Assembly (NCBI RefSeq): GCF_009937975.1
Contig: NZ_AP018441.1
Location: 930,001-994,000, forward strand
Length of the DNA: 64,000 nucleotides
Origin: Undibacterium sp. YM2
GTDB lineage: Bacteria; Pseudomonadota; Gammaproteobacteria; Burkholderiales; Burkholderiaceae_D
Direction of reading: 5' to 3'
Under the pieces are notes generated by a model, which was given only the letters and a program-made list of their open reading frames with translations, searched no databases and was not told the origin of the DNA. Both the position numbers and the translations under genes were made by a program. This document shows, piece after piece, positions 1 to 64,000 of the stretch. Each line of letters opens with the position of its first letter. The first letter of the stretch is position 1.

Positions 1-437
1 GCGCAACTGAAGTGGCAGTCGCCAAGGCCGAACCTGTACAGGGCCTGCGTACCCAGCATACTGTCATGGTGGTCGATGACTCCCTGACCGTACGCCGCGT
101 GACCCAGCGTTTGCTGACACGTGAGGGTTATCAGGTCATCCTGGCAAAAGACGGTATTGATGCGCTGGAGCAGTTGCAGTCAGTCACGCCAGACGTGATG
201 CTGGTTGATATCGAAATGCCACGCATGGACGGCTTCGATCTGACCCGCAACGTCCGCAGTGATTCACGTACCAGCCATATCCCTATCATCATGATTACTT
301 CGCGTACTGCGGATAAACATAGGAACTATGCGAAAGAACTCGGTGTGAATGAGTACTTTGGTAAGCCGTATCGTGAGGATGATTTGTTGGGGGCGATTAT
401 GGGCTTCCTGGGTAAAGATGCGGCGGTGATTGTGTAA
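1..437 (+). CDS. C-terminal receiver domain of a CheA-type hybrid histidine kinase (partial)
   Basis: The reading frame is open to the left edge, so the true start lies outside the window and only the last 145 or so residues are visible. They form one CheY-like receiver domain: an acidic pair in VMVVDDS, the phospho-acceptor Asp in LVDIEMPRMDG, a Thr/Ser switch in IIMITSR and the conserved Lys in FGKPYRED. The sequence just before the domain looks like a linker rich in Ala, Val and Pro. Such a terminal receiver is typical of ChpA/PilL, the kinase of the twitching-motility chemosensory system, and pilT and pilU lie elsewhere in the window. The ChpA assignment is an inference, because no Hpt or kinase domain is visible. 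A strong terminator follows. Confidence 0.8.
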   Translation, partial: ATEVAVAKAEPVQGLRTQHTVMVVDDSLTVRRVTQRLLTREGYQVILAKDGIDALEQLQSVTPDVMLVDIEMPRMDGFDLTRNVRSDSRTSHIPIIMITSRTADKHRNYAKELGVNEYFGKPYREDDLLGAIMGFLGKDAAVIV

Positions 438-462
438 GTAGGCTGTAGATTTTAGATAGTCA

Positions 463-490
463 AAAAAGCAGAGAGTGATCTCTGCTTTTT
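463..490 (+). terminator. Rho-independent terminator after the hybrid kinase
   Basis: A 7-bp perfect stem, GCAGAGA (468-474) and TCTCTGC (479-485), has a GTGA loop. It is flanked by six A residues on the left and five T residues on the right. It sits 26 bases after the kinase stop codon and closes that transcription unit. The A-tract could let it act on leftward transcripts as well. Confidence 0.88.
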
Positions 491-540
491 GTTTTGCTTT
501 TAGCTTTATCTGACCGTTAATACACATCGATTGAATCACC

Positions 541-888
541 GTAAACTAAATGTCGTCATTCCTGCGTAGGCAGGAATCCAGCGGCGTTCGTAGCAAACCA
601 TTGTTTGAATTAATTTCAGATTGCTACTTGTTGTAGGCATCTATGTTTTGAATACCTGCGCTCGTTACTTAAGATTGCAGGCCGGTGGTAGACCGGCGGC
701 TACTTACCTTTTTGCTTCGCCAAAAAGGTAAGCCAAAAAGGCGACCCAGGCGTAGCCGCCCCTCCGGGGTTCCCGTTTGTGCAGTACAAAAAATGGGAAG
801 GCCCGAAACTCGCTTCGCTCAGACAGCGGTCCTTCTTAATCCATTTTCTGTACCGCACAAACGGCGTCTACACATGGGAACTGCAAAA
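541..888. repeat. Non-coding structured repeat-like region with three inverted repeats
   Basis: No supportable gene lies between 438 and 1109. This part holds three stem-loops. ATTCCTGC (558-565) pairs with GCAGGAAT (570-577). CTTACCTTTTT (703-713) pairs perfectly with AAAAAGGTAAG (722-732) around an 8-base loop. Two 24-base arms at 773-796 and 841-864, each starting or ending in CCGTTTGTGC, match as an inverted repeat at 22 of 24 positions. Hairpins like the first are common dispersed repeats in Burkholderiales. From memory, sequence resembling the second part also recurs between genes in related genomes, which I cannot verify here. An open frame across it looks like a by-product of composition. 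Confidence 0.6.
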
Positions 889-1053
889 TTCAAAACCAAC
901 GTCAAAAGCAACTTCAAAAGCAACTTCAAAAGCAACTTCAAAAGCAACGTCAAAACCAACGTCAAAACCAACGTCAAAACCAACGACAACGTCAAAACCA
1001 ACGACAACGTCAAAACCAACGACAACGTCAAAACCAACGACAACGTCAAAACC
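889..1053. repeat. 12-bp / 18-bp tandem repeat array
   Basis: The array is built from 12-bp units. It runs TTCAAAACCAAC, GTCAAAAGCAAC, three TTCAAAAGCAAC (913-948) and then GTCAAAACCAAC copies from 949. From 973 the unit changes to 18 bp, GTCAAAACCAACGACAAC, repeated exactly four times to 1044, and a partial copy ends at 1053. All unit lengths are multiples of six, so several frames stay open on both strands. It lies 56 bases beyond the 3' end of the photolyase gene, which is read from the other strand. Confidence 0.93.
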
Positions 1054-1109
1054 ACATCAACACATTGCTATCAGCGTCGGTTCATCAAACCTTCAGTTCT
1101 TTCACTTCT

Positions 1110-2609
1110 TCACTCATCCTCATCATGCGTAGCCACCTTCTTCACCAGCGCATACCGCGTCAAAGTCTGCTTGCGCGCCACATCATGCTCAACCAGCGGA
1201 AACGGATAATCCCTGCCTATCTTGACCCCAGCATGCTCCAGTAACAGCGGTGCAGCCTTCCACGGCGCGTGGATGCTGCGCTTGTCCAGTTTCGCCAGTT
1301 GCGGCAGGTAGCGTTTGATGAACTTGCCTTCGGCGTCGAATTTTTCTGACTGGGTGATGGGGTTGAAGATGCGGAAATAGGGTTGGGCGTCGCAGCCGGA
1401 GGACGATGCCCATTGCCAGCCGCCGTTATTGGCGGAGAGGTCGAAGTCGTTCAGGTGCTCGGCGAAATAGGCTTCGCCGCGGCGCCAGTCTATGCCCAGG
1501 TCCTTGATGAGGAAGCAGGCGGTGACCATGCGCAGGCGGTTGTGCATGTAGCCGGTCTGGTTCAGTTGCAGCATGGCGGCATCGACCAGGGGGTAGCCGG
1601 TGCGGCCTTCGCACCAGGCAGCGAAGTGGGCGTCCGCTTGCGGGCCGGTTTCCCACTGTATGGCATCGTAATCCGGTTTGAAGGAACGGCTTGCCACATG
1701 CGGGTGGTGATGCAAGATCATGAAATAAAAATCGCGCCAGACCAGTTCAGACAACCAGATTTCTGCACCGCGATTGGCAGAGATACGCATTTGCCTCAGG
1801 GCTTCCTGCACCAGTTGACGTATCGATATCGTGCCAAAGCGCAAATGGACTGACAGATAGGATGGCCCCTTGATTGCTGGAAAATCTCGCGACTGGTCAT
1901 ACAGCTTCATACGGCCCACAAAGTCTTCCAGCAAAGTGAGTGCGCCCGACATGCCTGCAGCAACTGGCATGCGGCGTTCAGCGGCCTGTGCAAAACCCAT
2001 TTCGGCCAGCGTCGGCATGGTTTGTGCTGAGATGCTGCTTAGCTTGCTCGCATATTTTTCTATAGGGTAAGAGCGCGAATAAAAGTCGCTTCCTTCGGCA
2101 TGGAATTTTTTTAGCCAGGCATTTTTGTAAGGCGTGAAGACAGAGAAGGGCGCGTTCGCCAGCGACAAGACTTCTGACTTTTCAAAAATAACCTGGTCTT
2201 TAAAACTCAGAAATGCACAATTTTGTTTTAATAATTCTTGCCTGACGGACTCATCCCGGTCCGCAGCCTGTGGTTCGTAATCATGATTGGTGAATACGGC
2301 ATCGACACCAAGTTCGGCCACCAGTTGCGGGATGGCTGTTTCTGCATGGTCATAGCGCACCAGCAAGCCACCGCCCATCTGCTGTAATTCTTGATCCAGT
2401 TCAACAATACTTTCATGAATAAAGGCAACGCGCCTGTCATTTTCTGGCAAATTGTCTAATATTGTTTTATCGAAGATAAAAGCGCAGCAGACCTCGTCAC
2501 TTTGCCGCAGGGCATGGTATAGGGCAGCATGGTCAAAATTACGCAGGTCGCGGCGGAACCAGACCAGCGAACGAGGGTAATGGGCTTTATGGGCTTTATT
2601 TTCTTGCAT
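1110..2609 (-). CDS. phrB: Deoxyribodipyrimidine photolyase (CPD photolyase)
   Basis: This 499-residue enzyme of the cryptochrome/photolyase family would split cyclobutane pyrimidine dimers using light, with FADH- as cofactor. The N-terminal antenna domain begins SLVWFRRDLRNFDHAAL. The C-terminal FAD domain has WASSSGCDAQPYFRIFNP near residue 400, followed by KFDAEGKFIKRYLP, both hallmarks of class I CPD photolyases. The frame can be extended 20 codons upstream, but the ATG at 2609 is preferred because family homology starts soon after it. The gene is monocistronic and divergent from algH. The antenna cofactor cannot be read from the sequence. Confidence 0.93.
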   Translation of the reverse strand: MQENKAHKAHYPRSLVWFRRDLRNFDHAALYHALRQSDEVCCAFIFDKTILDNLPENDRRVAFIHESIVELDQELQQMGGGLLVRYDHAETAIPQLVAELGVDAVFTNHDYEPQAADRDESVRQELLKQNCAFLSFKDQVIFEKSEVLSLANAPFSVFTPYKNAWLKKFHAEGSDFYSRSYPIEKYASKLSSISAQTMPTLAEMGFAQAAERRMPVAAGMSGALTLLEDFVGRMKLYDQSRDFPAIKGPSYLSVHLRFGTISIRQLVQEALRQMRISANRGAEIWLSELVWRDFYFMILHHHPHVASRSFKPDYDAIQWETGPQADAHFAAWCEGRTGYPLVDAAMLQLNQTGYMHNRLRMVTACFLIKDLGIDWRRGEAYFAEHLNDFDLSANNGGWQWASSSGCDAQPYFRIFNPITQSEKFDAEGKFIKRYLPQLAKLDKRSIHAPWKAAPLLLEHAGVKIGRDYPFPLVEHDVARKQTLTRYALVKKVATHDEDE

Positions 2610-2677
2610 GATCTGTTTGATAGTGTGGTCAAAACGCTTGTGGCACCTTAGCACACATCGAAAATACACGCTAAAAA

Positions 2678-2686
2678 TGCTAAAAT
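2678..2686 (+). promoter_or_regulatory. Extended -10 promoter of the algH-pyr operon
   Basis: The sequence TGC-TAAAAT is an extended -10 element (TG at 2678-2679, hexamer at 2681-2686). No good -35 is visible, as is usual for this promoter type. A start seven bases after the hexamer would fall on the A of the ATG at 2693, which would make the transcript leaderless. Confidence 0.5.
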
Positions 2687-2692
2687 GTGACT

Positions 2693-3373
2693 ATGGCGAA
2701 GCAAACAAAATCACTACATACCAATCTGCACGACGATGCAACACAGTCGGCCCCGATGACTTCCAGACATAAATTTCAGGTGAAAAGCGAAGACGATAAC
2801 AATTTGGAATTGAATTTAACCAATCATTTCCTGATTGCAATGCCGTCCATGATGGACCCCGTCTTTGGCGGCACGGTGATTTATTTGTGCGAGCACAGCC
2901 CGCGCGGTGCCATGGGCATGGTCATCAATCGTCCCATAGAATTGACCGTGGCTGGCCTGTTTGACCGCATAGATCTGAAGCTGGAAATCATTCCCGATTC
3001 CCACCCCATAGGAAAACGCCCTGTCATCTTTGGCGGGCCGGTGCAAGATGACCGTGGCTTTGTCTTGCATACACCGGTCGGTGCATATTCATCTTCGCTT
3101 AAGGTTACAGACGAAATAGCCTTCACCACCTCACGCGATGTGCTGGAAGCAGTGGCAGCCGGTGACGGGCCAGAACAAGTCCTGATCAGCGTTGGTTATG
3201 CGGGCTGGGGTGCTGGCCAGCTGGAACAAGAGATACTGGCGAATGGCTGGCTGACAGTCGCTGCCGACGCACGCATCCTGTTCGATTTGCCGCTGGAAGA
3301 ACGTTTTGCCGCCGCCATCAAATTGCTGGGCATAGACCCATTGATGCTGGCAGCCGAAGCGGGGCATGCCTGA
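2693..3373 (+). CDS. algH: YqgE/AlgH family protein (UPF0301)
   Basis: The 226-residue protein matches the AlgH/YqgE family throughout: LNLTNHFLIAMPSMMDP, YLCEHSPRGAMGMVINRP, GGPVQDDRGFVLHTP, TTSRDVLEAVAAGDGPEQ and GYAGWGAGQLEQEI. Its biochemical role is not established. It has an extra N-terminal tail of about 40 polar residues before the conserved core. The ATG at 2693 is chosen because it sits where transcription from the upstream -10 box should start. A GTG at 2687 and an ATG at 2756 are alternatives. Its stop overlaps the ruvX start in a TGATG arrangement, so the two are translationally coupled. It opens the algH-ruvX-pyrR-pyrB-pyrC' operon. Confidence 0.9.
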   Translation: MAKQTKSLHTNLHDDATQSAPMTSRHKFQVKSEDDNNLELNLTNHFLIAMPSMMDPVFGGTVIYLCEHSPRGAMGMVINRPIELTVAGLFDRIDLKLEIIPDSHPIGKRPVIFGGPVQDDRGFVLHTPVGAYSSSLKVTDEIAFTTSRDVLEAVAAGDGPEQVLISVGYAGWGAGQLEQEILANGWLTVAADARILFDLPLEERFAAAIKLLGIDPLMLAAEAGHA

Positions 3374-3768
3374 TGGCTGCAAGCGAAGGTACGGTACTCG
3401 CCTTTGATTTTGGTTTAAAGCGCATAGGCGTTGCCGTTGGCAATACCTTTTTACGCCAGGCTGAAGCACTCAGCATCATCCACGCCCCTACCAATGATGG
3501 CAAATTTGCCGACATCACCAAGCTCATAGAAAAATGGCAGCCTGTGCTGTGCGTGGTGGGCTTGCCCATGCACCCCGATGGTGCCGACAATGAAATGACG
3601 CAGCGCTGCAAGCGCTTTGCCAATCAGCTTAATGGCCGTTTTAATATACCTGCCGTGTTGGTCGATGAACGCTATTCTTCTGCAGTACTTTCAAGCTCGC
3701 GTGGCGAGTACATTGATGACGATGCGGCTGCCCTTATTCTGCAACAATATTTTGATGAAACGCCATGA
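3373..3768 (+). CDS. ruvX: Putative pre-16S rRNA nuclease / Holliday junction resolvase-like RuvX (YqgF)
   Basis: At 131 residues it has the normal length for YqgF. The RNase H-like fold shows in LAFDFGLKRIGVAVGN with its first acidic residue, VVGLPMHPDG, the catalytic Glu in LVDERYSSAVL, and a final acidic patch in DDDAAALILQQYFDE. Homologues process the 5' end of 16S rRNA, and the family is also described as resolvase-like. The gene overlaps algH by one base and pyrR by four (ATGA), so it is an internal gene of the pyr operon, as in pseudomonads. Confidence 0.93.
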   Translation: MAASEGTVLAFDFGLKRIGVAVGNTFLRQAEALSIIHAPTNDGKFADITKLIEKWQPVLCVVGLPMHPDGADNEMTQRCKRFANQLNGRFNIPAVLVDERYSSAVLSSSRGEYIDDDAAALILQQYFDETP

Positions 3769-4286
3769 CTACCACAACCACTCATGCTGCCCAGCTTGAT
3801 GCAGAAGCCCTGTATCAGCAGCTACTGGAGCAAATCAGGCCACATGCGCTGGCACAAGATAAACTGGCCATCGTTGGCATTTATTCAGGCGGCGCCTGGA
3901 TAGCGGAGCGTCTGGTAAAAGACCTGGGCTTGCCGAATAAAGCCGGCCGCATCGATGTGTCCTTTTATCGCGACGACTATGCCGCCAAGGGTCTGCATGC
4001 CGAAGTCAAACCTACGCAAATTCCTTTCGATGTCGATGGTGCACAAATCATCCTGGTAGATGATGTGTTATATACAGGCCGCACCACCCGCGCCGCCATC
4101 AATGAATTATTTGATTATGGCCGTCCGGCCCGCATCATGCTGGCTACCCTGGTAGACCGTGGTGGCCGTGAATTGCCGGTGGCTGCTGATTTTGTAGCAC
4201 ATACCGCCTCATTTGAACCCGCCGTCTCTGTCAATCTGCAACGTGCAGATGACGGCACTTTCAGCATCTCCGTCGATCATGCATAA
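3765..4286 (+). CDS. pyrR: Bifunctional pyr operon regulator / uracil phosphoribosyltransferase PyrR
   Basis: This 173-residue type I phosphoribosyltransferase has the PRPP-binding loop [20 protein letters not shown] and the [15 protein letters not shown] segment near residue 38. PyrR homologues convert uracil and PRPP to UMP and in some bacteria bind pyr mRNA. No PyrR-type attenuator hairpins could be seen, because the genes around it overlap with no leader, so an RNA-binding role here is unproven. It overlaps ruvX by four bases and pyrB by eight. Confidence 0.93.
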
Positions 4287-5250
4287 TCCCCAGCTCAATA
4301 AACACGGCGAACTCCAGCATTTGCTGACGATAGACGGCTTGCCGAAAGCCATCGTCAATCATATCCTGGATACCGCATCTTCCTTCGTCAGCGTCAGCGA
4401 CAGGGAAGTCAAAAAAGTGCCGCTGATGCGTGGCAAAAGCGTCTTCAATCTGTTCTTTGAAAACTCTACCCGCACACGTACTACCTTTGAGATTGCCTCC
4501 AAGCGTTTGTCGGCAGATGTCATCAATCTTAATATCGCCGCGTCCAGTACCAGCAAGGGTGAATCCCTGCTCGACACCATCGACAATCTGGCAGCCATGC
4601 ATGCCGACATGTTCGTCGTGCGTCACGCCACTTCAGGCGCACCTTTCCTGATTGCCAAGCATCTGAATGACACCAAACAGCACCATGTGCACGTGGTAAA
4701 TGCCGGTGATGGCCGTCATGCCCACCCTACCCAGGGTTTGCTGGACATGTACACCATACGCCACTACAAAAAAGACTTCACCAACCTGACAGTCGCGATA
4801 GTCGGCGACGTCTTGCACAGTCGCGTCGCCCGTTCCGATATCCATGCATTGACCATGCTGGGTGTGCCGGAAGTACGCGTGATAGGCCCGCGTACCCTGT
4901 TGCCTGGTGGTCTGGAACAAATGGGTGTGCGGGTATTCAATAATATGAATGAAGGCCTCAAAGGCGTCGATGTCATTATCATGCTGCGCTTGCAAAATGA
5001 ACGCATGAGCGGTGCCTTGCTGCCTTCTGCACAAGAATATTTCAAGAGCTATGGTCTGACACCCGAACGTCTGGCACTGGCAAAACCAGATGCCATCGTC
5101 ATGCATCCCGGTCCCATGAACCGTGGTGTGGAAATTGATTCTGCGGTGGCCGATGGCCCGCAGGCAGTAATACTGCCGCAAGTGACTTTTGGTATCGCCG
5201 TGCGCATGGCTGTCATGAGCATCGTTGCAGGCAACAGCGGCGGGGTATGA
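4279..5250 (+). CDS. pyrB: Aspartate carbamoyltransferase catalytic subunit
   Basis: This 323-residue enzyme joins carbamoyl phosphate and aspartate in the committed step of pyrimidine synthesis. The carbamoyl-phosphate loop [14 protein letters not shown], the [12 protein letters not shown] loop and the late [11 protein letters not shown] motif are all present. The ATG at 4279 was chosen because the conserved N-terminus begins there and it overlaps the end of pyrR by eight bases. An in-frame start 22 codons earlier would lie inside pyrR. It is followed after seven bases by an inactive dihydroorotase homologue, and in pseudomonads the two proteins form one complex. Confidence 0.96.
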
Positions 5251-5257
5251 GGAGAAT

Positions 5258-6544
5258 ATGAAGATACATATCAAAAATGGCCGCGTGATTGATCCGGCAA
5301 GTGCTAGCGATGTAGTACAGGACGTGTTTATCGCTGCGGGCAAGATCGTCGCCCTGGGTCAGGCACCAGCCGACTTTGTCGCCAATAAAACGATTGATGC
5401 CACTGGCCTGATCGTCACCGCTGGCCTGGTCGATCTCAGTGCCCGCCTGCGCGAACCCGGCTTTGAATACAAGGCCACGCTGGAATCTGAATTGCAGGCC
5501 GCCATGCGCGGTGGTGTTACCAGCCTGGTGTGCCCACCGGATACAGACCCTGTGCTGGATGAATCAGGCCTGGTAGAAATGCTCAAGCAAAGAGCGCGCA
5601 TGCAAAACAAGGCCCATGTTTATCCGCTGGGTGCATTGACTGTTGGTTTGAAGGGCGAATCCCTGACCGAGATGGTAGAGCTGACAGAGGCTGGCTGCAT
5701 AGGTTTCTCACAGGCTGAAGAAACCATTGCCAATACCAATACCCTGCAAAGAGCGCTGGATTACGCTGCCACCTTTGGTTTCACCGTCTGGCTGCGTCCG
5801 CAAGATGCCTACATAGGCCAGGGCGGCGTTGCCCACAGCGGCCCGCTGGCTTCACGCCTGGGTTTGTCTGGCGTGCCTGTCATGGCCGAGACGATAGCTC
5901 TGCACACCCTGTTTGAACTCATGCGCGCCACCGGCGCCAAAGTGCATCTGTGCCGCATCTCTTCTGCTGCTGGCCTGGAGCTGGTGCGCAAGGCCAAAAA
6001 AGAAGGTTTGCCGCTGACCTGCGACGTTGGTGCTCATCATGTGCATCTGACGGACGCCGACATCGGTTACTTCGATTCCAACGCCCGCCTGACACCACCT
6101 TTGCGCAGCCAGCGTGACCGCGATGCCATTTCTGCGGCATTGAAAGACGGCACCATCGATGCCATCTGTTCAGACCATACCCCGGTCGATGATGATGAAA
6201 AATTGCTGCCCTTTGCTGAGGCATCACCCGGCGCCACCGGCCTGGAATTGTTATTGTCACTGGCACTGAAATGGGCAGAAGACAGCCGTGGTGACGTCAG
6301 CCTGACGCTGGCCCTGTCCAAGATCAGCCAGCATGCCGCCAGAGTGGCAGGTGTGCCCGCCGGACAAATCGCCGTAGGCCAGGCAGCCGATATCTGCATC
6401 TTTGATCCTGTCACACGCTGGAAGGTAGAAGCCAAAGCCCTCGCCAGCCAGGGCAAGCACACGCCTTTCCTGGGTTATGAATTGCCAGGCGTGGTCAAGG
6501 CCACGATAGTGTCAGGGCATATTGCGTTTGATACCTTGCATTAA
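5258..6544 (+). CDS. pyrX: Dihydroorotase-like protein PyrC' (probably non-catalytic ATCase partner)
   Basis: The 428-residue protein has the class I dihydroorotase fold from end to end. The signature that normally reads D-x-H-x-H-x-R-E-P-G is here DLSARLREPG, so both metal-binding histidines (positions 61 and 63) are Ser and Arg. Other usual ligand positions also differ: HLCRISSA has Arg in place of the second His, and ICSDHTPVDDDEK lacks the usual APH. This matches the pseudo-dihydroorotase of Pseudomonas, which is needed to assemble aspartate carbamoyltransferase but does not catalyse. A GGAG ribosome site lies four bases before the ATG. A true pyrC should exist elsewhere in the genome. 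Confidence 0.88.
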   Translation: MKIHIKNGRVIDPASASDVVQDVFIAAGKIVALGQAPADFVANKTIDATGLIVTAGLVDLSARLREPGFEYKATLESELQAAMRGGVTSLVCPPDTDPVLDESGLVEMLKQRARMQNKAHVYPLGALTVGLKGESLTEMVELTEAGCIGFSQAEETIANTNTLQRALDYAATFGFTVWLRPQDAYIGQGGVAHSGPLASRLGLSGVPVMAETIALHTLFELMRATGAKVHLCRISSAAGLELVRKAKKEGLPLTCDVGAHHVHLTDADIGYFDSNARLTPPLRSQRDRDAISAALKDGTIDAICSDHTPVDDDEKLLPFAEASPGATGLELLLSLALKWAEDSRGDVSLTLALSKISQHAARVAGVPAGQIAVGQAADICIFDPVTRWKVEAKALASQGKHTPFLGYELPGVVKATIVSGHIAFDTLH

Positions 6545-6552
6545 CATCGCAG

Positions 6553-6873
6553 ATGAAAAGTAATCAGCTTACCCGTGGCGAACAAAGACGCGTCATGTAT
6601 GTGGAAAACAAAAACGGCTTGATCGATGGTGTCGCTGCACGCATAGGTTGGGTTGAGTTTTCCAAAACAGGGCGAACAGTTTACTACCGTGGCAAATCCT
6701 TGCAGGCATGTACCGGAGGTGGAATCTCCGGTAATTTTATGGATGCCGATACCCGAGAAGAATATTGGGTTTCAGGCGTCAAAAGACGCGGTTCCAATGT
6801 GCACTATGCAGAGTCAGTGAGCGTCTTGATTGATGAAGGTGCCAAAGAGGAAGTGGCAAGGCTGCGTGCCTGA
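6553..6873 (+). CDS. Small conserved hypothetical protein
   Basis: This 106-residue soluble protein has no signal peptide or membrane segment. It contains ARIGWVEFSKTGRTVYYRGK, ISGNFMDADTREEYWVSG and VKRRGSNVHYAESV. I recall closely similar small proteins in many proteobacteria, some wrongly labelled as 1-deoxy-D-xylulose-5-phosphate synthase. Nothing of that enzyme is present. The fold looks beta-rich and the Gly and aromatic positions appear conserved, but the function is unknown. It starts eight bases after pyrC' and is closed by a terminator, so it is probably the last gene of the pyr transcript. Confidence 0.75.
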   Translation: MKSNQLTRGEQRRVMYVENKNGLIDGVAARIGWVEFSKTGRTVYYRGKSLQACTGGGISGNFMDADTREEYWVSGVKRRGSNVHYAESVSVLIDEGAKEEVARLRA

Positions 6874-6933
6874 AGCAGGCTGAGGTAGTGTCCAAACTGC
6901 TCAGTGAGAAATTCGTTTGATTGAGTGGGATGA

Positions 6934-6970
6934 GTGGGAGTAAAGGCAGGGAAGCCTTACTCCCGCTTTT
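6934..6970 (+). terminator. Terminator closing the pyr operon
   Basis: Arms GGGAGTAAAGGC (6936-6947) and GCCTTACTCCC (6954-6964) pair with one bulged A and a six-base loop. A TTTT run follows at 6967-6970. It lies 61 bases after the small conserved gene and 60 bases before the acyltransferase gene. Confidence 0.8.
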
Positions 6971-7029
6971 GTTTATTCAGCTTGGCTATTTTTAATTGTT
7001 ACTCTACGTGAGTATTTTTGTGAGTCAGT

Positions 7030-7764
7030 ATGATCGTTTGGCATTTTTTCCGGATATTTCTCCATCTCACGGCAGGTCTGCTGACTTGTGCATTGATTTT
7101 TCCGTTTTCTTCTGATGCCAGGCGTGACTATCTGGTACGCCGCTGGTCGGTAAAATTACTGGCCATCTGCACTGTGGATGTGGCTTTCAAGGATAAAAGC
7201 GAGGGGGCGGTGAATCCGTCGGCGATGATCGTTTCGAATCATGTGTCATGGCTGGATATTTTTGTCATCAATACCCTGCATCCTTGCCACTTCGTCGCCA
7301 AGTCTGACATCCGCAACTGGCCTTTGCTGGGCTGGTTATGTGAAAAGGCTGGTACAATTTTTCTGGTACGCGGCAGGCAGCGTGACGTGCGCCGTATTTA
7401 CGAAGGCCTGGTACATCAGATAGAAGCTGGCAAGCGCATTGCTTTTTTTCCCGAGGGTACAACAGCAGCACAAGGCAATCTGCTGTCTTTTCACGCGAAC
7501 CTGTTTGAAGCGGCAATAGAAGCACATGTACCTGTGCAACCCTTTGTTGTGCGCTACCTTGATGCGCAGGGGCAGTTCCATGCGGCGGCTGACTTTATCG
7601 GTGACATGACTTTTGTAGAAAGCATGCGGGTCATCCTGCTCGCGCCGCGCATGACGGCGGAACTGGTGCGCCTGCCTGCGATACCCACCGAAGGTGCGCA
7701 CCGCAGAGAAGTAGCGCAAGTTGCGCGTGCGGCGGTGATGAAAGAACTGGGAATAAGCGAGTAA
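7030..7764 (+). CDS. Lysophospholipid acyltransferase family protein (PlsC-like)
   Basis: This 244-residue membrane-associated enzyme has a hydrophobic N-terminus. The acyltransferase HX4D motif is in SNHVSWLDIF, followed by LVRGRQRDVRRIYEGL and the substrate-binding FFPEGTTAAQG. It would acylate a lysophospholipid, most simply 1-acyl-glycerol-3-phosphate to phosphatidate, but homologous proteins act on ornithine lipids or other acceptors, so the exact substrate is open. It follows the pyr terminator and is convergent with apaH, with three bases between the two genes. Confidence 0.88.
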   Translation: MIVWHFFRIFLHLTAGLLTCALIFPFSSDARRDYLVRRWSVKLLAICTVDVAFKDKSEGAVNPSAMIVSNHVSWLDIFVINTLHPCHFVAKSDIRNWPLLGWLCEKAGTIFLVRGRQRDVRRIYEGLVHQIEAGKRIAFFPEGTTAAQGNLLSFHANLFEAAIEAHVPVQPFVVRYLDAQGQFHAAADFIGDMTFVESMRVILLAPRMTAELVRLPAIPTEGAHRREVAQVARAAVMKELGISE

Positions 7765-7767
7765 GGC

Positions 7768-8592
7768 TTAACCCGGTTTTTGCTGCTGCGGACAATCTAT
7801 CTGTACGACTTGCCTGTCTTCCAGCGCTACGGCAGTCAGTTTACCACCCCAGATGCAGCCGGTATCCAGGCTGATCAGATTGTCACGCAAGACCAGGCCC
7901 AGGGTGGACCAGTGACCAAATACCACGGCGGTTTTTTCACTGTCACGTGACAGGTCAAACCAGGGGGCAAAGCCTTGCGGTGCGCTGTCCAGGCCATCCT
8001 TGCTGTCAAAGTCCATGACGCCATCTGCACTGCAAAAACGCATGCGTGTGAGTGCGTTGATGATGCAGCGTAATCTGTCATAGCCTTGCAAATCATCCTG
8101 CCATTGCGCCGGGGTGTTGCCATACATATTGCGTAATAAATCCAGCCAGTCTTTACCGCGTAGCTGTGTTTCGACTTCATGCGCCAGCTTCATGGTTTGC
8201 TTTGCTGACCATTGCGGGAAGATGCCTGCATGCACCAGCAAATGCTGGCGTTGCAAAATCGCCATCGGTCTGTGCCGCAACCATTCCAGCAATTCTTCAC
8301 GGTCTGGTGCTTGCAGTATGTCGTCGAGGGTGTCGCTGCGGCTTGCTTTGCGTATGCCATTGGCAACAGCCAGCAAATGCAGGTCATGGTTGCCGAGTAC
8401 GGATTCTGCCCGGCCAGCGATTTGCAAATCACGTATCAGGCGCAGGCTGGCCAGCGATTTGGGACCGCGATTGACGAGGTCACCTGCAAACAAATATTGC
8501 GCATCTGGTTCTGTCTGCTCTATTTTGTTGAGCAGGCTTTGTAACTGGTCGGCACAGCCTTGTATATCGCCGATAAAATAAGTTTTTGCCAT
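7768..8592 (-). CDS. apaH: Symmetrical bis(5'-nucleosyl)-tetraphosphatase
   Basis: The 274-residue metallophosphoesterase cleaves Ap4A to two ADP. The metal-binding blocks appear in order: [43 protein letters not shown] and VFGHWSTLG. The ATG at 8592 is preferred over one seven codons earlier because it has a GAGG ribosome site five bases ahead and follows the hemH stop by seven bases. Co-transcription with hemH is therefore likely. Confidence 0.95.
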
Positions 8593-8599
8593 TGCTGCC

Positions 8600-9706
8600 T
8601 CAGGGCTCGCCACCCATGCGTTTGGCTTCTGCGCGGCTGATCAGGGCTTGCTGTTTTTGTTGTTCACGCACGCTGGCAGTGATCATGGTAGGCCAGCCTA
8701 TCAGATGTTGCTCAGCAATTTCAGCCAGACCGCGCATCCATGCCGGTGATTCATTCAGGCAGGGGATGTAGTTGAATTCCTTACCACCTGCTTTAAGAAA
8801 ATCGGTCTTCACTTCCATGGCGATTTCTTCCAGGGTTTCCAGGCAGTCAGCGATAAAGCCAGGGCAAATCACATCTATGCGTTTAACGCCTTCTTTGGCT
8901 AGCTTTGCCACGGTAGGTGCCGTGTAAGGCTGCAGCCATTCTGCCCGGCCCAGACGTGACTGGAAAGTAACGACATAATCATCTTTGCCCAGCCCCAGTT
9001 TTTCTGCGAGCAGCCTTGCTGTTTTATAGCATTCGCAATGATAGGCATCACCGCGCAATAAAAATGCTTTTGGCAAACCATGGAAACTCATGACCAGTTT
9101 GTCCGGGCGACCATGGCTCTGCCAGTGATCCATGACCGACACGCGCAAAGCCTGTATATAACCTTCATGGTCATGATAATTCTTGACGAAGCGCAGTTCA
9201 GGCATGTTCCTGACTTGCTGGTAATGCTGGGCCACAGCGTCAAAATTGGAGGCAGTCGTGGTGGCAGAATATTGTGGATAGGCTGGCAGTATCAATATGC
9301 GTTCACAGCCTTCTTCCTTGAGTTTTTGCAAGACATCCGGGATGGGCGGCGAGCCATAACGCATGGCATAGGCAACCTGCACTTCATGTCCACGTTCACC
9401 CAGATAACCTTTCAGCAATGCCGCCTGTTTTTGCGTATGTATCTTCAGTGGCGAGCCATCCCTGGTCCAGATCGATGCGTATTTCTTTGCTGACTGGCCA
9501 GAACGGAAGGGCAGGATAATTCCATGCAAGAGCAGCCACCAGATAGGGCGCGGTACTTCAACCACCCGCCGGTCCCATAAAAATTGTTTGAGATAGCGGC
9601 GCACGGCCGATGTCGTCGGCGCATCTGGTGTGCCGAGGTTGATCAGCACCACGGCTGTCTTGGCGATTTTGCCGTGTGAATATTCAGGTTCTTTAAGGAA
9701 GCGCAT
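8600..9706 (-). CDS. hemH: Ferrochelatase
   Basis: This 368-residue enzyme inserts iron into protoporphyrin IX in the last step of haem synthesis. It begins with [11 protein letters not shown], has the active-site His in [11 protein letters not shown], and [17 protein letters not shown] near residue 265. The C-terminal TLEEIAME and YIPCLNES blocks are typical. Its downstream partner is apaH, and recN ends 15 bases upstream of its start. A HemJ-like protein, which would make the substrate, is at 23730. Confidence 0.96.
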
Positions 9707-9721
9707 GATGTATTTTTTTTA

Positions 9722-11368
9722 TTAAGATGCCAGTAATTCTCTGGCGTGTTTGCGCGTAGTCGCGGTAATTTCTATGCCGCCCAGCATGCGGGCGATTTCT
9801 TCCACTCTTTGTTTATTATCGAGTGCTTCTATCTGTGAAACGGTTTTGCCGTTCTGGTTGGCCTTGCTGACCTGGAAGTGCTGGTTAGCCTGGCTGGCCA
9901 CTTGTGGCAAGTGCGTAACGCACAAGACTTGCCGGTCCTGGCCCAGGCGTTTCAGCAAGCGCCCAACCACTTCCGCCACGCCACCACCTATGCCACTATC
10001 AACTTCGTCAAATATGAGGGTAGGGGTGGCTGTAGCACAAGAGGTGATGACAGAAATCGCCAGCGAGATACGCGCGAGCTCACCACCAGATGCCACTTTG
10101 GCCAGCGGCCTTGCCTGCACTCCGGCATGACCTGCGACCAGAAATTCCACTTGCTCCAGGCCATAGGCAGCTGGTTCCACAGGATTGAGTGCAACAGAGA
10201 AGCTGCCTCCACCCATGCTCAGGTCTTGCATTGCCGTGGTGACTGCGGCGCCCAGGTCTTTGGCAACTTTTTGTCTGGCCTTGCTGAGTTTTTCTGCAGT
10301 TTGCTGATAAGCCAGCCTGGCTTTTTCTTCCTGTGCTTTCAGGGCGTCCATGTCAGTCGCATTGGATAGCTGTGCCAACTGGGCTGATAGCGTGGCAAAT
10401 TCTTCGTGCAATTTTTCAGGTGCAACGTGAAAGCGTCTTGCTGTAGTGTGTATCGCTTCCACGCGGTTTTCGACTTCGCGCAGACGGGCTGGGTCGAGTT
10501 CTGTGCGGCTCAGGTAGTCGTTGATTGCGTAGGTGGTTTCCTGCAAATTGATGCAGGCAGATTCCAGCGCATCGGTGACAGGCTTGAGTGCGGCATCATA
10601 ATCGAGCAGTTTCAAGAGTTTTTGCTGTATGGCACTCAACTGTGACAGGACCGGATGTTCGGATTCCGATATCAATGCTGCTGCTTCCTGCGCACCTTCG
10701 AGCAGGCTGGCGGCGTGCGCCAGGCGGCTGTGCTCCTGGCTGATGCTTTCCCATTCACCGGGCTTGATCTGCAATTTATCCAGTTCGCCGACCTGCCATT
10801 CCAGACGCTCGCGTTCTTGCAAGACACTCTTGGCATTGGTTTCAAATTCTTCGCGTTGCTTGCTGATATTGCGCCAGGCACGGTAGCGCAAGCCAACTTC
10901 TGCGACTTGCTCTTGCAAGCCACCTTGCATGTCCAGCAAGTCGCGCTGTGCTTCGGTTTTCAACAAGGATTGGTGCGCATGCTGCCCGTGGATATCCACC
11001 AGCATGTCGCCTATCTCGCGCAATTGCCCTGCAGTGGCGGTGATGCCATTGATCCAGGCCTTGGAACGGCCTGCATTATCGATGGTACGACGCAAGATCA
11101 GCGGTTGATCCTGGTCAAAGAATTCATGTTCTTTGAGCCAGGCGGCGAGTGTTTCATTGACGGCAAATTCTGCACTGATATCCGTTTTACTGGCAGATTC
11201 GCGCACCATGCTGGCATCACCCCGGCCACCGAGGGCCAGGGTCAGGGCATCGATCAGGATGGACTTACCCGCACCGGTTTCACCGGTCAGCACACTGAAG
11301 CCTGAAGAAAACTCCAGCTCCAGCGTATCAACAATGACAAAATCTCGTATGGCAAGCGTGCGCAACAT
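9722..11368 (-). CDS. recN: DNA repair protein RecN
   Basis: This 548-residue SMC-like ATPase of double-strand break repair has the Walker A site FSVLTGETGAGKSILID at its N-terminus. Two coiled-coil stretches occupy the middle (about 150-380). The ABC signature VASGGELARISLAI and Walker B with FDEVDSGIGGGVAE are near the C-terminus. Many recN genes are SOS-controlled, but I could not find a clear CTGT-N8-ACAG box in the 121 bases before it. That interval instead has an extended -10 box and a seven-base inverted repeat. Confidence 0.96.
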   Translation of the reverse strand: MLRTLAIRDFVIVDTLELEFSSGFSVLTGETGAGKSILIDALTLALGGRGDASMVRESASKTDISAEFAVNETLAAWLKEHEFFDQDQPLILRRTIDNAGRSKAWINGITATAGQLREIGDMLVDIHGQHAHQSLLKTEAQRDLLDMQGGLQEQVAEVGLRYRAWRNISKQREEFETNAKSVLQERERLEWQVGELDKLQIKPGEWESISQEHSRLAHAASLLEGAQEAAALISESEHPVLSQLSAIQQKLLKLLDYDAALKPVTDALESACINLQETTYAINDYLSRTELDPARLREVENRVEAIHTTARRFHVAPEKLHEEFATLSAQLAQLSNATDMDALKAQEEKARLAYQQTAEKLSKARQKVAKDLGAAVTTAMQDLSMGGGSFSVALNPVEPAAYGLEQVEFLVAGHAGVQARPLAKVASGGELARISLAISVITSCATATPTLIFDEVDSGIGGGVAEVVGRLLKRLGQDRQVLCVTHLPQVASQANQHFQVSKANQNGKTVSQIEALDNKQRVEEIARMLGGIEITATTRKHARELLAS

Positions 11369-11425
11369 AATGGGCAGACATGAAGGAATTTGTTAAGAAA
11401 ATGGTGCCGGAAAGTACCAGCCAGC

Positions 11426-11448
11426 ATAGCGAAATCGCTATTCTAGCA
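11426..11448 (-). promoter_or_regulatory. recN promoter with an inverted repeat at the start site
   Basis: On the minus strand an extended -10, TGC-TAGAAT, occupies 11448 down to 11440. It slightly overlaps a perfect inverted repeat, ATAGCGA (11426-11432) and TCGCTAT (11435-11441) with two bases between. The repeat covers the expected start point and is therefore a candidate operator. The same twelve bases GCTAGAATAGCG occur at the argC promoter. Confidence 0.45.
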
Positions 11449-11489
11449 ACAGCCTGTGACTTCTGTGTTCGTAAGAGTGGGCGAAAAAA

Positions 11490-12383
11490 TTAATTCAGCG
11501 CACCCTCTACCGATGGATATTCATTCCAGTGCAATTTCTCGCGCAAGGTGTTGTAATAATTCCAGCCAGGAGGGTGCAGGAAGGTCACCGTATGGGCAGA
11601 ACGGTTCACGATAATCCTGTCCTGATGCTGCAGGCTGGCAAAATTTTGCATGTCAAAGTTCAGGCTGATATCGCGTCCGGCTACGATGGTGATGACGATT
11701 TCGCTACTGTCTGGCAGTACGATAGGGCGGTTCGACAAGGCATGCGGCGCAATTGGCACCATCGCAATGCCTGACAGGCTGGGGTGCAGCAGGGGGCCGC
11801 CGGCAGACAGCGCATAGGCTGTCGAGCCTGTCGGTGTCGAGACTATGAGACCGTCCGAGCGCTGGTTGTACATGAAGTGCCCATCTACCTCTACCCGCAA
11901 TTCCACCATGCCTGAACCCGCACCACGTGAGACCACGATGTCATTGAAAGCCACGCCGCTGAATATCTGGTTACCATCGCGCGTCACGATGGCCTGCAAC
12001 AGGCTGCGGCGCTCAGACACATATTTGCCATCCAGCATTTCTGTGATGACAGGGATCATGCGGTCAAGCGCGATATCGGTGATGAAACCCAGCCTGCCCT
12101 GGTTGATGCCTATCAGGGGAATATTGTAGGGAGCCAGTTGCCGTGCTATCCCCAGCATGGTGCCATCGCCGCCAACGACGATGGCGACGTCGGCCAGTTT
12201 ACCTATCTCAGGGACGGGCATGCTGCTGAATTCGCTTAATTGCAGGTATTGCGCGGTTTCTGCCTCGATGACGACACGATGTCCCGCGCTTGCGAGAAAA
12301 TTGGCCAGTTCCTTAATCGAGTCAGCAATGCCTGTCGCATTCGATTTTCCAACAAGTGCAATGGTTTTGGCCTGTACTGTCAT
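11490..12383 (-). CDS. nadK: NAD kinase
   Basis: The 297-residue enzyme phosphorylates NAD to NADP. The diagnostic [11 protein letters not shown] is near residue 70 and [13 protein letters not shown] follows. The central [20 protein letters not shown] and the [18 protein letters not shown] loop are the NAD-binding core. The ATG at 12383 is chosen over an in-frame TTG two codons earlier. It is divergent from the HAD phosphatase gene, with 75 bases shared for both promoters. Confidence 0.96.
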
Positions 12384-12458
12384 AAACAAAGGTAGGGTGA
12401 CATGATGCCTGAGATTAGAACATAATTAGGGCATCTATGAATGGAATGAGTGCTCTTT

Positions 12459-13145
12459 ATGGCAATTAAAGCAGTTTTGCTGGACCTCGATGATACTTTG
12501 TGGCCGGTTGCACCGGTTATTCGTCATGCTGAATCCGTTTTGCAACAATGGATGCATGAACACGCACCTCTTGTGGCGCAAAATTACAATGTGGAAAAAT
12601 TGCGTGAGCGCAGGAATTTGCTGGTAGCGAGCGACCAGCGTTTTCAGTACGATTTATGGGCCCTGCGTCATACCTTGTTGAAACAGGTTTTTGATGAACA
12701 TGGTGTGGAAGCCGGGAAGGCTGACCAGGCCATGGCCGTTTTTGCCGACGCCAGGAACAAAGTTGATTTGTATAGCGATGTAAAACCGGCTTTACAGGCT
12801 CTGCAGGAAAAACTGCTGCTGGGCACTGTCTCGAATGGGTTTGCCGATTTACAGGCGATAGGTCTGGCACATCACTTCAAGGTATCTATCGCCGCCTTTC
12901 GTTTTGGCTGTGCCAAGCCTGATCCCAGGATATTCCTGGCCGCTTGCCAGGAACTGGGCCTGGAACCTGCAGAAGTATTATATGTAGGTGATGATTTATT
13001 GCTGGATGTGCAAGGTGCGCAACAAGCGGGATTAAAAGGCGGCTGGATGAACCGCCAGGGTTTAAAAATTGAAGATGAGCGCCATCTGCATATCAAGCCG
13101 GATGCAGAATTTGCCAATCTGCATGACCTGACTCTATGGCTATGA
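12459..13145 (+). CDS. HAD family hydrolase
   Basis: This 228-residue phosphatase of the haloacid dehalogenase superfamily has motif I in VLLDLDDTLWP, motif II Ser/Thr in LGTVSNGFADL, Lys in FGCAKPDPRIF and acidic motif IV in VLYVGDDLLLDVQGA. A helical cap lies between motifs I and II, as in phosphoglycolate phosphatase-type (subclass I) enzymes. The substrate cannot be inferred. The gene precedes hrcA by 44 bases. Confidence 0.9.
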   Translation: MAIKAVLLDLDDTLWPVAPVIRHAESVLQQWMHEHAPLVAQNYNVEKLRERRNLLVASDQRFQYDLWALRHTLLKQVFDEHGVEAGKADQAMAVFADARNKVDLYSDVKPALQALQEKLLLGTVSNGFADLQAIGLAHHFKVSIAAFRFGCAKPDPRIFLAACQELGLEPAEVLYVGDDLLLDVQGAQQAGLKGGWMNRQGLKIEDERHLHIKPDAEFANLHDLTLWL

Positions 13146-13156
13146 ATTTTTCTATG

Positions 13157-13183
13157 TTCATGTCAGTCATGAACGCATAAAAT
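13157..13183 (+). promoter_or_regulatory. Candidate hrcA promoter with inverted repeat
   Basis: A TAAAAT hexamer at 13178-13183 ends six bases before the hrcA ATG, so transcription would begin at or next to the start codon. Just upstream is the inverted repeat TTCATG (13157-13162) and CATGAA (13168-13173). No CIRCE element (TTAGCACTC-N9-GAGTGCTAA) is seen here. Confidence 0.4.
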
Positions 13184-13189
13184 GAAATC

Positions 13190-14220
13190 ATGCAACTAGA
13201 TATCCGCGCACAAACTTTATTAAAAGCCCTGGTCGAGCGTTATATCGCTGATGGCCAGCCTGTGGGTTCCCGCGCCTTGTCAAAAATATCCGGCCTGGAA
13301 TTGTCCCCGGCAACGATACGCAATGTCATGGCTGACCTGGAAGAAATGGGTTTTGTTGCCAGCCCGCATACTTCCGCTGGCCGTATTCCTACCCCAGAGG
13401 CTACCGGGTCTTCGTTGATAAATTGCTTACAGTGCAAGATATCAATGCTGCGGGCATGGATACACGTCTGCAATCCAGCTTGCAATCGAATATGAATGCG
13501 CAGTCGCCACAAAAACTGATTACCAATGCGGCGCAGATATTGTCGTCCCTGTCACAATTTGCCGGTGTCGTCATGACACCACGCACAGAGTCGATTTTTC
13601 AGCAGGTTGAATTTTTGCGTTTGTCTGAAAAACGCATCTTGCTTGTGGTCGTCACACCGGGTGGCGAAGTCCATAACCGCCTTTTGTTGACGGATGTCGA
13701 CTACACGCCGACACAATTGGTGCAGGCCGCCAATTACCTGAACCAGAATTTCGGTGGTTTGAGCTTTACCGATGCGCGTTCGCGTATCAATAGTGAGTTG
13801 AGGCAACTGCAGAATGACATGACCAGGCTTATGCAAGCCGCTGTTGAAGCCGGTAGCAATGCCATGGATGAAGATAATGATGAAGTCGTCATCTCTGGTG
13901 AGCGCAATTTGCTGAATGTGCAAGACCTGTCATCAAATATGGGTTCATTGCGCAAATTGTTTGACATGTTTGAACAAAAAAACAGTCTCATGCAGCTACT
14001 GGATGTATCCAGCAAGGCAACAGGTGTGCAGATTTTTATAGGTGGCGATTCGCAACTGGTACCTATGGAGGAAATGAGCATAGTCACTGCCCCTTATGAA
14101 GTGAATGGCAAGATAGTTGGAACCCTGGGCGTAATTGGGCCTACACGTATGGCGTATGAGAGAGTGATACCGATCGTGGACATCACGTCAAAATTATTAT
14201 CTAATGCCTTAAGTCAATAA
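13190..14220 (+). pseudogene. hrcA: Heat-inducible transcription repressor HrcA, split by a one-base deletion
   Basis: HrcA represses groE and dnaK heat-shock genes by binding CIRCE sites. The first frame gives the winged-helix domain ([48 protein letters not shown]). At 13392-13395 the run CCCC should be CCCCC to continue as [13 protein letters not shown]. One base is missing, and the rest of the protein continues in another frame to 14220. Restoring the base gives 343 residues, the normal HrcA length, with no other lesion. That is better explained by a sequencing or assembly error than by decay, though a genuine frameshift cannot be excluded. Confidence 0.9.
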
Positions 14221-14277
14221 GACTGGGTATGCACTGGCGAAGCAGGGTGGCACACATTCATCCGGAGCAGGGTTGCT

Positions 14278-14661
14278 ATGGAAAAGAAAAACGCAAAGAT
14301 TTTGTTAATTGATGACAATGACGTAACCCGCGAGGTACTCAGGGTCATCCTGAGGAGCGAGGGGTATCATGTTGTTGGTGAAGCAACTGACGGCGGCAGT
14401 GGTTTGGAACTTGCTTTGAAGTTGAAGCCAGATTTGATCTTGCTGGATATCGTCATGCCCAAGATCAGTGGCACTGAAATCCTGCCACGTATCAGGGAAC
14501 TGCTGCCAGACGCAAGGGTGCTCATGGTGACAGCCAATAAGGATCAGGAAACGATTACCGAGGTAGTCAAAACAGGCATACATGGCTATATCCTCAAGCC
14601 ATTCAATGCGCAAAAAATCATAGGAACTGTCGAGGCTGTAGTCGCCAAGATCAACAAATAA
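14278..14661 (+). CDS. Single-domain response regulator (CheY-like)
   Basis: The 127-residue protein is one receiver domain and nothing else. ILLIDDNDVTRE supplies the acidic pair, LILLDIVMPKISGTE the phosphorylated Asp, VLMVTANKD the Thr switch and GYILKPFNAQKI the Lys. It has no output domain, so it would act by protein contact or as a phosphate relay. No kinase gene is adjacent. It lies between hrcA and fur and is convergent with fur. Confidence 0.92.
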   Translation: MEKKNAKILLIDDNDVTREVLRVILRSEGYHVVGEATDGGSGLELALKLKPDLILLDIVMPKISGTEILPRIRELLPDARVLMVTANKDQETITEVVKTGIHGYILKPFNAQKIIGTVEAVVAKINK

Positions 14662-14724
14662 GCTGGAGCGCACAGGGCAGCTATGGCCCGGTGCGCTTGC
14701 CAGGCTTAAAGTTGGGGGGCTGGG

Positions 14725-15153
14725 TTAAGCCTTGTGTTCGCAATTGGTCTTGGTGCAGTTGCCATAAATCGCCAGTGCATGCTCGGCAATCTTGAAACCA
14801 CGCTCCAGAGCGACAGTTTGCTGGCGTTGTTCTATCTCTTCGTCAAAAAATTCTTCTACGCGGCCACAATCGAGACAGACCAGATGGTCATGGTGTGAGC
14901 CCTCATTCAATTCGAAAATGGCTTTACCAGTCTCAAAATGATTACGGTTTAACAGGCCAGCCTGTTCAAATTGGGTCAGTACGCGGTATACAGTTGCCAA
15001 ACCGACATCCATATTTTCGTTCAGCAGGATCTTATACACATCTTCTGCTGTCAGATGACGAACCGGGCTGCTCTGGAAGATTTCCAGGATTTTCAGTCGG
15101 GGCAGAGTGGCTTTCAGACCGCTGGCCTTGAGGTTGGAGGTGCTGTTTGTCAT
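14725..15153 (-). CDS. fur: Ferric uptake regulator Fur
   Basis: This 142-residue metalloregulator represses iron uptake genes when Fe2+ is bound. The winged helix includes [16 protein letters not shown] and [19 protein letters not shown]. The metal-binding segment [18 protein letters not shown] carries a His-rich site and a CxxC pair, and the C-terminus has a second Cys pair in [11 protein letters not shown]. The ATG at 15153 gives the usual N-terminus, although an in-frame start exists four codons earlier. It is divergent from bamE, a common Burkholderiales arrangement. No clear Fur box was seen in the 75 bases between them. Confidence 0.96.
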
Positions 15154-15228
15154 GTTTTCGATCAAAAAATTGCTATCTGCTTTATGATATCGGGTTTTAG
15201 GGCTTGTTGCTCAATTAAGAGGTTATCT

Positions 15229-15795
15229 ATGCAACTGTTGTTTTCAGGATTAATGCGGAACAAGATGAGCCGTGTAGCGGGTCTGGTCGTGCTGGCTTCT
15301 TTGACGGCATGTTCATCACCTATTCCCTTGCTGTCTTCGGCTGACAGGACTTCAGTATATGCAACATCAGGCACCCCTAGTGATGCAAATGGCGCGCAAG
15401 TGGTCGAGCCTACCGGTTTTGGCAAGGTGCTGGCCTTTATTTCACCTTACCGCGTTCCCATACAGCAAGGTAACTTCGTTTCCCAGGAAATGGTGGCACA
15501 GTTAAAAGAAGGTATGACACGTGAGCAGGTGCGTTTTATCCTTGGTACAGCCTTGCTGACCGATATGTTTCATGAAGACCGCTGGGATTATCCTTTCCGC
15601 CTGACCAAGCCAAATGGTGAACGTATCACCAGCCGCGTGTCGGTGTTTTTCAAGGATGGTACGGTAGCAAAATTTGAAGGCGGCAATTTGCCGACTGAAA
15701 AAGAATATCTGGCACGTATTACCGAATCCGCTTTGGGCCTGAACCGCGTGCAATCGGTGATAGAGACCGATGCACCGAAGAAAAAAGAGAAATAA
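15229..15795 (+). CDS. bamE: Outer membrane protein assembly factor BamE
   Basis: This 188-residue lipoprotein is a subunit of the BAM complex, which inserts beta-barrel proteins in the outer membrane. The signal peptide ends in the lipobox LTAC with the lipidated Cys at about 28. The SmpA/OmlA domain follows: SQEMVAQLKEGMTREQVRFI, LGTALLTDMFHEDRWDY and VFFKDGTVAKFEGG. AAGAGG is placed six bases before the ATG at 15229, so this start is preferred to the much longer open frame that runs back into fur. A Met 12 codons later is also possible. Confidence 0.94.
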   Translation: MQLLFSGLMRNKMSRVAGLVVLASLTACSSPIPLLSSADRTSVYATSGTPSDANGAQVVEPTGFGKVLAFISPYRVPIQQGNFVSQEMVAQLKEGMTREQVRFILGTALLTDMFHEDRWDYPFRLTKPNGERITSRVSVFFKDGTVAKFEGGNLPTEKEYLARITESALGLNRVQSVIETDAPKKKEK

Positions 15796-15801
15796 GCTGT
15801 T

Positions 15802-16608
15802 ATGACTGCACTTAAAATTGCCGTGGCCGGGGCTTCTGGCCGTATGGGAAAAATGCTGGTCGAAGCAATCAGTAATGCCGGTGATATGGTCCTGGTTGGC
15901 GCGCTGGACGTGCCTGCCTCACCAGCCCTGGGTACGGATGCCGCGGCCAGTCTGGGCAAGCCTTGCGGCGTGAATATTACTGCTGACCTGGCGACCGGCC
16001 TGGCAAATGCCGACTACCTGATCGATTTCACCCGCCCTGAAGGTACCCTCAAGCATCTCGAATATTGCGCTGCCCATGGTATCAAGATGATTATCGGCAC
16101 CACGGGCTTTGATGACGCTGGCAAGGCAGCGATTGCCGCTGCCGCAGAGAAAACCGCCATCATGTTTGCGCCGAACATGAGTGTAGGCGTGAATGTCACG
16201 ATGAAGCTCCTGGAGATGGCAGCCAAGAGCTTTGCTGAAGGCTATGACATCGAAATCGTCGAAGCCCATCACCGCTTCAAGGTCGATGCCCCTTCAGGCA
16301 CAGCCCTCAAGATGGGCGAAGTCATCGCCGATGCACTGGGCCGTGACCTCAATGAAGTGGGCGTGTTTGCCCGTGAAGGTGTGACAGGTGAGCGCGACCC
16401 GTCTTCCATCGGTTTTGCCACTATCCGTGGTGGTGACATTGTTGGTGATCACACGGTCTTGTTTGCCGGCATAGGTGAACGTGTCGAAATCAGCCACAAG
16501 TCTTCCAGCCGTGTGACTTATGCGCATGGTAGCCTGCGTGCAGCACGTTTCCTGCAAGGCAAATCTACAGGCTTGTATGATATGTACGATGTCCTGGGTT
16601 TCCGTTAA
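15802..16608 (+). CDS. dapB: 4-hydroxy-tetrahydrodipicolinate reductase
   Basis: The 268-residue enzyme acts in lysine and meso-diaminopimelate synthesis. It has the nucleotide-binding [15 protein letters not shown], the [10 protein letters not shown] segment, the catalytic [18 protein letters not shown] near residue 155 and the C-terminal [19 protein letters not shown]. It starts six bases after bamE, so the two genes are likely co-transcribed. Confidence 0.97.
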
Positions 16609-16638
16609 TCAGTCTGTAATAGCACGTGTGACTTCTAC

Positions 16639-17295
16639 ATGAATTCTGCAATCGCACATTATTGGGAACAGGCTGACGCACTGGGTCATCTGGTTGGCTG
16701 GTTATTATTGTTGATGTCAGTACTCAGCTGGACATTAATACTGATGAAGGGCTGGACCTTCTGGCGTATCCGTAAAGCAGCCCCAGGCTTGCGCGCCTTC
16801 TGGCGTGCGCCCAGTCTGGCAGATGCATTGTCGTCGCTGCGCCAAACTGATCAGTCCAAAATATTCATCACCCTGGCAGATGCTGCACATGCCGCCAGTG
16901 ACACGGCACAACGCAGCGCCACCTTGTCTGCCAATGCAGGTTTGAGCGAAATACTGACGCGCAGCCTGCGCCAGGAATTGCAGGGCCTGACGGTCAGGCT
17001 GGAAACTGGTTTGAGCTTTCTCGCCTCAGTCGGCGCCACTGCTCCTTTTGTCGGTTTGCTGGGCACAGTCTGGGGCATTTATCGCGCCTTGACCGCCATT
17101 TCATCCAACGGCGTGGTGCAAATCGACCAGTTGGCAGGGCCAGTGGGCGAAGCCCTGATCATGACTGCGCTGGGTTTGCTGGTGGCGATACCTGCCGTGC
17201 TGGCTTATAACGCTTTCAACCGGATTAACCGCATTACCCTGGCTGAGCTGGATGGTTTTGCCTTTGACTTGCATGCCCACATGAACAAGTCTTAA
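16639..17295 (+). CDS. MotA/TolQ/ExbB proton channel family protein
   Basis: This 218-residue inner-membrane protein has three predicted transmembrane helices: about residues 14-35, 120-145 (FLASVGATAPFVGLLGTVWG) and 165-190 (EALIMTALGLLVAIPAVLAY). The first cytoplasmic loop is long, as in ExbB and TolQ. With the next gene it forms a proton-motive-force motor that powers either TonB-dependent transport or the Tol system. No tonB, tolA, tolB or pal is nearby, so the choice between exbB and tolQ is left open. Confidence 0.88.
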   Translation: MNSAIAHYWEQADALGHLVGWLLLLMSVLSWTLILMKGWTFWRIRKAAPGLRAFWRAPSLADALSSLRQTDQSKIFITLADAAHAASDTAQRSATLSANAGLSEILTRSLRQELQGLTVRLETGLSFLASVGATAPFVGLLGTVWGIYRALTAISSNGVVQIDQLAGPVGEALIMTALGLLVAIPAVLAYNAFNRINRITLAELDGFAFDLHAHMNKS

Positions 17296-17329
17296 ATTAA
17301 AAACAAAAAACCGCCCCCAAAATTAAAAG

Positions 17330-17773
17330 ATGACATTCGGTCAATTTCATACGCCGCGCGAGTCCTCATCACGTCCCCTGACTTCCATGGCGGACATCAA
17401 TGTCACGCCCATGGTCGACGTGATGCTGGTTTTGCTGGTCATCTTTATCATCGCTGCCCCTTTCATGACGCATGCGATCAAGCTGGATTTGCCGCAGGCG
17501 CAATCAGCGCCGGTGGCCGAGCAGGCTGAGTCTGTGCGTATTTCCTTTGATGCTGATGGCATTCTTTACTGGGATAAACAAGTCCTGGCCATGGCTGACC
17601 TGGAATCCAGGCTGGCTCTGCTGGCGAAAAAGAACAAGCAGACAGAAATCCAGTTGCGGGCCGATAAGGCCACCCGTTATGAAATTATCGCCCAGGTGAT
17701 GGCGGCAGCCCAGACGCAAGGGCTGGCTAGGATTTCTTTCGTAACCGACAGCAAACAAGCCAAAAAACCGTAA
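17330..17773 (+). CDS. ExbD/TolR family biopolymer transport protein
   Basis: The 147-residue protein has one transmembrane helix near the N-terminus, with the conserved proton-carrying Asp in NVTPMVDVMLVLLVIFIIAA. A periplasmic domain follows, with SVRISFDADGILYWDKQ and EIQLRADKATRYEIIAQVM. It is the partner of the preceding channel protein, 34 bases upstream, and anchors the force-transmitting complex. Confidence 0.88.
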   Translation: MTFGQFHTPRESSSRPLTSMADINVTPMVDVMLVLLVIFIIAAPFMTHAIKLDLPQAQSAPVAEQAESVRISFDADGILYWDKQVLAMADLESRLALLAKKNKQTEIQLRADKATRYEIIAQVMAAAQTQGLARISFVTDSKQAKKP

Positions 17774-17921
17774 TTGTCACGGTTCAGTCAGTACAAAACC
17801 GCGCTACACTCTGTAAAACGCCTCCAGGAGCCTTTGCCCATCAGGCTTTCCTCAATAATGTGCCTGAACCAGTTATAATCAAAGGTTCTGAGTCATTTTC
17901 GCATCTACTTCTGCTTACGCC

Positions 17922-20549
17922 ATGCAAGAAAAATACACGCCCTCTGACGTCGAACAATCGGCGCAATCCCATTGGAAAAAGATCGATGCCTATAAGGCAG
18001 TAGAAAACAATCCACGTTTCCCAAAAGGCAAGTACTACGCTTGCTCCATGCTGCCTTACCCATCGGGCAAGCTGCACATGGGCCACGTGCGCAATTACAC
18101 GATCAACGACATGCTGGCACGCCAGCTGCGTATGAAGGGCTATAACGTCCTTATGCCCATGGGTTGGGATGCATTTGGTCTGCCGGCAGAAAATGCGGCG
18201 ATTGCCTACAAAAAATCGCCAGCAGAATGGACTTACGCGAATATCGAAGACATGAAGTCACAAATGCAGCCCCTGGGCCTGGCATTTGACTGGACGCGTG
18301 AAGTCGCGACTTGCGACCCTGATTACTATCGCTGGAACCAGTGGCTGTTCCTGAAGATGCTGGAAAAAGGCGTGGCTTACAAAAAAACCCAGGTTGTGAA
18401 CTGGGACCCAATTGATCAAACCGTGCTGGCGAATGAGCAGGTTATCGATGGCCGTGGCTGGCGCTCCGGCGCCCTGGTAGAAAAACGCGAAATCCCTGGC
18501 TACTACTTCGGTATCACCCAGTACGCAGACGAACTGCTGAACAGCATCGATGATCTTGATGGCTGGCCTGAGCAGGTACGTACCATGCAGCGTAACTGGA
18601 TAGGCAAGAGCGAAGGCGTGCGCTTTGCTTTCCCACACCAGATCGCTGACGAAACTGGCGCACTGGTACAAGACGGCAAGCTGTATGTATTTACTACCCG
18701 CGCTGACACCATCATGGGCGTGACTTTCTGCGCAGTAGCGGCAGAGCATCCTATCGCTACGCTGGCAGCAAAGAACAATGCCGCACTGGCAGCCTTCATT
18801 GAAGTATGTAAAGCTGGTGGCACCACAGAAGCTGAAATGGCGACCAAGGAAAAAGAGGGCATGCCTACTGGCCTCTTCGTTACCCATCCACTTACAGGCG
18901 AACAGGTCGAAGTCTGGGTTGGTAATTATGTCTTGATGACGTATGGCGATGGCGCGGTCATGGGTGTGCCTGCGCATGATGAACGCGATTTCGCGTTCGC
19001 GAAAAAATACAATATCGCTATCAAGCAAGTCGTGGCGATTGAAGGCGAAAGCTTCACGACGGATGCCTGGGCAGAATCTTATGGCGACAAGCAGCGTGGC
19101 CTTACTGTTAACTCCGGCAAATATGATGGTCTGACTTTCAAGGCCACGGTTGATGCCGTGGCAAATGACCTGATTGCCAAAGAACTCGGCGAAAAGAAAA
19201 CCACCTGGCGCTTGCGTGACTGGGGTATTTCCCGTCAACGTTACTGGGGTACACCTATTCCTATCATCCACTGCGACAGTTGTGGTGATGTGCCTGTGCC
19301 TTATGAAGATTTGCCAGTGGTATTGCCTACCGACTGCATCCCTGATGGTTCTGGCAATCCATTAAAACACCGTGAAGATTTCCTGAATGTGCCTTGCCCT
19401 AAATGCGGCAGCCCGGCACACCGTGAAACCGACACGATGGACACCTTCGTTGATTCCAGTTGGTATTTCATGCGTTATACCTGCCCTGATGCGACAACCA
19501 TGGTGGATGGCCGCAATGATTACTGGATGGCGATGGACCAGTACATCGGCGGTGTCGAACATGCGGTCTTGCATTTGCTGTACGCACGTTTCTGGACCAA
19601 GGCCATGCGTGATCTGGGCCTGGTCAAGATAGACGAGCCTTTCAAGAACCTGTTCACCCAGGGCATGTTGCTCAATGAATCCTTCTACCGTGAAGATGAG
19701 ACTGGCAAGAAAATCTGGTTCTATCCGAATGAAATCGAAGTCCAGCATGATGACAAGGGACGTCCCATTTCTGCTTCGCTGAAGAGCGATGGCCAGCCTG
19801 TGCAAATGGGCGGCATAGAAAAAATGTCCAAGTCCAAGAACAATGTGGTGGAACCGAAAGACATTATCGAACAGTTCGGTGCTGATACCGCACGTCTGTT
19901 CACCATGTTTGCCGGTCCCCCAGATCAAAGTGCGGCATGGAGTAACAGCGGTGTAGAAGGTGCTTCACGTTACCTGCGCCGCCTGTGGGCTTCTGCCTTG
20001 AAACTGTCTGGTACGATTGCTTCTGGTACTGCTGTGCCTGCGGCGTATGCCAATGATGTCAAAGCCTTGCGCCGTGAAGTACATCTGACGCTGAAGCAGA
20101 TTGATGCCGATTACGATAGGCTGCAATACAACACAGTCGTCTCTGGCGCGATGAAGTTGCTCAATACCATAGAGTCCTTCAAGTCAGAAGCCGAAGGCAG
20201 TGCTGCAGCCCTGCGCGAAGCCTTCAGCATCTTGCTGCGTGGCCTGTATCCGGTATGCCCGCATATCACCCATGCCCTGTGGCAAGAACTGGGTCTGGCG
20301 ACAGAGCTCGGTGAAATCATTGATGCGCCTTGGCCGCTGGTCGATGAAGCTGCCTTGGTGCAGGATGAAATAGAGCTCATGGTGCAAGTCAATGGCAAAC
20401 TGCGGGGGAGTATCAAGGTCGCCAAGGATGCCGACAAGGCCACCATAGAAGCGACTGCCCTGGCCAATGAAAGCGTACAGAAGTTCATGGAAGGTGCCGC
20501 CAAGAAAATCATCATCGTGCCTGGCAAGCTGGTGAATATCGTCGCCTGA
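17922..20549 (+). CDS. leuS: Leucyl-tRNA synthetase
   Basis: This 875-residue class Ia synthetase charges tRNA-Leu. The HIGH motif appears as [16 protein letters not shown] near residue 43 and KMSKS as [16 protein letters not shown] near 630. The editing domain between them contains TTRADTIMG and [14 protein letters not shown] with the Asp that blocks Leu hydrolysis. A zinc-like CDSCGD and CPKCGSP region is present. A TTATAAT box about 50 bases before the ATG could be its -10. No strong ribosome site is visible. Confidence 0.98.
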
Positions 20550-20585
20550 TTGTTTAACAGATATACCAGTAACAGGGAAAACCGC

Positions 20586-21095
20586 ATGCAAGCAAACTAT
20601 GTAAAGCGTCTGCAATGGCTGGCAGCCATCATGTCCATCATGTTGTTGTCGGCCTGTGGTTTCGCCCTGCGCGGCCCGGTTGCCTTGCCGTTTAAAAGTA
20701 TTTATATCGGCATGCCAGAAAGCTCGGCCCTCGGTGGTGAATTGCGCCGCCATATCCGTGCCAATGGCCAGACCCAGATCATGTCTGAGGCCAAGGACGC
20801 GCAAGTGGTACTCGAAGTATTGAGTGAAACACGCGAAAAACAAATCCTGTCGCTGAACAGCCAGGGTCGCGTGCGTGAATATAATCTGATTTATAACTTC
20901 CGCTTCCGTGTCCGCAATAATGTAGGCAAGGAATATCTGGAACCGGTAGATCTGCAGTTGAAGCGCAATATCACCTTTAATGAATCGCAAGTACTGGCGA
21001 AAGAGGCAGAAGAAGTCTTGCTGTACCGCGATATGCAAAGTGACCTGGTGCAGCAAATCATGCGCAGGCTGGCTGTTGTAAAGATGGACGACTGA
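20586..21095 (+). CDS. lptE: LPS-assembly lipoprotein LptE
   Basis: This 169-residue outer-membrane lipoprotein plugs the LptD barrel and helps deliver lipopolysaccharide to the cell surface. The signal sequence ends LLSACGFALRG, placing the lipidated Cys at 24. The body reads SIYIGMPESSALGGELRRHI, with EYNLIYNFRFRVRN as the beta core. The ATG at 20586 was chosen because GGGA lies at a good distance and it starts the signal peptide. It sits between leuS and holA, a standard arrangement in gammaproteobacteria and betaproteobacteria. Confidence 0.94.
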   Translation: MQANYVKRLQWLAAIMSIMLLSACGFALRGPVALPFKSIYIGMPESSALGGELRRHIRANGQTQIMSEAKDAQVVLEVLSETREKQILSLNSQGRVREYNLIYNFRFRVRNNVGKEYLEPVDLQLKRNITFNESQVLAKEAEEVLLYRDMQSDLVQQIMRRLAVVKMDD

Positions 21096-21096
21096 T

Positions 21097-22116
21097 ATGC
21101 AATTACGCTTCGATGCCCTTGATGGCCATCTGGCGAAAACACTGGCGCCACTATATGTGATCACCAGTGATGAGCATTTGCTGGCGCTGGAAGCGGCAGA
21201 CAAGATACGTCGTGCGGCAAAATCGCAAGGTTTTTACGAGCGCGAAATCCTGACGGTGGAACGCAGTTTCAAATGGGGTGCCTTGCTGGCAGCAAATCAG
21301 TCGCAATCCCTGTTTGGTGATAAAAAACTCATCGACTTGCGCATCCCTACTGGCAAGCCGGGCAAGGACGGTGGACAGGCCCTGCAGGATTATGTGGCGA
21401 ATCTGTCGCCCGATAACCTGACGCTGATCACCTTGCCCAAGCTGGACTGGGCCACGCAAAAAGCTGCCTGGGTAGGCAGCTTGCAGCAAGCCGCGGTATA
21501 TATCGACATCCCGCTGGTAGAGCGCAATCAATTGCCGGGCTGGATCAGTATGCGCCTGTCCTTGCAACAACAAAGCGCAGACCGGCAAAGCCTGGATTTC
21601 ATTGCCGACAGGGTAGAGGGTAATTTACTGGCAGCCCATCAGGAAATCCAGAAGCTGGCCTTGCTGCACCCGGCAGGCAAACTGAGTTTTGAGCAAATCC
21701 ATGATGCCGTGCTGAATGTCGCGCGCTATGATGTCTTCAAACTCAATGAAGCCATGTTGGCCGGTGATGTCGCCAGACTGGTGCGTATGCTGAATGGCTT
21801 GAAAGGTGAGGGCGAAGCACTGCCACTGGTCTTGTGGGCCATGGCAGAAGAGATACGCACCTTGCTGAAACTGAAGTCTGGCATGGCACAGGGCAGGCCC
21901 TTGTCAGCCCTGCTGAAAGAATACCGCATCTGGGGCCCGCGGGAAAAACTCATGGACCCCGCCCTGCGCCGTGTCAGCCTGGCAAATTTGCGGGCTGCGC
22001 TGCAAGAGGCATCGCAAGTCGATAAGATGGTAAAAGGTTTACGAGCGAAGGCATTTGCAGGTGATCCCTGGGATGCCTTGTTGCAATTGGGTTTGAGAGT
22101 GGCAAAAGCGGCTTAA
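21097..22116 (+). CDS. holA: DNA polymerase III subunit delta
   Basis: The 339-residue protein is the delta subunit of the clamp loader, which opens the beta clamp. It begins QLRFDALDGHLAKTLAPLYV, then shows the AAA+-like DEHLALEAADKIR and the middle DNLTLITLPKLDWATQKAAW. The collar domain includes FKLNEAMLAGDVARLVRML and DPWDALLQLGLRVA at the end. Delta lacks a working ATP site, and none is seen here. It starts one base after the lptE stop, so the two are tightly coupled. Confidence 0.95.
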   Translation: MQLRFDALDGHLAKTLAPLYVITSDEHLLALEAADKIRRAAKSQGFYEREILTVERSFKWGALLAANQSQSLFGDKKLIDLRIPTGKPGKDGGQALQDYVANLSPDNLTLITLPKLDWATQKAAWVGSLQQAAVYIDIPLVERNQLPGWISMRLSLQQQSADRQSLDFIADRVEGNLLAAHQEIQKLALLHPAGKLSFEQIHDAVLNVARYDVFKLNEAMLAGDVARLVRMLNGLKGEGEALPLVLWAMAEEIRTLLKLKSGMAQGRPLSALLKEYRIWGPREKLMDPALRRVSLANLRAALQEASQVDKMVKGLRAKAFAGDPWDALLQLGLRVAKAA

Positions 22117-22143
22117 TCGCAATTGTGCCAGCACCTGATTTAG

Positions 22144-22229
22144 CGGTTTATCAAACCGGAAATTGAATTCCCTCGCCACCTTGCTGGTGGCTGATCAACG
22201 AATATGAGGACTAAATGTCCTCTGAATGA
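22144..22229 (+). promoter_or_regulatory. Hairpin-rich leader of proA with a four-codon upstream ORF
   Basis: Three stem-loops follow each other in the 117 bases before proA: CGGTTT/AAACCG (22144-22158), CCACC/GGTGG (22176-22190) and GAGGAC/GTCCTC (22206-22222). The last one holds a GAGGA ribosome site followed four bases later by an ATG (22215). That ATG opens a four-codon frame encoding MSSE, which stops at 22229, four bases before the proA ATG. This suggests structured, perhaps coupled, translation control. Confidence 0.4.
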
Positions 22230-22233
22230 CGAT

Positions 22234-23499
22234 ATGGATATCAAGCACTACATGAATGACCTCGGCATCCGTGCCCGCGCAGCATCGCGCGCCATGGCCA
22301 AAGCCGACACCGCCGCCAAGAACAAGGCCCTGTCCCTGATCGCTGCCGCCATCAGGCGTGAGGCTGCCGCTTTGCGCGCCGCCAATGAGCTGGACCTGGC
22401 CGCAGCCAAAGCAGCAGGCATGGAAGCCGCGATGCTCGACAGGCTGACCTTGTCAGATAAGGCGATTGCCACCATGGCCGAAGGCCTGGAACAGATCGTT
22501 AGCCTGGCTGACCCTATCGGTGAAATCTCGAACATGAAATACCGCCCCACCGGCATACAGGTAGGGCAAATGCGCGTGCCGCTGGGCGTCATCGGCATTA
22601 TTTACGAAGCACGCCCAAATGTGACGGTAGATGCCGCCGGCCTGTGCATCAAGAGTGGCAACGCCACCATCTTGCGCGGCGGTTCTGAAGCCATCCATTG
22701 CAATCAGGCCCTGGCGAAACTGGTCAAGGAAGGCCTGGCTGGTGCCAGTTTGCCTGCCGATGCTGTACAGATCGTTGAGACCACAGACCGCGCTGCCGTT
22801 GGTGAACTGATCACCATGCCGCAGTATGTTGATGTCATCGTCCCGCGTGGCGGCAAAGGCCTGATTGCGCGTCTGATGCAAGAGGCGACAGTGCCCATGA
22901 TCAAGCATCTCGATGGCATCTGTCACGTGTATATCGATGACAAGGCTGACCTCAAAAAAGCAGTGGATGTGGCATTCAATGCCAAGTGCCACCGCTACGG
23001 CACCTGCAACACGATGGAGACTTTGCTGGTCGCGCAAGGCGTCGCGGCCCAGGTCTTGCCCCCACTGGCTGAGCTGTATGCAGGCAAACAGGTAGAATTG
23101 CGTTGCGATGAAGCCGCCACTGCGATACTGGCAGGCTATTCGCATCTGGCGAAAGCAACAGAAGAAGACTGGAGCACTGAATACCTGGCACCTATTCTGG
23201 CAATAAAAGTAGTGGCTGATCTGGATGAAGCCATCACGCATATCAATGATTATTCATCCAAGCATACAGAATCCATCATCACAGAAGACTATAGCCGCGC
23301 CCTGCGTTTCTTGCGCGAAGTTGATTCCGCCTCGGTGATGGTGAATGCCTCCACCCGCTTTGCTGACGGTTTTGAATATGGCCTGGGTGCAGAGATCGGC
23401 ATCTCGAATGACAAGCTGCATGCACGCGGCCCGGTAGGGCTGGAGGGGCTGACTTCGATGAAGTATGTGGTTTTTGGTCACGGTGAAGTACGTCAATAA
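22234..23499 (+). CDS. proA: Glutamate-5-semialdehyde dehydrogenase (gamma-glutamyl phosphate reductase)
   Basis: This 421-residue enzyme reduces gamma-glutamyl phosphate in proline synthesis. It contains [29 protein letters not shown] and the active-site Cys in [15 protein letters not shown]. It ends [19 protein letters not shown]. The ATG at 22234, giving [20 protein letters not shown], matches the family N-terminus. An in-frame ATG at 22204 would add ten unusual residues. proC, which completes the pathway, is at 45099, and no proB is in the window. Confidence 0.95.
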
Positions 23500-23505
23500 T
23501 ATTGC

Positions 23506-23687
23506 TAGGACTTACGCAAAACCGCCCCAGCTGCGTTGCAGCTCCTAGCCGTACTAAAGTACTGTCTTCGTCGTTGCGGTGTAGTCGGGGTTTCAGACAA
23601 TACATTGTCTGCCGACGGATCGAGCCTCCCTTACAAGGGAGGCTTCCTTGGTGATAACCTTGCTGGGACAATTTTGCGTAAGTCCTA
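23506..23687. mobile_element. MITE-like element with 16-bp perfect terminal inverted repeats
   Basis: The left end TAGGACTTACGCAAAA (23506-23521) and the right end TTTTGCGTAAGTCCTA (23672-23687) are perfect inverted repeats. The outer TA on each side could be a target duplication, as made by IS630 and some IS5-family transposases. The inside has no coding capacity but two strong hairpins: AGACAAT/ATTGTCT (23595-23610) and a ten-base stem AGCCTCCCTT/AAGGGAGGCT (23623-23644). The 182-bp size, lack of a gene and terminal repeats fit a miniature inverted-repeat transposable element. It inserted seven bases after the proA stop. The parent transposase is not in this window. Confidence 0.85.
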
Positions 23688-23729
23688 ATTGAATATTTAT
23701 TAAAGAAGGCCTAATAAAGAAAGTAAGCC

Positions 23730-24152
23730 ATGCTCTGGGTTAAAGTTTTCCACATCCTGTTTGTCACTTCCTGGTTCGCTGGCCTGTTTTATATGCCACG
23801 CATCCTGGTTAATCTGGCGATGGAAAACCATCCGCCGACGACAGAGCGTCTGTTACTGATGGCGCGCAAGCTGTATCGTTTCATGACGGTATTGGCAGTG
23901 CTGGCATTGATCTTCGGCCTGTGGTTATGGCAAGGCTATGGCATAGGCAAGGGGCCGGGTAATGGCTGGCTGCATGCCAAGCTGACGTTGGTGATCTTGC
24001 TGATAGGTTATCACCACGCCTGTGGCAGCTTGTTGAAAAAGTTTGAGAAGGGTGTAAACCAGCGCAGCCATGTCTGGTTCCGCTGGTTTAATGAAGTGCC
24101 GGTGATATTGTTGCTGGCGATATTGATATTGGTAGTCGTCAAACCTTTCTAG
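23730..24152 (+). CDS. hemJ: HemJ/CopD-like membrane protein (probable protoporphyrinogen IX oxidase)
   Basis: This 140-residue integral membrane protein has four predicted helices. The UPF0093/HemJ pattern is clear: LWVKVFHILFVTSWFAGLFY with an N-terminal His at 8, a WLHAKLTLVILLIGYHHA block with conserved His and Lys, and WFRWFNEVPVILLLAILILV before the C-terminal VVKPF. HemJ oxidises protoporphyrinogen IX in haem synthesis in many bacteria that lack HemG or HemY. The ferrochelatase gene hemH lies 14 kb away. An older label, CopD family, covers the same proteins. Confidence 0.82.
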   Translation: MLWVKVFHILFVTSWFAGLFYMPRILVNLAMENHPPTTERLLLMARKLYRFMTVLAVLALIFGLWLWQGYGIGKGPGNGWLHAKLTLVILLIGYHHACGSLLKKFEKGVNQRSHVWFRWFNEVPVILLLAILILVVVKPF

Positions 24153-24238
24153 GTTTGACGTGGTATCAAAACACCGCTGGCCTGGAGTGCAGAACTCCAG
24201 GGCAGCAATCGGCGGTGAATTTTCACCATTGTTTTTTT
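24138..24238 (+). promoter_or_regulatory. Nested hairpins and T-tract before rlmL
   Basis: Four stems are packed into 90 bases. GTCAAACC/GGTTTGAC (24138-24159) overlaps the hemJ stop. CACCGC/GCGGTG (24172-24217) encloses CCTGGAGT/ACTCCAGG (24181-24201). Then GGTGAA/TTCACC (24214-24227) is followed by seven T residues ending near 24238. The last stem competes with the outer arm of the preceding one. The pattern resembles a terminator or attenuator, only 20 bases before the rlmL start codon. Confidence 0.5.
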
Positions 24239-24258
24239 AACGGATAAAGGGTACTCCT

Positions 24259-25473
24259 ATGACGCGTTATTCTTATTTTTGCCCGTGCCCACGTGGCCTG
24301 GAAATAGCCCTGGCTGAAGAGCTGGGTGAAATTGCAGCCCTGGATAAAACCATGGCTGTCCACAATCAGGTGCCGGGTGGCGTGCATTGCTCAGGTAGCC
24401 TGCATGATGGCTGGCGTATCAACCTGCATTCACGCATAGCCTCGCGCGTGCTGATGCGTATGGCGCACTCTGGCTATACCAATGAAAACGATATTTATGA
24501 CCTGGTGCTGGCCCAGCCATGGGAAGACTGGTTTGGCTATCACCACACTATCCGTGTCGATGTCACCGCAGTCAAATCACCTTTGAAGAGCCTGGACTTT
24601 GCCACGCTCAAAATCAAGGATGCGATCTGCGACCGTTTCCGCGACCAGTTCACCCAGCGCCCGTCGGTCAATACCAAGAACCCTGACATGCGCATCGTCG
24701 GTTTTATGGATGCACGTAACTTCACGGTGTATCTGGATATCTCTGGCGAGCCTTTGTTCAAGCGCGGCTGGCGTCTGGAAACCGGTGACGCGCCCTTGCG
24801 TGAGAATCTGGCAGCGGGCTTGCTGCGCACCGCAGGCTGGAAGCCGGGTACACCTTTGTTTGACCCCATGTGCGGTTCTGGCACCATCCTCATTGAAGCT
24901 GCACAAATCCTGGCAGGCATACCACCGGGCTTGAAGCGTGAATTCGCCTTCGAAAAAATGCATCAGTTCGATGCCGATGCCTGGGCACAGATCAAGGCCA
25001 GCGCCAAACCACACCCTCTGCCTGCAGAGCCAACGATTTTTGGCAGTGACATTTCTGGCGACATGATCGTCATGACACGCAATAACCTGAACAAGGCGGG
25101 CATACGTTTTGACGTGCCACTGAAGCAGATAGAAGCGCAGGAAATCAAGGCACCAACGACAGAGCCAGGCATCTTGCTGACCAACCCGCCTTACGGTGAG
25201 CGTATCGGTGTACGTGGTGACAGCACGATGGAAGAAGATGATATGGCCAGGGATTTCTTCAGTGCCTTCAGTACCACACTCAAGCAGCGCTTTGCTGGCT
25301 GGAGTGTGTTCCTGTTCACCGCTGATCTGGGCTTGCCCAAGATGTTGCGTTTGAAAGAGTCACGCAAGACCCCATTCTTCAATGGCGCGCTGGAATGCCG
25401 TTTGTTCCGCTTTGACATGGTGGCAGGTTTTAACCGCAGGGAAGAAGCCAAACCCAAAGATATAGCTGAATAA
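24259..25473 (+). CDS. rlmL: THUMP-domain 23S rRNA methyltransferase (RlmL-type, N2-G2445)
   Basis: The 404-residue protein has an N-terminal ferredoxin/THUMP region (about 1-160, FCPCPRGLEIALAEELGEI) for RNA binding. The Rossmann methyltransferase domain contains the SAM loop PLFDPMCGSGTILIEAAQI and the catalytic motif LLTNPPYGERIGVRG typical of N2-guanine methyltransferases. It matches the first half of E. coli RlmKL. The RlmK half is absent, as expected outside gammaproteobacteria. An AAGGG ribosome site precedes the ATG, and hairpins with a T-tract lie just upstream. Confidence 0.88.
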   Translation: MTRYSYFCPCPRGLEIALAEELGEIAALDKTMAVHNQVPGGVHCSGSLHDGWRINLHSRIASRVLMRMAHSGYTNENDIYDLVLAQPWEDWFGYHHTIRVDVTAVKSPLKSLDFATLKIKDAICDRFRDQFTQRPSVNTKNPDMRIVGFMDARNFTVYLDISGEPLFKRGWRLETGDAPLRENLAAGLLRTAGWKPGTPLFDPMCGSGTILIEAAQILAGIPPGLKREFAFEKMHQFDADAWAQIKASAKPHPLPAEPTIFGSDISGDMIVMTRNNLNKAGIRFDVPLKQIEAQEIKAPTTEPGILLTNPPYGERIGVRGDSTMEEDDMARDFFSAFSTTLKQRFAGWSVFLFTADLGLPKMLRLKESRKTPFFNGALECRLFRFDMVAGFNRREEAKPKDIAE

Positions 25474-25506
25474 TTTTCATGCTATGGCAATAAGCTACTG
25501 AAAAAA

Positions 25507-25536
25507 CGGCCAGGTCTCAGCAGACCTGGCCGTTTT
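25507..25536 (+). terminator. Strong terminator after rlmL
   Basis: An 11-bp perfect stem, CGGCCAGGTCT (25507-25517) and AGACCTGGCCG (25522-25532), has a CAGC loop. Six A residues precede it and TTTT follows. Only 48 bases remain before the gabD start codon, so gabD needs either a promoter in that short space or readthrough. Confidence 0.9.
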
Positions 25537-25584
25537 GCTTTAGGCTTGAGGCTTCACTTCAAGATTTTGCAAGGAGATGTAGTC

Positions 25585-27066
25585 ATGGCACTGGAATCAA
25601 CCGCCAAACAACTGAATTTGAAAGACCCGTCCTTATTACGCAACCAGGCCTACATCAATGGCGAGTGGGTCACAGGCACAGCCAGTTTTGAAGTGAATAA
25701 TCCTTCCACGCTGGCAATACTGGGTACAGTCCCTAATCTGGAAGCCAGCCATACCGAGGCTGCCATCAAGGCCGCGCAAGTGGCCTTCCCGCTCTGGGCC
25801 GCAAAAACCGGCAAAGAACGTGCGACGCTCATGCGCAAGTGGTTTGACCTCATGATAGAGAATGCCGACGACCTGGCTGCCATCATGACGGCAGAGCAGG
25901 GCAAGCCACTGGCTGAGGCCAAGGGTGAGGTCATTTACGGTGCCAGCTTCATAGAATGGTTTGCTGAAGAAGCCAAGCGCGTATCTGGCGATGTCATGGC
26001 CTCAACCTGGAGCGACAAGCGCATGGTCGTCCTGAAGCAGCCTATTGGTGTCTGCGCTTCCATCACGCCATGGAATTTCCCTATCGCCATGATCACCCGT
26101 AAGGTGGCACCTGCGGTGGCGGCGGGCTGTTCCATCGTCATCAAGCCTGCCGAGCAGACGCCTTTGTCTGCGCTGGCCATGGCAGAGCTGGCACACAGGG
26201 CAGGCATACCGGCAGGTATCATCAATATCGTCACGGCTGACTCTGAGCAATCCATTGCTGTTGGCAAAGTCTTGTGCGACAGCCCGGTTGTACGGCACTT
26301 GTCCTTCACAGGTTCAACGCCGGTAGGCCGCATCCTCATGCGTCAATCTGCCCAGACAGTCAAAAAGCTGGCGCTGGAACTGGGCGGCCATGCTCCGTTC
26401 ATCGTGTTTGAAGATGCTGACCTGGATGCTGCCGTCGAAGGTGCGCTGCAATCAAAATTCCGTAATTCCGGCCAGACCTGCGTCTGCACCAACCGCTTTT
26501 ATGCGCATGAATCAATTTACGATGCCTTTGTTGAAAAATTGTCAGCCGGTGCTAAAAAGATCAAGGTGGGCGATGGTTTTGCCACTGGCATCAACCAGGG
26601 GCCGATGATCGATGCGCAGGCAGTCGCCAAGGTAGAAGAGCATGTGGCCGATGCCCTCAAGCAAGGTGCAAGCTTACAGGCTGGCGGCAAATTGCTGGAA
26701 GCTGGCAAACTTTTTTATGAACCAACCGTGCTGTCGAATGTCACATCTGGCATGTTGATCATGAATGAAGAAACCTTTGGCCCGGTGGCCGCAGTCGTCA
26801 AGTTCAAGACTGAAGAAGAAGCCATTGCCGCCGCGAATAACACTGACTTTGGCCTGGCATCCTACTTTTATTCACGTGACATAGGCCGTGTCTGGCGGGT
26901 TGCTGAAAAACTGGAATATGGCATGGTAGGCATCAATACCGGCCTGATCTCAAATGAAGTAGCACCGTTTGGCGGCGTCAAACAATCCGGCCTGGGGCGT
27001 GAAGGCTCCAAATATGGCATGGATGAATACCTGGAAATGAAATACCTTTGCATGGGGGGCATCTGA
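25585..27066 (+). CDS. gabD: NAD(P)-dependent succinate-semialdehyde dehydrogenase
   Basis: This 493-residue aldehyde dehydrogenase would oxidise succinate semialdehyde to succinate in the GABA shunt. Conserved parts are the nucleotide-binding ASITPWNFPIAMITRK and GSTPVGRILM, the general-base Glu in LALELGGHAPFIVFEDADLD and the nucleophilic Cys in RNSGQTCVCTNRFY. Overall wording (PFGGVKQSGLGREGSKYGMD) fits GabD, but related glutarate semialdehyde enzymes are hard to exclude. AAGGAG eight bases ahead fixes the start at 25585. No gabT is adjacent. Confidence 0.88.
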   Translation: MALESTAKQLNLKDPSLLRNQAYINGEWVTGTASFEVNNPSTLAILGTVPNLEASHTEAAIKAAQVAFPLWAAKTGKERATLMRKWFDLMIENADDLAAIMTAEQGKPLAEAKGEVIYGASFIEWFAEEAKRVSGDVMASTWSDKRMVVLKQPIGVCASITPWNFPIAMITRKVAPAVAAGCSIVIKPAEQTPLSALAMAELAHRAGIPAGIINIVTADSEQSIAVGKVLCDSPVVRHLSFTGSTPVGRILMRQSAQTVKKLALELGGHAPFIVFEDADLDAAVEGALQSKFRNSGQTCVCTNRFYAHESIYDAFVEKLSAGAKKIKVGDGFATGINQGPMIDAQAVAKVEEHVADALKQGASLQAGGKLLEAGKLFYEPTVLSNVTSGMLIMNEETFGPVAAVVKFKTEEEAIAAANNTDFGLASYFYSRDIGRVWRVAEKLEYGMVGINTGLISNEVAPFGGVKQSGLGREGSKYGMDEYLEMKYLCMGGI

Positions 27067-27119
27067 ACTTCAGCCTGGTAATCGCTGCAGTCTCTTAGCC
27101 CCCCAATTTGTAGTCCCAT

Positions 27120-27146
27120 GCCTGATAGTTGTACTGACTATCAGGC
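27120..27146 (+). promoter_or_regulatory. Ten-bp inverted repeat upstream of the MFS exporter
   Basis: GCCTGATAGT (27120-27129) and ACTATCAGGC (27137-27146) form a perfect inverted repeat with a seven-base loop, 18 bases before the exporter ATG. No T-run follows, so it looks more like an operator or a leader hairpin than a terminator. Confidence 0.45.
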
Positions 27147-27164
27147 GCAACACTGAATCTGCCC

Positions 27165-28400
27165 ATGTCCTCTGCAACCAAGATCAGCAATGCTGGCCTG
27201 GCGACCTTACTGGCTGCCCTGGCCATGCTTGGTCCGTTCTCGATTGATACTTACCTCCCGGCTTTCCCCAATATCCAAGCTACCCTGCATGCGAGTGCAC
27301 TGGAAGTACAGCAGACCCTGACAGCTTATATGCTGTCCTTTGCCGTCATGACCTTATGGCATGGCGCTTTGTCAGACGCATTTGGCAGGCGCAATGTGAT
27401 ACTGGTGGCACTGGCGGTATTTGCCGTGGCCAGCTTTGGTTGTGCTTCTGTGCACAGCATTCATTACCTGTGGGGCTTCCGTATCCTGCAAGGCGTGTCT
27501 GCCGGGGCTGGCATGGTAGTGGGGCGTGCCATTATCCGAGACTTGTATGCAGGTGCCCCGGCTGAGCGTCTGCTGTCGCTTGTCACCATGATATTCTCTA
27601 TCGCGCCGGCGATTGCGCCCATATTGGGTGGCTGGATAGTCAGTTTCCTGAGCTGGCGGGCGATTTTTCTGTTGTTGTTTGGCTATACCGTGGTCTTGTG
27701 GTGGGCTTGCTACAAGCGTTTGCCTGAATCCCTGCCTATGGACAAGCGCCAGCCTTTCAGCGCCGAATTTTTATGGGTCAGTTATAAAAAAGTATTCAAG
27801 TCTCCACTGTTTCACTTGAAGGCTGGCACTATTGCTTTTAATTTTGCCGGTCTTTTCCTGTATGTGTCAGCGGCACCTGCCTTTATCACCCAGCATTTGC
27901 ACCTGGGGCCGGACCAGTTTGGCTGGCAATTTGTGCCCTCTGTCGGCGGCATCTTTTTTGGCGCACTGGCAGCCAACCGCCTGGCAGGCAAAATGACGGT
28001 ATGGAAACAGGTCAGCATAGGCTTTTGCTTTCTGCTTGGCGCATCCTTGTTCAATGTCATCTTCCATTATTTTTCTCCACCTATACTCCTGTGGTCGGTG
28101 ACACCCCTGTTTTTCTATACTTTTGGCATGTCACTGGTGGCGCCTGGGGCGACTCTGCTGGTACTGGACTTGTTCCCGAATATACGTGGCATCGTTGCTT
28201 CCTGCCAGTCGGCCACGGTGACACTATTGGGTGCAGTGATTGCCGGCATTGTTGCGCCAGCTCTTGATCATTCTGTTCTGACGCTGGCATTAGGTCAATT
28301 TGCGTGTGCCGGCATAGGTGCCATCATGTGGTTCACGGGCCGGGCTTATTGGCGTGCGATGACAGCGCAACAACAAAATGCCTGGGAAACTATTGACTGA
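27165..28400 (+). CDS. Multidrug efflux MFS transporter, Bcr/CflA family
   Basis: This 411-residue membrane protein has twelve predicted helices. The family wording is clear: ALAMLGPFSIDTYLPAFPNI, QQTLTAYMLSFAVMTLWHG, ALSDAFGRRNVILV (motif A of the major facilitator superfamily) and RILQGVSAGAGMVVGRAIIRD (motif C-like). Bcr/CflA proteins export drugs such as bicyclomycin, sulfonamides or chloramphenicol with protons. The actual substrate here is unknown. It stands alone between gabD and the porin gene. Confidence 0.9.
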   Translation: MSSATKISNAGLATLLAALAMLGPFSIDTYLPAFPNIQATLHASALEVQQTLTAYMLSFAVMTLWHGALSDAFGRRNVILVALAVFAVASFGCASVHSIHYLWGFRILQGVSAGAGMVVGRAIIRDLYAGAPAERLLSLVTMIFSIAPAIAPILGGWIVSFLSWRAIFLLLFGYTVVLWWACYKRLPESLPMDKRQPFSAEFLWVSYKKVFKSPLFHLKAGTIAFNFAGLFLYVSAAPAFITQHLHLGPDQFGWQFVPSVGGIFFGALAANRLAGKMTVWKQVSIGFCFLLGASLFNVIFHYFSPPILLWSVTPLFFYTFGMSLVAPGATLLVLDLFPNIRGIVASCQSATVTLLGAVIAGIVAPALDHSVLTLALGQFACAGIGAIMWFTGRAYWRAMTAQQQNAWETID

Positions 28401-28468
28401 TTGATTTGCGAATAGTCAAACAAAATTTAAATACTTTTTAAGAAGTAAATAAATTTTGAGTCAGTTAC

Positions 28469-28498
28469 TTGAAATGCATTTTGCTGCCCCTATATAAT
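28469..28498 (+). promoter_or_regulatory. Porin gene promoter
   Basis: TTGAAA (28469-28474) and TATAAT (28493-28498) are separated by 18 bases, a good sigma-70 match. It predicts a leader of almost 290 bases. The interval 28401-28793 has no gene. It holds this promoter, an AT-rich leader, and the stem GTTTTTACC/GGTAAAAAC (28734-28766) 27 bases before the porin ATG. Confidence 0.65.
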
Positions 28499-28793
28499 TG
28501 ATGCTTTGCAACAATGGTGCAAAATCAAGCGTGTCAGCAGCTTTTCTGGATTTTGTGTACTATTCGTTCCGCATATGCAAATAAGATATCCATCGTGTCT
28601 TTATTTTGCGAACTTAATTAAAGTGTAGCTTTCTAAACACATCGAATTCATCAAGTTGTCACTTTTCACAGGTATCGTGCCGCTTGTCATTGGATCTCTT
28701 GCTGATTCAAGGCTGTAAAACACCTGTGCTTCTGTTTTTACCGTACTTGATGATGTTGGTAAAAACTTAACATTCATTTTTGGATACATGATA

Positions 28794-29852
28794 ATGAAAA
28801 AATCAATCTTCGCACTCGCTCTGATGGGTGCTTTCTCTGGCGCGGCTTTCGCACAATCTACAGTGACTATCTACGGTGTTGTAGACGTTGGCTTCCAAAG
28901 CCTGGACAACGGTACTCCAGCTGGTCGCTTCAACAAGATCCAAAGTGGTCAAGAAGCAGGTTCCCGTATCGGCTTCAAAGGCGTTGAAGATCTGGGCGGC
29001 GGTTTGAAAGCAAACTTCGTTCTGGAGCAAGGCGTTCAGGTTGATACAGGCGAATCCGATCAAGGCCGTACTTTTGGTCGTCGTTCTACAGTTGGTCTGT
29101 CTGGCGATTTCGGTGCAGTTGATTTCGGCCGTGACAAGTCTCCAACTCTGAAATACTTCGACAACTTCGATCCGTTCGGTTCCGCTCTGATCAACAATGG
29201 TAATGGCGTTCGCGCACTGTACTTCGTTGGTGGCTCTGCAACTGTTGCTGGCGTTAATGCTAACTCCACAGGCCGCGTAAGCAATTCCGTTTTCTACTAC
29301 ACACCAGGTAACCTGAGTGGTTTCTCTGCTGCTGCACAATACGGTTTCGGCGAAGCTGCTGGTGATAACTCTGCAGGCCGTTCCCTGGGTTTGACCCTGG
29401 GTTACAAAGTTGACGCTCTGGAAGTTGGCTTCAACTACCTGAAAGACAATGCACAAGACGCAAAACTGTTCACAAACGCCAAAAAAGGTGTTTCTGTTGC
29501 AGCTTCTTACGACTTCGGCGTTGCCAAGCCAGTATTCATCTATCAAAAAACGACAGACGACCTGACTCTGGAAAAGAAAGCATACACTCTGGCAGTAACA
29601 GTTCCTGTTGATGCAAACAGCAAAGTATTTGCTGGTTTCACACAACTGAAAAACTCCACACCATTCAACGCAACTAGCCAAGTTGGCGATGCAAAACAAA
29701 TCGCTATCGCTTACAACTATGCTCTGTCCAAGCGTACAGACCTGTACACAGCGTTTGCACGTCTGACACAAGATGCTAATTCCAAGGAATTGGCAGCTGT
29801 GAATGGCGCATCCGTTAAAGAATTTACTGCTGGCGTACGTCACCAGTTCTAA
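28794..29852 (+). CDS. General porin (Gram-negative type, betaproteobacterial)
   Basis: The 352-residue protein has a signal peptide, MKKSIFALALMGAFSGAAFA, followed by QSTVTIYGVVDVGFQS, the usual start of betaproteobacterial trimeric porins. Its barrel shows alternating strands such as RIGFKGVEDLGGGLKANFVL, FGRRSTVGLSGDFGAVDFGR and the terminal EFTAGVRHQF with the C-terminal Phe needed for BAM recognition. It should form a 16-stranded passive channel. Codon use is strongly biased (GTT, GCT, AAC, CTG), as in highly expressed genes. A second ATG two codons upstream is less likely. A terminator follows. Confidence 0.95.
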   Translation: MKKSIFALALMGAFSGAAFAQSTVTIYGVVDVGFQSLDNGTPAGRFNKIQSGQEAGSRIGFKGVEDLGGGLKANFVLEQGVQVDTGESDQGRTFGRRSTVGLSGDFGAVDFGRDKSPTLKYFDNFDPFGSALINNGNGVRALYFVGGSATVAGVNANSTGRVSNSVFYYTPGNLSGFSAAAQYGFGEAAGDNSAGRSLGLTLGYKVDALEVGFNYLKDNAQDAKLFTNAKKGVSVAASYDFGVAKPVFIYQKTTDDLTLEKKAYTLAVTVPVDANSKVFAGFTQLKNSTPFNATSQVGDAKQIAIAYNYALSKRTDLYTAFARLTQDANSKELAAVNGASVKEFTAGVRHQF

Positions 29853-29890
29853 TTCGACAGAAGGGCCAGTCCCTTCTTGACGATGTATAA

Positions 29891-29920
29891 AAGAGTGCCC
29901 TTTATGGGCACTCTTTTTTT
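29891..29920 (+). terminator. Porin terminator
   Basis: A ten-base perfect stem, AAGAGTGCCC (29891-29900) and GGGCACTCTT (29906-29915), has a five-base loop. A T-run continues to 29920. It lies 39 bases after the porin stop. Confidence 0.93.
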
Positions 29921-29997
29921 ATCTGCAGTACCTGCCGCAGTCTGAGCTACGTTGTAATTCAGGGTGCAGGCGAACGCTGACAGTCGCTTTGTACGGG

Positions 29998-30042
29998 GTC
30001 TGACGGGATATTCCTGTCAGACACGGCTGGGTTTGTTACAAT
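29998..30042 (+). promoter_or_regulatory. Promoter with overlapping inverted repeat for the DUF2782-thrB group
   Basis: GTCTGACGGG (29998-30007) and CCTGTCAGAC (30013-30022) pair with one G-T wobble around ATATT. The right arm contains CTGTCA (30014-30019), which could serve as a -35 for TACAAT at 30037-30042, 17 bases further on. A regulator binding the repeat would cover the promoter. Confidence 0.4.
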
Positions 30043-30069
30043 GCCTATATATCTTTTCCGGGCTTCATC

Positions 30070-30513
30070 ATGAAAATCACGAAAAAATCCGCGGTATTAC
30101 TGACGCTTATGCTGGCTTCTACTGCAGGACAGGCCGTTTTCGCACAAGCTCCTTCCAAGGCCGATGTGCCACCCCCACCGAAGATGGAGAAACTGGAAGA
30201 AGTCCCTGATCCCAAAGGTGTATCAGTGAGCAAGCCAGAACCCAGGACCAAAGTGACGGAAAAGCGCGTCATTGGCGGCAAGGGGACTGAAGTACAGGTC
30301 AAGTCTGGCAAAAGCAATTACACAGTCAAGACAGATACCGATGTAGGTAATGCCCCAAAAGGCACGGTACAGGGCGATGCCAACCGTGCAGCCCAATGGA
30401 CCATCCTTGAATTCGGTGGCAAAAAAGAAGTGAAAGAGGGAAATCCTCCTGATGTACTGGCTCCTGCACCAGCTAAATCAGCCGCTTCCGCCAGTGCTGC
30501 AGCATCGAAGTAA
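30070..30513 (+). CDS. DUF2782-like secreted protein
   Basis: The 147-residue protein has a signal peptide, roughly residues 1-26 ending AVFAQ. A proline- and lysine-rich stretch (about 30-60) follows, and then a small domain with VTEKRVIGGKGTEVQVKSGK and TVKTDTDVGNAPKGTV. The C-terminus is low-complexity Ala/Ser/Lys. DUF2782 proteins commonly precede thrB, and thrB is the next gene here. That supports the assignment more than the sequence alone does. No function is known. Confidence 0.75.
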   Translation: MKITKKSAVLLTLMLASTAGQAVFAQAPSKADVPPPPKMEKLEEVPDPKGVSVSKPEPRTKVTEKRVIGGKGTEVQVKSGKSNYTVKTDTDVGNAPKGTVQGDANRAAQWTILEFGGKKEVKEGNPPDVLAPAPAKSAASASAAASK

Positions 30514-30555
30514 GCATTTAAGTAAGCATTCACTTAGCTCTCATTTTTAATCGAC

Positions 30556-31521
30556 ATGGCAGTTTTTACACCGGTAAGTCTGGAAGACCTTGGCCTCTGG
30601 ATGCAGCAATTCCCTTTGGGTAAGGCCCTAAGCATCAAAGGTATCGCCTCAGGCATAGAAAACAGTAATTTCTTTATCAATACAGAGGCAGGTGAGTTTG
30701 TATTGACGATATTTGAAAACCTGAGTTTTGAGCAGCTGCCTTTCTATCTGAAACTCATGCGTCACCTGGCGGATCATGGCGTACTGGTGCCCGCACCTAT
30801 TGCCAATGATCAGGGTGAGTTAGTAGTTGCTTTGCATGGCAAGCCCGCGGCTATTGTCAGCAAGCTTGAAGGCAGTTCACAAATGGAGCCGCAGGCAGTG
30901 CATTGTGCGGAAGTCGGCGCGATGCTGGCACGCATGCATATTGCAGGTAAGGATTTCAGCATACAGCAACCTAATTTGCGTTCGCTGGACTGGTGGCATG
31001 AGACCACACCCAAGGTTTTGCCTTTCCTGACAGATGAGTTGCAGCACTTGTTGCGTGCCGAAGTTCATTTCCAGGACGCTTTCGACAGCACGCCAATTTA
31101 CCGTGCCTTGCCACGGGGCCCCGTGCATGCAGACTTGTTCCGCAATAATGTGATGTTCGACGGCGAGCGCCTGACCGGTTTCTTTGATTTTTATTTCGCC
31201 GGTTGTGATACCTGGATTTTTGATGTGGCCGTAACCGTCAATGACTGGTGTATTGACGTCGCCACCGGCGTGCTGGATGAGGCGCGCGTGCTGGCCTTGC
31301 TGAACGCTTACCATGCAGTGCGCCCTTTCACCAAAGAAGAGGGCATTGCCTGGCAACCCATGTTGCGTGCAGCGGCTTTGCGTTTCTGGTTGTCGCGTCT
31401 GTATGATTTTTACCAGCCCAGGGATGCAGAGATGCTGACCCCGCATGATCCTACGCATTTTGAACGCATTTTGCGCCTGCGTGAATCGGGTCGTGTGCCA
31501 GCATTGCCTGTCAATACATGA
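30556..31521 (+). CDS. thrB: Homoserine kinase (ThrB, aminoglycoside-phosphotransferase-like fold)
   Basis: The 321-residue kinase phosphorylates homoserine in threonine synthesis. It belongs to the APH-like type found in Pseudomonas and Burkholderiales rather than the GHMP type of E. coli. It contains [20 protein letters not shown], the catalytic loop [18 protein letters not shown] and the [16 protein letters not shown] segment. The stop overlaps the next gene in an ATGA arrangement. Confidence 0.95.
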
Positions 31522-32297
31522 AAACAGTAGATGCAAGGTCAGGCTGGACCTGGGTGGCCCGGGGTTTTGCGCTATTCCGTCAACGGCCCGCAGAGTTGAT
31601 CAGCTTGTTTTTCTTATGGATGATGCTGACTCAATTGCTGAAGTTCATTCCTGTCGCAGGGCAATTCCTGAGCCTGTTTTTGTTCCCTGTATTTTCAGTC
31701 GGGCTTATGCAAGCCTGTTTGCTGGTAGAAAATGAGCAGAGAATAACGCCCAGCTTGCTTTTCACTGGTTTTAAATCTCAGCACAGGATGGCTTTGCTGG
31801 GGTCAGGTGTCTTTCGTATATTGGCCATATTTGTAACGGGCTTACTTTCTGATGCACTGGCTGACGGAGATATCGAGGCCTTCGTAAAAATTATGCAAAC
31901 CGCCGGACCTATGGATGCGAATGCGCTGCAGCAAGCTTTTCCTTTCAAGGGCATTTTCTTTTCGGTCCTGTTTTATATTCCATTTGCGATGGCATTTTGG
32001 TACAGCGTTCCGTTGATGGTATGGCAGCGAATGTCGCTGATGAAATCCATGTTCTACAGTTTCTTTGCCGTACTCCATTCCTGGAAAGCCTTCATTGTCT
32101 ATGTCCTTGGCTTGTATGGTGTGATGATACTGGTCAGCCCGTTTGCACTCATTTTTGCAGGAATAGATATTTATGTTGCAGCACTTATGCTTGCGGCATT
32201 GTCATTTCTTATTTTTGTTATCGCTTATTGCTCTTCTTATCCGACTTACACAGATGTTTTTGGCAAGCCGGATGCAGGAGATCAGCCTGCTGCCTGA
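31518..32297 (+). CDS. Multi-pass membrane protein (BPSS1780-like family)
   Basis: This 259-residue inner-membrane protein has about six predicted helices. The N-terminal [20 protein letters not shown], then [14 protein letters not shown] and [19 protein letters not shown], match a family often annotated BPSS1780 in Burkholderiales. Its role is unknown. It shares four bases with thrB, so it is co-transcribed with it. Its 3' end overlaps the 3' end of the OsmC gene by 16 bases on the other strand. Confidence 0.82.
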
Positions 32298-32737
32298 TGT
32301 TCTGAAGGCAGATCCAGGTCTTCGATGATCTCAAAGCTATGTGTCATTTCTGCTGTCTTTTCCAGCATGATTGATGCAGAGCAGTATTTTTCATGTGACA
32401 GCTTGATAGCGCGTTCAACCAGGTTGGCTTTCAACTGACGGCCACGCACGACGAAGTGAAAATTGATCTTGGTGAATACCTTGGGTTCGGTTTCCGCACG
32501 TTCGGCTGTCAGCTTGACGTCACAGCCACGGATATCTTGCTTGCCCTTGCGCAAAATCAGCACCACATCATAAGCCGAGCAGCCACCTGTGCCCAGCAAT
32601 ACCATTTCCATAGGGCGGGGCGCAAGATTACGGCCGCCGCCATCAGGTGCGCCATCCATTAATACAGCATGACCGGAACCGGTTTCTGCCAGAAAAGACA
32701 TGCCGGACGACCCTGTCCAGCGTACTGTTGCTTCCAT
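32282..32737 (-). CDS. OsmC family protein
   Basis: The 151-residue protein has the OsmC/Ohr fold. Two cysteines that usually form the peroxidatic pair are in LLGTGGCSAYDVVLIL and HEKYCSASIMLEK. It is closer to the YhfA/OsmC-like branch than to organic-hydroperoxide-specific Ohr, judging by APRPMEMVLLGTGGC. It would reduce peroxides with a dithiol donor. It is convergent with the thrB group, and the candidate small RNA lies divergently upstream. Confidence 0.88.
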   Translation of the reverse strand: MEATVRWTGSSGMSFLAETGSGHAVLMDGAPDGGGRNLAPRPMEMVLLGTGGCSAYDVVLILRKGKQDIRGCDVKLTAERAETEPKVFTKINFHFVVRGRQLKANLVERAIKLSHEKYCSASIMLEKTAEMTHSFEIIEDLDLPSEHQAAG

Positions 32738-32833
32738 TCTTTACTCCCCTCCGTTGAAATAGAAAATACCGTGCTCAGATTGTAGCCTATTGCTCAAAAT
32801 CGTGAACTTTTGCGCAAAAAACTGTAAATTACC

Positions 32834-32862
32834 TTGCACTGCACAATTTCTTGTCCTATTAT
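32834..32862 (+). promoter_or_regulatory. Promoter of the candidate small RNA
   Basis: TTGCAC (32834-32839) and TATTAT (32857-32862) are exactly 17 bases apart. The rplM promoter has the same -35 hexamer and spacing. Transcription would start near 32869, just before the first hairpin of the candidate small RNA. Confidence 0.6.
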
Positions 32863-32868
32863 TGACTC

Positions 32869-32970
32869 ATCGGTTAGTTAATGGCAAGTCTGTCAACTAA
32901 CCTCGCAATTGTCTCCTCCACCTACTCCTTTGGTGGATTCAACCCGAAGCCAGTCTTCGGGTTTTTTTTT
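32869..32970 (+). ncRNA. Candidate small RNA with three hairpins and a CUCCUCC motif
   Basis: About 100 bases hold three stem-loops in a row: GGTTAGTT/AACTAACC (32872-32902), TCCACC/GGTGGA (32917-32937) and AACCCGAAG/CTTCGGGTT (32941-32963). Nine T residues follow at 32962-32970, so the last is a Rho-independent terminator. Between stems one and two is CTCCTCC (32913-32919), which can pair with ribosome binding sites. A 17-base-spaced promoter sits in front and no frame is open. It may be a trans-acting RNA or a terminated leader upstream of rplM. I do not recognise a named family. Confidence 0.65.
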
Positions 32971-33032
32971 GCCCTATTTCTGCAAAATTTCCACACAGTG
33001 CCTGCAAAGACTGCACAAAAATTAAACAGTTC

Positions 33033-33061
33033 TTGCACTAAGTCTTTGAAAATACTATAAT
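33033..33061 (+). promoter_or_regulatory. rplM-rpsI promoter
   Basis: TTGCAC (33033-33038) and a perfect TATAAT (33056-33061) are 17 bases apart. The transcript would have a leader of about 113 bases containing CTCCCT/AGGGAG (around 33068-33088). That hairpin is a possible site for the autogenous control known for L13 in other bacteria. Confidence 0.75.
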
Positions 33062-33180
33062 TTCCGACTCCCTGATCGCCCAAGGGAGAAGTGATAAGGA
33101 CGAGTCTGCTGAAATTGATGGCAGAACCACCAAAAACACAGAATATTTGAGGGCGTTTTTAACTTTTATTAGGATTCAAC

Positions 33181-33609
33181 ATGAAAACCTTTTCCGCTAA
33201 GGGCCATGAGGTTCAGCGCGACTGGTTCGTGATTGACGCGACAGATAAAGTACTCGGACGTGTTGCCAGCGAAGTGGCACTCCGTTTACGCGGCAAACAT
33301 AAACCAGAATTTACACCACACGTAGACACAGGCGATTTTATCGTTGTTGTTAACGCAGGCAAACTGCGCGTGACTGGTACTAAAGCTCTGAACAAAACAT
33401 ACTACCGTCACACTGGTTATCCAGGCGGTATCTATGAAACAAATTTCCAGAAAATGCAAGAGCGTTTTCCAGGTCGTGCACTCGAGAAAGCTGTTAAAGG
33501 CATGTTGCCTAAAGGCCCACTCGGCTATGCAATGATCAAGAAGCTGAAAGTCTATGCAGATGCAACACATCCGCACGCAGCTCAGCAACCACAAGTACTC
33601 GACATCTAA
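33181..33609 (+). CDS. rplM: 50S ribosomal protein L13
   Basis: The 142-residue protein has the full family pattern: [60 protein letters not shown] and [17 protein letters not shown]. It binds 23S rRNA early in 50S assembly. AGGATT precedes the ATG, which follows a leader of about 113 bases. It is the first gene of the standard rplM-rpsI operon. Confidence 0.99.
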
Positions 33610-33618
33610 GGATTAGCC

Positions 33619-34011
33619 ATGATCGGTAATTACAACTACGGAACTGGCCGTCGCAAGAGCGCAGTTGCTCGCGTATTCCTGAAATCCGGCAGCGGCAAGA
33701 TCGTTGTCAACGGCAAACCGGCTAACGAGTATTTCTCTCGTGAAACTGGCCTGATGGTCATCCGTCAACCTCTGGAACTGACTAATAATCTCGAAACATT
33801 CGACATTATGGTTAACGTTCACGGTGGTGGCGAATCCGGCCAATCCGGTGCTGTTCGTCACGGTATCACTCGTGCCCTGATCGACTACGATGCAACTTTG
33901 AAATCTGAATTGTCCAAAGCTGGCTTCGTTACTCGTGATGCTCGCGAAGTTGAACGTAAAAAAGTTGGTCTGCGCAAAGCACGTCGCGCAAAACAATTCT
34001 CCAAGCGTTAA
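33619..34011 (+). CDS. rpsI: 30S ribosomal protein S9
   Basis: The 130-residue protein shows [20 protein letters not shown], the [20 protein letters not shown] segment and the basic C-terminus ending RRAKQFSKR. That tail reaches the ribosomal P site. It follows rplM by nine bases. A 24-bp palindrome and then a terminator come after it. Confidence 0.99.
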
Positions 34012-34028
34012 TTTTTTATCGCTGGAAG

Positions 34029-34052
34029 CAATTGCTGCAATTGCAGCAATTG
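34029..34052. repeat. Perfect 24-bp palindrome after rpsI
   Basis: The half-site CAATTGCTGCAA is followed directly by its exact reverse complement TTGCAGCAATTG, with no spacer. It lies 18 bases after the rpsI stop and 11 bases before the terminator stem. It could be a protein-binding site or an extra hairpin that protects the mRNA end. Confidence 0.85.
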
Positions 34053-34062
34053 TTACAAGAGA

Positions 34063-34088
34063 AAGCCGCCTGCAAGGGCGGCTTTTTT
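34063..34088 (+). terminator. rplM-rpsI terminator
   Basis: AAGCCGCC (34063-34070) and GGCGGCTT (34077-34084) form an eight-base stem with a six-base loop. T residues continue to 34088. Confidence 0.92.
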
Positions 34089-34141
34089 GCTTTGGAGCAT
34101 GTAACGAGTTTTTTCAGTCTCGACGGCATGGACTCTTATGC

Positions 34142-34150
34142 TGCTAGAAT
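34142..34150 (+). promoter_or_regulatory. Extended -10 promoter of argC
   Basis: TGC-TAGAAT at 34142-34150 is an extended -10 box, 30 bases before the argC ATG. The twelve bases GCTAGAATAGCG are shared with the recN promoter. Confidence 0.5.
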
Positions 34151-34179
34151 AGCGTCAAAATTTCTTGCAAGGAAAGCAT

Positions 34180-35217
34180 ATGATTAAAATTGGCATCGTA
34201 GGTGGCACGGGATATACCGGGGTAGAATTATTGCGCATATTGGCCACCCATCCTGAAGCGCAAATCACGGCAATCACTTCCCGCAAGGAAGATGGCTTGC
34301 CGGTTTCTGAAATGTATCCTTCCCTGCGTGGCCGCGTGGATATCGCTTTTTCTGCGCCAGATAAAGCCAACCTCAAGGAATGTGACGTCGTCTTCTTCGC
34401 CACCCCGCATGGCGTCGCCATGGCACAGACACCTGAATTGCTGGCCGCTGGCGTCAAGGTCATCGACCTGGCAGCAGATTTCCGCATGAAGAATGTGGCC
34501 GAATTTGAAAAATGGTATGGCATTCCGCACACTTGTACCGATGTGCTGGAAGAAGCCGTGTATGGCTTGCCAGAGCTGAACCGGGCCGCCATCAAGACCG
34601 CCAGGGTAGTTGGTAATCCTGGTTGCTACCCAACCACCATGCAACTGGGTTTTGCACCGCTGCTGAAGGCAGGCATCATTGATGCCGGTAACCTCATCGC
34701 TGACTGCAAATCCGGCGTCTCCGGTGCAGGCCGCAAGGCTGAGCTTGGACTCTTGTTCTCTGAGACCAGTGACACCTTCAAAGCCTATGGCGTATCCGGC
34801 CACAGGCATACCCCTGAGACCATAGAACAATTGCAGCGCATCAGCAAAGACCAGGTAGGTTTGCTGTTCACGCCGCACCTGGTGCCTATGATACGCGGCA
34901 TGCATTCCACCCTGTATGCGCGCCTGAATACAGAAATCAGCAACGAAGACTTGCAGGCCCTGTTTGAAAACGCCTACAAGGATGAAGTCTTTGTTGATGT
35001 TCTGCCATTCGGCTCGCATCCTGAGACACGTTCTACCCGCGCTTCCAACATGTTGCGCCTGGCTTTGCACAGGCCAAACAATGGCAATACCGTCGTCATA
35101 CTGGTCGTGCAGGATAACCTGGTCAAAGGTGCATCCGGTCAGGCGGTGCAGTGTATGAATCTGATGTTTGGCCTGGCCGAAAATACCGGCCTGATGCACG
35201 TACCAGTGCTGCCGTAA
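34180..35217 (+). CDS. argC: N-acetyl-gamma-glutamyl-phosphate reductase
   Basis: The 345-residue enzyme makes N-acetylglutamate semialdehyde in arginine synthesis. The N-terminal NAD(P) loop [18 protein letters not shown], the catalytic Cys at 149 in [15 protein letters not shown] and the later [13 protein letters not shown] and [11 protein letters not shown] blocks are typical of the long argC type. The ATG at 34180 has an AAGGAAAG ribosome site and matches the family N-terminus. A start five codons earlier lacks support. An extended -10 box lies 30 bases upstream. Confidence 0.96.
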
Positions 35218-35227
35218 TCACGCAGCC

Positions 35228-35953
35228 ATGGCAAAGTCACGTCTGACTCCCAAGCGCTTCCTGGCGCCAAAAATGACGATTACGCATGAAAAGCCATGGA
35301 CATTTAAAGTGGCCATGGCTGGAATCGTCATTGGCATTGCTGCCGGCGTTGCCTGGTGGACTTATGACCTCGGCAAGAGCTTTGCTTTTGGTTCCAGGAT
35401 CAGTGCTGACCAGGTCGAAGAACTGAAAGAAAAAATCAAGGAATTGACTGCCGAGCGTGACAAGCTGTCACTGGCAGCCAATACCATAGAGAGCACGGTC
35501 AATATTGACAAATCTACCCAGAAGCAATTGACCGACCAGGTCAAGGCACTGACGACAGAAAACCTCAAGCTCAAGGATGACCTGGCTTTTTTTGAAAGCC
35601 TGACACCCTCAGCCGTAGGCGCAGAAGGGATTTCCCTGCAAAATTTCAAGGTGGAAATGCTAAGCCCTGGCCAGTTACGCTACAGGGCGCTGGTCATGCA
35701 AGGTGGCAAGACAGGGCGGGATTTCACTGGCGAAATGCAATTTAGCTTGAACTTGGTACAAGTTGGTAAACCTGCTACGATGCTGTTTCCCGATCCTAAA
35801 TCGGGCGATGCCGGGAAGTTGAAGTTATCATTCCGGCATTATCAAAGGCTGGAAGGTACGATCACCTTGCCAGAGGGAGCTACGGTTAAAGCTGTACAGG
35901 CCAAGGTGTTAGCAAATGGCCAGACCCGGGCTCAGCAAATGGTCAATTTATAG
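35228..35953 (+). CDS. Single-pass membrane protein with coiled coil (DUF6776-like)
   Basis: The 241-residue protein has a short basic N-terminus and one transmembrane helix (about 27-48, VAMAGIVIGIAAGVAWWTY). A coiled coil follows (about 60-120, VEELKEKIKELTAERDKLSL and onward), then a soluble beta-rich C-terminal domain (SLQNFKVEMLSPGQLRYRAL). It fits proteins labelled DUF6776, which often sit near bactofilin and erpA in Burkholderiales. The topology suggests a periplasmic domain. Function unknown. Confidence 0.8.
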   Translation: MAKSRLTPKRFLAPKMTITHEKPWTFKVAMAGIVIGIAAGVAWWTYDLGKSFAFGSRISADQVEELKEKIKELTAERDKLSLAANTIESTVNIDKSTQKQLTDQVKALTTENLKLKDDLAFFESLTPSAVGAEGISLQNFKVEMLSPGQLRYRALVMQGGKTGRDFTGEMQFSLNLVQVGKPATMLFPDPKSGDAGKLKLSFRHYQRLEGTITLPEGATVKAVQAKVLANGQTRAQQMVNL

Positions 35954-36054
35954 CGGTCAATTTATAAACCACGCAAAGAAACTGCTGCAATTGCTAAAAA
36001 TAGCATTTCTCATCTGCTGCGGGTTCTGGCTTATTTCCTCAAAAGGGAGCAAGA

Positions 36055-36444
36055 ATGTTTAACCGAAAAACAAAAAACACCATAGATAGCCTGATCGGTG
36101 CAACTACGGTCATACAAGGTGACTTGCATTTCAAGGGCGGTTTGCGCATCGATGGTCATATCCGCGGCAATGTTGTCGCTGACCTTGAAGCATCCAGCAT
36201 GCTGGTGATCTCTGAGCAGGCAAAAATTGATGGTGAAGTCCGTGCTGCCCACATCGTTGTCAATGGCGTCATCAATGGCCCGGTATTTTCGTCAGAATTG
36301 CTTGAATTACAGCCCAAAGCACAAATATTTGGTGACGTACACTATAAAACACTGGAAATGCTGAGCGGTGCCGTGGTTTCCGGCAAGCTCAGCCATGACC
36401 AGGCGCAAGAACCTGTCCTGAAACTCGCAGCGAACAATGCATAG
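36055..36444 (+). CDS. Bactofilin (polymer-forming cytoskeletal protein)
   Basis: This 129-residue protein has the central bactofilin beta-helix: DSLIGATTVIQGDLHFKGGL, RIDGHIRGNVVADLE, KIDGEVRAAHIVVNGVINGP and FGDVHYKTLEMLSGAVVSGK. Bactofilins form nucleotide-free filaments that shape the cell or position wall enzymes. The short disordered ends on either side are usual. It lies between the DUF6776-like gene and erpA. Confidence 0.93.
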   Translation: MFNRKTKNTIDSLIGATTVIQGDLHFKGGLRIDGHIRGNVVADLEASSMLVISEQAKIDGEVRAAHIVVNGVINGPVFSSELLELQPKAQIFGDVHYKTLEMLSGAVVSGKLSHDQAQEPVLKLAANNA

Positions 36445-36492
36445 ATTTCCGTGCGGGTCTATAATGATGGTAAATAGTCTGAAGGAGTAATT

Positions 36493-36843
36493 ATGAACGC
36501 TGTTGCCGAAATGCCCGCACCCATTGTTTTCACTGAAAGCGCCGCTGCTAAAGTAGCCCAGCTGATTGAAGAAGAGGGTAATCCTGACCTGAAATTGCGT
36601 GTCTTTGTACAAGGCGGCGGTTGCTCAGGTTTCCAGTACGGTTTCACATTTGATGAAATCACCAATGAAGATGATACGACCATGACCAAGAATGGCGTCC
36701 ATTTGCTGATCGATTCCATGAGCTACCAATACCTGGTTGGCGCAGAAATCGATTACAAGGACGACCTCGAAGGCGCACAATTTGTTATCAAGAACCCAAA
36801 TGCAACAACCACTTGTGGTTGCGGCTCTTCGTTCTCAGCATAA
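36493..36843 (+). CDS. erpA: Iron-sulfur cluster insertion protein ErpA
   Basis: The 116-residue A-type carrier delivers Fe-S clusters to apo-enzymes, including those of isoprenoid synthesis. The three cluster-binding cysteines are all present: Cys 44 in [13 protein letters not shown], and Cys 108 and 110 in [15 protein letters not shown] ribosome site precedes the ATG. A terminator follows within 20 bases. Confidence 0.96.
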
Positions 36844-36862
36844 TCCTCGTTGATTTGCCTGA

Positions 36863-36886
36863 AAAAGGACGCTTAGGCGTCCTTTT
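36863..36886 (+). terminator. erpA terminator
   Basis: AAAAGGACGC (36863-36872) pairs perfectly with GCGTCCTTTT (36877-36886) around a TTAG loop. The stem ends in the T-run itself. Confidence 0.9.
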
Positions 36887-37025
36887 GTCTTTTGCAAGCC
36901 TGATCTTGGAGTAAAGTCAGAACTAATTGTTACAGTTTATAGATTCTTAATAAACTGCTTATTAAATGATTTCATGTAAGATTCTGCCCTCTGGCATTTT
37001 AATTAATTTGGCAAGGCGGTTCGAC

Positions 37026-37514
37026 ATGAAAAATAAACTGGCATTTATCCTGGTATCCATCTTACTCACGATGACGATGGCCGTACATGCAGGCGAAGGC
37101 GAGTTGAGCAAATCAGAACGCCGCCAGTACAACGCCATGCTCAAGGCGATTGATGGTAATGACGCCGCTGCCGTAGAGAAACTCATCAAAGACAAGATCA
37201 GGCTGGACTTGCAGGAAGACAGTCGGGCGGCGCCCACCTTCATGACTCAGGCTGCATTGAAGGGTAGCAACGACATTATCCTGGCATTGCTAAAGGCCGG
37301 CGCCAGCATAGAATCTACCAATGGTGACGGACATACCCCCTTATTCTGTGCTGTGATGGCGGATAAGCTGGAAACAGTGCAACTGCTCATCAGTAAAAAA
37401 GCTGATGTGAATGCCACCGCACCTAATGGGGATACGCCTTTGTCCACTGCAAAAGATGCAGCAAAAACCAACAAGAAAATGATTGAAGTTCTGGTGAGAG
37501 CCGGAGCTAAATAA
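37026..37514 (+). CDS. Secreted ankyrin-repeat protein
   Basis: This 162-residue protein has a signal peptide, MKNKLAFILVSILLTMTMAVHA, so it is exported to the periplasm. About three to four ankyrin repeats follow; the clear ones are LKGSNDIILALLKAGASIES, GHTPLFCAVMADKLETVQLL and GDTPLSTAKDAAKTNKKMIE. Ankyrin repeats mediate protein contact, and the partner is unknown. The long upstream extension of the frame has no family support, so the ATG at 37026 is used. Confidence 0.87.
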   Translation: MKNKLAFILVSILLTMTMAVHAGEGELSKSERRQYNAMLKAIDGNDAAAVEKLIKDKIRLDLQEDSRAAPTFMTQAALKGSNDIILALLKAGASIESTNGDGHTPLFCAVMADKLETVQLLISKKADVNATAPNGDTPLSTAKDAAKTNKKMIEVLVRAGAK

Positions 37515-37706
37515 GTAAGCCTTCCAAGTGATTCTTATTATCGACTTGGCAGGCAATATCTCGCCCTGCGAAGCAGCCTGTCTGACAGACTGTTGCATAC
37601 TGCACTTCCGCAAGGAATAATGAAAAGTATTTGCGGCAATTTCTCAGAACAATTCATCACAAGAGCATTAAAGCTGATTACACTCCTTGAATAAACAGGA
37701 GCCAGC

Positions 37707-39185
37707 ATGGAAGCATCCCTAGCCATATCTTCACGCCAGCAAGACCTTGTGCGCGCATTGCGTCAGCAATTGCCTGCGCATTGCATTTTGTATGATGAAG
37801 AAGATACCCGTCCTTATGAATGCGACGGTCTGGCTGCCTACCGCCAGTTGCCCATGGTGGTGACCCTGCCAGAGAATGAAAGCCAGGTCATCAGCATCAT
37901 CAATATCTGCCGCGAAAAGCAAATTGCCATCGTGCCGCGTGGTGCTGGCACTGGTTTGTCTGGCGGTGCCATGCCGATTGCTGATGGCCTGGTGCTGTCA
38001 ACAGCCAAACTCAATAAAATCATCAAGGTCGATGCCTATGCGCGCACTGCGGTCGTGCAACCTGGCGTGCGTAACCTGGCGATTTCTGAAGCGGTAGCCG
38101 CCCACGGCTTGTATTACGCACCCGACCCCTCTTCACAGATAGCCTGCACCATAGGCGGCAATGTGGCAGAAAATTCTGGTGGTGTGCATTGCCTCAAATA
38201 TGGTCTTACTGTGCACAATGTCATGGCCGTACGTGCCGTCACCATGGAAGGCGAAGTCATAGAGCTGGGCGGTGCCTCACTCGATGCGCCTGGCCTGGAT
38301 TTGCTGGCCGTGTTCATAGGTTCTGAAGGCATGCTCGGTGTCGTCACAGAAGTGACCGTTAAACTTATTCCCAAGCCGCAAACAGCACGCGTCATCATGG
38401 CCTCGTTTGATGATGTCGTCAAAGGTGGCAATGCGGTCGCCAGCGTGATAGCCGCAGGTATTATCCCCGCCGGGCTGGAGATGATGGACAAGACCTCTTC
38501 ACGCATGGTCGAACCCTTTGTGCAGGCAGGCTATGACACCGATGCCGAGGCCATTTTGCTCTGTGAATCAGACGGTACCATAGAAGAAGTTGAAGAAGAA
38601 ATTGCCCGCATGAGTGCCGTACTGGAGCAGGCGGGTGCCACCGCACTGGCCGTGTCCACTACCGAAGCAGAACGCCTGCGTTTCTGGTCTGGTCGTAAGA
38701 ATGCTTTCCCCGCGGCGGGTCGCATCTCCCCCGATTATTACTGCATGGATGGCACGATACCGCGCAAGCATCTGGCGCAAGTCCTGATCGGCATCGCCGC
38801 CATGGAAGAAAAATATGGCCTGCGTTGCGCCAATGTCTTTCATGCAGGCGATGGCAACCTGCACCCGCTGATTTTATTTGATGCGAATAAAGAAGGTGAG
38901 TTTCATAGGGCCGAAGAATTTGGCGCCGAGATACTGGAGCTGTGCGTCAAGGTCGGTGGCACCATCACCGGTGAGCATGGCGTGGGCATAGAAAAAATCA
39001 ATTCCATGTGTGTGCAGTTTTCCAGCGAAGAGATTACTGCATTCCTCGCCCTGAAGCGGGCTTTTGATCCTGCGGCCTTGCTGAATCCGGATAAAGCCAT
39101 ACCTACCTTGCACCGCTGCGCCGAATACGGTCGCATGCATGTGAAAAAAGGCGTATTGAAATTCCCTGATTTGCCGCGTTTTTAA
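37707..39185 (+). CDS. glcD: Glycolate oxidase subunit GlcD (FAD-linked)
   Basis: The 492-residue flavoprotein oxidises glycolate to glyoxylate. The FAD-binding motif IVPRGAGTGLSGGAMPIADG is near residue 80 and GGNVAENSGGVHCLKYGLTV near 150. The C-terminal CANVFHAGDGNLHPLILFD and ITGEHGVGIEKI carry catalytic His residues of the family. An AGGAG ribosome site precedes the ATG. It is the first gene of glcDEF. No glcC regulator or glcG is adjacent. Confidence 0.95.
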   Translation: MEASLAISSRQQDLVRALRQQLPAHCILYDEEDTRPYECDGLAAYRQLPMVVTLPENESQVISIINICREKQIAIVPRGAGTGLSGGAMPIADGLVLSTAKLNKIIKVDAYARTAVVQPGVRNLAISEAVAAHGLYYAPDPSSQIACTIGGNVAENSGGVHCLKYGLTVHNVMAVRAVTMEGEVIELGGASLDAPGLDLLAVFIGSEGMLGVVTEVTVKLIPKPQTARVIMASFDDVVKGGNAVASVIAAGIIPAGLEMMDKTSSRMVEPFVQAGYDTDAEAILLCESDGTIEEVEEEIARMSAVLEQAGATALAVSTTEAERLRFWSGRKNAFPAAGRISPDYYCMDGTIPRKHLAQVLIGIAAMEEKYGLRCANVFHAGDGNLHPLILFDANKEGEFHRAEEFGAEILELCVKVGGTITGEHGVGIEKINSMCVQFSSEEITAFLALKRAFDPAALLNPDKAIPTLHRCAEYGRMHVKKGVLKFPDLPRF

Positions 39186-39216
39186 AGACAGAGGCTAGAC
39201 TTAATTGGACGATGGC

Positions 39217-40281
39217 ATGCAAACGACGCTAGACAATTTTCGTGAACGCATAGTGGCAGCAAGTGCCAGTGGCACCGCGCTGCAGATACAGGGCGGTGGC
39301 AGCAAGCACTGGTATGGACAGGAAGTGCAGGGTGAGGTACTGGATACCCGTGCCTACAGCGGCATCCTGGCGTATGACCCGACAGAACTGGTACTGACAG
39401 CCCGCAGTGGCACGCCGCTGTCAGAAATAGAAACTGCCCTGGCAGCACAAAACCAGATGCTGGCATTCGAGCCACCGCACTTTGGTGCTACCGCCACCAT
39501 AGGCGGTGTCGTCGCAGCAGGCTTGTCTGGCCCACGGCGGCCTGCTGTCGGTGGCGTGCGTGATTTTGTACTCGGTGTCAGCCTTATGAATGGCCAAGGG
39601 CAAATACTGGAATTTGGTGGTCAGGTCATGAAAAATGTCGCAGGCTATGATGTCTCGCGCTTACTGACGGGCTCCATGGGCTGCCTGGGTTTGCTGCTGG
39701 ATATTTCCATCAAGGTTTTGCCCAAACCATTTGCAGAAACTACGCTGGTGTTCGCCTTGTCAGAAGCAGATGCGCTGACGCGTTTGAATCAGTGGGCAGG
39801 GCAGGCCTTGCCTATCTCGGCCAGTTGCTGGCATGTAGGCCGCCTGATGTTACGTTTGTCCGGCGCAGAGGCCGCAGTGCGTGCCGCCAAGGCCAGGCTG
39901 GGTGGTGAAGAAATGCAGGATGCCACGGTTTTCTGGACGGCTTTGCGCGAACAGACCCTGGATTTTTTCCAGCAGGAAGAAGAGCACGGCTTATGGCGTT
40001 TGTCGCTACCATCTACCAGCCCAGCCTTGAAGCTGACCGGCAAATCCATGATCGAATGGGGCGGAGCGCAGCGCTGGCTTTACAGCACAGAAAAACCAGA
40101 ACTGATACGCTTGGCGGCACTGGCTGCCAGTGGCCATGCAAGTTTGTTCCGTGGTGGTGACAAGAGCATAGGTGTGTTTGCCCCCTTGTCTGCGCCCGTG
40201 GAAAAAATACACAGACGCCTGAAGAATACTTTTGATCCCGCCGGTATATTCAACCCCGGTCGCATGTACAAAGGCTGGTAA
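39217..40281 (+). CDS. glcE: Glycolate oxidase subunit GlcE
   Basis: The 354-residue second FAD-binding subunit has TALQIQGGGSKHWYGQEVQG, EPPHFGATATIGGVVAAGLS and the end HRRLKNTFDPAGIFNPGRMY. The ATG at 39217 has GGA seven bases ahead and is preferred to an in-frame TTG four codons earlier. It follows glcD by 31 bases and precedes glcF by three. Confidence 0.93.
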   Translation: MQTTLDNFRERIVAASASGTALQIQGGGSKHWYGQEVQGEVLDTRAYSGILAYDPTELVLTARSGTPLSEIETALAAQNQMLAFEPPHFGATATIGGVVAAGLSGPRRPAVGGVRDFVLGVSLMNGQGQILEFGGQVMKNVAGYDVSRLLTGSMGCLGLLLDISIKVLPKPFAETTLVFALSEADALTRLNQWAGQALPISASCWHVGRLMLRLSGAEAAVRAAKARLGGEEMQDATVFWTALREQTLDFFQQEEEHGLWRLSLPSTSPALKLTGKSMIEWGGAQRWLYSTEKPELIRLAALAASGHASLFRGGDKSIGVFAPLSAPVEKIHRRLKNTFDPAGIFNPGRMYKGW

Positions 40282-40284
40282 ACA

Positions 40285-41535
40285 ATGCAAACCAATCTCG
40301 CTGATTTCATCAAAGACACACGCGAAGGCAAAGAGGCTGAAGATATCTTGCGCAAGTGTGTGCACTGCGGATTTTGTACAGCCACTTGCCCGACTTATCA
40401 ATTGCTCGGTGATGAGCTCGATGGCCCGCGTGGCCGCATCTACCTCATCAAGCAGGTACTGGAAGGCAAGCCTGCCACAGTCAAAACCCAGCAGCATCTG
40501 GACCGCTGCCTGACATGCCGTAATTGCGAAACCACCTGCCCATCCGGCGTGCAATATGGTCGCCTGGTCGATATAGGCCGTCAGGTAGTCGAAAAACAGG
40601 TGGGCCGTCCGCTGTTCCAAAAACTGAATCGCGCCGCTCTCAAAGCAGTGTTGCCACGCAAATGGATATTCAACCCAGCGATGAAGCTGGGGCAAAGCCT
40701 GCGCGCAGTCTTGCCCAAGACTTTACAGAATAAAGTACCGGTAGCGCAAGATGCAGGGCAATGGCCGCAAACTGAACACGCCCGCAAGATGCTCTTGCTC
40801 GATGGTTGCGTGCAACCCGCGATGTCGCCGAATATCAATGCTGCCACCGCCAGGGTGCTGGATGCCATGGGCGTACAATTGCAGATTGCTCCCAAGGCTG
40901 GCTGTTGCGGCGCCATACGCTATCACCTGAATGAGCATGAAGATGGCCTCAATGATATGCGCCAGAATATCGACGCCTGGTGGCCTTATGTAGAGGCTGG
41001 TGCAGAAGCCATTGTCATGACAGCGTCTGGCTGCGGTGCCACCGTAAAAGAGTACGGACATCTGCTGGCGCATGACGAAGTCTATGCAGTGAAAGCAGCA
41101 AAAATCTCGGCATTGACGAGAGATCTCAGTGAGATTTTGCCGGAATTCCAGCCGCAACTGGTTCAGCGCCTGCAAGGCAAACTGAGCAAGCGCATAGCCT
41201 GGCATCCACCCTGCACCCTGCAGCATGGTCAGCAGATACGTGGCAAAGTAGAAGGCCTGTTGACAGCGATTGGTTTCGATGTGAAGCTGTGTGCCGATAG
41301 CCATTTATGTTGCGGCTCAGCCGGTACTTATTCTGTCCTTCAACCCAAGCTCTCGTATCAGTTGCGCGATAACAAATTACGCAATCTGGAGGCAACAGAT
41401 GCGGAGATGATCTTGTCAGCGAATATAGGTTGCCTCACGCATTTACAGTCGGGAACAGAAACACCTGTCAGGCACTGGGTAGAGCTGATTGATGAGTTGA
41501 TGCAGGCAACTCCTAGTGAAGCTGCAATTACTTAA
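40285..41535 (+). CDS. glcF: Glycolate oxidase iron-sulfur subunit GlcF
   Basis: The 416-residue protein binds two [4Fe-4S] clusters through CVHCGFCTATCPTY near residue 26 and CLTCRNCETTCPSGV near 75. Two cysteine-rich CCG domains follow, with KAGCCGAIRYHL and DSHLCCGSAGTYSVL. It passes electrons from the flavin subunits to the respiratory chain. A terminator shared with the convergent gpx gene lies after it. Confidence 0.95.
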   Translation: MQTNLADFIKDTREGKEAEDILRKCVHCGFCTATCPTYQLLGDELDGPRGRIYLIKQVLEGKPATVKTQQHLDRCLTCRNCETTCPSGVQYGRLVDIGRQVVEKQVGRPLFQKLNRAALKAVLPRKWIFNPAMKLGQSLRAVLPKTLQNKVPVAQDAGQWPQTEHARKMLLLDGCVQPAMSPNINAATARVLDAMGVQLQIAPKAGCCGAIRYHLNEHEDGLNDMRQNIDAWWPYVEAGAEAIVMTASGCGATVKEYGHLLAHDEVYAVKAAKISALTRDLSEILPEFQPQLVQRLQGKLSKRIAWHPPCTLQHGQQIRGKVEGLLTAIGFDVKLCADSHLCCGSAGTYSVLQPKLSYQLRDNKLRNLEATDAEMILSANIGCLTHLQSGTETPVRHWVELIDELMQATPSEAAIT

Positions 41536-41559
41536 AAGTATTCTGAGCGTCTCATGAAA

Positions 41560-41589
41560 AAAAAGAGCAATCACTCGATTGCTCTTTTT
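41560..41589. terminator. Bidirectional terminator between glcF and gpx
   Basis: AAAAAGAGCAATC (41560-41572) pairs perfectly with GATTGCTCTTTTT (41577-41589) around ACTC. The A- and T-runs make it work for both converging genes. Confidence 0.92.
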
Positions 41590-41591
41590 GT

Positions 41592-42074
41592 TTATTCCGC
41601 CAGCAGCTTTTCTATATCATCCAGCAAATCCTTGGGTGCAGTTTGTGGCGCATAGCGCTTGAATACCGTGCCATCTTTCTTGACCAGGAACTTGGTGAAA
41701 TTCCATTTGATGGACTGGCTACCCAGCAAGCCAGGTGCCTGGCTTTTGAGGTGCTGGAACAAGGGGTGGGCCTTGTCGCCATTGACGTCTATCTTGTCGA
41801 ACAGCGGGAAGGTCACACCATAATTTTTTTCGCAAAAAGAGCCGATTTCACCGGCAGAGCCCGGTTCCTGATGACCAAACTGGTTACAGGGGAAGCCGAG
41901 TACTTCGACACCCTTGTCCTTGAATTGCTGGTAGATCGCTTCCAGGCCTTTGTACTGTGGCGTGAAACCGCAATTGCTGGCGGTATTCACGATCAGCAAG
42001 ACCTTGCCTGCATATTGCTTCAGATCGACGGGTGTGCCTTGCAGGCTATTGGCTTGGAAATCCAGCGTGCTCAT
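41592..42074 (-). CDS. Glutathione peroxidase family protein (Cys type)
   Basis: This 160-residue thioredoxin-fold peroxidase has its peroxidatic Cys at 35 in VNTASNCGFTPQY, where animal enzymes have selenocysteine. The GFPCNQFGHQEPG segment supplies the conserved Gln, and IKWNFTKFLVKKDG supplies the Trp and Asn of the catalytic tetrad. Bacterial enzymes of this type often use thioredoxin rather than glutathione. The start overlaps the end of pilU by four bases, so it may be co-transcribed with it. Confidence 0.93.
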   Translation of the reverse strand: MSTLDFQANSLQGTPVDLKQYAGKVLLIVNTASNCGFTPQYKGLEAIYQQFKDKGVEVLGFPCNQFGHQEPGSAGEIGSFCEKNYGVTFPLFDKIDVNGDKAHPLFQHLKSQAPGLLGSQSIKWNFTKFLVKKDGTVFKRYAPQTAPKDLLDDIEKLLAE

Positions 42075-43207
42075 ACGATGCCCAGATGTTTGGTGCCAGC
42101 ACTGAGGTCACGGTCCTTGGCATCTTTGCCTTTCAACATGATGGCCAGGCGCAGCTCATTGACAGAGTCGGCATTGCGCAGCGCATCTTCATACGTGATC
42201 TGGTCTGCTTCATGCAGATCAAACAAAGACTGATCGAAGGTTTGCATACCGAGTTCACGGGATTTTTTCATGATCTCTTTGATTTCATGTACCGCACCTT
42301 TGAAAATCAGGTCAGACACCAGCGGCGTATTGAGCATGATTTCCACGGCAGCAGCCCGGCCTTTGCGGCCCTTCAGCGGTACCAGGCGCTGGGAAATAAC
42401 CGCCTTCAAGTTCAGGGACAAATCCATCAGCAACTGGGCACGGCGCTCTTCAGGGAAGAAGTTGATGATACGGTCTAGTGCCTGGTTGGAACTATTCGCA
42501 TGCAGGGTGGCCAGGCAAAGATGGCCGGTTTCTGCAAAGGCAACGGCAAAGTCCATGGTTTCGCGGTCACGAATCTCACCGATCTGGATAACGTCTGGCG
42601 CCTGACGCAGGGAGTTTTTCAGCGCCGCGCCCCAGTCGTCAGTATCAATGCCGATCTCACGCTGGGTGATGATGCAATTCATGTGCGGGTGCACATATTC
42701 TATCGGGTCTTCGATCGTGATGATGTGCCCGTAGCTGTTTGCGTTTCTGTACCCCAGCATGGCCGCCAGCGAGGTGGATTTACCTGAACCGGTAGCACCT
42801 ACCATGATGACCAGACCGCGCTTGGTCATGGCGATTTCTTTGAGGTTTTCTGGCAGCCCCAGGTCTTCGAGTTTGGGAATGGCCGTGGTGATTGTCCGCA
42901 AGACCAGGCCAACGCGGCCTTGCTGCATGAAGGCCGAGACGCGGAAGCGCCCGAGTCCAGCAGGGCTGATCGCGAAATTACATTCCTTGGTCGACTCAAA
43001 TTCTGAAGACTGCTTGTCGTTCATGATAGAACGGGCCAGATCGACAGTATGGGCAGGGGACAAAGGTTGGTTCGACACTGGCGTTACCCGCCCGTCTATC
43101 TTGAAGGCAGGCGGGAAGTCTGCAGTAATAAACAAGTCTGAACCGTTTTTGCTGAGCATGAGTCTCAGCAAATCATTCATGAATTTGGTGGCCTGATCGC
43201 GTTCCAT
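42071..43207 (-). CDS. pilU: Twitching motility ATPase PilU
   Basis: The 378-residue PilT-like ATPase helps retract type IV pili. Walker A is GATGSGKSTSLAAML, the Asp box is IITIEDPIEYVHPH, Walker B is DVIQIGEIRDRETMDFA and the His box is TGHLCLATLHANSSNQALD. The frame extends 27 codons further, but AAAGGATAAGAAC before the ATG at 43207 and family length support the shorter form. It follows pilT by 19 bases. Confidence 0.95.
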   Translation of the reverse strand: MERDQATKFMNDLLRLMLSKNGSDLFITADFPPAFKIDGRVTPVSNQPLSPAHTVDLARSIMNDKQSSEFESTKECNFAISPAGLGRFRVSAFMQQGRVGLVLRTITTAIPKLEDLGLPENLKEIAMTKRGLVIMVGATGSGKSTSLAAMLGYRNANSYGHIITIEDPIEYVHPHMNCIITQREIGIDTDDWGAALKNSLRQAPDVIQIGEIRDRETMDFAVAFAETGHLCLATLHANSSNQALDRIINFFPEERRAQLLMDLSLNLKAVISQRLVPLKGRKGRAAAVEIMLNTPLVSDLIFKGAVHEIKEIMKKSRELGMQTFDQSLFDLHEADQITYEDALRNADSVNELRLAIMLKGKDAKDRDLSAGTKHLGIV

Positions 43208-43226
43208 GTTCTTATCCTTTGATCTC

Positions 43227-44270
43227 TTAGCCTGGGAAATTGTCTGGTGTTTTGGCTGCACCACGTGCAGTCGCCACCGAGATGACATTGCGGCGTACCA
43301 GATCAGTCAGATTTTGATCCAGTGTCTGCATGCCCAGGTTACTACCGGTTTGTATCGACGAATACATCTGCGCAATCTTGGCTTCGCGGATCAGGTTGCG
43401 TATCGCTGGTGTACCCAGCATGATTTCATGCGCTGCCACACGGCCAGAGCCATCCTTGGTTTTCAGCAGGGTTTGCGAGATGACCGCTTGCAGGGATTCT
43501 GACAACATCGAACGCACCATCTCTTTTTCTTCCGCCGGGAATACGTCAACAATACGGTCGATAGTCTTGGCGGCAGATGAAGTATGCAGGGTGCCGAATA
43601 CCAAGTGACCGGTTTCAGCAGCAGTCAGTGCCAGACGTATGGTTTCCAGATCACGCAACTCACCGACCAGGATGGCATCAGGATCTTCACGCAGGGCAGA
43701 GCGCAGCGCGTTGTTGAAAGACATCGTATGCGGGCCGACTTCACGCTGGTTGATCAGGCATTTCTTGGATTCATGGACAAATTCTATCGGGTCTTCAACC
43801 GTCAGGATGTGGCCATACTCATTTTCATTGAGGTGATTCACCATGCCTGCCAGTGTTGTGGATTTGCCCGAACCGGTAGGGCCGGTCACCAGGACCAGGC
43901 CACGCGGTTTTAGTGACAACTCAGCAAAGATTTTGGGCGCATTCAACTGTTCCAGCGACAAAATCTTGGACGGAATGGTACGCATGACAGCTGCGGCGCC
44001 ACGTTCCTGGTTAAACGCATTCACGCGGAAACGTGCCAGACCAGGGATGGAGAACGAGAAGTCGCACTCCAGCGTGTCTTCATAGGCTTTGCGCTGCGAG
44101 TCATTCATGATGTCATAGATCAACTCATGGACATCTTTATGCTCCAGAGGGGGCAAATTAATGCGCCTGACGTCGCCATGTACCCGTATCATGGGCGGCA
44201 AGCCGGAGGATAAGTGTAAGTCGGAGGCATTGTTCTTGACGGAGAACGCCAGCAGTTCTGAAATGTCCAT
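43227..44270 (-). CDS. pilT: Type IV pilus retraction ATPase PilT
   Basis: This 347-residue hexameric ATPase disassembles the pilus to power twitching and DNA uptake. It shows Walker A GPTGSGKSTTLAGMV, the Asp box ILTVEDPIEFVHES, Walker B DAILVGELRDLETIRLA and the PilT-specific retraction motif AIRNLIREAK. It starts the pilT-pilU transcript and is divergent from yggS over 134 bases. The partial ChpA-like kinase at the left edge may control the same pili. Confidence 0.97.
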   Translation of the reverse strand: MDISELLAFSVKNNASDLHLSSGLPPMIRVHGDVRRINLPPLEHKDVHELIYDIMNDSQRKAYEDTLECDFSFSIPGLARFRVNAFNQERGAAAVMRTIPSKILSLEQLNAPKIFAELSLKPRGLVLVTGPTGSGKSTTLAGMVNHLNENEYGHILTVEDPIEFVHESKKCLINQREVGPHTMSFNNALRSALREDPDAILVGELRDLETIRLALTAAETGHLVFGTLHTSSAAKTIDRIVDVFPAEEKEMVRSMLSESLQAVISQTLLKTKDGSGRVAAHEIMLGTPAIRNLIREAKIAQMYSSIQTGSNLGMQTLDQNLTDLVRRNVISVATARGAAKTPDNFPG

Positions 44271-44404
44271 TTATAATTCCGGTAATGAAGTCGTTGCTGA
44301 TTGTGGGTAAGCTGCTCTAAAGCAAGATAAAAGCAATATTAAGCTGTGGAGGGGAGTTTTACCAGAAGTCCACAACGAATTAGATAGATTTTTGGTTACT
44401 GATT

Positions 44405-45109
44405 ATGTCCTCAATTTCTGACAACTTGCAAGCCGTAAGTGCGGATATCCGCGCTGCTGCCCTCGCCAGCGGGCGCGATCCGCAACAACTACGCCTGCTG
44501 GCCGTTTCCAAGACCTTTCCTGCTGATGCCGTCATAGATGCGGCTGAGGCTGGACAGCATAGTTTTGGTGAAAATTACCTGCAGGAGGCTTTGGAGAAGA
44601 TACAGGAAGTAAAGGCAAAAAAGCCGCAACTTCAGCTCGAATGGCATTTTATCGGCCCCATACAAAGTAATAAGACCCGCCCCATTGCCGAGCATTTTGC
44701 CTGGGTACATTCAGTCGACAGGGAAAAAATCGCCCAGCGGCTGTCGGAACAAAGGCCGGCAGAGATGCCAGCATTGAATATTTGTCTGCAAGTTAATATT
44801 AGTGGTGAGGCAAGCAAAAGTGGTGTTTTGCCAGATGAAGCTTTGGCCCTGGCGCAAAAAATCGTGTTGCTGCCAGGCTTGCACTTGCGCGGCTTGATGG
44901 CCGTGCCAGAAGCCAGCGATGATGAACAGGTGCAAAGGCAGGCATTTCGCCAGTTGAAACAATTGAGTGACAGCATACAAGCCGCAGGCATTGCCCTGGA
45001 TACCTTGTCCATGGGTATGAGTGGCGACATGCACGCAGCCATCGCAGAAGGCAGCACTATGCTCAGGATAGGAACAGCTATTTTTGGAAACCGGAACTAT
45101 GCAAAATAA
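44405..45109 (+). CDS. YggS family pyridoxal phosphate homeostasis protein
   Basis: This 234-residue TIM-barrel protein holds PLP without known enzyme activity. The PLP-binding Lys is in LLAVSKTFPADAVIDAA, followed by FGENYLQEALEKI, LEWHFIGPIQSNKTRPIA and the phosphate loop LSMGMSGDMHAAIAEGSTM with RIGTAIFG. It overlaps proC by 11 bases, a widespread pairing near pilT. Confidence 0.95.
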   Translation: MSSISDNLQAVSADIRAAALASGRDPQQLRLLAVSKTFPADAVIDAAEAGQHSFGENYLQEALEKIQEVKAKKPQLQLEWHFIGPIQSNKTRPIAEHFAWVHSVDREKIAQRLSEQRPAEMPALNICLQVNISGEASKSGVLPDEALALAQKIVLLPGLHLRGLMAVPEASDDEQVQRQAFRQLKQLSDSIQAAGIALDTLSMGMSGDMHAAIAEGSTMLRIGTAIFGNRNYAK

Positions 45110-45923
45110 GATGAAAATCGCCTTCATAGGTGGCGGCAACATGGCAAATGCCCTGATCGGTGGCTTGCTCAAGAATTTGACGACGGCTGAACATATTCAT
45201 GTCATCGACCTCAATCAGTCTTCTCTCGATAAATTGAGCAGCGATTTTGGTGTCAGCACAGCACTGGCTGCCGATGCCAGGCTGGCACAGATGGATGCGA
45301 TTATCCTGGCTGTCAAACCGCAGCAATTGCGTGAAGTGGTGCAAGGCCTGGCACCATATATAGATAAGCAATTACTGATCTCCATCGCCGCTGGCATACG
45401 TGCAACCGATATCGCACGCTGGCTGAGCGGCTATGAAAAAATTGTGCGTACCATGCCCAATACCCCGGCGCTGATAGGCCAGGGCATGACTGGACTGTTC
45501 GCCCTGGCTGCTGTCAGTGCAGAGCAAAAACAAATGGCCGAACACATTATGCAGGCAGTGGGTGCAACAACCTGGCTGGACGATGAAAGTTTGCTGGATG
45601 CTGTTACGGCAGTATCCGGCAGTGGCCCGGCCTATGTGTTTTATTTTATTGAAGCCATGCAGCAGGCCGCGACAGAGCTGGGCCTGAGTCCTGAGCAGGG
45701 CCTGCAACTGGCAATGACGACTTTTACTGGCGCGGCGCAACTTGCCTTGCAAGCGACAGAGCCGGTCAGTGTTTTACGTGAGCGCGTGACATCCAAGGGC
45801 GGTACTACCTATGCCGCTTTGACAAGTATGGAAAATGCCGGTGTCAAACAGGCTATCGTCAATGCAGTCAAGGCTGCGGCAGCGAGGGGTAAAGAATTGG
45901 GAGATGAATTCGGGCTAGTGTAA
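45099..45923 (+). CDS. proC: Pyrroline-5-carboxylate reductase
   Basis: The 274-residue enzyme makes proline from pyrroline-5-carboxylate. It has IAFIGGGNMANALIGGLL, ILAVKPQQLREVV, the VRTMPNTPALIGQGMTGLF block and AVSGSGPAYVFYFIEAM. The ATG at 45099 overlaps yggS, and a second ATG four codons later is equally possible. proA in this window makes the precursor. Confidence 0.95.
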   Translation: MQNKMKIAFIGGGNMANALIGGLLKNLTTAEHIHVIDLNQSSLDKLSSDFGVSTALAADARLAQMDAIILAVKPQQLREVVQGLAPYIDKQLLISIAAGIRATDIARWLSGYEKIVRTMPNTPALIGQGMTGLFALAAVSAEQKQMAEHIMQAVGATTWLDDESLLDAVTAVSGSGPAYVFYFIEAMQQAATELGLSPEQGLQLAMTTFTGAAQLALQATEPVSVLRERVTSKGGTTYAALTSMENAGVKQAIVNAVKAAAARGKELGDEFGLV

Positions 45924-45942
45924 TGAGGAAGGGAGAGGGGCG

Positions 45943-46278
45943 CTAAGATGATTTGCCAGAGTTACTGACATCTGCACGCACGCGTTGCAGTATATTGGCA
46001 ACACCGCGCCAGGTTTCCCAGCCCAGTATCGCTGACCTGGCAAAAGAAAATATACGCCTGGGTTTGAATATCAGTACGGCTGCAACAGCCAGACCGCCGA
46101 GCAGCGGGCGCTGGCGGACGATTTGACCAGCTTTGCCAAGCAAGCCTGTGGCTACTCCTGCCATTCCCATGGATTCTTTTAATTCCTGGCAATGCATAGT
46201 CATCAGGCTACGTTCTGCCTGTATCTTCAATAATAAAGCCTGACGCCGTAAGGCCAGTCTTTCCTGACGCTTGCCCAT
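45943..46278 (-). CDS. YqjK-like protein
   Basis: The 111-residue protein is basic and helical at the N-terminus (KRQERLALRRQALLLKIQAE). One hydrophobic segment is near 58-72 (RPLLGGLAVAAVLIFKPRR). It fits the YqjK-like family by its place as the third gene after yqjD- and yqjE-like genes, four bases from the second. Function unknown. Confidence 0.72.
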   Translation of the reverse strand: MGKRQERLALRRQALLLKIQAERSLMTMHCQELKESMGMAGVATGLLGKAGQIVRQRPLLGGLAVAAVLIFKPRRIFSFARSAILGWETWRGVANILQRVRADVSNSGKSS

Positions 46279-46281
46279 GGT

Positions 46282-46671
46282 CTAGCCCTGATCCTTTTGA
46301 TTATCATTGCTACGATTGAAGACAGAAGCATCTTTTTTCAGTTCAGCCAGGCTATGGAATAACAAGCCGGGTTTGTCACGGAACTGTTTGCGCAAGTGTA
46401 AGGCGATTCCCACAGCCAGCAGACCAAATACGGTAATTAAAGCCAGCAATACCGTATAGCGATAAGTCGTATCCCAAAACACGGCTACCACGGTCAGTAT
46501 TGCCAGCATGATGGCAATGCAGGCAAAAAACAATGCGGTCAATGACCATATCAGGCTGGAAGAAAAATGCGCAAGCTCTTCTTCCAGCTCAACCGCAGCC
46601 AGTTCCAGGCGGGTACGAACCATACTGCTCAGTGTCGCAGCAAGTTGTCCCAGCGAATCGCTGATAGCCAT
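46282..46671 (-). CDS. YqjE-like phage-holin superfamily membrane protein
   Basis: The 129-residue protein begins with an amphipathic segment, LGQLAATLSSMVRTRLELAA. Two transmembrane helices follow (about 38-62, SLIWSLTALFFACIAIMLAI, and 70-90). It matches the holin superfamily III/YqjE family, which in E. coli lies between yqjD and yqjK. It is not expected to be a phage holin. No other phage gene is near. Confidence 0.82.
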   Translation of the reverse strand: MAISDSLGQLAATLSSMVRTRLELAAVELEEELAHFSSSLIWSLTALFFACIAIMLAILTVVAVFWDTTYRYTVLLALITVFGLLAVGIALHLRKQFRDKPGLLFHSLAELKKDASVFNRSNDNQKDQG

Positions 46672-46686
46672 TGATTTTTGCTGCGC

Positions 46687-46998
46687 TTATCTGCTACGGC
46701 CAATCAGCAAGCCAACCAGCAAGCCCACACCGGCTGCAATACCTGCAGATTGCCATGGGTTTTCCTTGACATAGACGTCAGTGGCTTTGGCGGCTTCTTT
46801 TGTGCGTGTGACGACGATATCTTCAATGCGCTCAACTTCTGCCTTGGCATTTCTCAGGGTTTTTTCAAATTTGGCCTTGGCAGACTTGAAGCCTTCGCTG
46901 CCTTGCTGCTCGGTATTTTTCAAGAGCTCTTCTGCATCGCGGATAACCAGATGCAAGTCATTCATCAATTGTTCTTTATGTTCATCTACTGTGCTCAT
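46687..46998 (-). CDS. DUF883 (YqjD/ElaB-like) membrane-anchored protein
   Basis: The 103-residue protein is mostly a charged coiled-coil helix (NDLHLVIRDAEELLKNTEQQ). It ends in a glycine-rich tail anchor, AGIAAGVGLLVGLLIGRSR. E. coli YqjD binds ribosomes at the inner membrane in stationary phase. That role is an extrapolation here. It leads the three-gene yqjD-yqjE-yqjK-like operon. Confidence 0.88.
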   Translation of the reverse strand: MSTVDEHKEQLMNDLHLVIRDAEELLKNTEQQGSEGFKSAKAKFEKTLRNAKAEVERIEDIVVTRTKEAAKATDVYVKENPWQSAGIAAGVGLLVGLLIGRSR

Positions 46999-47128
46999 GA
47001 TTCATCCCTTCAGGTTGGTGAAATAATTTACAGCTTATGCGGATTAAGTATGGCTACTTTGCGATATAACAAGACCACGCTTAAATCTGGTTCAAGGCAG
47101 CTAATTAAGAAATTGGCAATCTGTCAGC

Positions 47129-47995
47129 TTACTTTACTGCATAGTCAATGGCAATACCAGCAAAGATTGCTGCACCCAGCCAGTTATTATTGATAAAAGC
47201 CGCAAAGCAGGCCATGCGTTCACGCTCACGTATGAGGGTGTAGTGGTAGAGCGAAAATCCTACGGCGACTCCCATGCCAGCCAGGAACCAGGTACGCAGG
47301 CCAAATTGCCAGCCTGTCAGCGCTATCAGCACGAAGCTGAGGGCATAACATAGCATGACGGCAAACACATCATAGCTGCCAAAGGTGATGGCAGAAGTCT
47401 TGATGCCTATCTTCAAGTCGTCATCCCTGTCTACCATCGCATATTCGGTGTCATAGGCAACCGCCCAGAATACATTTGCCAGTAGCAAAATCCAGGCTGC
47501 CATAGGCACGGTATTTTGCACAGCAGCAAAAGCCATGGGTATGCCAAAGCCAAAGGCTATGCCCAGATAAGCCTGAGGAATGGCAAAGAAGCGCTTGAAA
47601 TACGGGTAGCTGCCCGCCACGACGACCGCCACGACAGACAACTGTTTGGTCAGTGTATTCAGGGGCAGGATCAGGCAAAAAGAAATCAGCGCCAGCACTA
47701 CGGCAACGCCGACGGCTTCTTTGCCAGATATCTTGCCACTGGTAAGTGGCCGCTCTGCCGTGCGTTTGACATGGAGGTCAAAGTCGCGGTCTGCATAATC
47801 ATTGATTGCGCAGCCAGCAGAGCGCATCAAAGCCGTGCCCAGGCTGAAAATCACGACCAGTTGCCAGTCGGGCTTGCCATCCGATGCTATCCACAGCGCC
47901 GCCAGCGTAGGCCAGAGTAATAAGAGTATGCCTATGGGTTTGTGCAGCCTGACCAGTTTGATATACCAGCCCAGGCGAGTCAGCAAGAAATTCAT
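47129..47995 (-). CDS. ubiA: 4-hydroxybenzoate octaprenyltransferase
   Basis: This 288-residue integral membrane enzyme attaches the polyprenyl tail to 4-hydroxybenzoate in ubiquinone synthesis. The two Asp-rich prenyl-diphosphate motifs are [12 protein letters not shown] near residue 66 and [16 protein letters not shown] near 190. About eight helices are predicted. It is divergent from ugpB, with 195 bases between. Confidence 0.95.
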
Positions 47996-48114
47996 GATTC
48001 AGCTTTGTTGTTGCGCATGGCAGAATTATAAGTGTTATCTATACACGGAGTGGTGCAGAGTGATATCTTAACGATTTGCCACATTCAGAGCTTGCCTGAA
48101 AGCCTGAGTACATC

Positions 48115-48132
48115 ATGTCATTTGCACGTCAT
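48115..48132 (+). promoter_or_regulatory. Pho-box-like site upstream of ugpB
   Basis: ATGTCAT (48115-48121), four bases, and ACGTCAT (48126-48132) reproduce the 11-base period of a PhoB box (two CTGTCAT repeats), matching 11 of 14 repeat positions. A CATAAT at 48151-48156 could be the -10. ugp genes belong to the Pho regulon in E. coli, which supports the reading. Confidence 0.55.
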
Positions 48133-48190
48133 GATATTGCAGCAAATTTACATAATTACTATAAATTACTATAGGTTTTCCGGGACTAAT

Positions 48191-49504
48191 ATGAAACTGC
48201 AAACCAAGCTGGCCTGGGCCAGTGCTGCTGTATTGATGAGCCTGGCTGGCTCTGCCCACGCGGTGACTGAAATAAGCTGGTGGCATTCCATGACAGGGGC
48301 ACTGGGTGACCGCGTCACCGCGCTGGCTGAGCAATTCAATAAAAGCCAGAATGAATACAAGGTCACGGCTGTCTACAAAGGCAGTTACGACGAAGCCCTG
48401 GCCGCAGGTATTGCGGCCTTCCGTGCCGGTAATGCGCCGCATATCCTGCAAGTGTTTGAAGTCGGCACGGCGACCATGATGTATGCCAAGGGCGCAGTCA
48501 AGCCAGTATCTGAAGTCATGAAGGTCGCAGGCGAGAAATTTGATACCTCTGGCTATGTGCCTGCCGTAGCGGGTTACTACACCTCACCCAAGGGGGAAAT
48601 GCTGTCCTTTCCTTTCAATAGTTCAACCACGGTGTTTTACTATAACAAGGACATGTTCGCCAAAGCAGGCATGGACCCCAACAAGGCGCCATCAACATGG
48701 CAAGAAGTCGTTGCTGCTGCTGCCCGCCTCAAAGCCAGCGGCGAAAAATGTGCCTACACCACAGGCTGGCAAACCTGGGTGCACCTGGAAAGTTTTTCAG
48801 CATGGCATAATGTCGAGTTCGCCTCCAAGGGCAACGGCTTTGGCGGTCTTGATGCGCGTCTGACCTTTAATAGCCCCCTGCATGTACGCCATATAGAAAA
48901 CCTGGAAAACTGGGCCAAGCAAGGTTACTTCACCTATGCCGGTCGCAAAAATGAGCCGGAAGCGAAATTCTATTCCGGTGAATGCGGCATGCTGACGTCG
49001 TCAAGCTCTGCTTATGGCAATGTCGCCAAGAATGCCAAGTTCAAATTTGCCGTTGCCCCATTGCCCTATTATTCTGACGTCAAAGGCGCGCCGCAAAACA
49101 CCATTATAGGTGGTGCTTCGCTATGGAGCATGAATGGCAAGAAGCCCGAAGAATACAAGGGTGTCGCCAAGTTTTACAAATTCCTCTCGCAACCGGAAGT
49201 ACAGGCCAAATGGCATCAGGAAACCGGCTACTTGCCGATCACCAACGCCGCTTATGAGATGACCAAGAAGTCTGGCTTCTATGAAAAAACACCGGGCCCG
49301 GGCGTCGCCGTTCAACAGATGATCGTCAAGACCACAGACAAATCCCGTGGCATACGCCTGGGCAGTTTTGTCCAGATACGCACCATTATGGATGAAGAGC
49401 TGGAGGCTGTCTGGAGCGGCAAAAAATCCGCCAAGGCCGCACTGGATAATGCTGTTTTGCGTGGCAACGAATTGCTGGATCGTTTCGAAAAAGCGAATAA
49501 GTAA
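48191..49504 (+). CDS. ugpB: sn-Glycerol-3-phosphate ABC transporter substrate-binding protein UgpB
   Basis: The 437-residue periplasmic protein captures glycerol-3-phosphate and glycerophosphodiesters. A signal peptide ends near SAHA. VTEISWWHSMTGALGDRVTA, then KVTAVYKGSYDEALAAGIAA and HILQVFEVGTATMMYAKGAV match UgpB closely. The upstream extension of the frame has no family support, so the ATG at 48191 is chosen. It is followed by a 225-base palindrome-rich gap, which could let the binding protein be made in excess over the permease. Confidence 0.93.
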   Translation: MKLQTKLAWASAAVLMSLAGSAHAVTEISWWHSMTGALGDRVTALAEQFNKSQNEYKVTAVYKGSYDEALAAGIAAFRAGNAPHILQVFEVGTATMMYAKGAVKPVSEVMKVAGEKFDTSGYVPAVAGYYTSPKGEMLSFPFNSSTTVFYYNKDMFAKAGMDPNKAPSTWQEVVAAAARLKASGEKCAYTTGWQTWVHLESFSAWHNVEFASKGNGFGGLDARLTFNSPLHVRHIENLENWAKQGYFTYAGRKNEPEAKFYSGECGMLTSSSSAYGNVAKNAKFKFAVAPLPYYSDVKGAPQNTIIGGASLWSMNGKKPEEYKGVAKFYKFLSQPEVQAKWHQETGYLPITNAAYEMTKKSGFYEKTPGPGVAVQQMIVKTTDKSRGIRLGSFVQIRTIMDEELEAVWSGKKSAKAALDNAVLRGNELLDRFEKANK

Positions 49505-49539
49505 AGTCAAGATCAAGACCTCTCAAAACAGAGGAGGGA

Positions 49540-49561
49540 AGCCGCTCTTGCAAGAGCGGCT
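49540..49561. repeat. 22-bp palindrome in the ugpB-ugpA gap
   Basis: AGCCGCTCTTG is followed at once by its exact reverse complement CAAGAGCGGCT. As RNA it forms a strong hairpin 36 bases after the ugpB stop. There is no T-run, so it would stabilise the message rather than end it. Confidence 0.88.
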
Positions 49562-49572
49562 CGTTACGCAGG

Positions 49573-49590
49573 CATGTGGCATGCCACATG
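49573..49590. repeat. 18-bp palindrome in the ugpB-ugpA gap
   Basis: CATGTGGCA is followed directly by TGCCACATG, a perfect palindrome only 11 bases after the first one. Confidence 0.85.
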
Positions 49591-49602
49591 AAACCCCTGC
49601 TG

Positions 49603-49693
49603 CACCACAGAGAAAACCAGAAGAAAAGCAAAGCGAGCAAAGAAGCGCATTGTCTTTGTTTTTCCTCTGTGCTCCCTCTGTGCCTCTGTGGTG
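49603..49693. repeat. Inverted-repeat-bounded element with CTCTGTG repeats
   Basis: CACCACAGAG (49603-49612) and CTCTGTGGTG (49684-49693) are perfect inverted repeats bounding 91 bases. The right half has three CTCTGTG copies in 30 bases. Very similar CTCTGTG/CACAGAG strings recur between genes in many bacterial genomes, so it may be a REP- or MITE-like unit. There is no coding capacity. Confidence 0.6.
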
Positions 49694-49729
49694 AGCTTTT
49701 CGGTTTTAAAGTTATTCAATGAGGTTTTT

Positions 49730-50610
49730 TTGGAAAAGCGTGCGCGGTTTCGTTCGGCCTGGTTGCCTTATCTGTTGCTCTTGCCGCAGCTATTGGTGAC
49801 AGTGCTGTTTTTTTCTGGCCTGCAGTGCAGGCCCTGTATCAATCCGTCCTGTTGCAGGACGCCTTTGGCATATCTACCCAGTTTGTCTGGTTTGATAATT
49901 TCAAGACCCTGTTTGCTGATGAAACTTATCTGGCGGCATTCAAGACCACGGCACTGTTTTCCAGCCTGGTGGCTTTGCTGGGGCTGAGCCTGTCTTTGCT
50001 GATGGCGGTATTTGCTGACAGGGTAGTCCGTGGCAGCTCCATCTACAAGACCATGCTGATCTGGCCGTATGCAGTGTCGCCTGTGGTAGTGGGCGTGTTG
50101 TGGATGTTCTTGCTCAATCCTACGCTCGGTATCGTTGCCCATGCTCTGCGCCATGTTGGCATTGAATGGAATAATCTCTTGAATGGCCGCCACGCCATGA
50201 TATTGATTGTCCTGGCTGCGGTCTGGAAGCAGATCAGCTATAACTTTTTATTCTTCCTCGCGGGTTTGCAATCCATACCCAAGTCGCTGATAGAAGCGGC
50301 AGCGATAGATGGTGCCGGGCCGTGGAAACGCTTCTTTACCATTGTTTTCCCGCTGTTGACGCCGACTACTTTTTTCTTGCTGGTGGTGAATATCGTCTAT
50401 GCCTTCTTTGATACCTTCGCGATAGTCGAAGCAACAACCCAGGGCGGCCCTGGCAAGGATACCGAGATCCTGGTTTTCAAAGTTTTCAATGATGGTTTCA
50501 AGGGGGGCGATCTTGGCAGTGCCGCTGCGCAGTCCGTCATATTGATGACGATCGTCATTGTCCTGACTGTGCTGCAGTTCAAATACATAGAAAAGAAAGT
50601 GCAGTATTAA
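49730..50610 (+). pseudogene. ugpA: sn-Glycerol-3-phosphate ABC permease UgpA, split by a one-base deletion
   Basis: UgpA is the first membrane subunit of the importer. The N-terminus [21 protein letters not shown] is in one frame from a TTG start with GAGG five bases ahead. At 49808-49814 a run of seven T should be eight. With one T added the protein reads on as [21 protein letters not shown] in the second frame, giving 293 residues, near the E. coli 295. The rest is intact, including the [14 protein letters not shown] coupling loop. Sequencing error is the simplest cause. Slippage or a true frameshift are alternatives. Confidence 0.88.
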
Positions 50611-50612
50611 GC

Positions 50613-51464
50613 ATGATAGAGCGTCGGCCTTTTCTGGGCATGTTCAGCCACTTTATCCTGATACTTGGTGTCAGCCTGGTGGCATTTCCCATCTATGTCG
50701 CTTTTGTTGCCGCTACCCAGACGGCAGAACAATCAGCAATGGCACCTATGTCCCTGATCCCGGGTGATCAGCTCTGGGTCAACCTGCAGGCAGTGCTGGG
50801 CAGTGGTACATCGGGTAACGTCGCTACCAACCCGGTAGGGCGCATGATGTGGGTCAGCCTGGTGTCTGCACTGATGATCGCGATCGGTAAGATTTCGATT
50901 TCCATGTTGTCTGCCTTTGCGCTGGTGTATTTTCGCTTTCCTGGCCGCACACTGTTTTTCTGGATGATTTTTGTGACTCTGATGCTGCCTGTCGAAGTGC
51001 GTATCAGCCCGACTTATAAAGTGGTATCTGACTTGTCCATGCTCAACAGCTACGCCGGGTTGACGGTGCCACTGATCGCCTCGGCGACTGCGACCTTTCT
51101 ATTCAGGCAGTTTTTTTTGACAGTTCCAGATGAACTGGCAGAAGCCGCCCGCATAGACGGTGCAGGCCCCTTGCGCTTCTTCAAGGACATACTGTGGCCG
51201 CTGTCGCGCACCAATGTGATTGCCCTGTTTGTCATCATGTTCATCTATGGCTGGAACCAATACTTGTGGCCTTTGCTGGTCTCAACAGAGCAGAATATGT
51301 ACCCGATAGGTGTGGGCATCAAGCGCATGATTGCTGGCGGTGATGCCGCAGTCGAATGGAATATGGTGATGGCGACCCTGCTGCTGGCGATGCTGCCACC
51401 TGGGCTGGTGGTGGTCGTCATGCAGAAGTGGTTTGTTAAGGGTTTAGTGGATTCAGAAAAATAA
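50613..51464 (+). CDS. ugpE: sn-Glycerol-3-phosphate ABC transporter permease UgpE
   Basis: The 283-residue second permease subunit has six predicted helices and the EAA loop [20 protein letters not shown] that contacts the ATPase. It starts [20 protein letters not shown], and the family-typical [19 protein letters not shown] follows near residue 32. It begins three bases after ugpA, so the genes are coupled. Confidence 0.94.
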
Positions 51465-51477
51465 ATAAAAATAACTT

Positions 51478-52554
51478 ATGGCACAACTACATTTTAAAAA
51501 CGTCACCAAAACTTACGGCAAGGGCGATAAGGCCGTTGCTGTCATCCATGGTATTTCCATGGATATCAATCATGGTGAATTCATTGTCATGGTGGGCCCT
51601 TCTGGCTGCGGTAAATCGACGCTGTTGCGCATGGTCGCAGGGCTGGAAGAAATTACTTCTGGCGATATCGTCATTGGCGACAGGGTGGTCAATAATCTGG
51701 AACCCAAGGACAGGGATATCGCCATGGTGTTCCAGAACTATGCGCTGTACCCGCACATGAGCGTGTATCAGAACATGGCCTATGGTTTGAAGATACGCGG
51801 CTTTTCCAAAGCCGATATTGAAACCAGTGTACAAAAAGCGGCGCAGATACTGGAGCTGGGGGCATTACTGGACAGGACTCCGCGCCAACTCTCTGGCGGC
51901 CAGCGCCAGCGCGTAGCCATGGGCCGCGCCATCGTCCGTGAACCGGCAGTTTTTTTATTTGATGAACCGTTGTCAAACCTGGATGCCAAACTGCGGGTGC
52001 AGATGCGCCTGGAAATCCAGCGCCTGCACAAGGCACTGGGCACCACCAGTCTGTATGTCACGCATGACCAGGTCGAGGCCATGACCCTGGGCCAGCGCAT
52101 GATAGTCATGAATGGTGGCGTGGCCGAACAGATAGGTACGCCGGCAGAAGTGTATGCGACACCGGCCACGACTTTCGTCGCCAGTTTCATCGGTTCACCA
52201 CCAATGAATCTCTTGCGTGGCAAACTGACTGAGAGCGGCAGGCAGATGCAGATAGGCCAGACGCTGGTGTCACTGCCGCTGGTACAGAGCGAAGCAGAGC
52301 GCGTCGCCAACCGTGAGCTGGTACTGGGTGTGCGTCCAGAACATTTGTTCGTAGGCATGCCTGGCCTGCCACTGGAAGTACAACTGGTAGAGTCGCTGGG
52401 GGCAGATTTGCTGGTGCATGGTCTTTGCGGTGGTGAACCCGTGGTCATACGTACGCCTGCGGGCACGGTAGTAGAGGCAGGTCAGCGTACGACAGCAGGT
52501 TTTGCTGCAGATGTCGTGCACTGGTTTGATCCTGTTACCACCAAACGCATTTGA
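51478..52554 (+). CDS. ugpC: sn-Glycerol-3-phosphate ABC transporter ATP-binding protein UgpC
   Basis: The 358-residue MalK-type ATPase powers the importer. Walker A is [17 protein letters not shown], the signature is [16 protein letters not shown] and Walker B is [19 protein letters not shown]-terminal regulatory OB domain follows (about 235-358). It is the last gene of ugpBAEC. No ugpQ follows. Confidence 0.95.
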
Positions 52555-52599
52555 GCGTTTGAAACAGGGAGCAAACCAATTTCAGGATCAGGCAGTCGA

Positions 52600-52818
52600 T
52601 CAGACAATCAGCGCCGCTTTGCGCTTTTGCTGTTGTTTTAAAAAATCTGAACGTACACTGGCGCGGCTGGGTGCGCTATTGAGCCCATTGGCTTTGCTGA
52701 TGGCTGGCGTTTGCTGTTCGCTTTTTTGCCCGCAAATATAACCCAGCCCAAACACCGCGAACGTTAGCAGCGTGGCTATTGCATACCTGCGTATGGTTTC
52801 ACGTCTGCTGCTGTTCAT
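52600..52818 (-). CDS. Small single-pass membrane protein
   Basis: The 72-residue protein has a basic N-terminus (NSSRRETIRRY), one transmembrane helix (about 12-28, AIATLLTFAVFGLGYICGQ) and a soluble basic tail ending LKQQQKRKAALIV. The frame could start 35 codons earlier, but the ATG at 52818 has GGAAG ten bases before it. It is convergent with ugpC and divergent from the XRE gene. I recognise no family, and its reality rests on the helix and the open frame. Confidence 0.5.
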   Translation of the reverse strand: MNSSRRETIRRYAIATLLTFAVFGLGYICGQKSEQQTPAISKANGLNSAPSRASVRSDFLKQQQKRKAALIV

Positions 52819-53059
52819 ACTGGCATCACTTCCTGTTTGCATTCCTGACCCCTTTGGACTGAAGCTTGAATATTTGCATGGGCAGCGAATTTCAATCTTG
52901 AGACGCTTGCTATTGAACTTCATGCCGCTTTTGCAGGTCGAAGTGTCGCAATAATTAAAAAAACGTACCAGAAAATTGCAGGAAGAATAGTTAATTAATC
53001 TGTTTGGTACTGAATTGCGGTACTATTTGCGAAATTTTACATTTAGTCAGGAAGCCTTC

Positions 53060-53857
53060 ATGAGTTCTCCCGAATTGGTCTTGAAAGTCTTGCGCTCAGA
53101 ATTGCGGGCCGCAGGCGTGACTTACAAAATGCTGGCAGACCGTATAGGCATGAGTGAGTCCAGCATGAAGCGCATGTTCGGACAAAAGGACATGAGCCTG
53201 TCGCGCCTGGCAGAAATCTGCAAGGCCTCAGGCATCGCCATGGAAGATGTCTTGCGCCAGGCCGCCGATGTCACGCCGCATGCCGATACCCTGAGCCTGA
53301 CGCAAGAACAATCGTTGATGGCCGACCCCAAATTATTGCTGGTAGCGATTTGTTGCCTTGGGCATTGGACGCTGGAACAAATCATAGAAACCTATCATTT
53401 GTCAGAGGCTGAATGTGTCCTGCACCTGATCGCACTCGATAAACTTGAAGTCATAGAATTGCGGCCCCTTAACCGGTATCGCCTGAAAGTGTCGCCAGCT
53501 TTCCACTGGCGTCCTGACGGGCCAGTGCAACAGTATTTCCGCGATGTTGTCGTTGGTGATTATTTTGATGGCAGCTTTGCCGGACAGGGCGAGACCTTGC
53601 TCTTTGTACCAGCCCGTGTGTCATCGCATAGCGCGATGGAGATGGTGCAAAAGATACAGCAACTCGCTGCCGAGCTGGCACGTCTGCATCAGGACGACCG
53701 CCGCCTGAGACCAGAAGAGCGCGATGGCTTTACATTGCTGGTGGGCTTCCGTTCCTGGGAATTCTCTGCCTTTACGGCACTGCGCCGTCCTGAGACTGCA
53801 GCGCCAGTCAAAGGACTGACGCATCAGATTCACCAGATAGGCCCAAGGAAAAGATAA
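53060..53857 (+). CDS. XRE-type helix-turn-helix regulator with C-terminal sensor-like region
   Basis: The 265-residue protein begins with a Cro/CI-like domain, LRAAGVTYKMLADRIGMSES then SMKRMFGQKDMSLSRLAEIC. The remaining 190 residues are predicted alpha/beta with no recognised domain and include the PAFHWRPDGPVQQYFRDVVV block. CAGGAAG before the ATG at 53060 fixes the start. It converges with the patatin gene and overlaps it by 28 bases at the 3' ends. Its target is unknown. Confidence 0.85.
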   Translation: MSSPELVLKVLRSELRAAGVTYKMLADRIGMSESSMKRMFGQKDMSLSRLAEICKASGIAMEDVLRQAADVTPHADTLSLTQEQSLMADPKLLLVAICCLGHWTLEQIIETYHLSEAECVLHLIALDKLEVIELRPLNRYRLKVSPAFHWRPDGPVQQYFRDVVVGDYFDGSFAGQGETLLFVPARVSSHSAMEMVQKIQQLAAELARLHQDDRRLRPEERDGFTLLVGFRSWEFSAFTALRRPETAAPVKGLTHQIHQIGPRKR

Positions 53858-56084
53858 AGCGAAGAGCCATTGCCGCGCGTTGCCCCGGCACCAAAGAACA
53901 GCGGACCAAAACGCGTTTCAACAGAGACAAAGGCGCTGGCTGCCTGCTTGAGGGAACTAAGGCGTAGTGCCTGGTCATTGCCATAAGAATTGCCCGCTTC
54001 CAGCGAGAACCCTGTCCGTATCGCACCGCCTATGGTGGTTGGCAAAGAACCGATTTTACGCGCTATGACGAAGCGGCCAAAAGCTGTAGCGTCACCAGCA
54101 AGTGAGTTGTTCGCCGTGCCTGACAGACGCAAGAAACCGCCGAGCGGGTTAGGTGCACCACCACGCTCTGAACGGCTCCATTCTCCATATAAATGCCCGG
54201 CCCAATCCCCAAGCCGGAAGGCTGACAAAGCATCGATTTGCGATTGTGCCTGTGAACGCTCACCGGGATTTTGCGCAGGTGTTTGTTCCCAGGAGGAGGT
54301 GACCAGATAACCCCGGCTGGGGTTGGCCAGCGAATCCAGGGTATCCAGACGGAAGCGCAAGAAGCGCGTGGTGCTGTAATAGCGCAGGCTGTCCTGGTTG
54401 GCAACGGCGGGCAATAAAATATCGACTTTGCCAAAACCACGGCTGACCCCCGCTTCTATGGTGCCCCAGTTATCCAGTTGTCGTCCAAAAACCAGGGTGC
54501 CCTGGGTGCCACGCACGCCTACGCGCAAGGCCTTGCGCCCCTCTTGATACAAATCCAGGCTGCTGCCATTGTATTCAAGCGAAGGGGCCACATACCAGGG
54601 TGAGCCAGAAGCCAGAGGTTGCCAGAACTGCGAGCCCAACTCGCGCTGGCTGCCTATGCGGGCAAAGGTGCGTAATTCTGCACCATAACTATTGAGTGAG
54701 GATGCGATATGCAAGACGCTCAGGCCAAAGCGGTTTTCATCTGCAAAATCACTGGTCAGCTCAAGACCTACCCGCAAGCGGTTGCGGCTGGAATTGGACT
54801 CTGACGGCTTGATCAGCACATTGCGTTTACCATCTTCATCGCTGATGACGGTTTCTATATTATCGATATCACCGCGCCCATACAGCTTGCCCGATGCTTG
54901 CCTGATCTGTTCTTGTGACAAGACCTGACCCTCTTTCAAACCCGTTTGCGCGATCAAGGCCTGGGGGTTGATATAGCGCGGCCCCTCCACCTCTATCTTT
55001 GCGAGTGGCAGTTTATCGGCAGTATTTCTGGCAGTTTGCCCCGCGTTCGAGCGCTGGTATTCAAAGACGGCATATTGCTCATCCGGCACGCGCAAGGCAC
55101 TTAGTTGTGCCGCCATTTTATTGGTGGCGATTTCACCTGCCTTGATGGTCTGTTGATACAGTCCAAAATCAAGAAAGCTGGTACCTGATAATTCCGGCGC
55201 GATCAGCACATCAGATTTGCGCAAGTCCTTGATAGAGCGCTGCACGTTTTGCTCAGTCAAAATCTGCAGCATCTGCTTGGTGACGTCGATGGCACTATTG
55301 AGTTCATGCTCCTTCGCCAGTGGCGTACCGACATTCACGGCAATGATGATGTCCGCACCCATGGCACGTGCCAGTTCTACGGGCAAATTGCTGACCAGTC
55401 CACCATCGACAACCAGCTTCTGTTTGATACGCACAGGCGCAAACACACCTGGCAGGGCCAGCGAGGCACGCATGGTCATCAGCAGGGGGTGTCATTCAAT
55501 TCCACCATCTCGCCAGTCAGCAAATCAGAGGCAACCGACAAGAAAGGCAGGGCCAGCTGGTTGACTGGCTGGTCACGCATGCCTTCAGGCATCAGGCGTG
55601 TCAGGGCATTTTCCAGGGCGGCATTGCCGGCAGCTGCCGGTGGCAAAAATACGCCAGACTTGGTCACCGCAAATTCTATTCGCGAAGGCAGCATCAGGTC
55701 TTCTTCCTTGCGGCGGAAATCCAGGTCATAACGGGCGGGACGGTCGGCCAGCACGCTGTCCCAGTCAGTGTCCTTGACGATTTGCTCCAGTTCATCGGCT
55801 GAGCGCCCGGCAGCATAGGCACCACCAACGACGGCACCTATGCTGGTGCCAACCACCATATCCACAGGCACACGCATTTTGCGCAAGGCGCGCAATACGC
55901 CTATATGGGCAAAGCCACGCGCACCGCCACCGGACAGCACCAGGGCGACTTTGGGACGCGTCGTTTGTATATTGGCCGCAGGGCTGGCGTTTGGAACTTC
56001 GCCATTGACTTGCGCCTGGCTGTCAAATGTAAACAAGCTGGCTGCCAGGCAGGCAATGGCCAACAGGACTCGGGACAATGACAT
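53830..56084 (-). pseudogene. Patatin-like phospholipase with outer-membrane barrel (type Vd-like), one-base deletion
   Basis: The protein has a signal peptide. Its patatin domain has the oxyanion loop GGGARG (52-57), nucleophile Ser 81 in GTSIG and the catalytic Asp 227 in VVDGGLVSNLP. A POTRA-like region (PRYINPQALIAQTGLKEGQV) and a C-terminal Omp85-type barrel ending LYLFLGPIW follow. This layout is that of PlpD-type self-secreted lipases. The gene is broken at 55485-55489, where a run of five G (C on the coding strand) should be six. With one base added it is a continuous 751 residues, near the 728 of PlpD. Sequencing error is likely. Confidence 0.88.
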
Positions 56085-56263
56085 GAGCTGAAGCTTTCTG
56101 TAGAAATGTGGTGTGCGGGTCTGTTGTTACAGACCGCAATCACCAGCATGTTTCGCAAAAGACCGCAGTATATACGTATCGCCTTGTCCGATGATGGGCA
56201 GCTTGCTAATTCAGAGTTTCTGGTTTGATTGTTTGGCTTAATTGCCTAGCTTGGTTATCTCGT

Positions 56264-56809
56264 TCAGTTATCCTCATTAACCAGTGCGGTCAGGATATGG
56301 TCGCGCCAGACGCCGTTGATCTTGAGATAAGACTTGGCATAGCCTTCTTTTTCAAAGCCCAGACGCTCCAGCAAAGCGCCGCTACGCTGGTTTTCTGGTA
56401 CATAGTTGGCCATGACGCGATGCAGCCCCTGCTCTTGGAACATATAGGCTATGCCAGCCCGTACGGCTTCCTGCATATAACCCTGGCCTTGCTGCTGTTC
56501 TGCAATGGCATAACCCATGTGGCAGGCATGAAAAGCGCCGCGGACAATATTGCTGAAATTGCAGATGCCTATCATGGTCTGGTCCTGGCACACCGCAAAA
56601 TGCATGGCCAGTCCAGCGTCCATGAGACGGGAACTGGCCAGCAGTCTTTCTTCACATTTTTCCAGTGAGAAAAAATCTTCATCACGGGCCGGTTCCCATG
56701 GTGCCAGGTGGGCACGGTTGAGCAGCAAATATTGCTGCATCATCGAGGCATGTTCGGGCATCAATACCCGTAATTGCAGACGCGCAGTCGCGATTGCTTC
56801 TTTATTCAT
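56264..56809 (-). CDS. RimJ/RimL-type GNAT acetyltransferase
   Basis: The 181-residue acetyltransferase contains QLRVLMPEHASMMQQYLLLN and the acetyl-CoA segment GYAIAEQQQGQGYMQEAVRA. It ends with the motif B region YVPENQRSGALLERLGFEKE and YAKSYLKINGVWRDHI. This fits the RimJ family that acetylates protein N-termini, but the substrate is unknown. It starts 17 bases after oxyR. The ATG at 56809 is chosen over one inside oxyR. Confidence 0.88.
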   Translation of the reverse strand: MNKEAIATARLQLRVLMPEHASMMQQYLLLNRAHLAPWEPARDEDFFSLEKCEERLLASSRLMDAGLAMHFAVCQDQTMIGICNFSNIVRGAFHACHMGYAIAEQQQGQGYMQEAVRAGIAYMFQEQGLHRVMANYVPENQRSGALLERLGFEKEGYAKSYLKINGVWRDHILTALVNEDN

Positions 56810-56825
56810 AGTGCGAGGGATAAGA

Positions 56826-57770
56826 TTATTGAGTGCTTGCCGCTTCATCGAGCATGGTCACGCCAGGCAGGTCGCAAGCCAGCACAGCCTTGCGTATGGC
56901 TTCAATCGCCGCCTGACGGGTAAAACTCTTGCGCCAGGCAATCACGACGCGACGGTCTGGTGCTGGTGCAGTGAAAGGCAGGTAGCGCAGCATGCCATCT
57001 TTGGCATCCATGTCAGGTACCGACGCCATCGGCAATACCGTGATGCCTATGCCGGACGCCACCATGTGGCGTATGGTTTCCAGTGACGAACCTTCAAAGG
57101 TCCTGGCAATGCCGTCACCCGTTGTCGAGAAGCGCGACATCTCAGGGCAAACCTCCAGCACCTGATCGCGGAAGCAATGACCATTACCCAGCAAGAGCAT
57201 GGTTTCTGACTTCAATTCTTCGGCTGACACTTCATCGCGGCCTGCCCAGGCATGGTCTTTTGGCATGGCAACCACAAAAGGTTCGTCATACAGCGGCTGT
57301 ATCATCATGCCCTGATCAGGCAGGGGCAGGGCCATGATGGCAGCATCAAGCTCACCCTGGCGCAGTAGCTCCATGAGCTTCACAGTGAAATTCTCTTGCA
57401 GCACCAAAGGCATCTGCGGCACCTGCTGTATCATGGTTTTCACCAGGGTAGGCAGCAGGTAGGGGCCTATCGTATAAATGACGCCAAGGCGGAAAGGGCC
57501 AGCCAGCGGGTCTTTGTTTTGTTTGGCGATTTCCTTGATGGCAGCGGTTTGTTCCAGCACACGTTCAGCCTGGGCAACAATCTGTGCACCTAGCGGGGTG
57601 GTGGATACCTCGGTGCCGCCACGTTCAAAAATAGTGACGCCCAGTTCATCTTCGAGTTTTTTGATGGCGACAGACAGCGTAGGCTGGGCGACAAAACAGG
57701 CTTCTGCCGCATGGCCAAAATGTTTTTGCCGGGCTACGGCAACAATATATTTTAATTCTGTAAGTGTCAT
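56826..57770 (-). CDS. oxyR: Hydrogen peroxide-sensing regulator OxyR
   Basis: This 314-residue LysR-type regulator has the winged helix TLTELKYIVAVARQKHFGHA and the wing QPTLSVAIKKLEDELG. The redox cysteines fall at positions 199 and 208 in NGHCFRDQVLEVCPEM, the same numbers as in E. coli OxyR. Oxidation to a disulfide switches on peroxide defence genes. The 305 bases upstream contain a divergent promoter-like sequence and a terminator, which could be a small RNA. Confidence 0.96.
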   Translation of the reverse strand: MTLTELKYIVAVARQKHFGHAAEACFVAQPTLSVAIKKLEDELGVTIFERGGTEVSTTPLGAQIVAQAERVLEQTAAIKEIAKQNKDPLAGPFRLGVIYTIGPYLLPTLVKTMIQQVPQMPLVLQENFTVKLMELLRQGELDAAIMALPLPDQGMMIQPLYDEPFVVAMPKDHAWAGRDEVSAEELKSETMLLLGNGHCFRDQVLEVCPEMSRFSTTGDGIARTFEGSSLETIRHMVASGIGITVLPMASVPDMDAKDGMLRYLPFTAPAPDRRVVIAWRKSFTRQAAIEAIRKAVLACDLPGVTMLDEAASTQ

Positions 57771-57903
57771 GACGTTAGTTTGGCACAGACTGAGAGCAGC
57801 GTCAGCAAGTGCTTTGTACAGGTAGCAAATTTTTTCCTGAATTTAACAATGACAGGGGGAGTATTTTTTAACAATCATACCGTATATACGATATCTGGCT
57901 GTT

Positions 57904-57932
57904 TTGGCGCATACTCTGCCAGAAACTAAATT
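57904..57932 (+). promoter_or_regulatory. Promoter-like sequence divergent from oxyR
   Basis: TTGGCG (57904-57909) and TAAATT (57927-57932) are 17 bases apart, a moderate sigma-70 match. The region just before it has the ten-base palindrome CGTATATACG. It would drive a rightward transcript ending at the terminator near 58046. Confidence 0.35.
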
Positions 57933-57937
57933 GTGGA

Positions 57938-58046
57938 TGTGATACTTGCTATTTTCAAAACGCTTGATCTGGCGCAGTATGTCCAGTTTCGCTTGTGCTA
58001 AGCGACCGGGGAGTGCGGGGAGTGGCTAGATGTGCCACTCCCTTTT
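57938..58046 (+). ncRNA. Candidate divergent small RNA next to oxyR (OxyS-like position)
   Basis: The interval has no open frame. From the predicted start near 57938, about 109 bases run to a Rho-independent terminator: GGGAGTGGC (58018-58026), GCCACTCCC (58034-58042), then TTTT. Two smaller stems precede it, CTGG/CCAG (57969-57986) and CGCTT/AAGCG (57990-58004). E. coli OxyS is also about 109 bases and divergent from oxyR. That parallel is positional only, and no sequence similarity is claimed. Confidence 0.45.
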
Positions 58047-58075
58047 AAATCTGCAGATTCTTCTATGTATTCAGC

Positions 58076-58987
58076 TCAGCCTTTAGACTGGCTCATGGCC
58101 TTGGTTAGCTCCAGGTGACCTTGTGCCGCACCGCTTTCTGGCACAGCCTCTCCATCACGCTGGCGCACTTCCGCCAGACGCGCAGCCAGTTGCTCAGGTG
58201 CATCATCCCCACGACCCACCCAGACACCCTGGGTCAGCGTGATATTCGCGGCTTCAAAACTGCCTGCACCTGCGCACAGGATGGCGCGGGAGGGGGCTTG
58301 CTCAGACGCCAGCACCAGCATCGCAGGTACCACATCTGATGGTTGCAACGCCGCCAGGAACTCTGCCGGGAACAGGCTTTCAGTCATGCGGGTTGCCGCC
58401 GTCGGTGCCAGGCTATTCACGCGGATATCATACTTGGCCCCTTCCAATGCCAGCGTCTGCATCAGCCCGACCAGGGCCAGCTTGGCAGCACCATAGTTGG
58501 ATTGGCCAAAATTGCCATACAGGCCGGACGAAGAAGTCGTCATCACGATGCGGCCATATTTTTGTTCTGTCATGATGGCCCAGACTGCCTTGCAGCAATG
58601 CACCGCACCCATCAGATGCACATCCAGCACCAGTTTAAAGTCGGCGATATCCATCTTGGCAAAGCTCTTGTCGCGCAAGATACCGGCGTTATTGACCAGG
58701 ATATCAATCCGCCCCCATTGCGCCATGGTCTCTGCCACCATGGCTTGTACAGCTTCAAAATCGGTGACCGATGCGCCATTGGCTATCGCCTCGCCACCAG
58801 CCGCCCGGATTTCTTCGACCACGGCCAGTGCTGCGGCAGAAGAGCCGCCGGAACCATCACGCGCACCACCCAGATCATTGACCACCACTTTGGCACCACG
58901 CGCAGCCAGTGCCAGCGCATGTTCACGTCCCAAACCACCACCTGCACCTGTTACGATGGCAACACGGCCTTTGAAGTCTATTGTCAT
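58076..58987 (-). CDS. SDR family oxidoreductase (MFE-2 3-hydroxyacyl-CoA dehydrogenase-like)
   Basis: The 303-residue Rossmann enzyme has the cofactor loop IVTGAGGGLGREHALALAAR and the NNAGILRDKSFAKM segment. The catalytic Ser, Tyr and Lys are in TTSSSGLYGNFGQSNYGAAK. The VVVNDLGGARDGSG insert is typical of the hydroxyacyl-CoA dehydrogenase part of peroxisomal multifunctional enzyme 2, so a fatty-acid or steroid substrate is likely. GGAGAAGAA before the ATG at 58987 decides the start. Confidence 0.9.
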   Translation of the reverse strand: MTIDFKGRVAIVTGAGGGLGREHALALAARGAKVVVNDLGGARDGSGGSSAAALAVVEEIRAAGGEAIANGASVTDFEAVQAMVAETMAQWGRIDILVNNAGILRDKSFAKMDIADFKLVLDVHLMGAVHCCKAVWAIMTEQKYGRIVMTTSSSGLYGNFGQSNYGAAKLALVGLMQTLALEGAKYDIRVNSLAPTAATRMTESLFPAEFLAALQPSDVVPAMLVLASEQAPSRAILCAGAGSFEAANITLTQGVWVGRGDDAPEQLAARLAEVRQRDGEAVPESGAAQGHLELTKAMSQSKG

Positions 58988-59052
58988 TTCTTCTCCTGAT
59001 TTAATTTTTGGATTTGCCTGGCTAGACACAGGCTGCTGAGTGTATTCCAGCT

Positions 59053-59541
59053 TCAGGAATTGATCAAAATCTTTTCCATGACATGCGAATCTAAATTAAA
59101 GATTGACTTCTTCTTTTCCAGAACTTTAAAGCCATTGCGCATATAAAAAGCCAGTCCACTCTTAGTGCTGTTCAGTCTTAATTTTTCCAAATGCAGGTTC
59201 TTTGCACGCTCTTCCATCGTTGTCAACATTGCCTTGCCAATGCCTGAATACAGCGCTTCTTTCAACACATAGCATAGGGAAATATATCCTTTGTTATCCA
59301 TCATGGAAAAACCAAGAATTTGAGTGCCTGATGACGCGTCTGACTCTGCCACTAATGAATAAGAGTCCTCCGCATTGATCCATGCCACCAGATTTGGCAC
59401 AGTTTTATTTTTAAGCCATTTTTCCAGAATCAAAGCGTCATTTTGGTGGTCTGAAATGCAACACTCGGTGATGGACAGGCGCAACACCTCGCACACTTGG
59501 CTGGCATCATGCTCATGCGCCTCACGAATGGAACTGTTCAT
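59053..59541 (-). CDS. GNAT family N-acetyltransferase
   Basis: The 162-residue acetyltransferase has the core ISLCYVLKEALYSGIGKAML, with the acetyl-CoA binding SGIGKAM, and the C-terminal STKSGLAFYMRNGFKVLEKK. Substrate unknown. It lies six bases after the next acetyltransferase gene, so the two are co-transcribed. Confidence 0.88.
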   Translation of the reverse strand: MNSSIREAHEHDASQVCEVLRLSITECCISDHQNDALILEKWLKNKTVPNLVAWINAEDSYSLVAESDASSGTQILGFSMMDNKGYISLCYVLKEALYSGIGKAMLTTMEERAKNLHLEKLRLNSTKSGLAFYMRNGFKVLEKKKSIFNLDSHVMEKILINS

Positions 59542-59547
59542 GCAAAT

Positions 59548-60030
59548 CTACTTCAACTTCTTTTGCATGATGATCGCACCGCCAAATTCCGGGTTCAGCT
59601 CATACGGCGCAAAGCCTTCTGCGCGATACATATTTTGCGCACGGGTATTGCCCTCCAATACTTCCAGCGTCATCTTGCAATAACCCAGTTGTTCAGAGAG
59701 GGCGGTCAGGTGCTGCATCATTTGATTGCCTATGCCCTTGCCGCGAAAATCAGGATGCACGGCAAAGTCGTGGATATTCAATAAGGACTTGCAGGCAAAG
59801 GTAGAAAAGCCTTCTATGCAAATCGCAAAACCGGCAGTCTGATCATTCACATAAGCGAGTATGGCGCGCACGGTATTGCGTTTTTTGAGTTCAGTGATGA
59901 GATTGGCTTGCGCATAATCAGACAGGGCTTCGCCGCCGCCCATGGGATCGAGCGCATACATATTGAGCATGCTGACCAGGTCCTTGGCATGCTGCGGATT
60001 ATTGACATCAACATCGACGATATTCAACAT
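59548..60030 (-). CDS. GNAT family N-acetyltransferase
   Basis: The 160-residue acetyltransferase has the core LLNIHDFAVHPDFRGKGIGN, with the classic RGKGIG loop, and LEVLEGNTRAQNMYRAEGFA at its C-terminus. It starts five bases after recG. It differs clearly from the neighbouring GNAT in sequence and is not a recent duplicate. Confidence 0.9.
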   Translation of the reverse strand: MLNIVDVDVNNPQHAKDLVSMLNMYALDPMGGGEALSDYAQANLITELKKRNTVRAILAYVNDQTAGFAICIEGFSTFACKSLLNIHDFAVHPDFRGKGIGNQMMQHLTALSEQLGYCKMTLEVLEGNTRAQNMYRAEGFAPYELNPEFGGAIIMQKKLK

Positions 60031-60035
60031 AGTTT

Positions 60036-62192
60036 TTATACTCGTAAAAATTCTTCTTTATATCCCAGCCAGCGCTCCAGATGAGCCGCAACGGTGACCG
60101 GGTCATTTTTCAATAAATCATCGGCCAGGTTGCGTGCCTTATCGACCAGCCATTGATCGGTTTCCAGGTTGGCAAAGCGTAACATGGCTTCACCGGATTG
60201 GCGTGCACCGAGGAATTCACCGGGGCCGCGCAATTCCAGGTCCTTGCGGGCAATTTCAAAACCATCATTACTCTCGCGCATCGTGGCCAGCCTTTGTTTG
60301 GCAGTACCACCCAGGGGGCCTTGATACAGCAGCAGGCAGACACTGGCTGCGGCACCACGGCCTACGCGGCCACGTAGTTGGTGCAATTGCGACAGGCCAA
60401 ACCGTTCAGCATGTTCGATTACCATCAGGCTGGCATTCGGTACATCGACACCAACTTCTATCACCGTGGTAGCCACTAGCACCTGGCTGTCATTACGAAT
60501 AAATGCCTCCATCGTGGCCTGCTTTTCTGCTGGTTTCAGGCGGCCATGGACCAGGCCCACCTTCAATCCCGGCAAGGCTTCAGCAAGCATGGTGTGCGTG
60601 TCAGTTGCGGTTTGCAGTTGCAGGGTTTCTGATTCTTCTATCAACGGGCAAACCCAGTAGACTTGTTTGCCTTCCTGCCCTGCTGCCTGCACGCGGGCGA
60701 TGACTTCATCGCGGCGGTTTTGGTCAATGACACGGGTGACGATAGGTGTGCGACCTGGTGGTAGTTCATCAATGATGGATACTTCCAGGTCAGCGTAGTA
60801 AGTCATCGCCAGTGTGCGCGGGATAGGCGTGGCCGACATCATCAGTTGATGTGGTACCTTGCCAGCTTCGGTCTTGTTGGCCAGGTTAAGGCGCTGGCTG
60901 ACGCCAAAGCGGTGTTGTTCATCAACGATGACCAGGCCCAGTTTCTTGAATTGCACAGTGTCTTGTATCAGAGCGTGGGTACCTATCACCAGTTGCGCTT
61001 CGCCGGAGGTGATGAGGGCATTGGCAGCGTCTTTTTCTTTTTTCTTCAGGCCGCCGGTCAGCCAGGCTGTTTTTACACCCAGCGGTTCCAGCCAGGCAGC
61101 GATTTTCCTGAAATGCTGTTCGGCCAGAATTTCTGTCGGTGCCATCAGCGCTGCCTGAAAACCATTGTCTATGGCTTGTGCCGCCGCTAGTGCCGCAACA
61201 ATGGTTTTGCCGCTGCCTACGTCGCCTTGCAACAGGCGTTGCATGGGGAAGGCTTCACGCAGATCATCGCGTATCTCGGCCAGCACTTTTTTTTGCGCCC
61301 TGGTCAGGGAAAATGGCAGGTTCAGCAGGAAAGCATTGCTGAGTTCACCGACCAGTGGCAGGGCATTTGCCCCTTTGCTGCGACGGGTGATTTGTGCACG
61401 CTTCAGCGACAATTGCTGGGCCAGCAGCTCATCGAATTTCATGCGTTCCCAGGCTGGATGTTCGCGTTCTATCAGGCTATGCTGATCGACATCTGGCGGT
61501 GGATTATGCAGTATGCGTATGCTGCTTTCAAAATCCTGCAAATGCAGGGCGGCCAGGCGTGCAGGCGACAGGGTGTCGCGCCAGTTGACGCGCGTCATGG
61601 CATTGGCAATGGCTTTGCGCAATAAGGCTTGTGGCACGCCTTCGCCGGAAGGGTAAACAGGCGTCAGCGCAGTCGGTAAAGGCGCGCCTTCATTGACGAT
61701 CTTGTAATGTGGATGCACCATCTCTGCACCAAAGAAGCCATGGCGTAATTCGCCACGCGCCCGTACTCGCACGCCCACCGCCATTTGCTTGGTCTGGTTG
61801 CCATAAAAATTCAGGAAGCGTAGTACAACCTGGCCACTATCGTCGGCAATCGTCACGACCAGCTGGCGGCGCGGGCGATACTGTATATCGCAATCTGTGA
61901 CCACGCCCTCAACCTGCACACTGCTGCCACCACGGAAAGAAGCATCGCGCATGCTGACGATTTCTGTTTCGTCTTCATAGCGCATGGGCAGGTGCAAGAC
62001 AAAATCCATGTCCTTGCGCAAGCCCAGTTTGGCAAGTTTTTCACTTGCCTTGGCAGCGGTATTGGCCGGACTTTTGGCTTTCTTGACAGGCTTCTTGGTG
62101 CCGGACTCCGGCTGTGCATGGCCGCCAGCCATGGCTGCATCAGCTTGTGTATTCTTTAACTCTACGCTAGCACTTTGGTCTTCAGCGGCCAT
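60036..62192 (-). CDS. recG: ATP-dependent DNA helicase RecG
   Basis: The 718-residue helicase remodels stalled forks and branched DNA. After a low-complexity N-terminal extension rich in Ala and Lys (about 1-50), the wedge domain appears (GLRKDMDFVLHLPMRYED). Walker A is LLQGDVGSGKTIVAALA, motif II is LVIVDEQHRFGVSQR, and motif VI is SQLHQLRGRVGRGAAASVC. The extension is longer than in E. coli and may start later. It is divergent from queA. Confidence 0.96.
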   Translation of the reverse strand: MAAEDQSASVELKNTQADAAMAGGHAQPESGTKKPVKKAKSPANTAAKASEKLAKLGLRKDMDFVLHLPMRYEDETEIVSMRDASFRGGSSVQVEGVVTDCDIQYRPRRQLVVTIADDSGQVVLRFLNFYGNQTKQMAVGVRVRARGELRHGFFGAEMVHPHYKIVNEGAPLPTALTPVYPSGEGVPQALLRKAIANAMTRVNWRDTLSPARLAALHLQDFESSIRILHNPPPDVDQHSLIEREHPAWERMKFDELLAQQLSLKRAQITRRSKGANALPLVGELSNAFLLNLPFSLTRAQKKVLAEIRDDLREAFPMQRLLQGDVGSGKTIVAALAAAQAIDNGFQAALMAPTEILAEQHFRKIAAWLEPLGVKTAWLTGGLKKKEKDAANALITSGEAQLVIGTHALIQDTVQFKKLGLVIVDEQHRFGVSQRLNLANKTEAGKVPHQLMMSATPIPRTLAMTYYADLEVSIIDELPPGRTPIVTRVIDQNRRDEVIARVQAAGQEGKQVYWVCPLIEESETLQLQTATDTHTMLAEALPGLKVGLVHGRLKPAEKQATMEAFIRNDSQVLVATTVIEVGVDVPNASLMVIEHAERFGLSQLHQLRGRVGRGAAASVCLLLYQGPLGGTAKQRLATMRESNDGFEIARKDLELRGPGEFLGARQSGEAMLRFANLETDQWLVDKARNLADDLLKNDPVTVAAHLERWLGYKEEFLRV

Positions 62193-62375
62193 GAGGTGTA
62201 AAATGGTGGGTTTTGCTGTCAGCTTACTTTTTCAGGAAATTCACAAAACCTTGGGTTGCAGGCTGTTTGCCTGTGATCTTAACCGGGTTTGCTACGCTAG
62301 TGTGTATTCTACTGGTATTTTATACAGTGTAAAGTAGCTTTATGTCTGTTTTTCCTGTTTTACCCCCGTTTTTTG

Positions 62376-62381
62376 TAGAAT
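62376..62381 (+). promoter_or_regulatory. -10 box of queA
   Basis: TAGAAT at 62376-62381 lies six bases before the queA ATG. Transcription would begin at or beside the start codon, and no ribosome site is visible, so a leaderless message is possible. Confidence 0.45.
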
Positions 62382-62387
62382 TTTTGC

Positions 62388-63437
62388 ATGCTTTACTCCC
62401 TAAGTGATTTTGATTTTGAACTGCCCGAAGCCCTGATCGCGCAAACACCTTTGCCCGACCGTACTGCTTCGCGCCTCTTGCATGTTGACGGCGATACGCT
62501 GGTAGACAGGCACTTTGCCGATATCATCAACCAGCTCAATGCCGGTGATTTGCTGGTCTTTAATGATACCCGTGTCTTGAAAGCCCGTTTCTTTGGCGTC
62601 AAGGAAAGCGGCGGCAAGATACAGATGCTGGTGGAGCGTGTATTGTCGAATAATGACAAGGAGCGCAGTGTGCTGGCACAGATGCGTGCGTCCAAGTCAC
62701 CACTGCCAGGTAGCAAAATCCGCCTGGCAGACAGTTTTGATGTCGTCGTCGGTGAGCGTGTTGGTGAATTTTTCACCCTGTATTTCCCGTCAGATATCTT
62801 CACTTTACTGGAAACATTCGGTCGCCTGCCCTTGCCGCCATATATAGAACATGATGCCGACGACTTTGACGAGCAGCGTTACCAGACCGTGTATAACCGC
62901 GTGCCAGGTGCGGTTGCTGCACCAACGGCTGGCTTGCATTTTGACGAGGCGCTGTTGCAGCGTTGCCAGGACAAAGGCATAAAACTTGCCTATGTGACCC
63001 TGCATGTGGGCGCGGGCACCTTCCAGCCTGTGCGTACCGAAAATCTGGCAGATCACCAGATGCACAGCGAATGGTATACCGTGCCGGATGAGACCGTGAC
63101 AGCCGTGCAGGCGACCAAAGCCGCTGGCGGCAAAGTGGTGGCGGTTGGTACCACCAGCATGCGTGCACTCGAGTCTGCTTCACAAACCGGGGCCTTGCTG
63201 GCAGGCAGCGATGACACCCGCTTGTTCATCACGCCGGGTTATGTATTCAAAACCGTGGACAGGCTTATCACCAATTTCCACTTACCAAAATCCACTTTGA
63301 TGATGCTGGTATCGGCATTTGCCGGGTATGATCGCGTCCGCGGTGCTTATGCTCACGCTATCGCTCAACAATATCGTTTTTTCAGCTATGGCGATGCCAT
63401 GCTGCTGACCAATTCCTCCGGGGAAGACCATGCTTGA
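62388..63437 (+). CDS. queA: S-adenosylmethionine:tRNA ribosyltransferase-isomerase
   Basis: The 349-residue enzyme transfers a ribosyl group from SAM to preQ1-tRNA in queuosine synthesis. It begins [20 protein letters not shown], then [20 protein letters not shown] and [16 protein letters not shown]. It ends with [20 protein letters not shown]. It overlaps tgt by eight bases, as in most bacteria. Confidence 0.97.
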
Positions 63438-64000
63438 ATTTACACTCATTAAAAAAGATAAAACTACTGCCGCACGTCGTGGCCGTGTCAAAGTCAACCA
63501 TGGTGAAATCGAAACGCCTATCTTCATGCCGGTGGGTACTTATGGCTCGGTCAAGGCCATGTCGCCGCTGGAATTGAAAGAGATAGATGCCCACATTATC
63601 CTGGGTAACACCTTCCACCTGTGGCTGCGTCCTGGCACGGAAGTACTGAATAAATTTGGTGGCCTGCATGGTTTCATGGGCTGGGATAAACCTATCCTGA
63701 CTGACTCAGGCGGTTTCCAGGTATTTTCGCTGGGCGCAATGCGCAAGATCACAGAAGAGGGCGTCAAATTTTCTTCGCCTATCAGTGGTGAGCGTCTGTT
63801 TCTGTCGCCAGAAATTTCCATGCAAATCCAGCGTTCGCTGAACTCTGATATCGTCATGCAGTTCGATGAATGCACACCTTATGAAATTGATGGCAGGCCA
63901 GCGACGACAGAAGAAGCTGGCAAATCCATGCGCATGTCCTTGCGCTGGGCCAAGCGTTCTATCGATGAATTCAACCAGGGTGAAAACCCGAATGCCTTGT
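63430..64000 (+). CDS. tgt: tRNA-guanine transglycosylase (partial)
   Basis: The first 190 residues are present and the gene runs off the right edge. The enzyme swaps guanine 34 for preQ1 before QueA acts. [40 protein letters not shown] and [14 protein letters not shown] with its active-site acid are clear. The ATG lies inside the end of queA. Confidence 0.97.

Follow-up and report, generated by a model that had tools for sequence, protein, structure and literature searches.

Small RNAs of the Rfam family RF02278 have been published as double-hairpin RNAs, namely ncS27 and its siblings in Burkholderia cenocepacia, which expresses four of them (ncS03, ncS05, ncS27 and ncS62). They fold into two hairpins and carry CU-rich stretches with complementarity to ribosome binding sites, and the label 'toxic' refers to the harm they do to E. 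coli when cloned. ncS27 is 92 nt long, with processing to a short form possible, and growth is slower on its overexpression and faster on its silencing; in glucose medium, qPCR gave increases of 8.0-fold for ncS03, 6.9-fold for ncS05 and 4.3-fold for ncS27 (PMC4603805, PMC5688073). The regulation of accumulation of these B. cenocepacia sRNAs was called unknown by the authors of PMC5688073. NcS27, according to a review, affects genes of phenylalanine/tyrosine catabolism and carbohydrate transport (PMC10987360). It is probably the bdhR1 of later text. Four RF02278 RNAs of Herbaspirillum are in print, predicted as short RNAs (PMC7011215). The S17 RNA of Bordetella pertussis blocks ribosome binding sites and represses its targets; RNase E cuts its 190 nt long form to a short form, and the gene adjoins coq7 and has a TTGCAT -35 element with a 17-bp spacer (PMC11722255). 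The Neisseria siblings NmsR and NgncR_162-163 (RF02877) have two anti-Shine-Dalgarno stretches and repress metabolic enzymes, but are tied to RelA, not PhaR (PMC5362039).

PhaR is a repressor of phasin genes that comes off the DNA once PHB is formed (PMC4873508, PMC9049629). In Bradyrhizobium, footprints and an alignment of promoters yielded the consensus TGCRNYGCASMA (PMC6201568), while the Herbaspirillum protein (PhbF) protects a region with TG[N]TGC[N]3GCAA (PMC3206438). Ralstonia sites were predicted with the palindrome YTKNTGCRNYGCANMAR, up to three mismatches being allowed, and were confirmed by gel shift (PMC12849132). An sRNA under negative control of PhaR (AniA) and with a tie to PHB is known from Sinorhizobium meliloti (MmgR, alpha-r8), but it is alphaproteobacterial, belongs to another RNA family and is reported to lower phasins rather than uptake genes (PMC8401924). 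The S17 promoter is postulated by its authors to be repressed in Bvg- mode by an unnamed factor (PMC11722255), for which PhaR is a testable candidate.

The locus described here lies within a 64,000-nt stretch of the genome of Undibacterium sp. YM2 (hereafter the window; contig NZ_AP018441.1, positions 930,001 to 994,000, forward strand). The initial annotation had placed a candidate sRNA between osmC and rplM, and the OsmC and Ribosomal_L13 domains of the flanking genes agree with that location. The features of the locus are as follows.

32282..32737, - strand: osmC-like gene, divergent neighbour (Pfam PF02566, OsmC; NCBIfam NF008009)
32834..32862, + strand: sRNA promoter, -35 TTGCAC (32834-32839), 17-base spacer, -10 TATTAT (32857-32862), from the sequence and the like arrangement of relatives
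32835..32846, + strand: candidate PhaR operator TGCACTGCACAA, overlapping the -35 element; no mismatch to the Bradyrhizobium-derived TGCRNYGCASMA, conserved in 28 of 42 loci
32869..32970, + strand: predicted sRNA transcript of about 102 nt, start near 32869, from promoter and terminator positions (fold z = -5.0, 100 dinucleotide shuffles)
32872..32902, + strand: leader 5' hairpin (fold prediction)
32910..32970, + strand: RF02278 core (Betaproteobacteria toxic sRNA), 64.6 bits in a covariance search, cut-off 50
32913..32919, + strand: first anti-Shine-Dalgarno stretch, CTCCTCC, from sequence and fold; invariant in 35 aligned copies
32917..32937, + strand: second hairpin, its loop TACTCCTTT (32923-32931) being the second CU-rich stretch (fold, family model, covariation analysis)
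32941..32970, + strand: intrinsic terminator, stem 32941-32963 (9 pairs) and T-run to 32970 (fold; covarying stem)
33033..33061, + strand: separate rplM promoter, TTGCAC-17-TATAAT, read from the sequence
33181..33609, + strand: rplM (ribosomal protein L13), downstream neighbour (Pfam PF00572, Ribosomal_L13)

A covariance search had been proposed along with the candidate, and it places the RNA well above the RF02278 cut-off. The layout is that of the family, with two hairpins, the second of which is the intrinsic terminator, and a CU-rich stretch before and inside the first. The window RNA is a member of this curated and published family, and so the RNA itself is not new. Family, hairpins, CU-rich stretches and terminator are common to ncS27, and the 5' region of S17 is conserved as in the window RNA. 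Membership of the NmsR/NmsRb family (RF02877; 28.4, cut-off 52) and of the anti-hemB family (RF02837; 30.8, cut-off 49.5) was rejected. A small protein encoded by a 59-aa ORF at 32881-33060 was set aside; the ORF runs through the terminator.

The promoter with exact 17-base spacing that had been claimed is present and conserved in relatives. Its -35 element agrees with the sigma-70 consensus at three of six positions and was therefore omitted by a promoter scan that needed four of six; conservation in relatives supports the call. For the 137-nt region the fold energy is -36.5 kcal/mol (z = -4.55), a value that none of 200 shuffles reached, and both the three hairpins of the initial annotation (32872-32902, 32917-32937 and 32941-32963) and its textbook terminator, nine pairs plus a T-run, were recovered. 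The CTCCTCC that it described as exposed is so in part: in the predicted fold CUCC is single-stranded, but the final UCC is paired and opens the second hairpin. The heptamer as such is no rarity, with 4.3 occurrences expected in the window and 2 found. By analogy with published ncS27 and S17, the 5' leader hairpin is probably removed by processing. Altogether, there is good support for a terminated RNA of about 100 nt that acts in trans and bears anti-ribosome-site stretches, and the initial annotation is confirmed as an observation and partly supported as an interpretation.

The RNA precedes rplM in 43 of 80 named loci of this gene (44 of 81 sources including the window), one of the 43 (L086) being a weak match with E = 0.0007. 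Among named rplM genes, the closest match comes from Undibacterium hunanense, at 100% identity. On the other side of the RNA lies osmC in 42 RNA-bearing loci, with none seen in one (L097). Among the 37 loci without the RNA, osmC is beside rplM in 21 (183-327 bp between), and no osmC was seen upstream in 16, for some of which the fetched piece ends there; osmC-rplM pairs without the RNA include those of Duganella, Janthinobacterium, Rugamonas and Herminiimonas. In the relative Burkholderia aenigmatica (L091), a transcript of 92 nt is predicted, as long as ncS27 in print, and its leader agrees with CGA/AUG, the cut site reported for ncS27 (PMC7377471). On this length and cut-site fit, and with the osmC/rplM position also agreeing, the window RNA is very probably the ortholog of ncS27.

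Three further RF02278 copies are found in a row in the genome of the window (G000:C1:20162-21397), with a 189-aa open frame separating the last two. Burkholderiaceae have up to 19 RF02278 matches per genome, and in a sample of 300 genomes across the order, 188 have a match, 114 of them over the curated cut-off. Many copies away from rplM (L006, L009-L017, L021, L023, L029 and similar) start at or near TGTCTCC, with no leader, and have a common upstream module like ATATTCAC...GATAT...AAATTGG, perhaps an activator site. An upstream motif common to three homologues was reported by Sass in 2017 (PMC5688073).

The compensatory changes in relatives that the initial annotation called for exist, mostly in the terminator stem. 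In an alignment of 35 distinct locus copies, the paired fraction of cells is 95.5% (85.7% in shuffles) and 62 cells carry double changes, against 25.5 +/- 4.1 in shuffles. Six pairs show a double change (4.7 in shuffles), five of them in the terminator, while further pair types were not above shuffles in these copies (12 vs 13.7). Hairpin 1 of the family, equivalent to 32917-32937, is nearly invariant across copies, as expected if its sequence is itself the active part. Transcripts could be folded at the 40 of 42 loci where a -10 element was placeable; the first four bases of CTCCTCC are free in 35 of the 40 folds, and the 5' leaders, folded singly, do better than shuffles (z < -1.5) in 23 of the 40. 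In most Polynucleobacter copies (L092, L093, L095, L100, L111-L113), the loop of hairpin 1 is like AAACATA, so that CTCCTCC is kept and the second CU-rich stretch lost. Undibacterium nitidum (L036:2231-2287) also keeps CTCCTCC, with a largely different hairpin 1 stem (GTCACTCCAAGTGAC), and its PhaR site is gone (4 mismatches).

A feature absent from the initial annotation is the candidate PhaR-type operator over the -35 element. Besides matching the Bradyrhizobium consensus, the window site has a TGC-N3-GCA core in common with the Herbaspirillum motif; it has four mismatches to the Ralstonia 17-mer, outside the limit of three used by those authors. On its own the 12-mer has no significance in the window, where 2.5 matches are expected and 2 occur, and therefore only comparison can decide. 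The second perfect match, at 31922-31933 inside the open frame 31518-32297, is probably due to chance. Upstream sequences of the locus copies have TTGCRNYGCASMA in common at the -35 element.

The comparison began from the 42 loci where the RNA was found by motif (41 named plus the window), two finds made only with the model (L045 and L086) being left out. The best TGCRNYGCASMA match within 130 nt upstream has no mismatch in 28 loci, one in 6, two in 5, three in 1 and four in 2; mononucleotide shuffles give 0 mismatches in 0.08% and 1 in 1.2%. A set of 96 distinct Burkholderiaceae copies partly overlaps these loci. It omits a duplicate (L184), repeat copies in overlapping loci (L003, L004, L141, L142) and the window's own copy. 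Part of the overlap between sets is the pairs L024/L078 and L177/L056, which lie on contigs of equal length and look like the same records. Beside rplM, 20 of 25 copies have a perfect site, 4 have one mismatch and 1 has two, and the reversed consensus gives none with 0 or 1 mismatch. Away from rplM, 8 of 71 copies have a perfect site and 25 have one mismatch (reversed consensus, 0 and 1), and in many of these the site is found near the -10 region instead. For the other three copies in the window's genome, the mismatches number 0, 1 and 2.

In seven Burkholderia, Paraburkholderia and Cupriavidus genomes, 30 of 36 RF02278 matches were used, the rplM copies being the same loci as in the 42-locus set; 12 have a perfect site and 6 a site with one mismatch (reversed consensus, 0 and 1). 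In the three Burkholderia sensu stricto genomes, the lineage of ncS27, the site is missing at the rplM copies (2-3 mismatches), which differ in this from the window copy with its perfect 12-mer at -35. Perfect or one-off sites stand before other RF02278 copies in the same three genomes.

Outside Burkholderiaceae, the site could be compared between genomes with and without PhaR, in both cases among the strongest matches listed rather than a random draw. In PhaR-positive genomes (25 loci returned and 6 fetched), 20 of 31 copies have a perfect site and 4 have one mismatch, 24 of 31 in all. In PhaR-negative genomes, two of which are 70% and 85% complete (G403 and G233), none of 37 copies has a site with 0 or 1 mismatch, and the reversed consensus gives 0 and 1. 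Counted by family among these strongest matches, a site with at most one mismatch is found in 12 of 13 PhaR-positive and 0 of 9 PhaR-negative families (Fisher p = 2e-5), three families (f4, f9 and f43) having members in both sets. Five of the 24 PhaR-positive sites (L238, L239, L242, L248 and L257) are over 100 nt upstream and perhaps have no effect on the promoter; 19 of 31 remain without them. Eight of the PhaR-negative copies have rplM within the same 1.1-kb stretch. The Ralstonia palindrome at up to three mismatches is found in 36 of the 42 loci, 23 of the 25 rplM-side copies and 37 of the 71 elsewhere, and, among the strongest matches listed, in 25 of 31 PhaR-positive and 4 of 37 PhaR-negative copies; its reversed control gives 2, 1, 7, 8 and 6, respectively.

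The window's genome has a single phaR gene. Of the three phasin genes in this genome, two are preceded by a pair of perfect sites with a spacing of 56 bp. Of 39 phasin gene matches, 30 from 15 genomes were used; the site is perfect in 21 of these and within one mismatch in 25, where the control gives 0 and 1. The genome contains the pattern TTGCNNYGCACAA 22 times and the pattern written backwards twice, but many of the 22 are inside open frames. Among 48 genomes of named loci (40 with a motif-found copy and 8 others), 45 have PhaR; of the three without a match, one lacks the site (L083), and two carry a perfect site (L089, and L103 from a 1.1 Mb genome). In 97 Burkholderiaceae genomes, the seven without RF02278 all lack PhaR. 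PhaR never occurs there in the absence of the RNA, and the reverse, RNA but no PhaR, is seen in four genomes, three of them 68-86% complete as assemblies. This co-occurrence is weak since the seven RNA-negative genomes are from two small-genome genera. The genome-level tie is also weak across the order, where 138 of 300 genomes have both, 50 the RNA only, 65 PhaR only and 47 neither. Judged from gene content and promoter sequence, presence of the RNA does not need PhaR, and it is the promoter operator that tracks PhaR.

What takes the place of the operator in PhaR-negative lineages is suggested by a second element, ATTAGANNAT, which is located in the promoter of RF02278 copies from these genomes (L259-L292, e.g., L263, L272 and L284). 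It is upstream of 29 of the 37 PhaR-negative copies among the strongest matches listed, but of one copy each in the other sets, of 31 and 96. Its sequence and distribution suggest a candidate operator of another regulator, or a lineage-specific promoter form.

These results point to the following explanation, which as a whole we regard as likely. The osmC-rplM RF02278 sRNA would be transcribed from the sigma-70 promoter, and PhaR, the PHB-sensing repressor, would hold this promoter off through the operator that overlaps its -35 region. When PHB granules form, PhaR would move from the DNA to the granule, and the sRNA would be released together with the phasins. A removable 5' hairpin would precede the active part, which would pair through UGUCUCC and the loop ACUCCUUU with the Shine-Dalgarno regions of uptake and catabolic mRNAs and block their translation. 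The outcome would be that a filling carbon store exerts negative feedback on nutrient import. What the comparisons establish is the family, the synteny, the structure, and an operator that is conserved and follows PhaR gene content; PhaR binding, processing and targets are proposed from there. As for the sign of control, we infer repression, which fits an operator over the -35 element; PhaR can also activate, as it does phaP3 in Ralstonia (PMC12849132). Start sites with GGAGGAGA followed by ATG were not clearly enriched in the window's own genome (8, against 4 for the backwards pattern). Three of the eight start long frames with matches to a TonB-dependent receptor plug, an allantoate amidohydrolase and an ABC permease of the polar amino-acid type, which are candidate targets only.

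The RNA may instead be a usual member of RF02278 that targets ribosome binding sites, with its conserved promoter element read by another regulator or representing merely an unusual -35 sequence. The Burkholderia sensu stricto rplM copies have lost the site, yet ncS27, of the same lineage, is still induced in glucose medium (PMC5688073), and this reading also draws on the two sites found without a PhaR match (L089 and L103) and on the four mismatches between the window site and the Ralstonia palindrome. It has difficulty, however, with the second half-site, GCASMA, which falls within the spacer, a part of the promoter on which sigma-70 makes no demands; PhaR-negative genomes often retain the TTGC of the -35 element with the second half absent, and phasin promoters carry the same element. 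We consider it unlikely, although it is the most plausible of the alternatives.

Still less probable is that the RNA mimics the anti-Shine-Dalgarno end of 16S rRNA and serves as a global translation brake or toxin, not as a regulator of chosen mRNAs. The CU-rich stretches would suit such a role, as would the reported E. coli toxicity and slower growth on overexpression (PMC4603805, PMC5688073), but the effects of NcS27 depend on carbon source (PMC10987360), and Bordetella S17 spares exponential E. coli growth and acts on a gene set (PMC11722255). A cis-acting leader or attenuator, in which termination versus read-through sets the level of the ribosomal protein, is suggested by the position of the RNA, on the same strand, 210 bp upstream of rplM and kept there in 43 of 80 named loci. 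The initial annotation had mentioned this alternative and noted that rplM has its own downstream promoter, which we also find. Together with the strong terminator ending 210 bp before rplM and the 21 of 80 named loci where osmC is next to rplM with no RNA between them, this promoter led us to reject the leader; the same RNA is also found far from rplM elsewhere (71 of 96 copies, and three in the window's genome), and such a role is now very hard to credit.

Control of the RNA by PhaR is the new part of this proposal, and was not found in print, whereas the RNA family is already published. A literature search, with the NcS27 paper of 2019 outside its scope, found no published link between PhaR and an RF02278 RNA, and the word PhaR is absent from the main texts of PMC5688073, PMC11722255, PMC7011215 and PMC7377471. 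The role of riboregulation in PHB synthesis by Cupriavidus necator is described as undeciphered in a review (PMC8401924). Control by PhaR at RF02278 promoters would connect the field of riboregulation with that of bioplastic storage, in bacteria employed for PHB production; the operator would give these RNAs a concrete, testable input, one that would fit their rise in glucose medium. On a wider scale, and with somewhat less assurance than for the window locus, we favour a PHB-sensing feedback circuit conserved across Betaproteobacteria, in which granule-titrated PhaR would control anti-Shine-Dalgarno sRNAs, often several per genome, that shut uptake at the onset of storage. Lineages without PhaR would have kept the RNA, some of them beside rplM, and swapped the operator for the ATTAGANNAT element, so that the input was rewired and the output stayed the same. 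PhaR-positive and PhaR-negative lineages would then represent a natural experiment in the rewiring of sRNA promoters.
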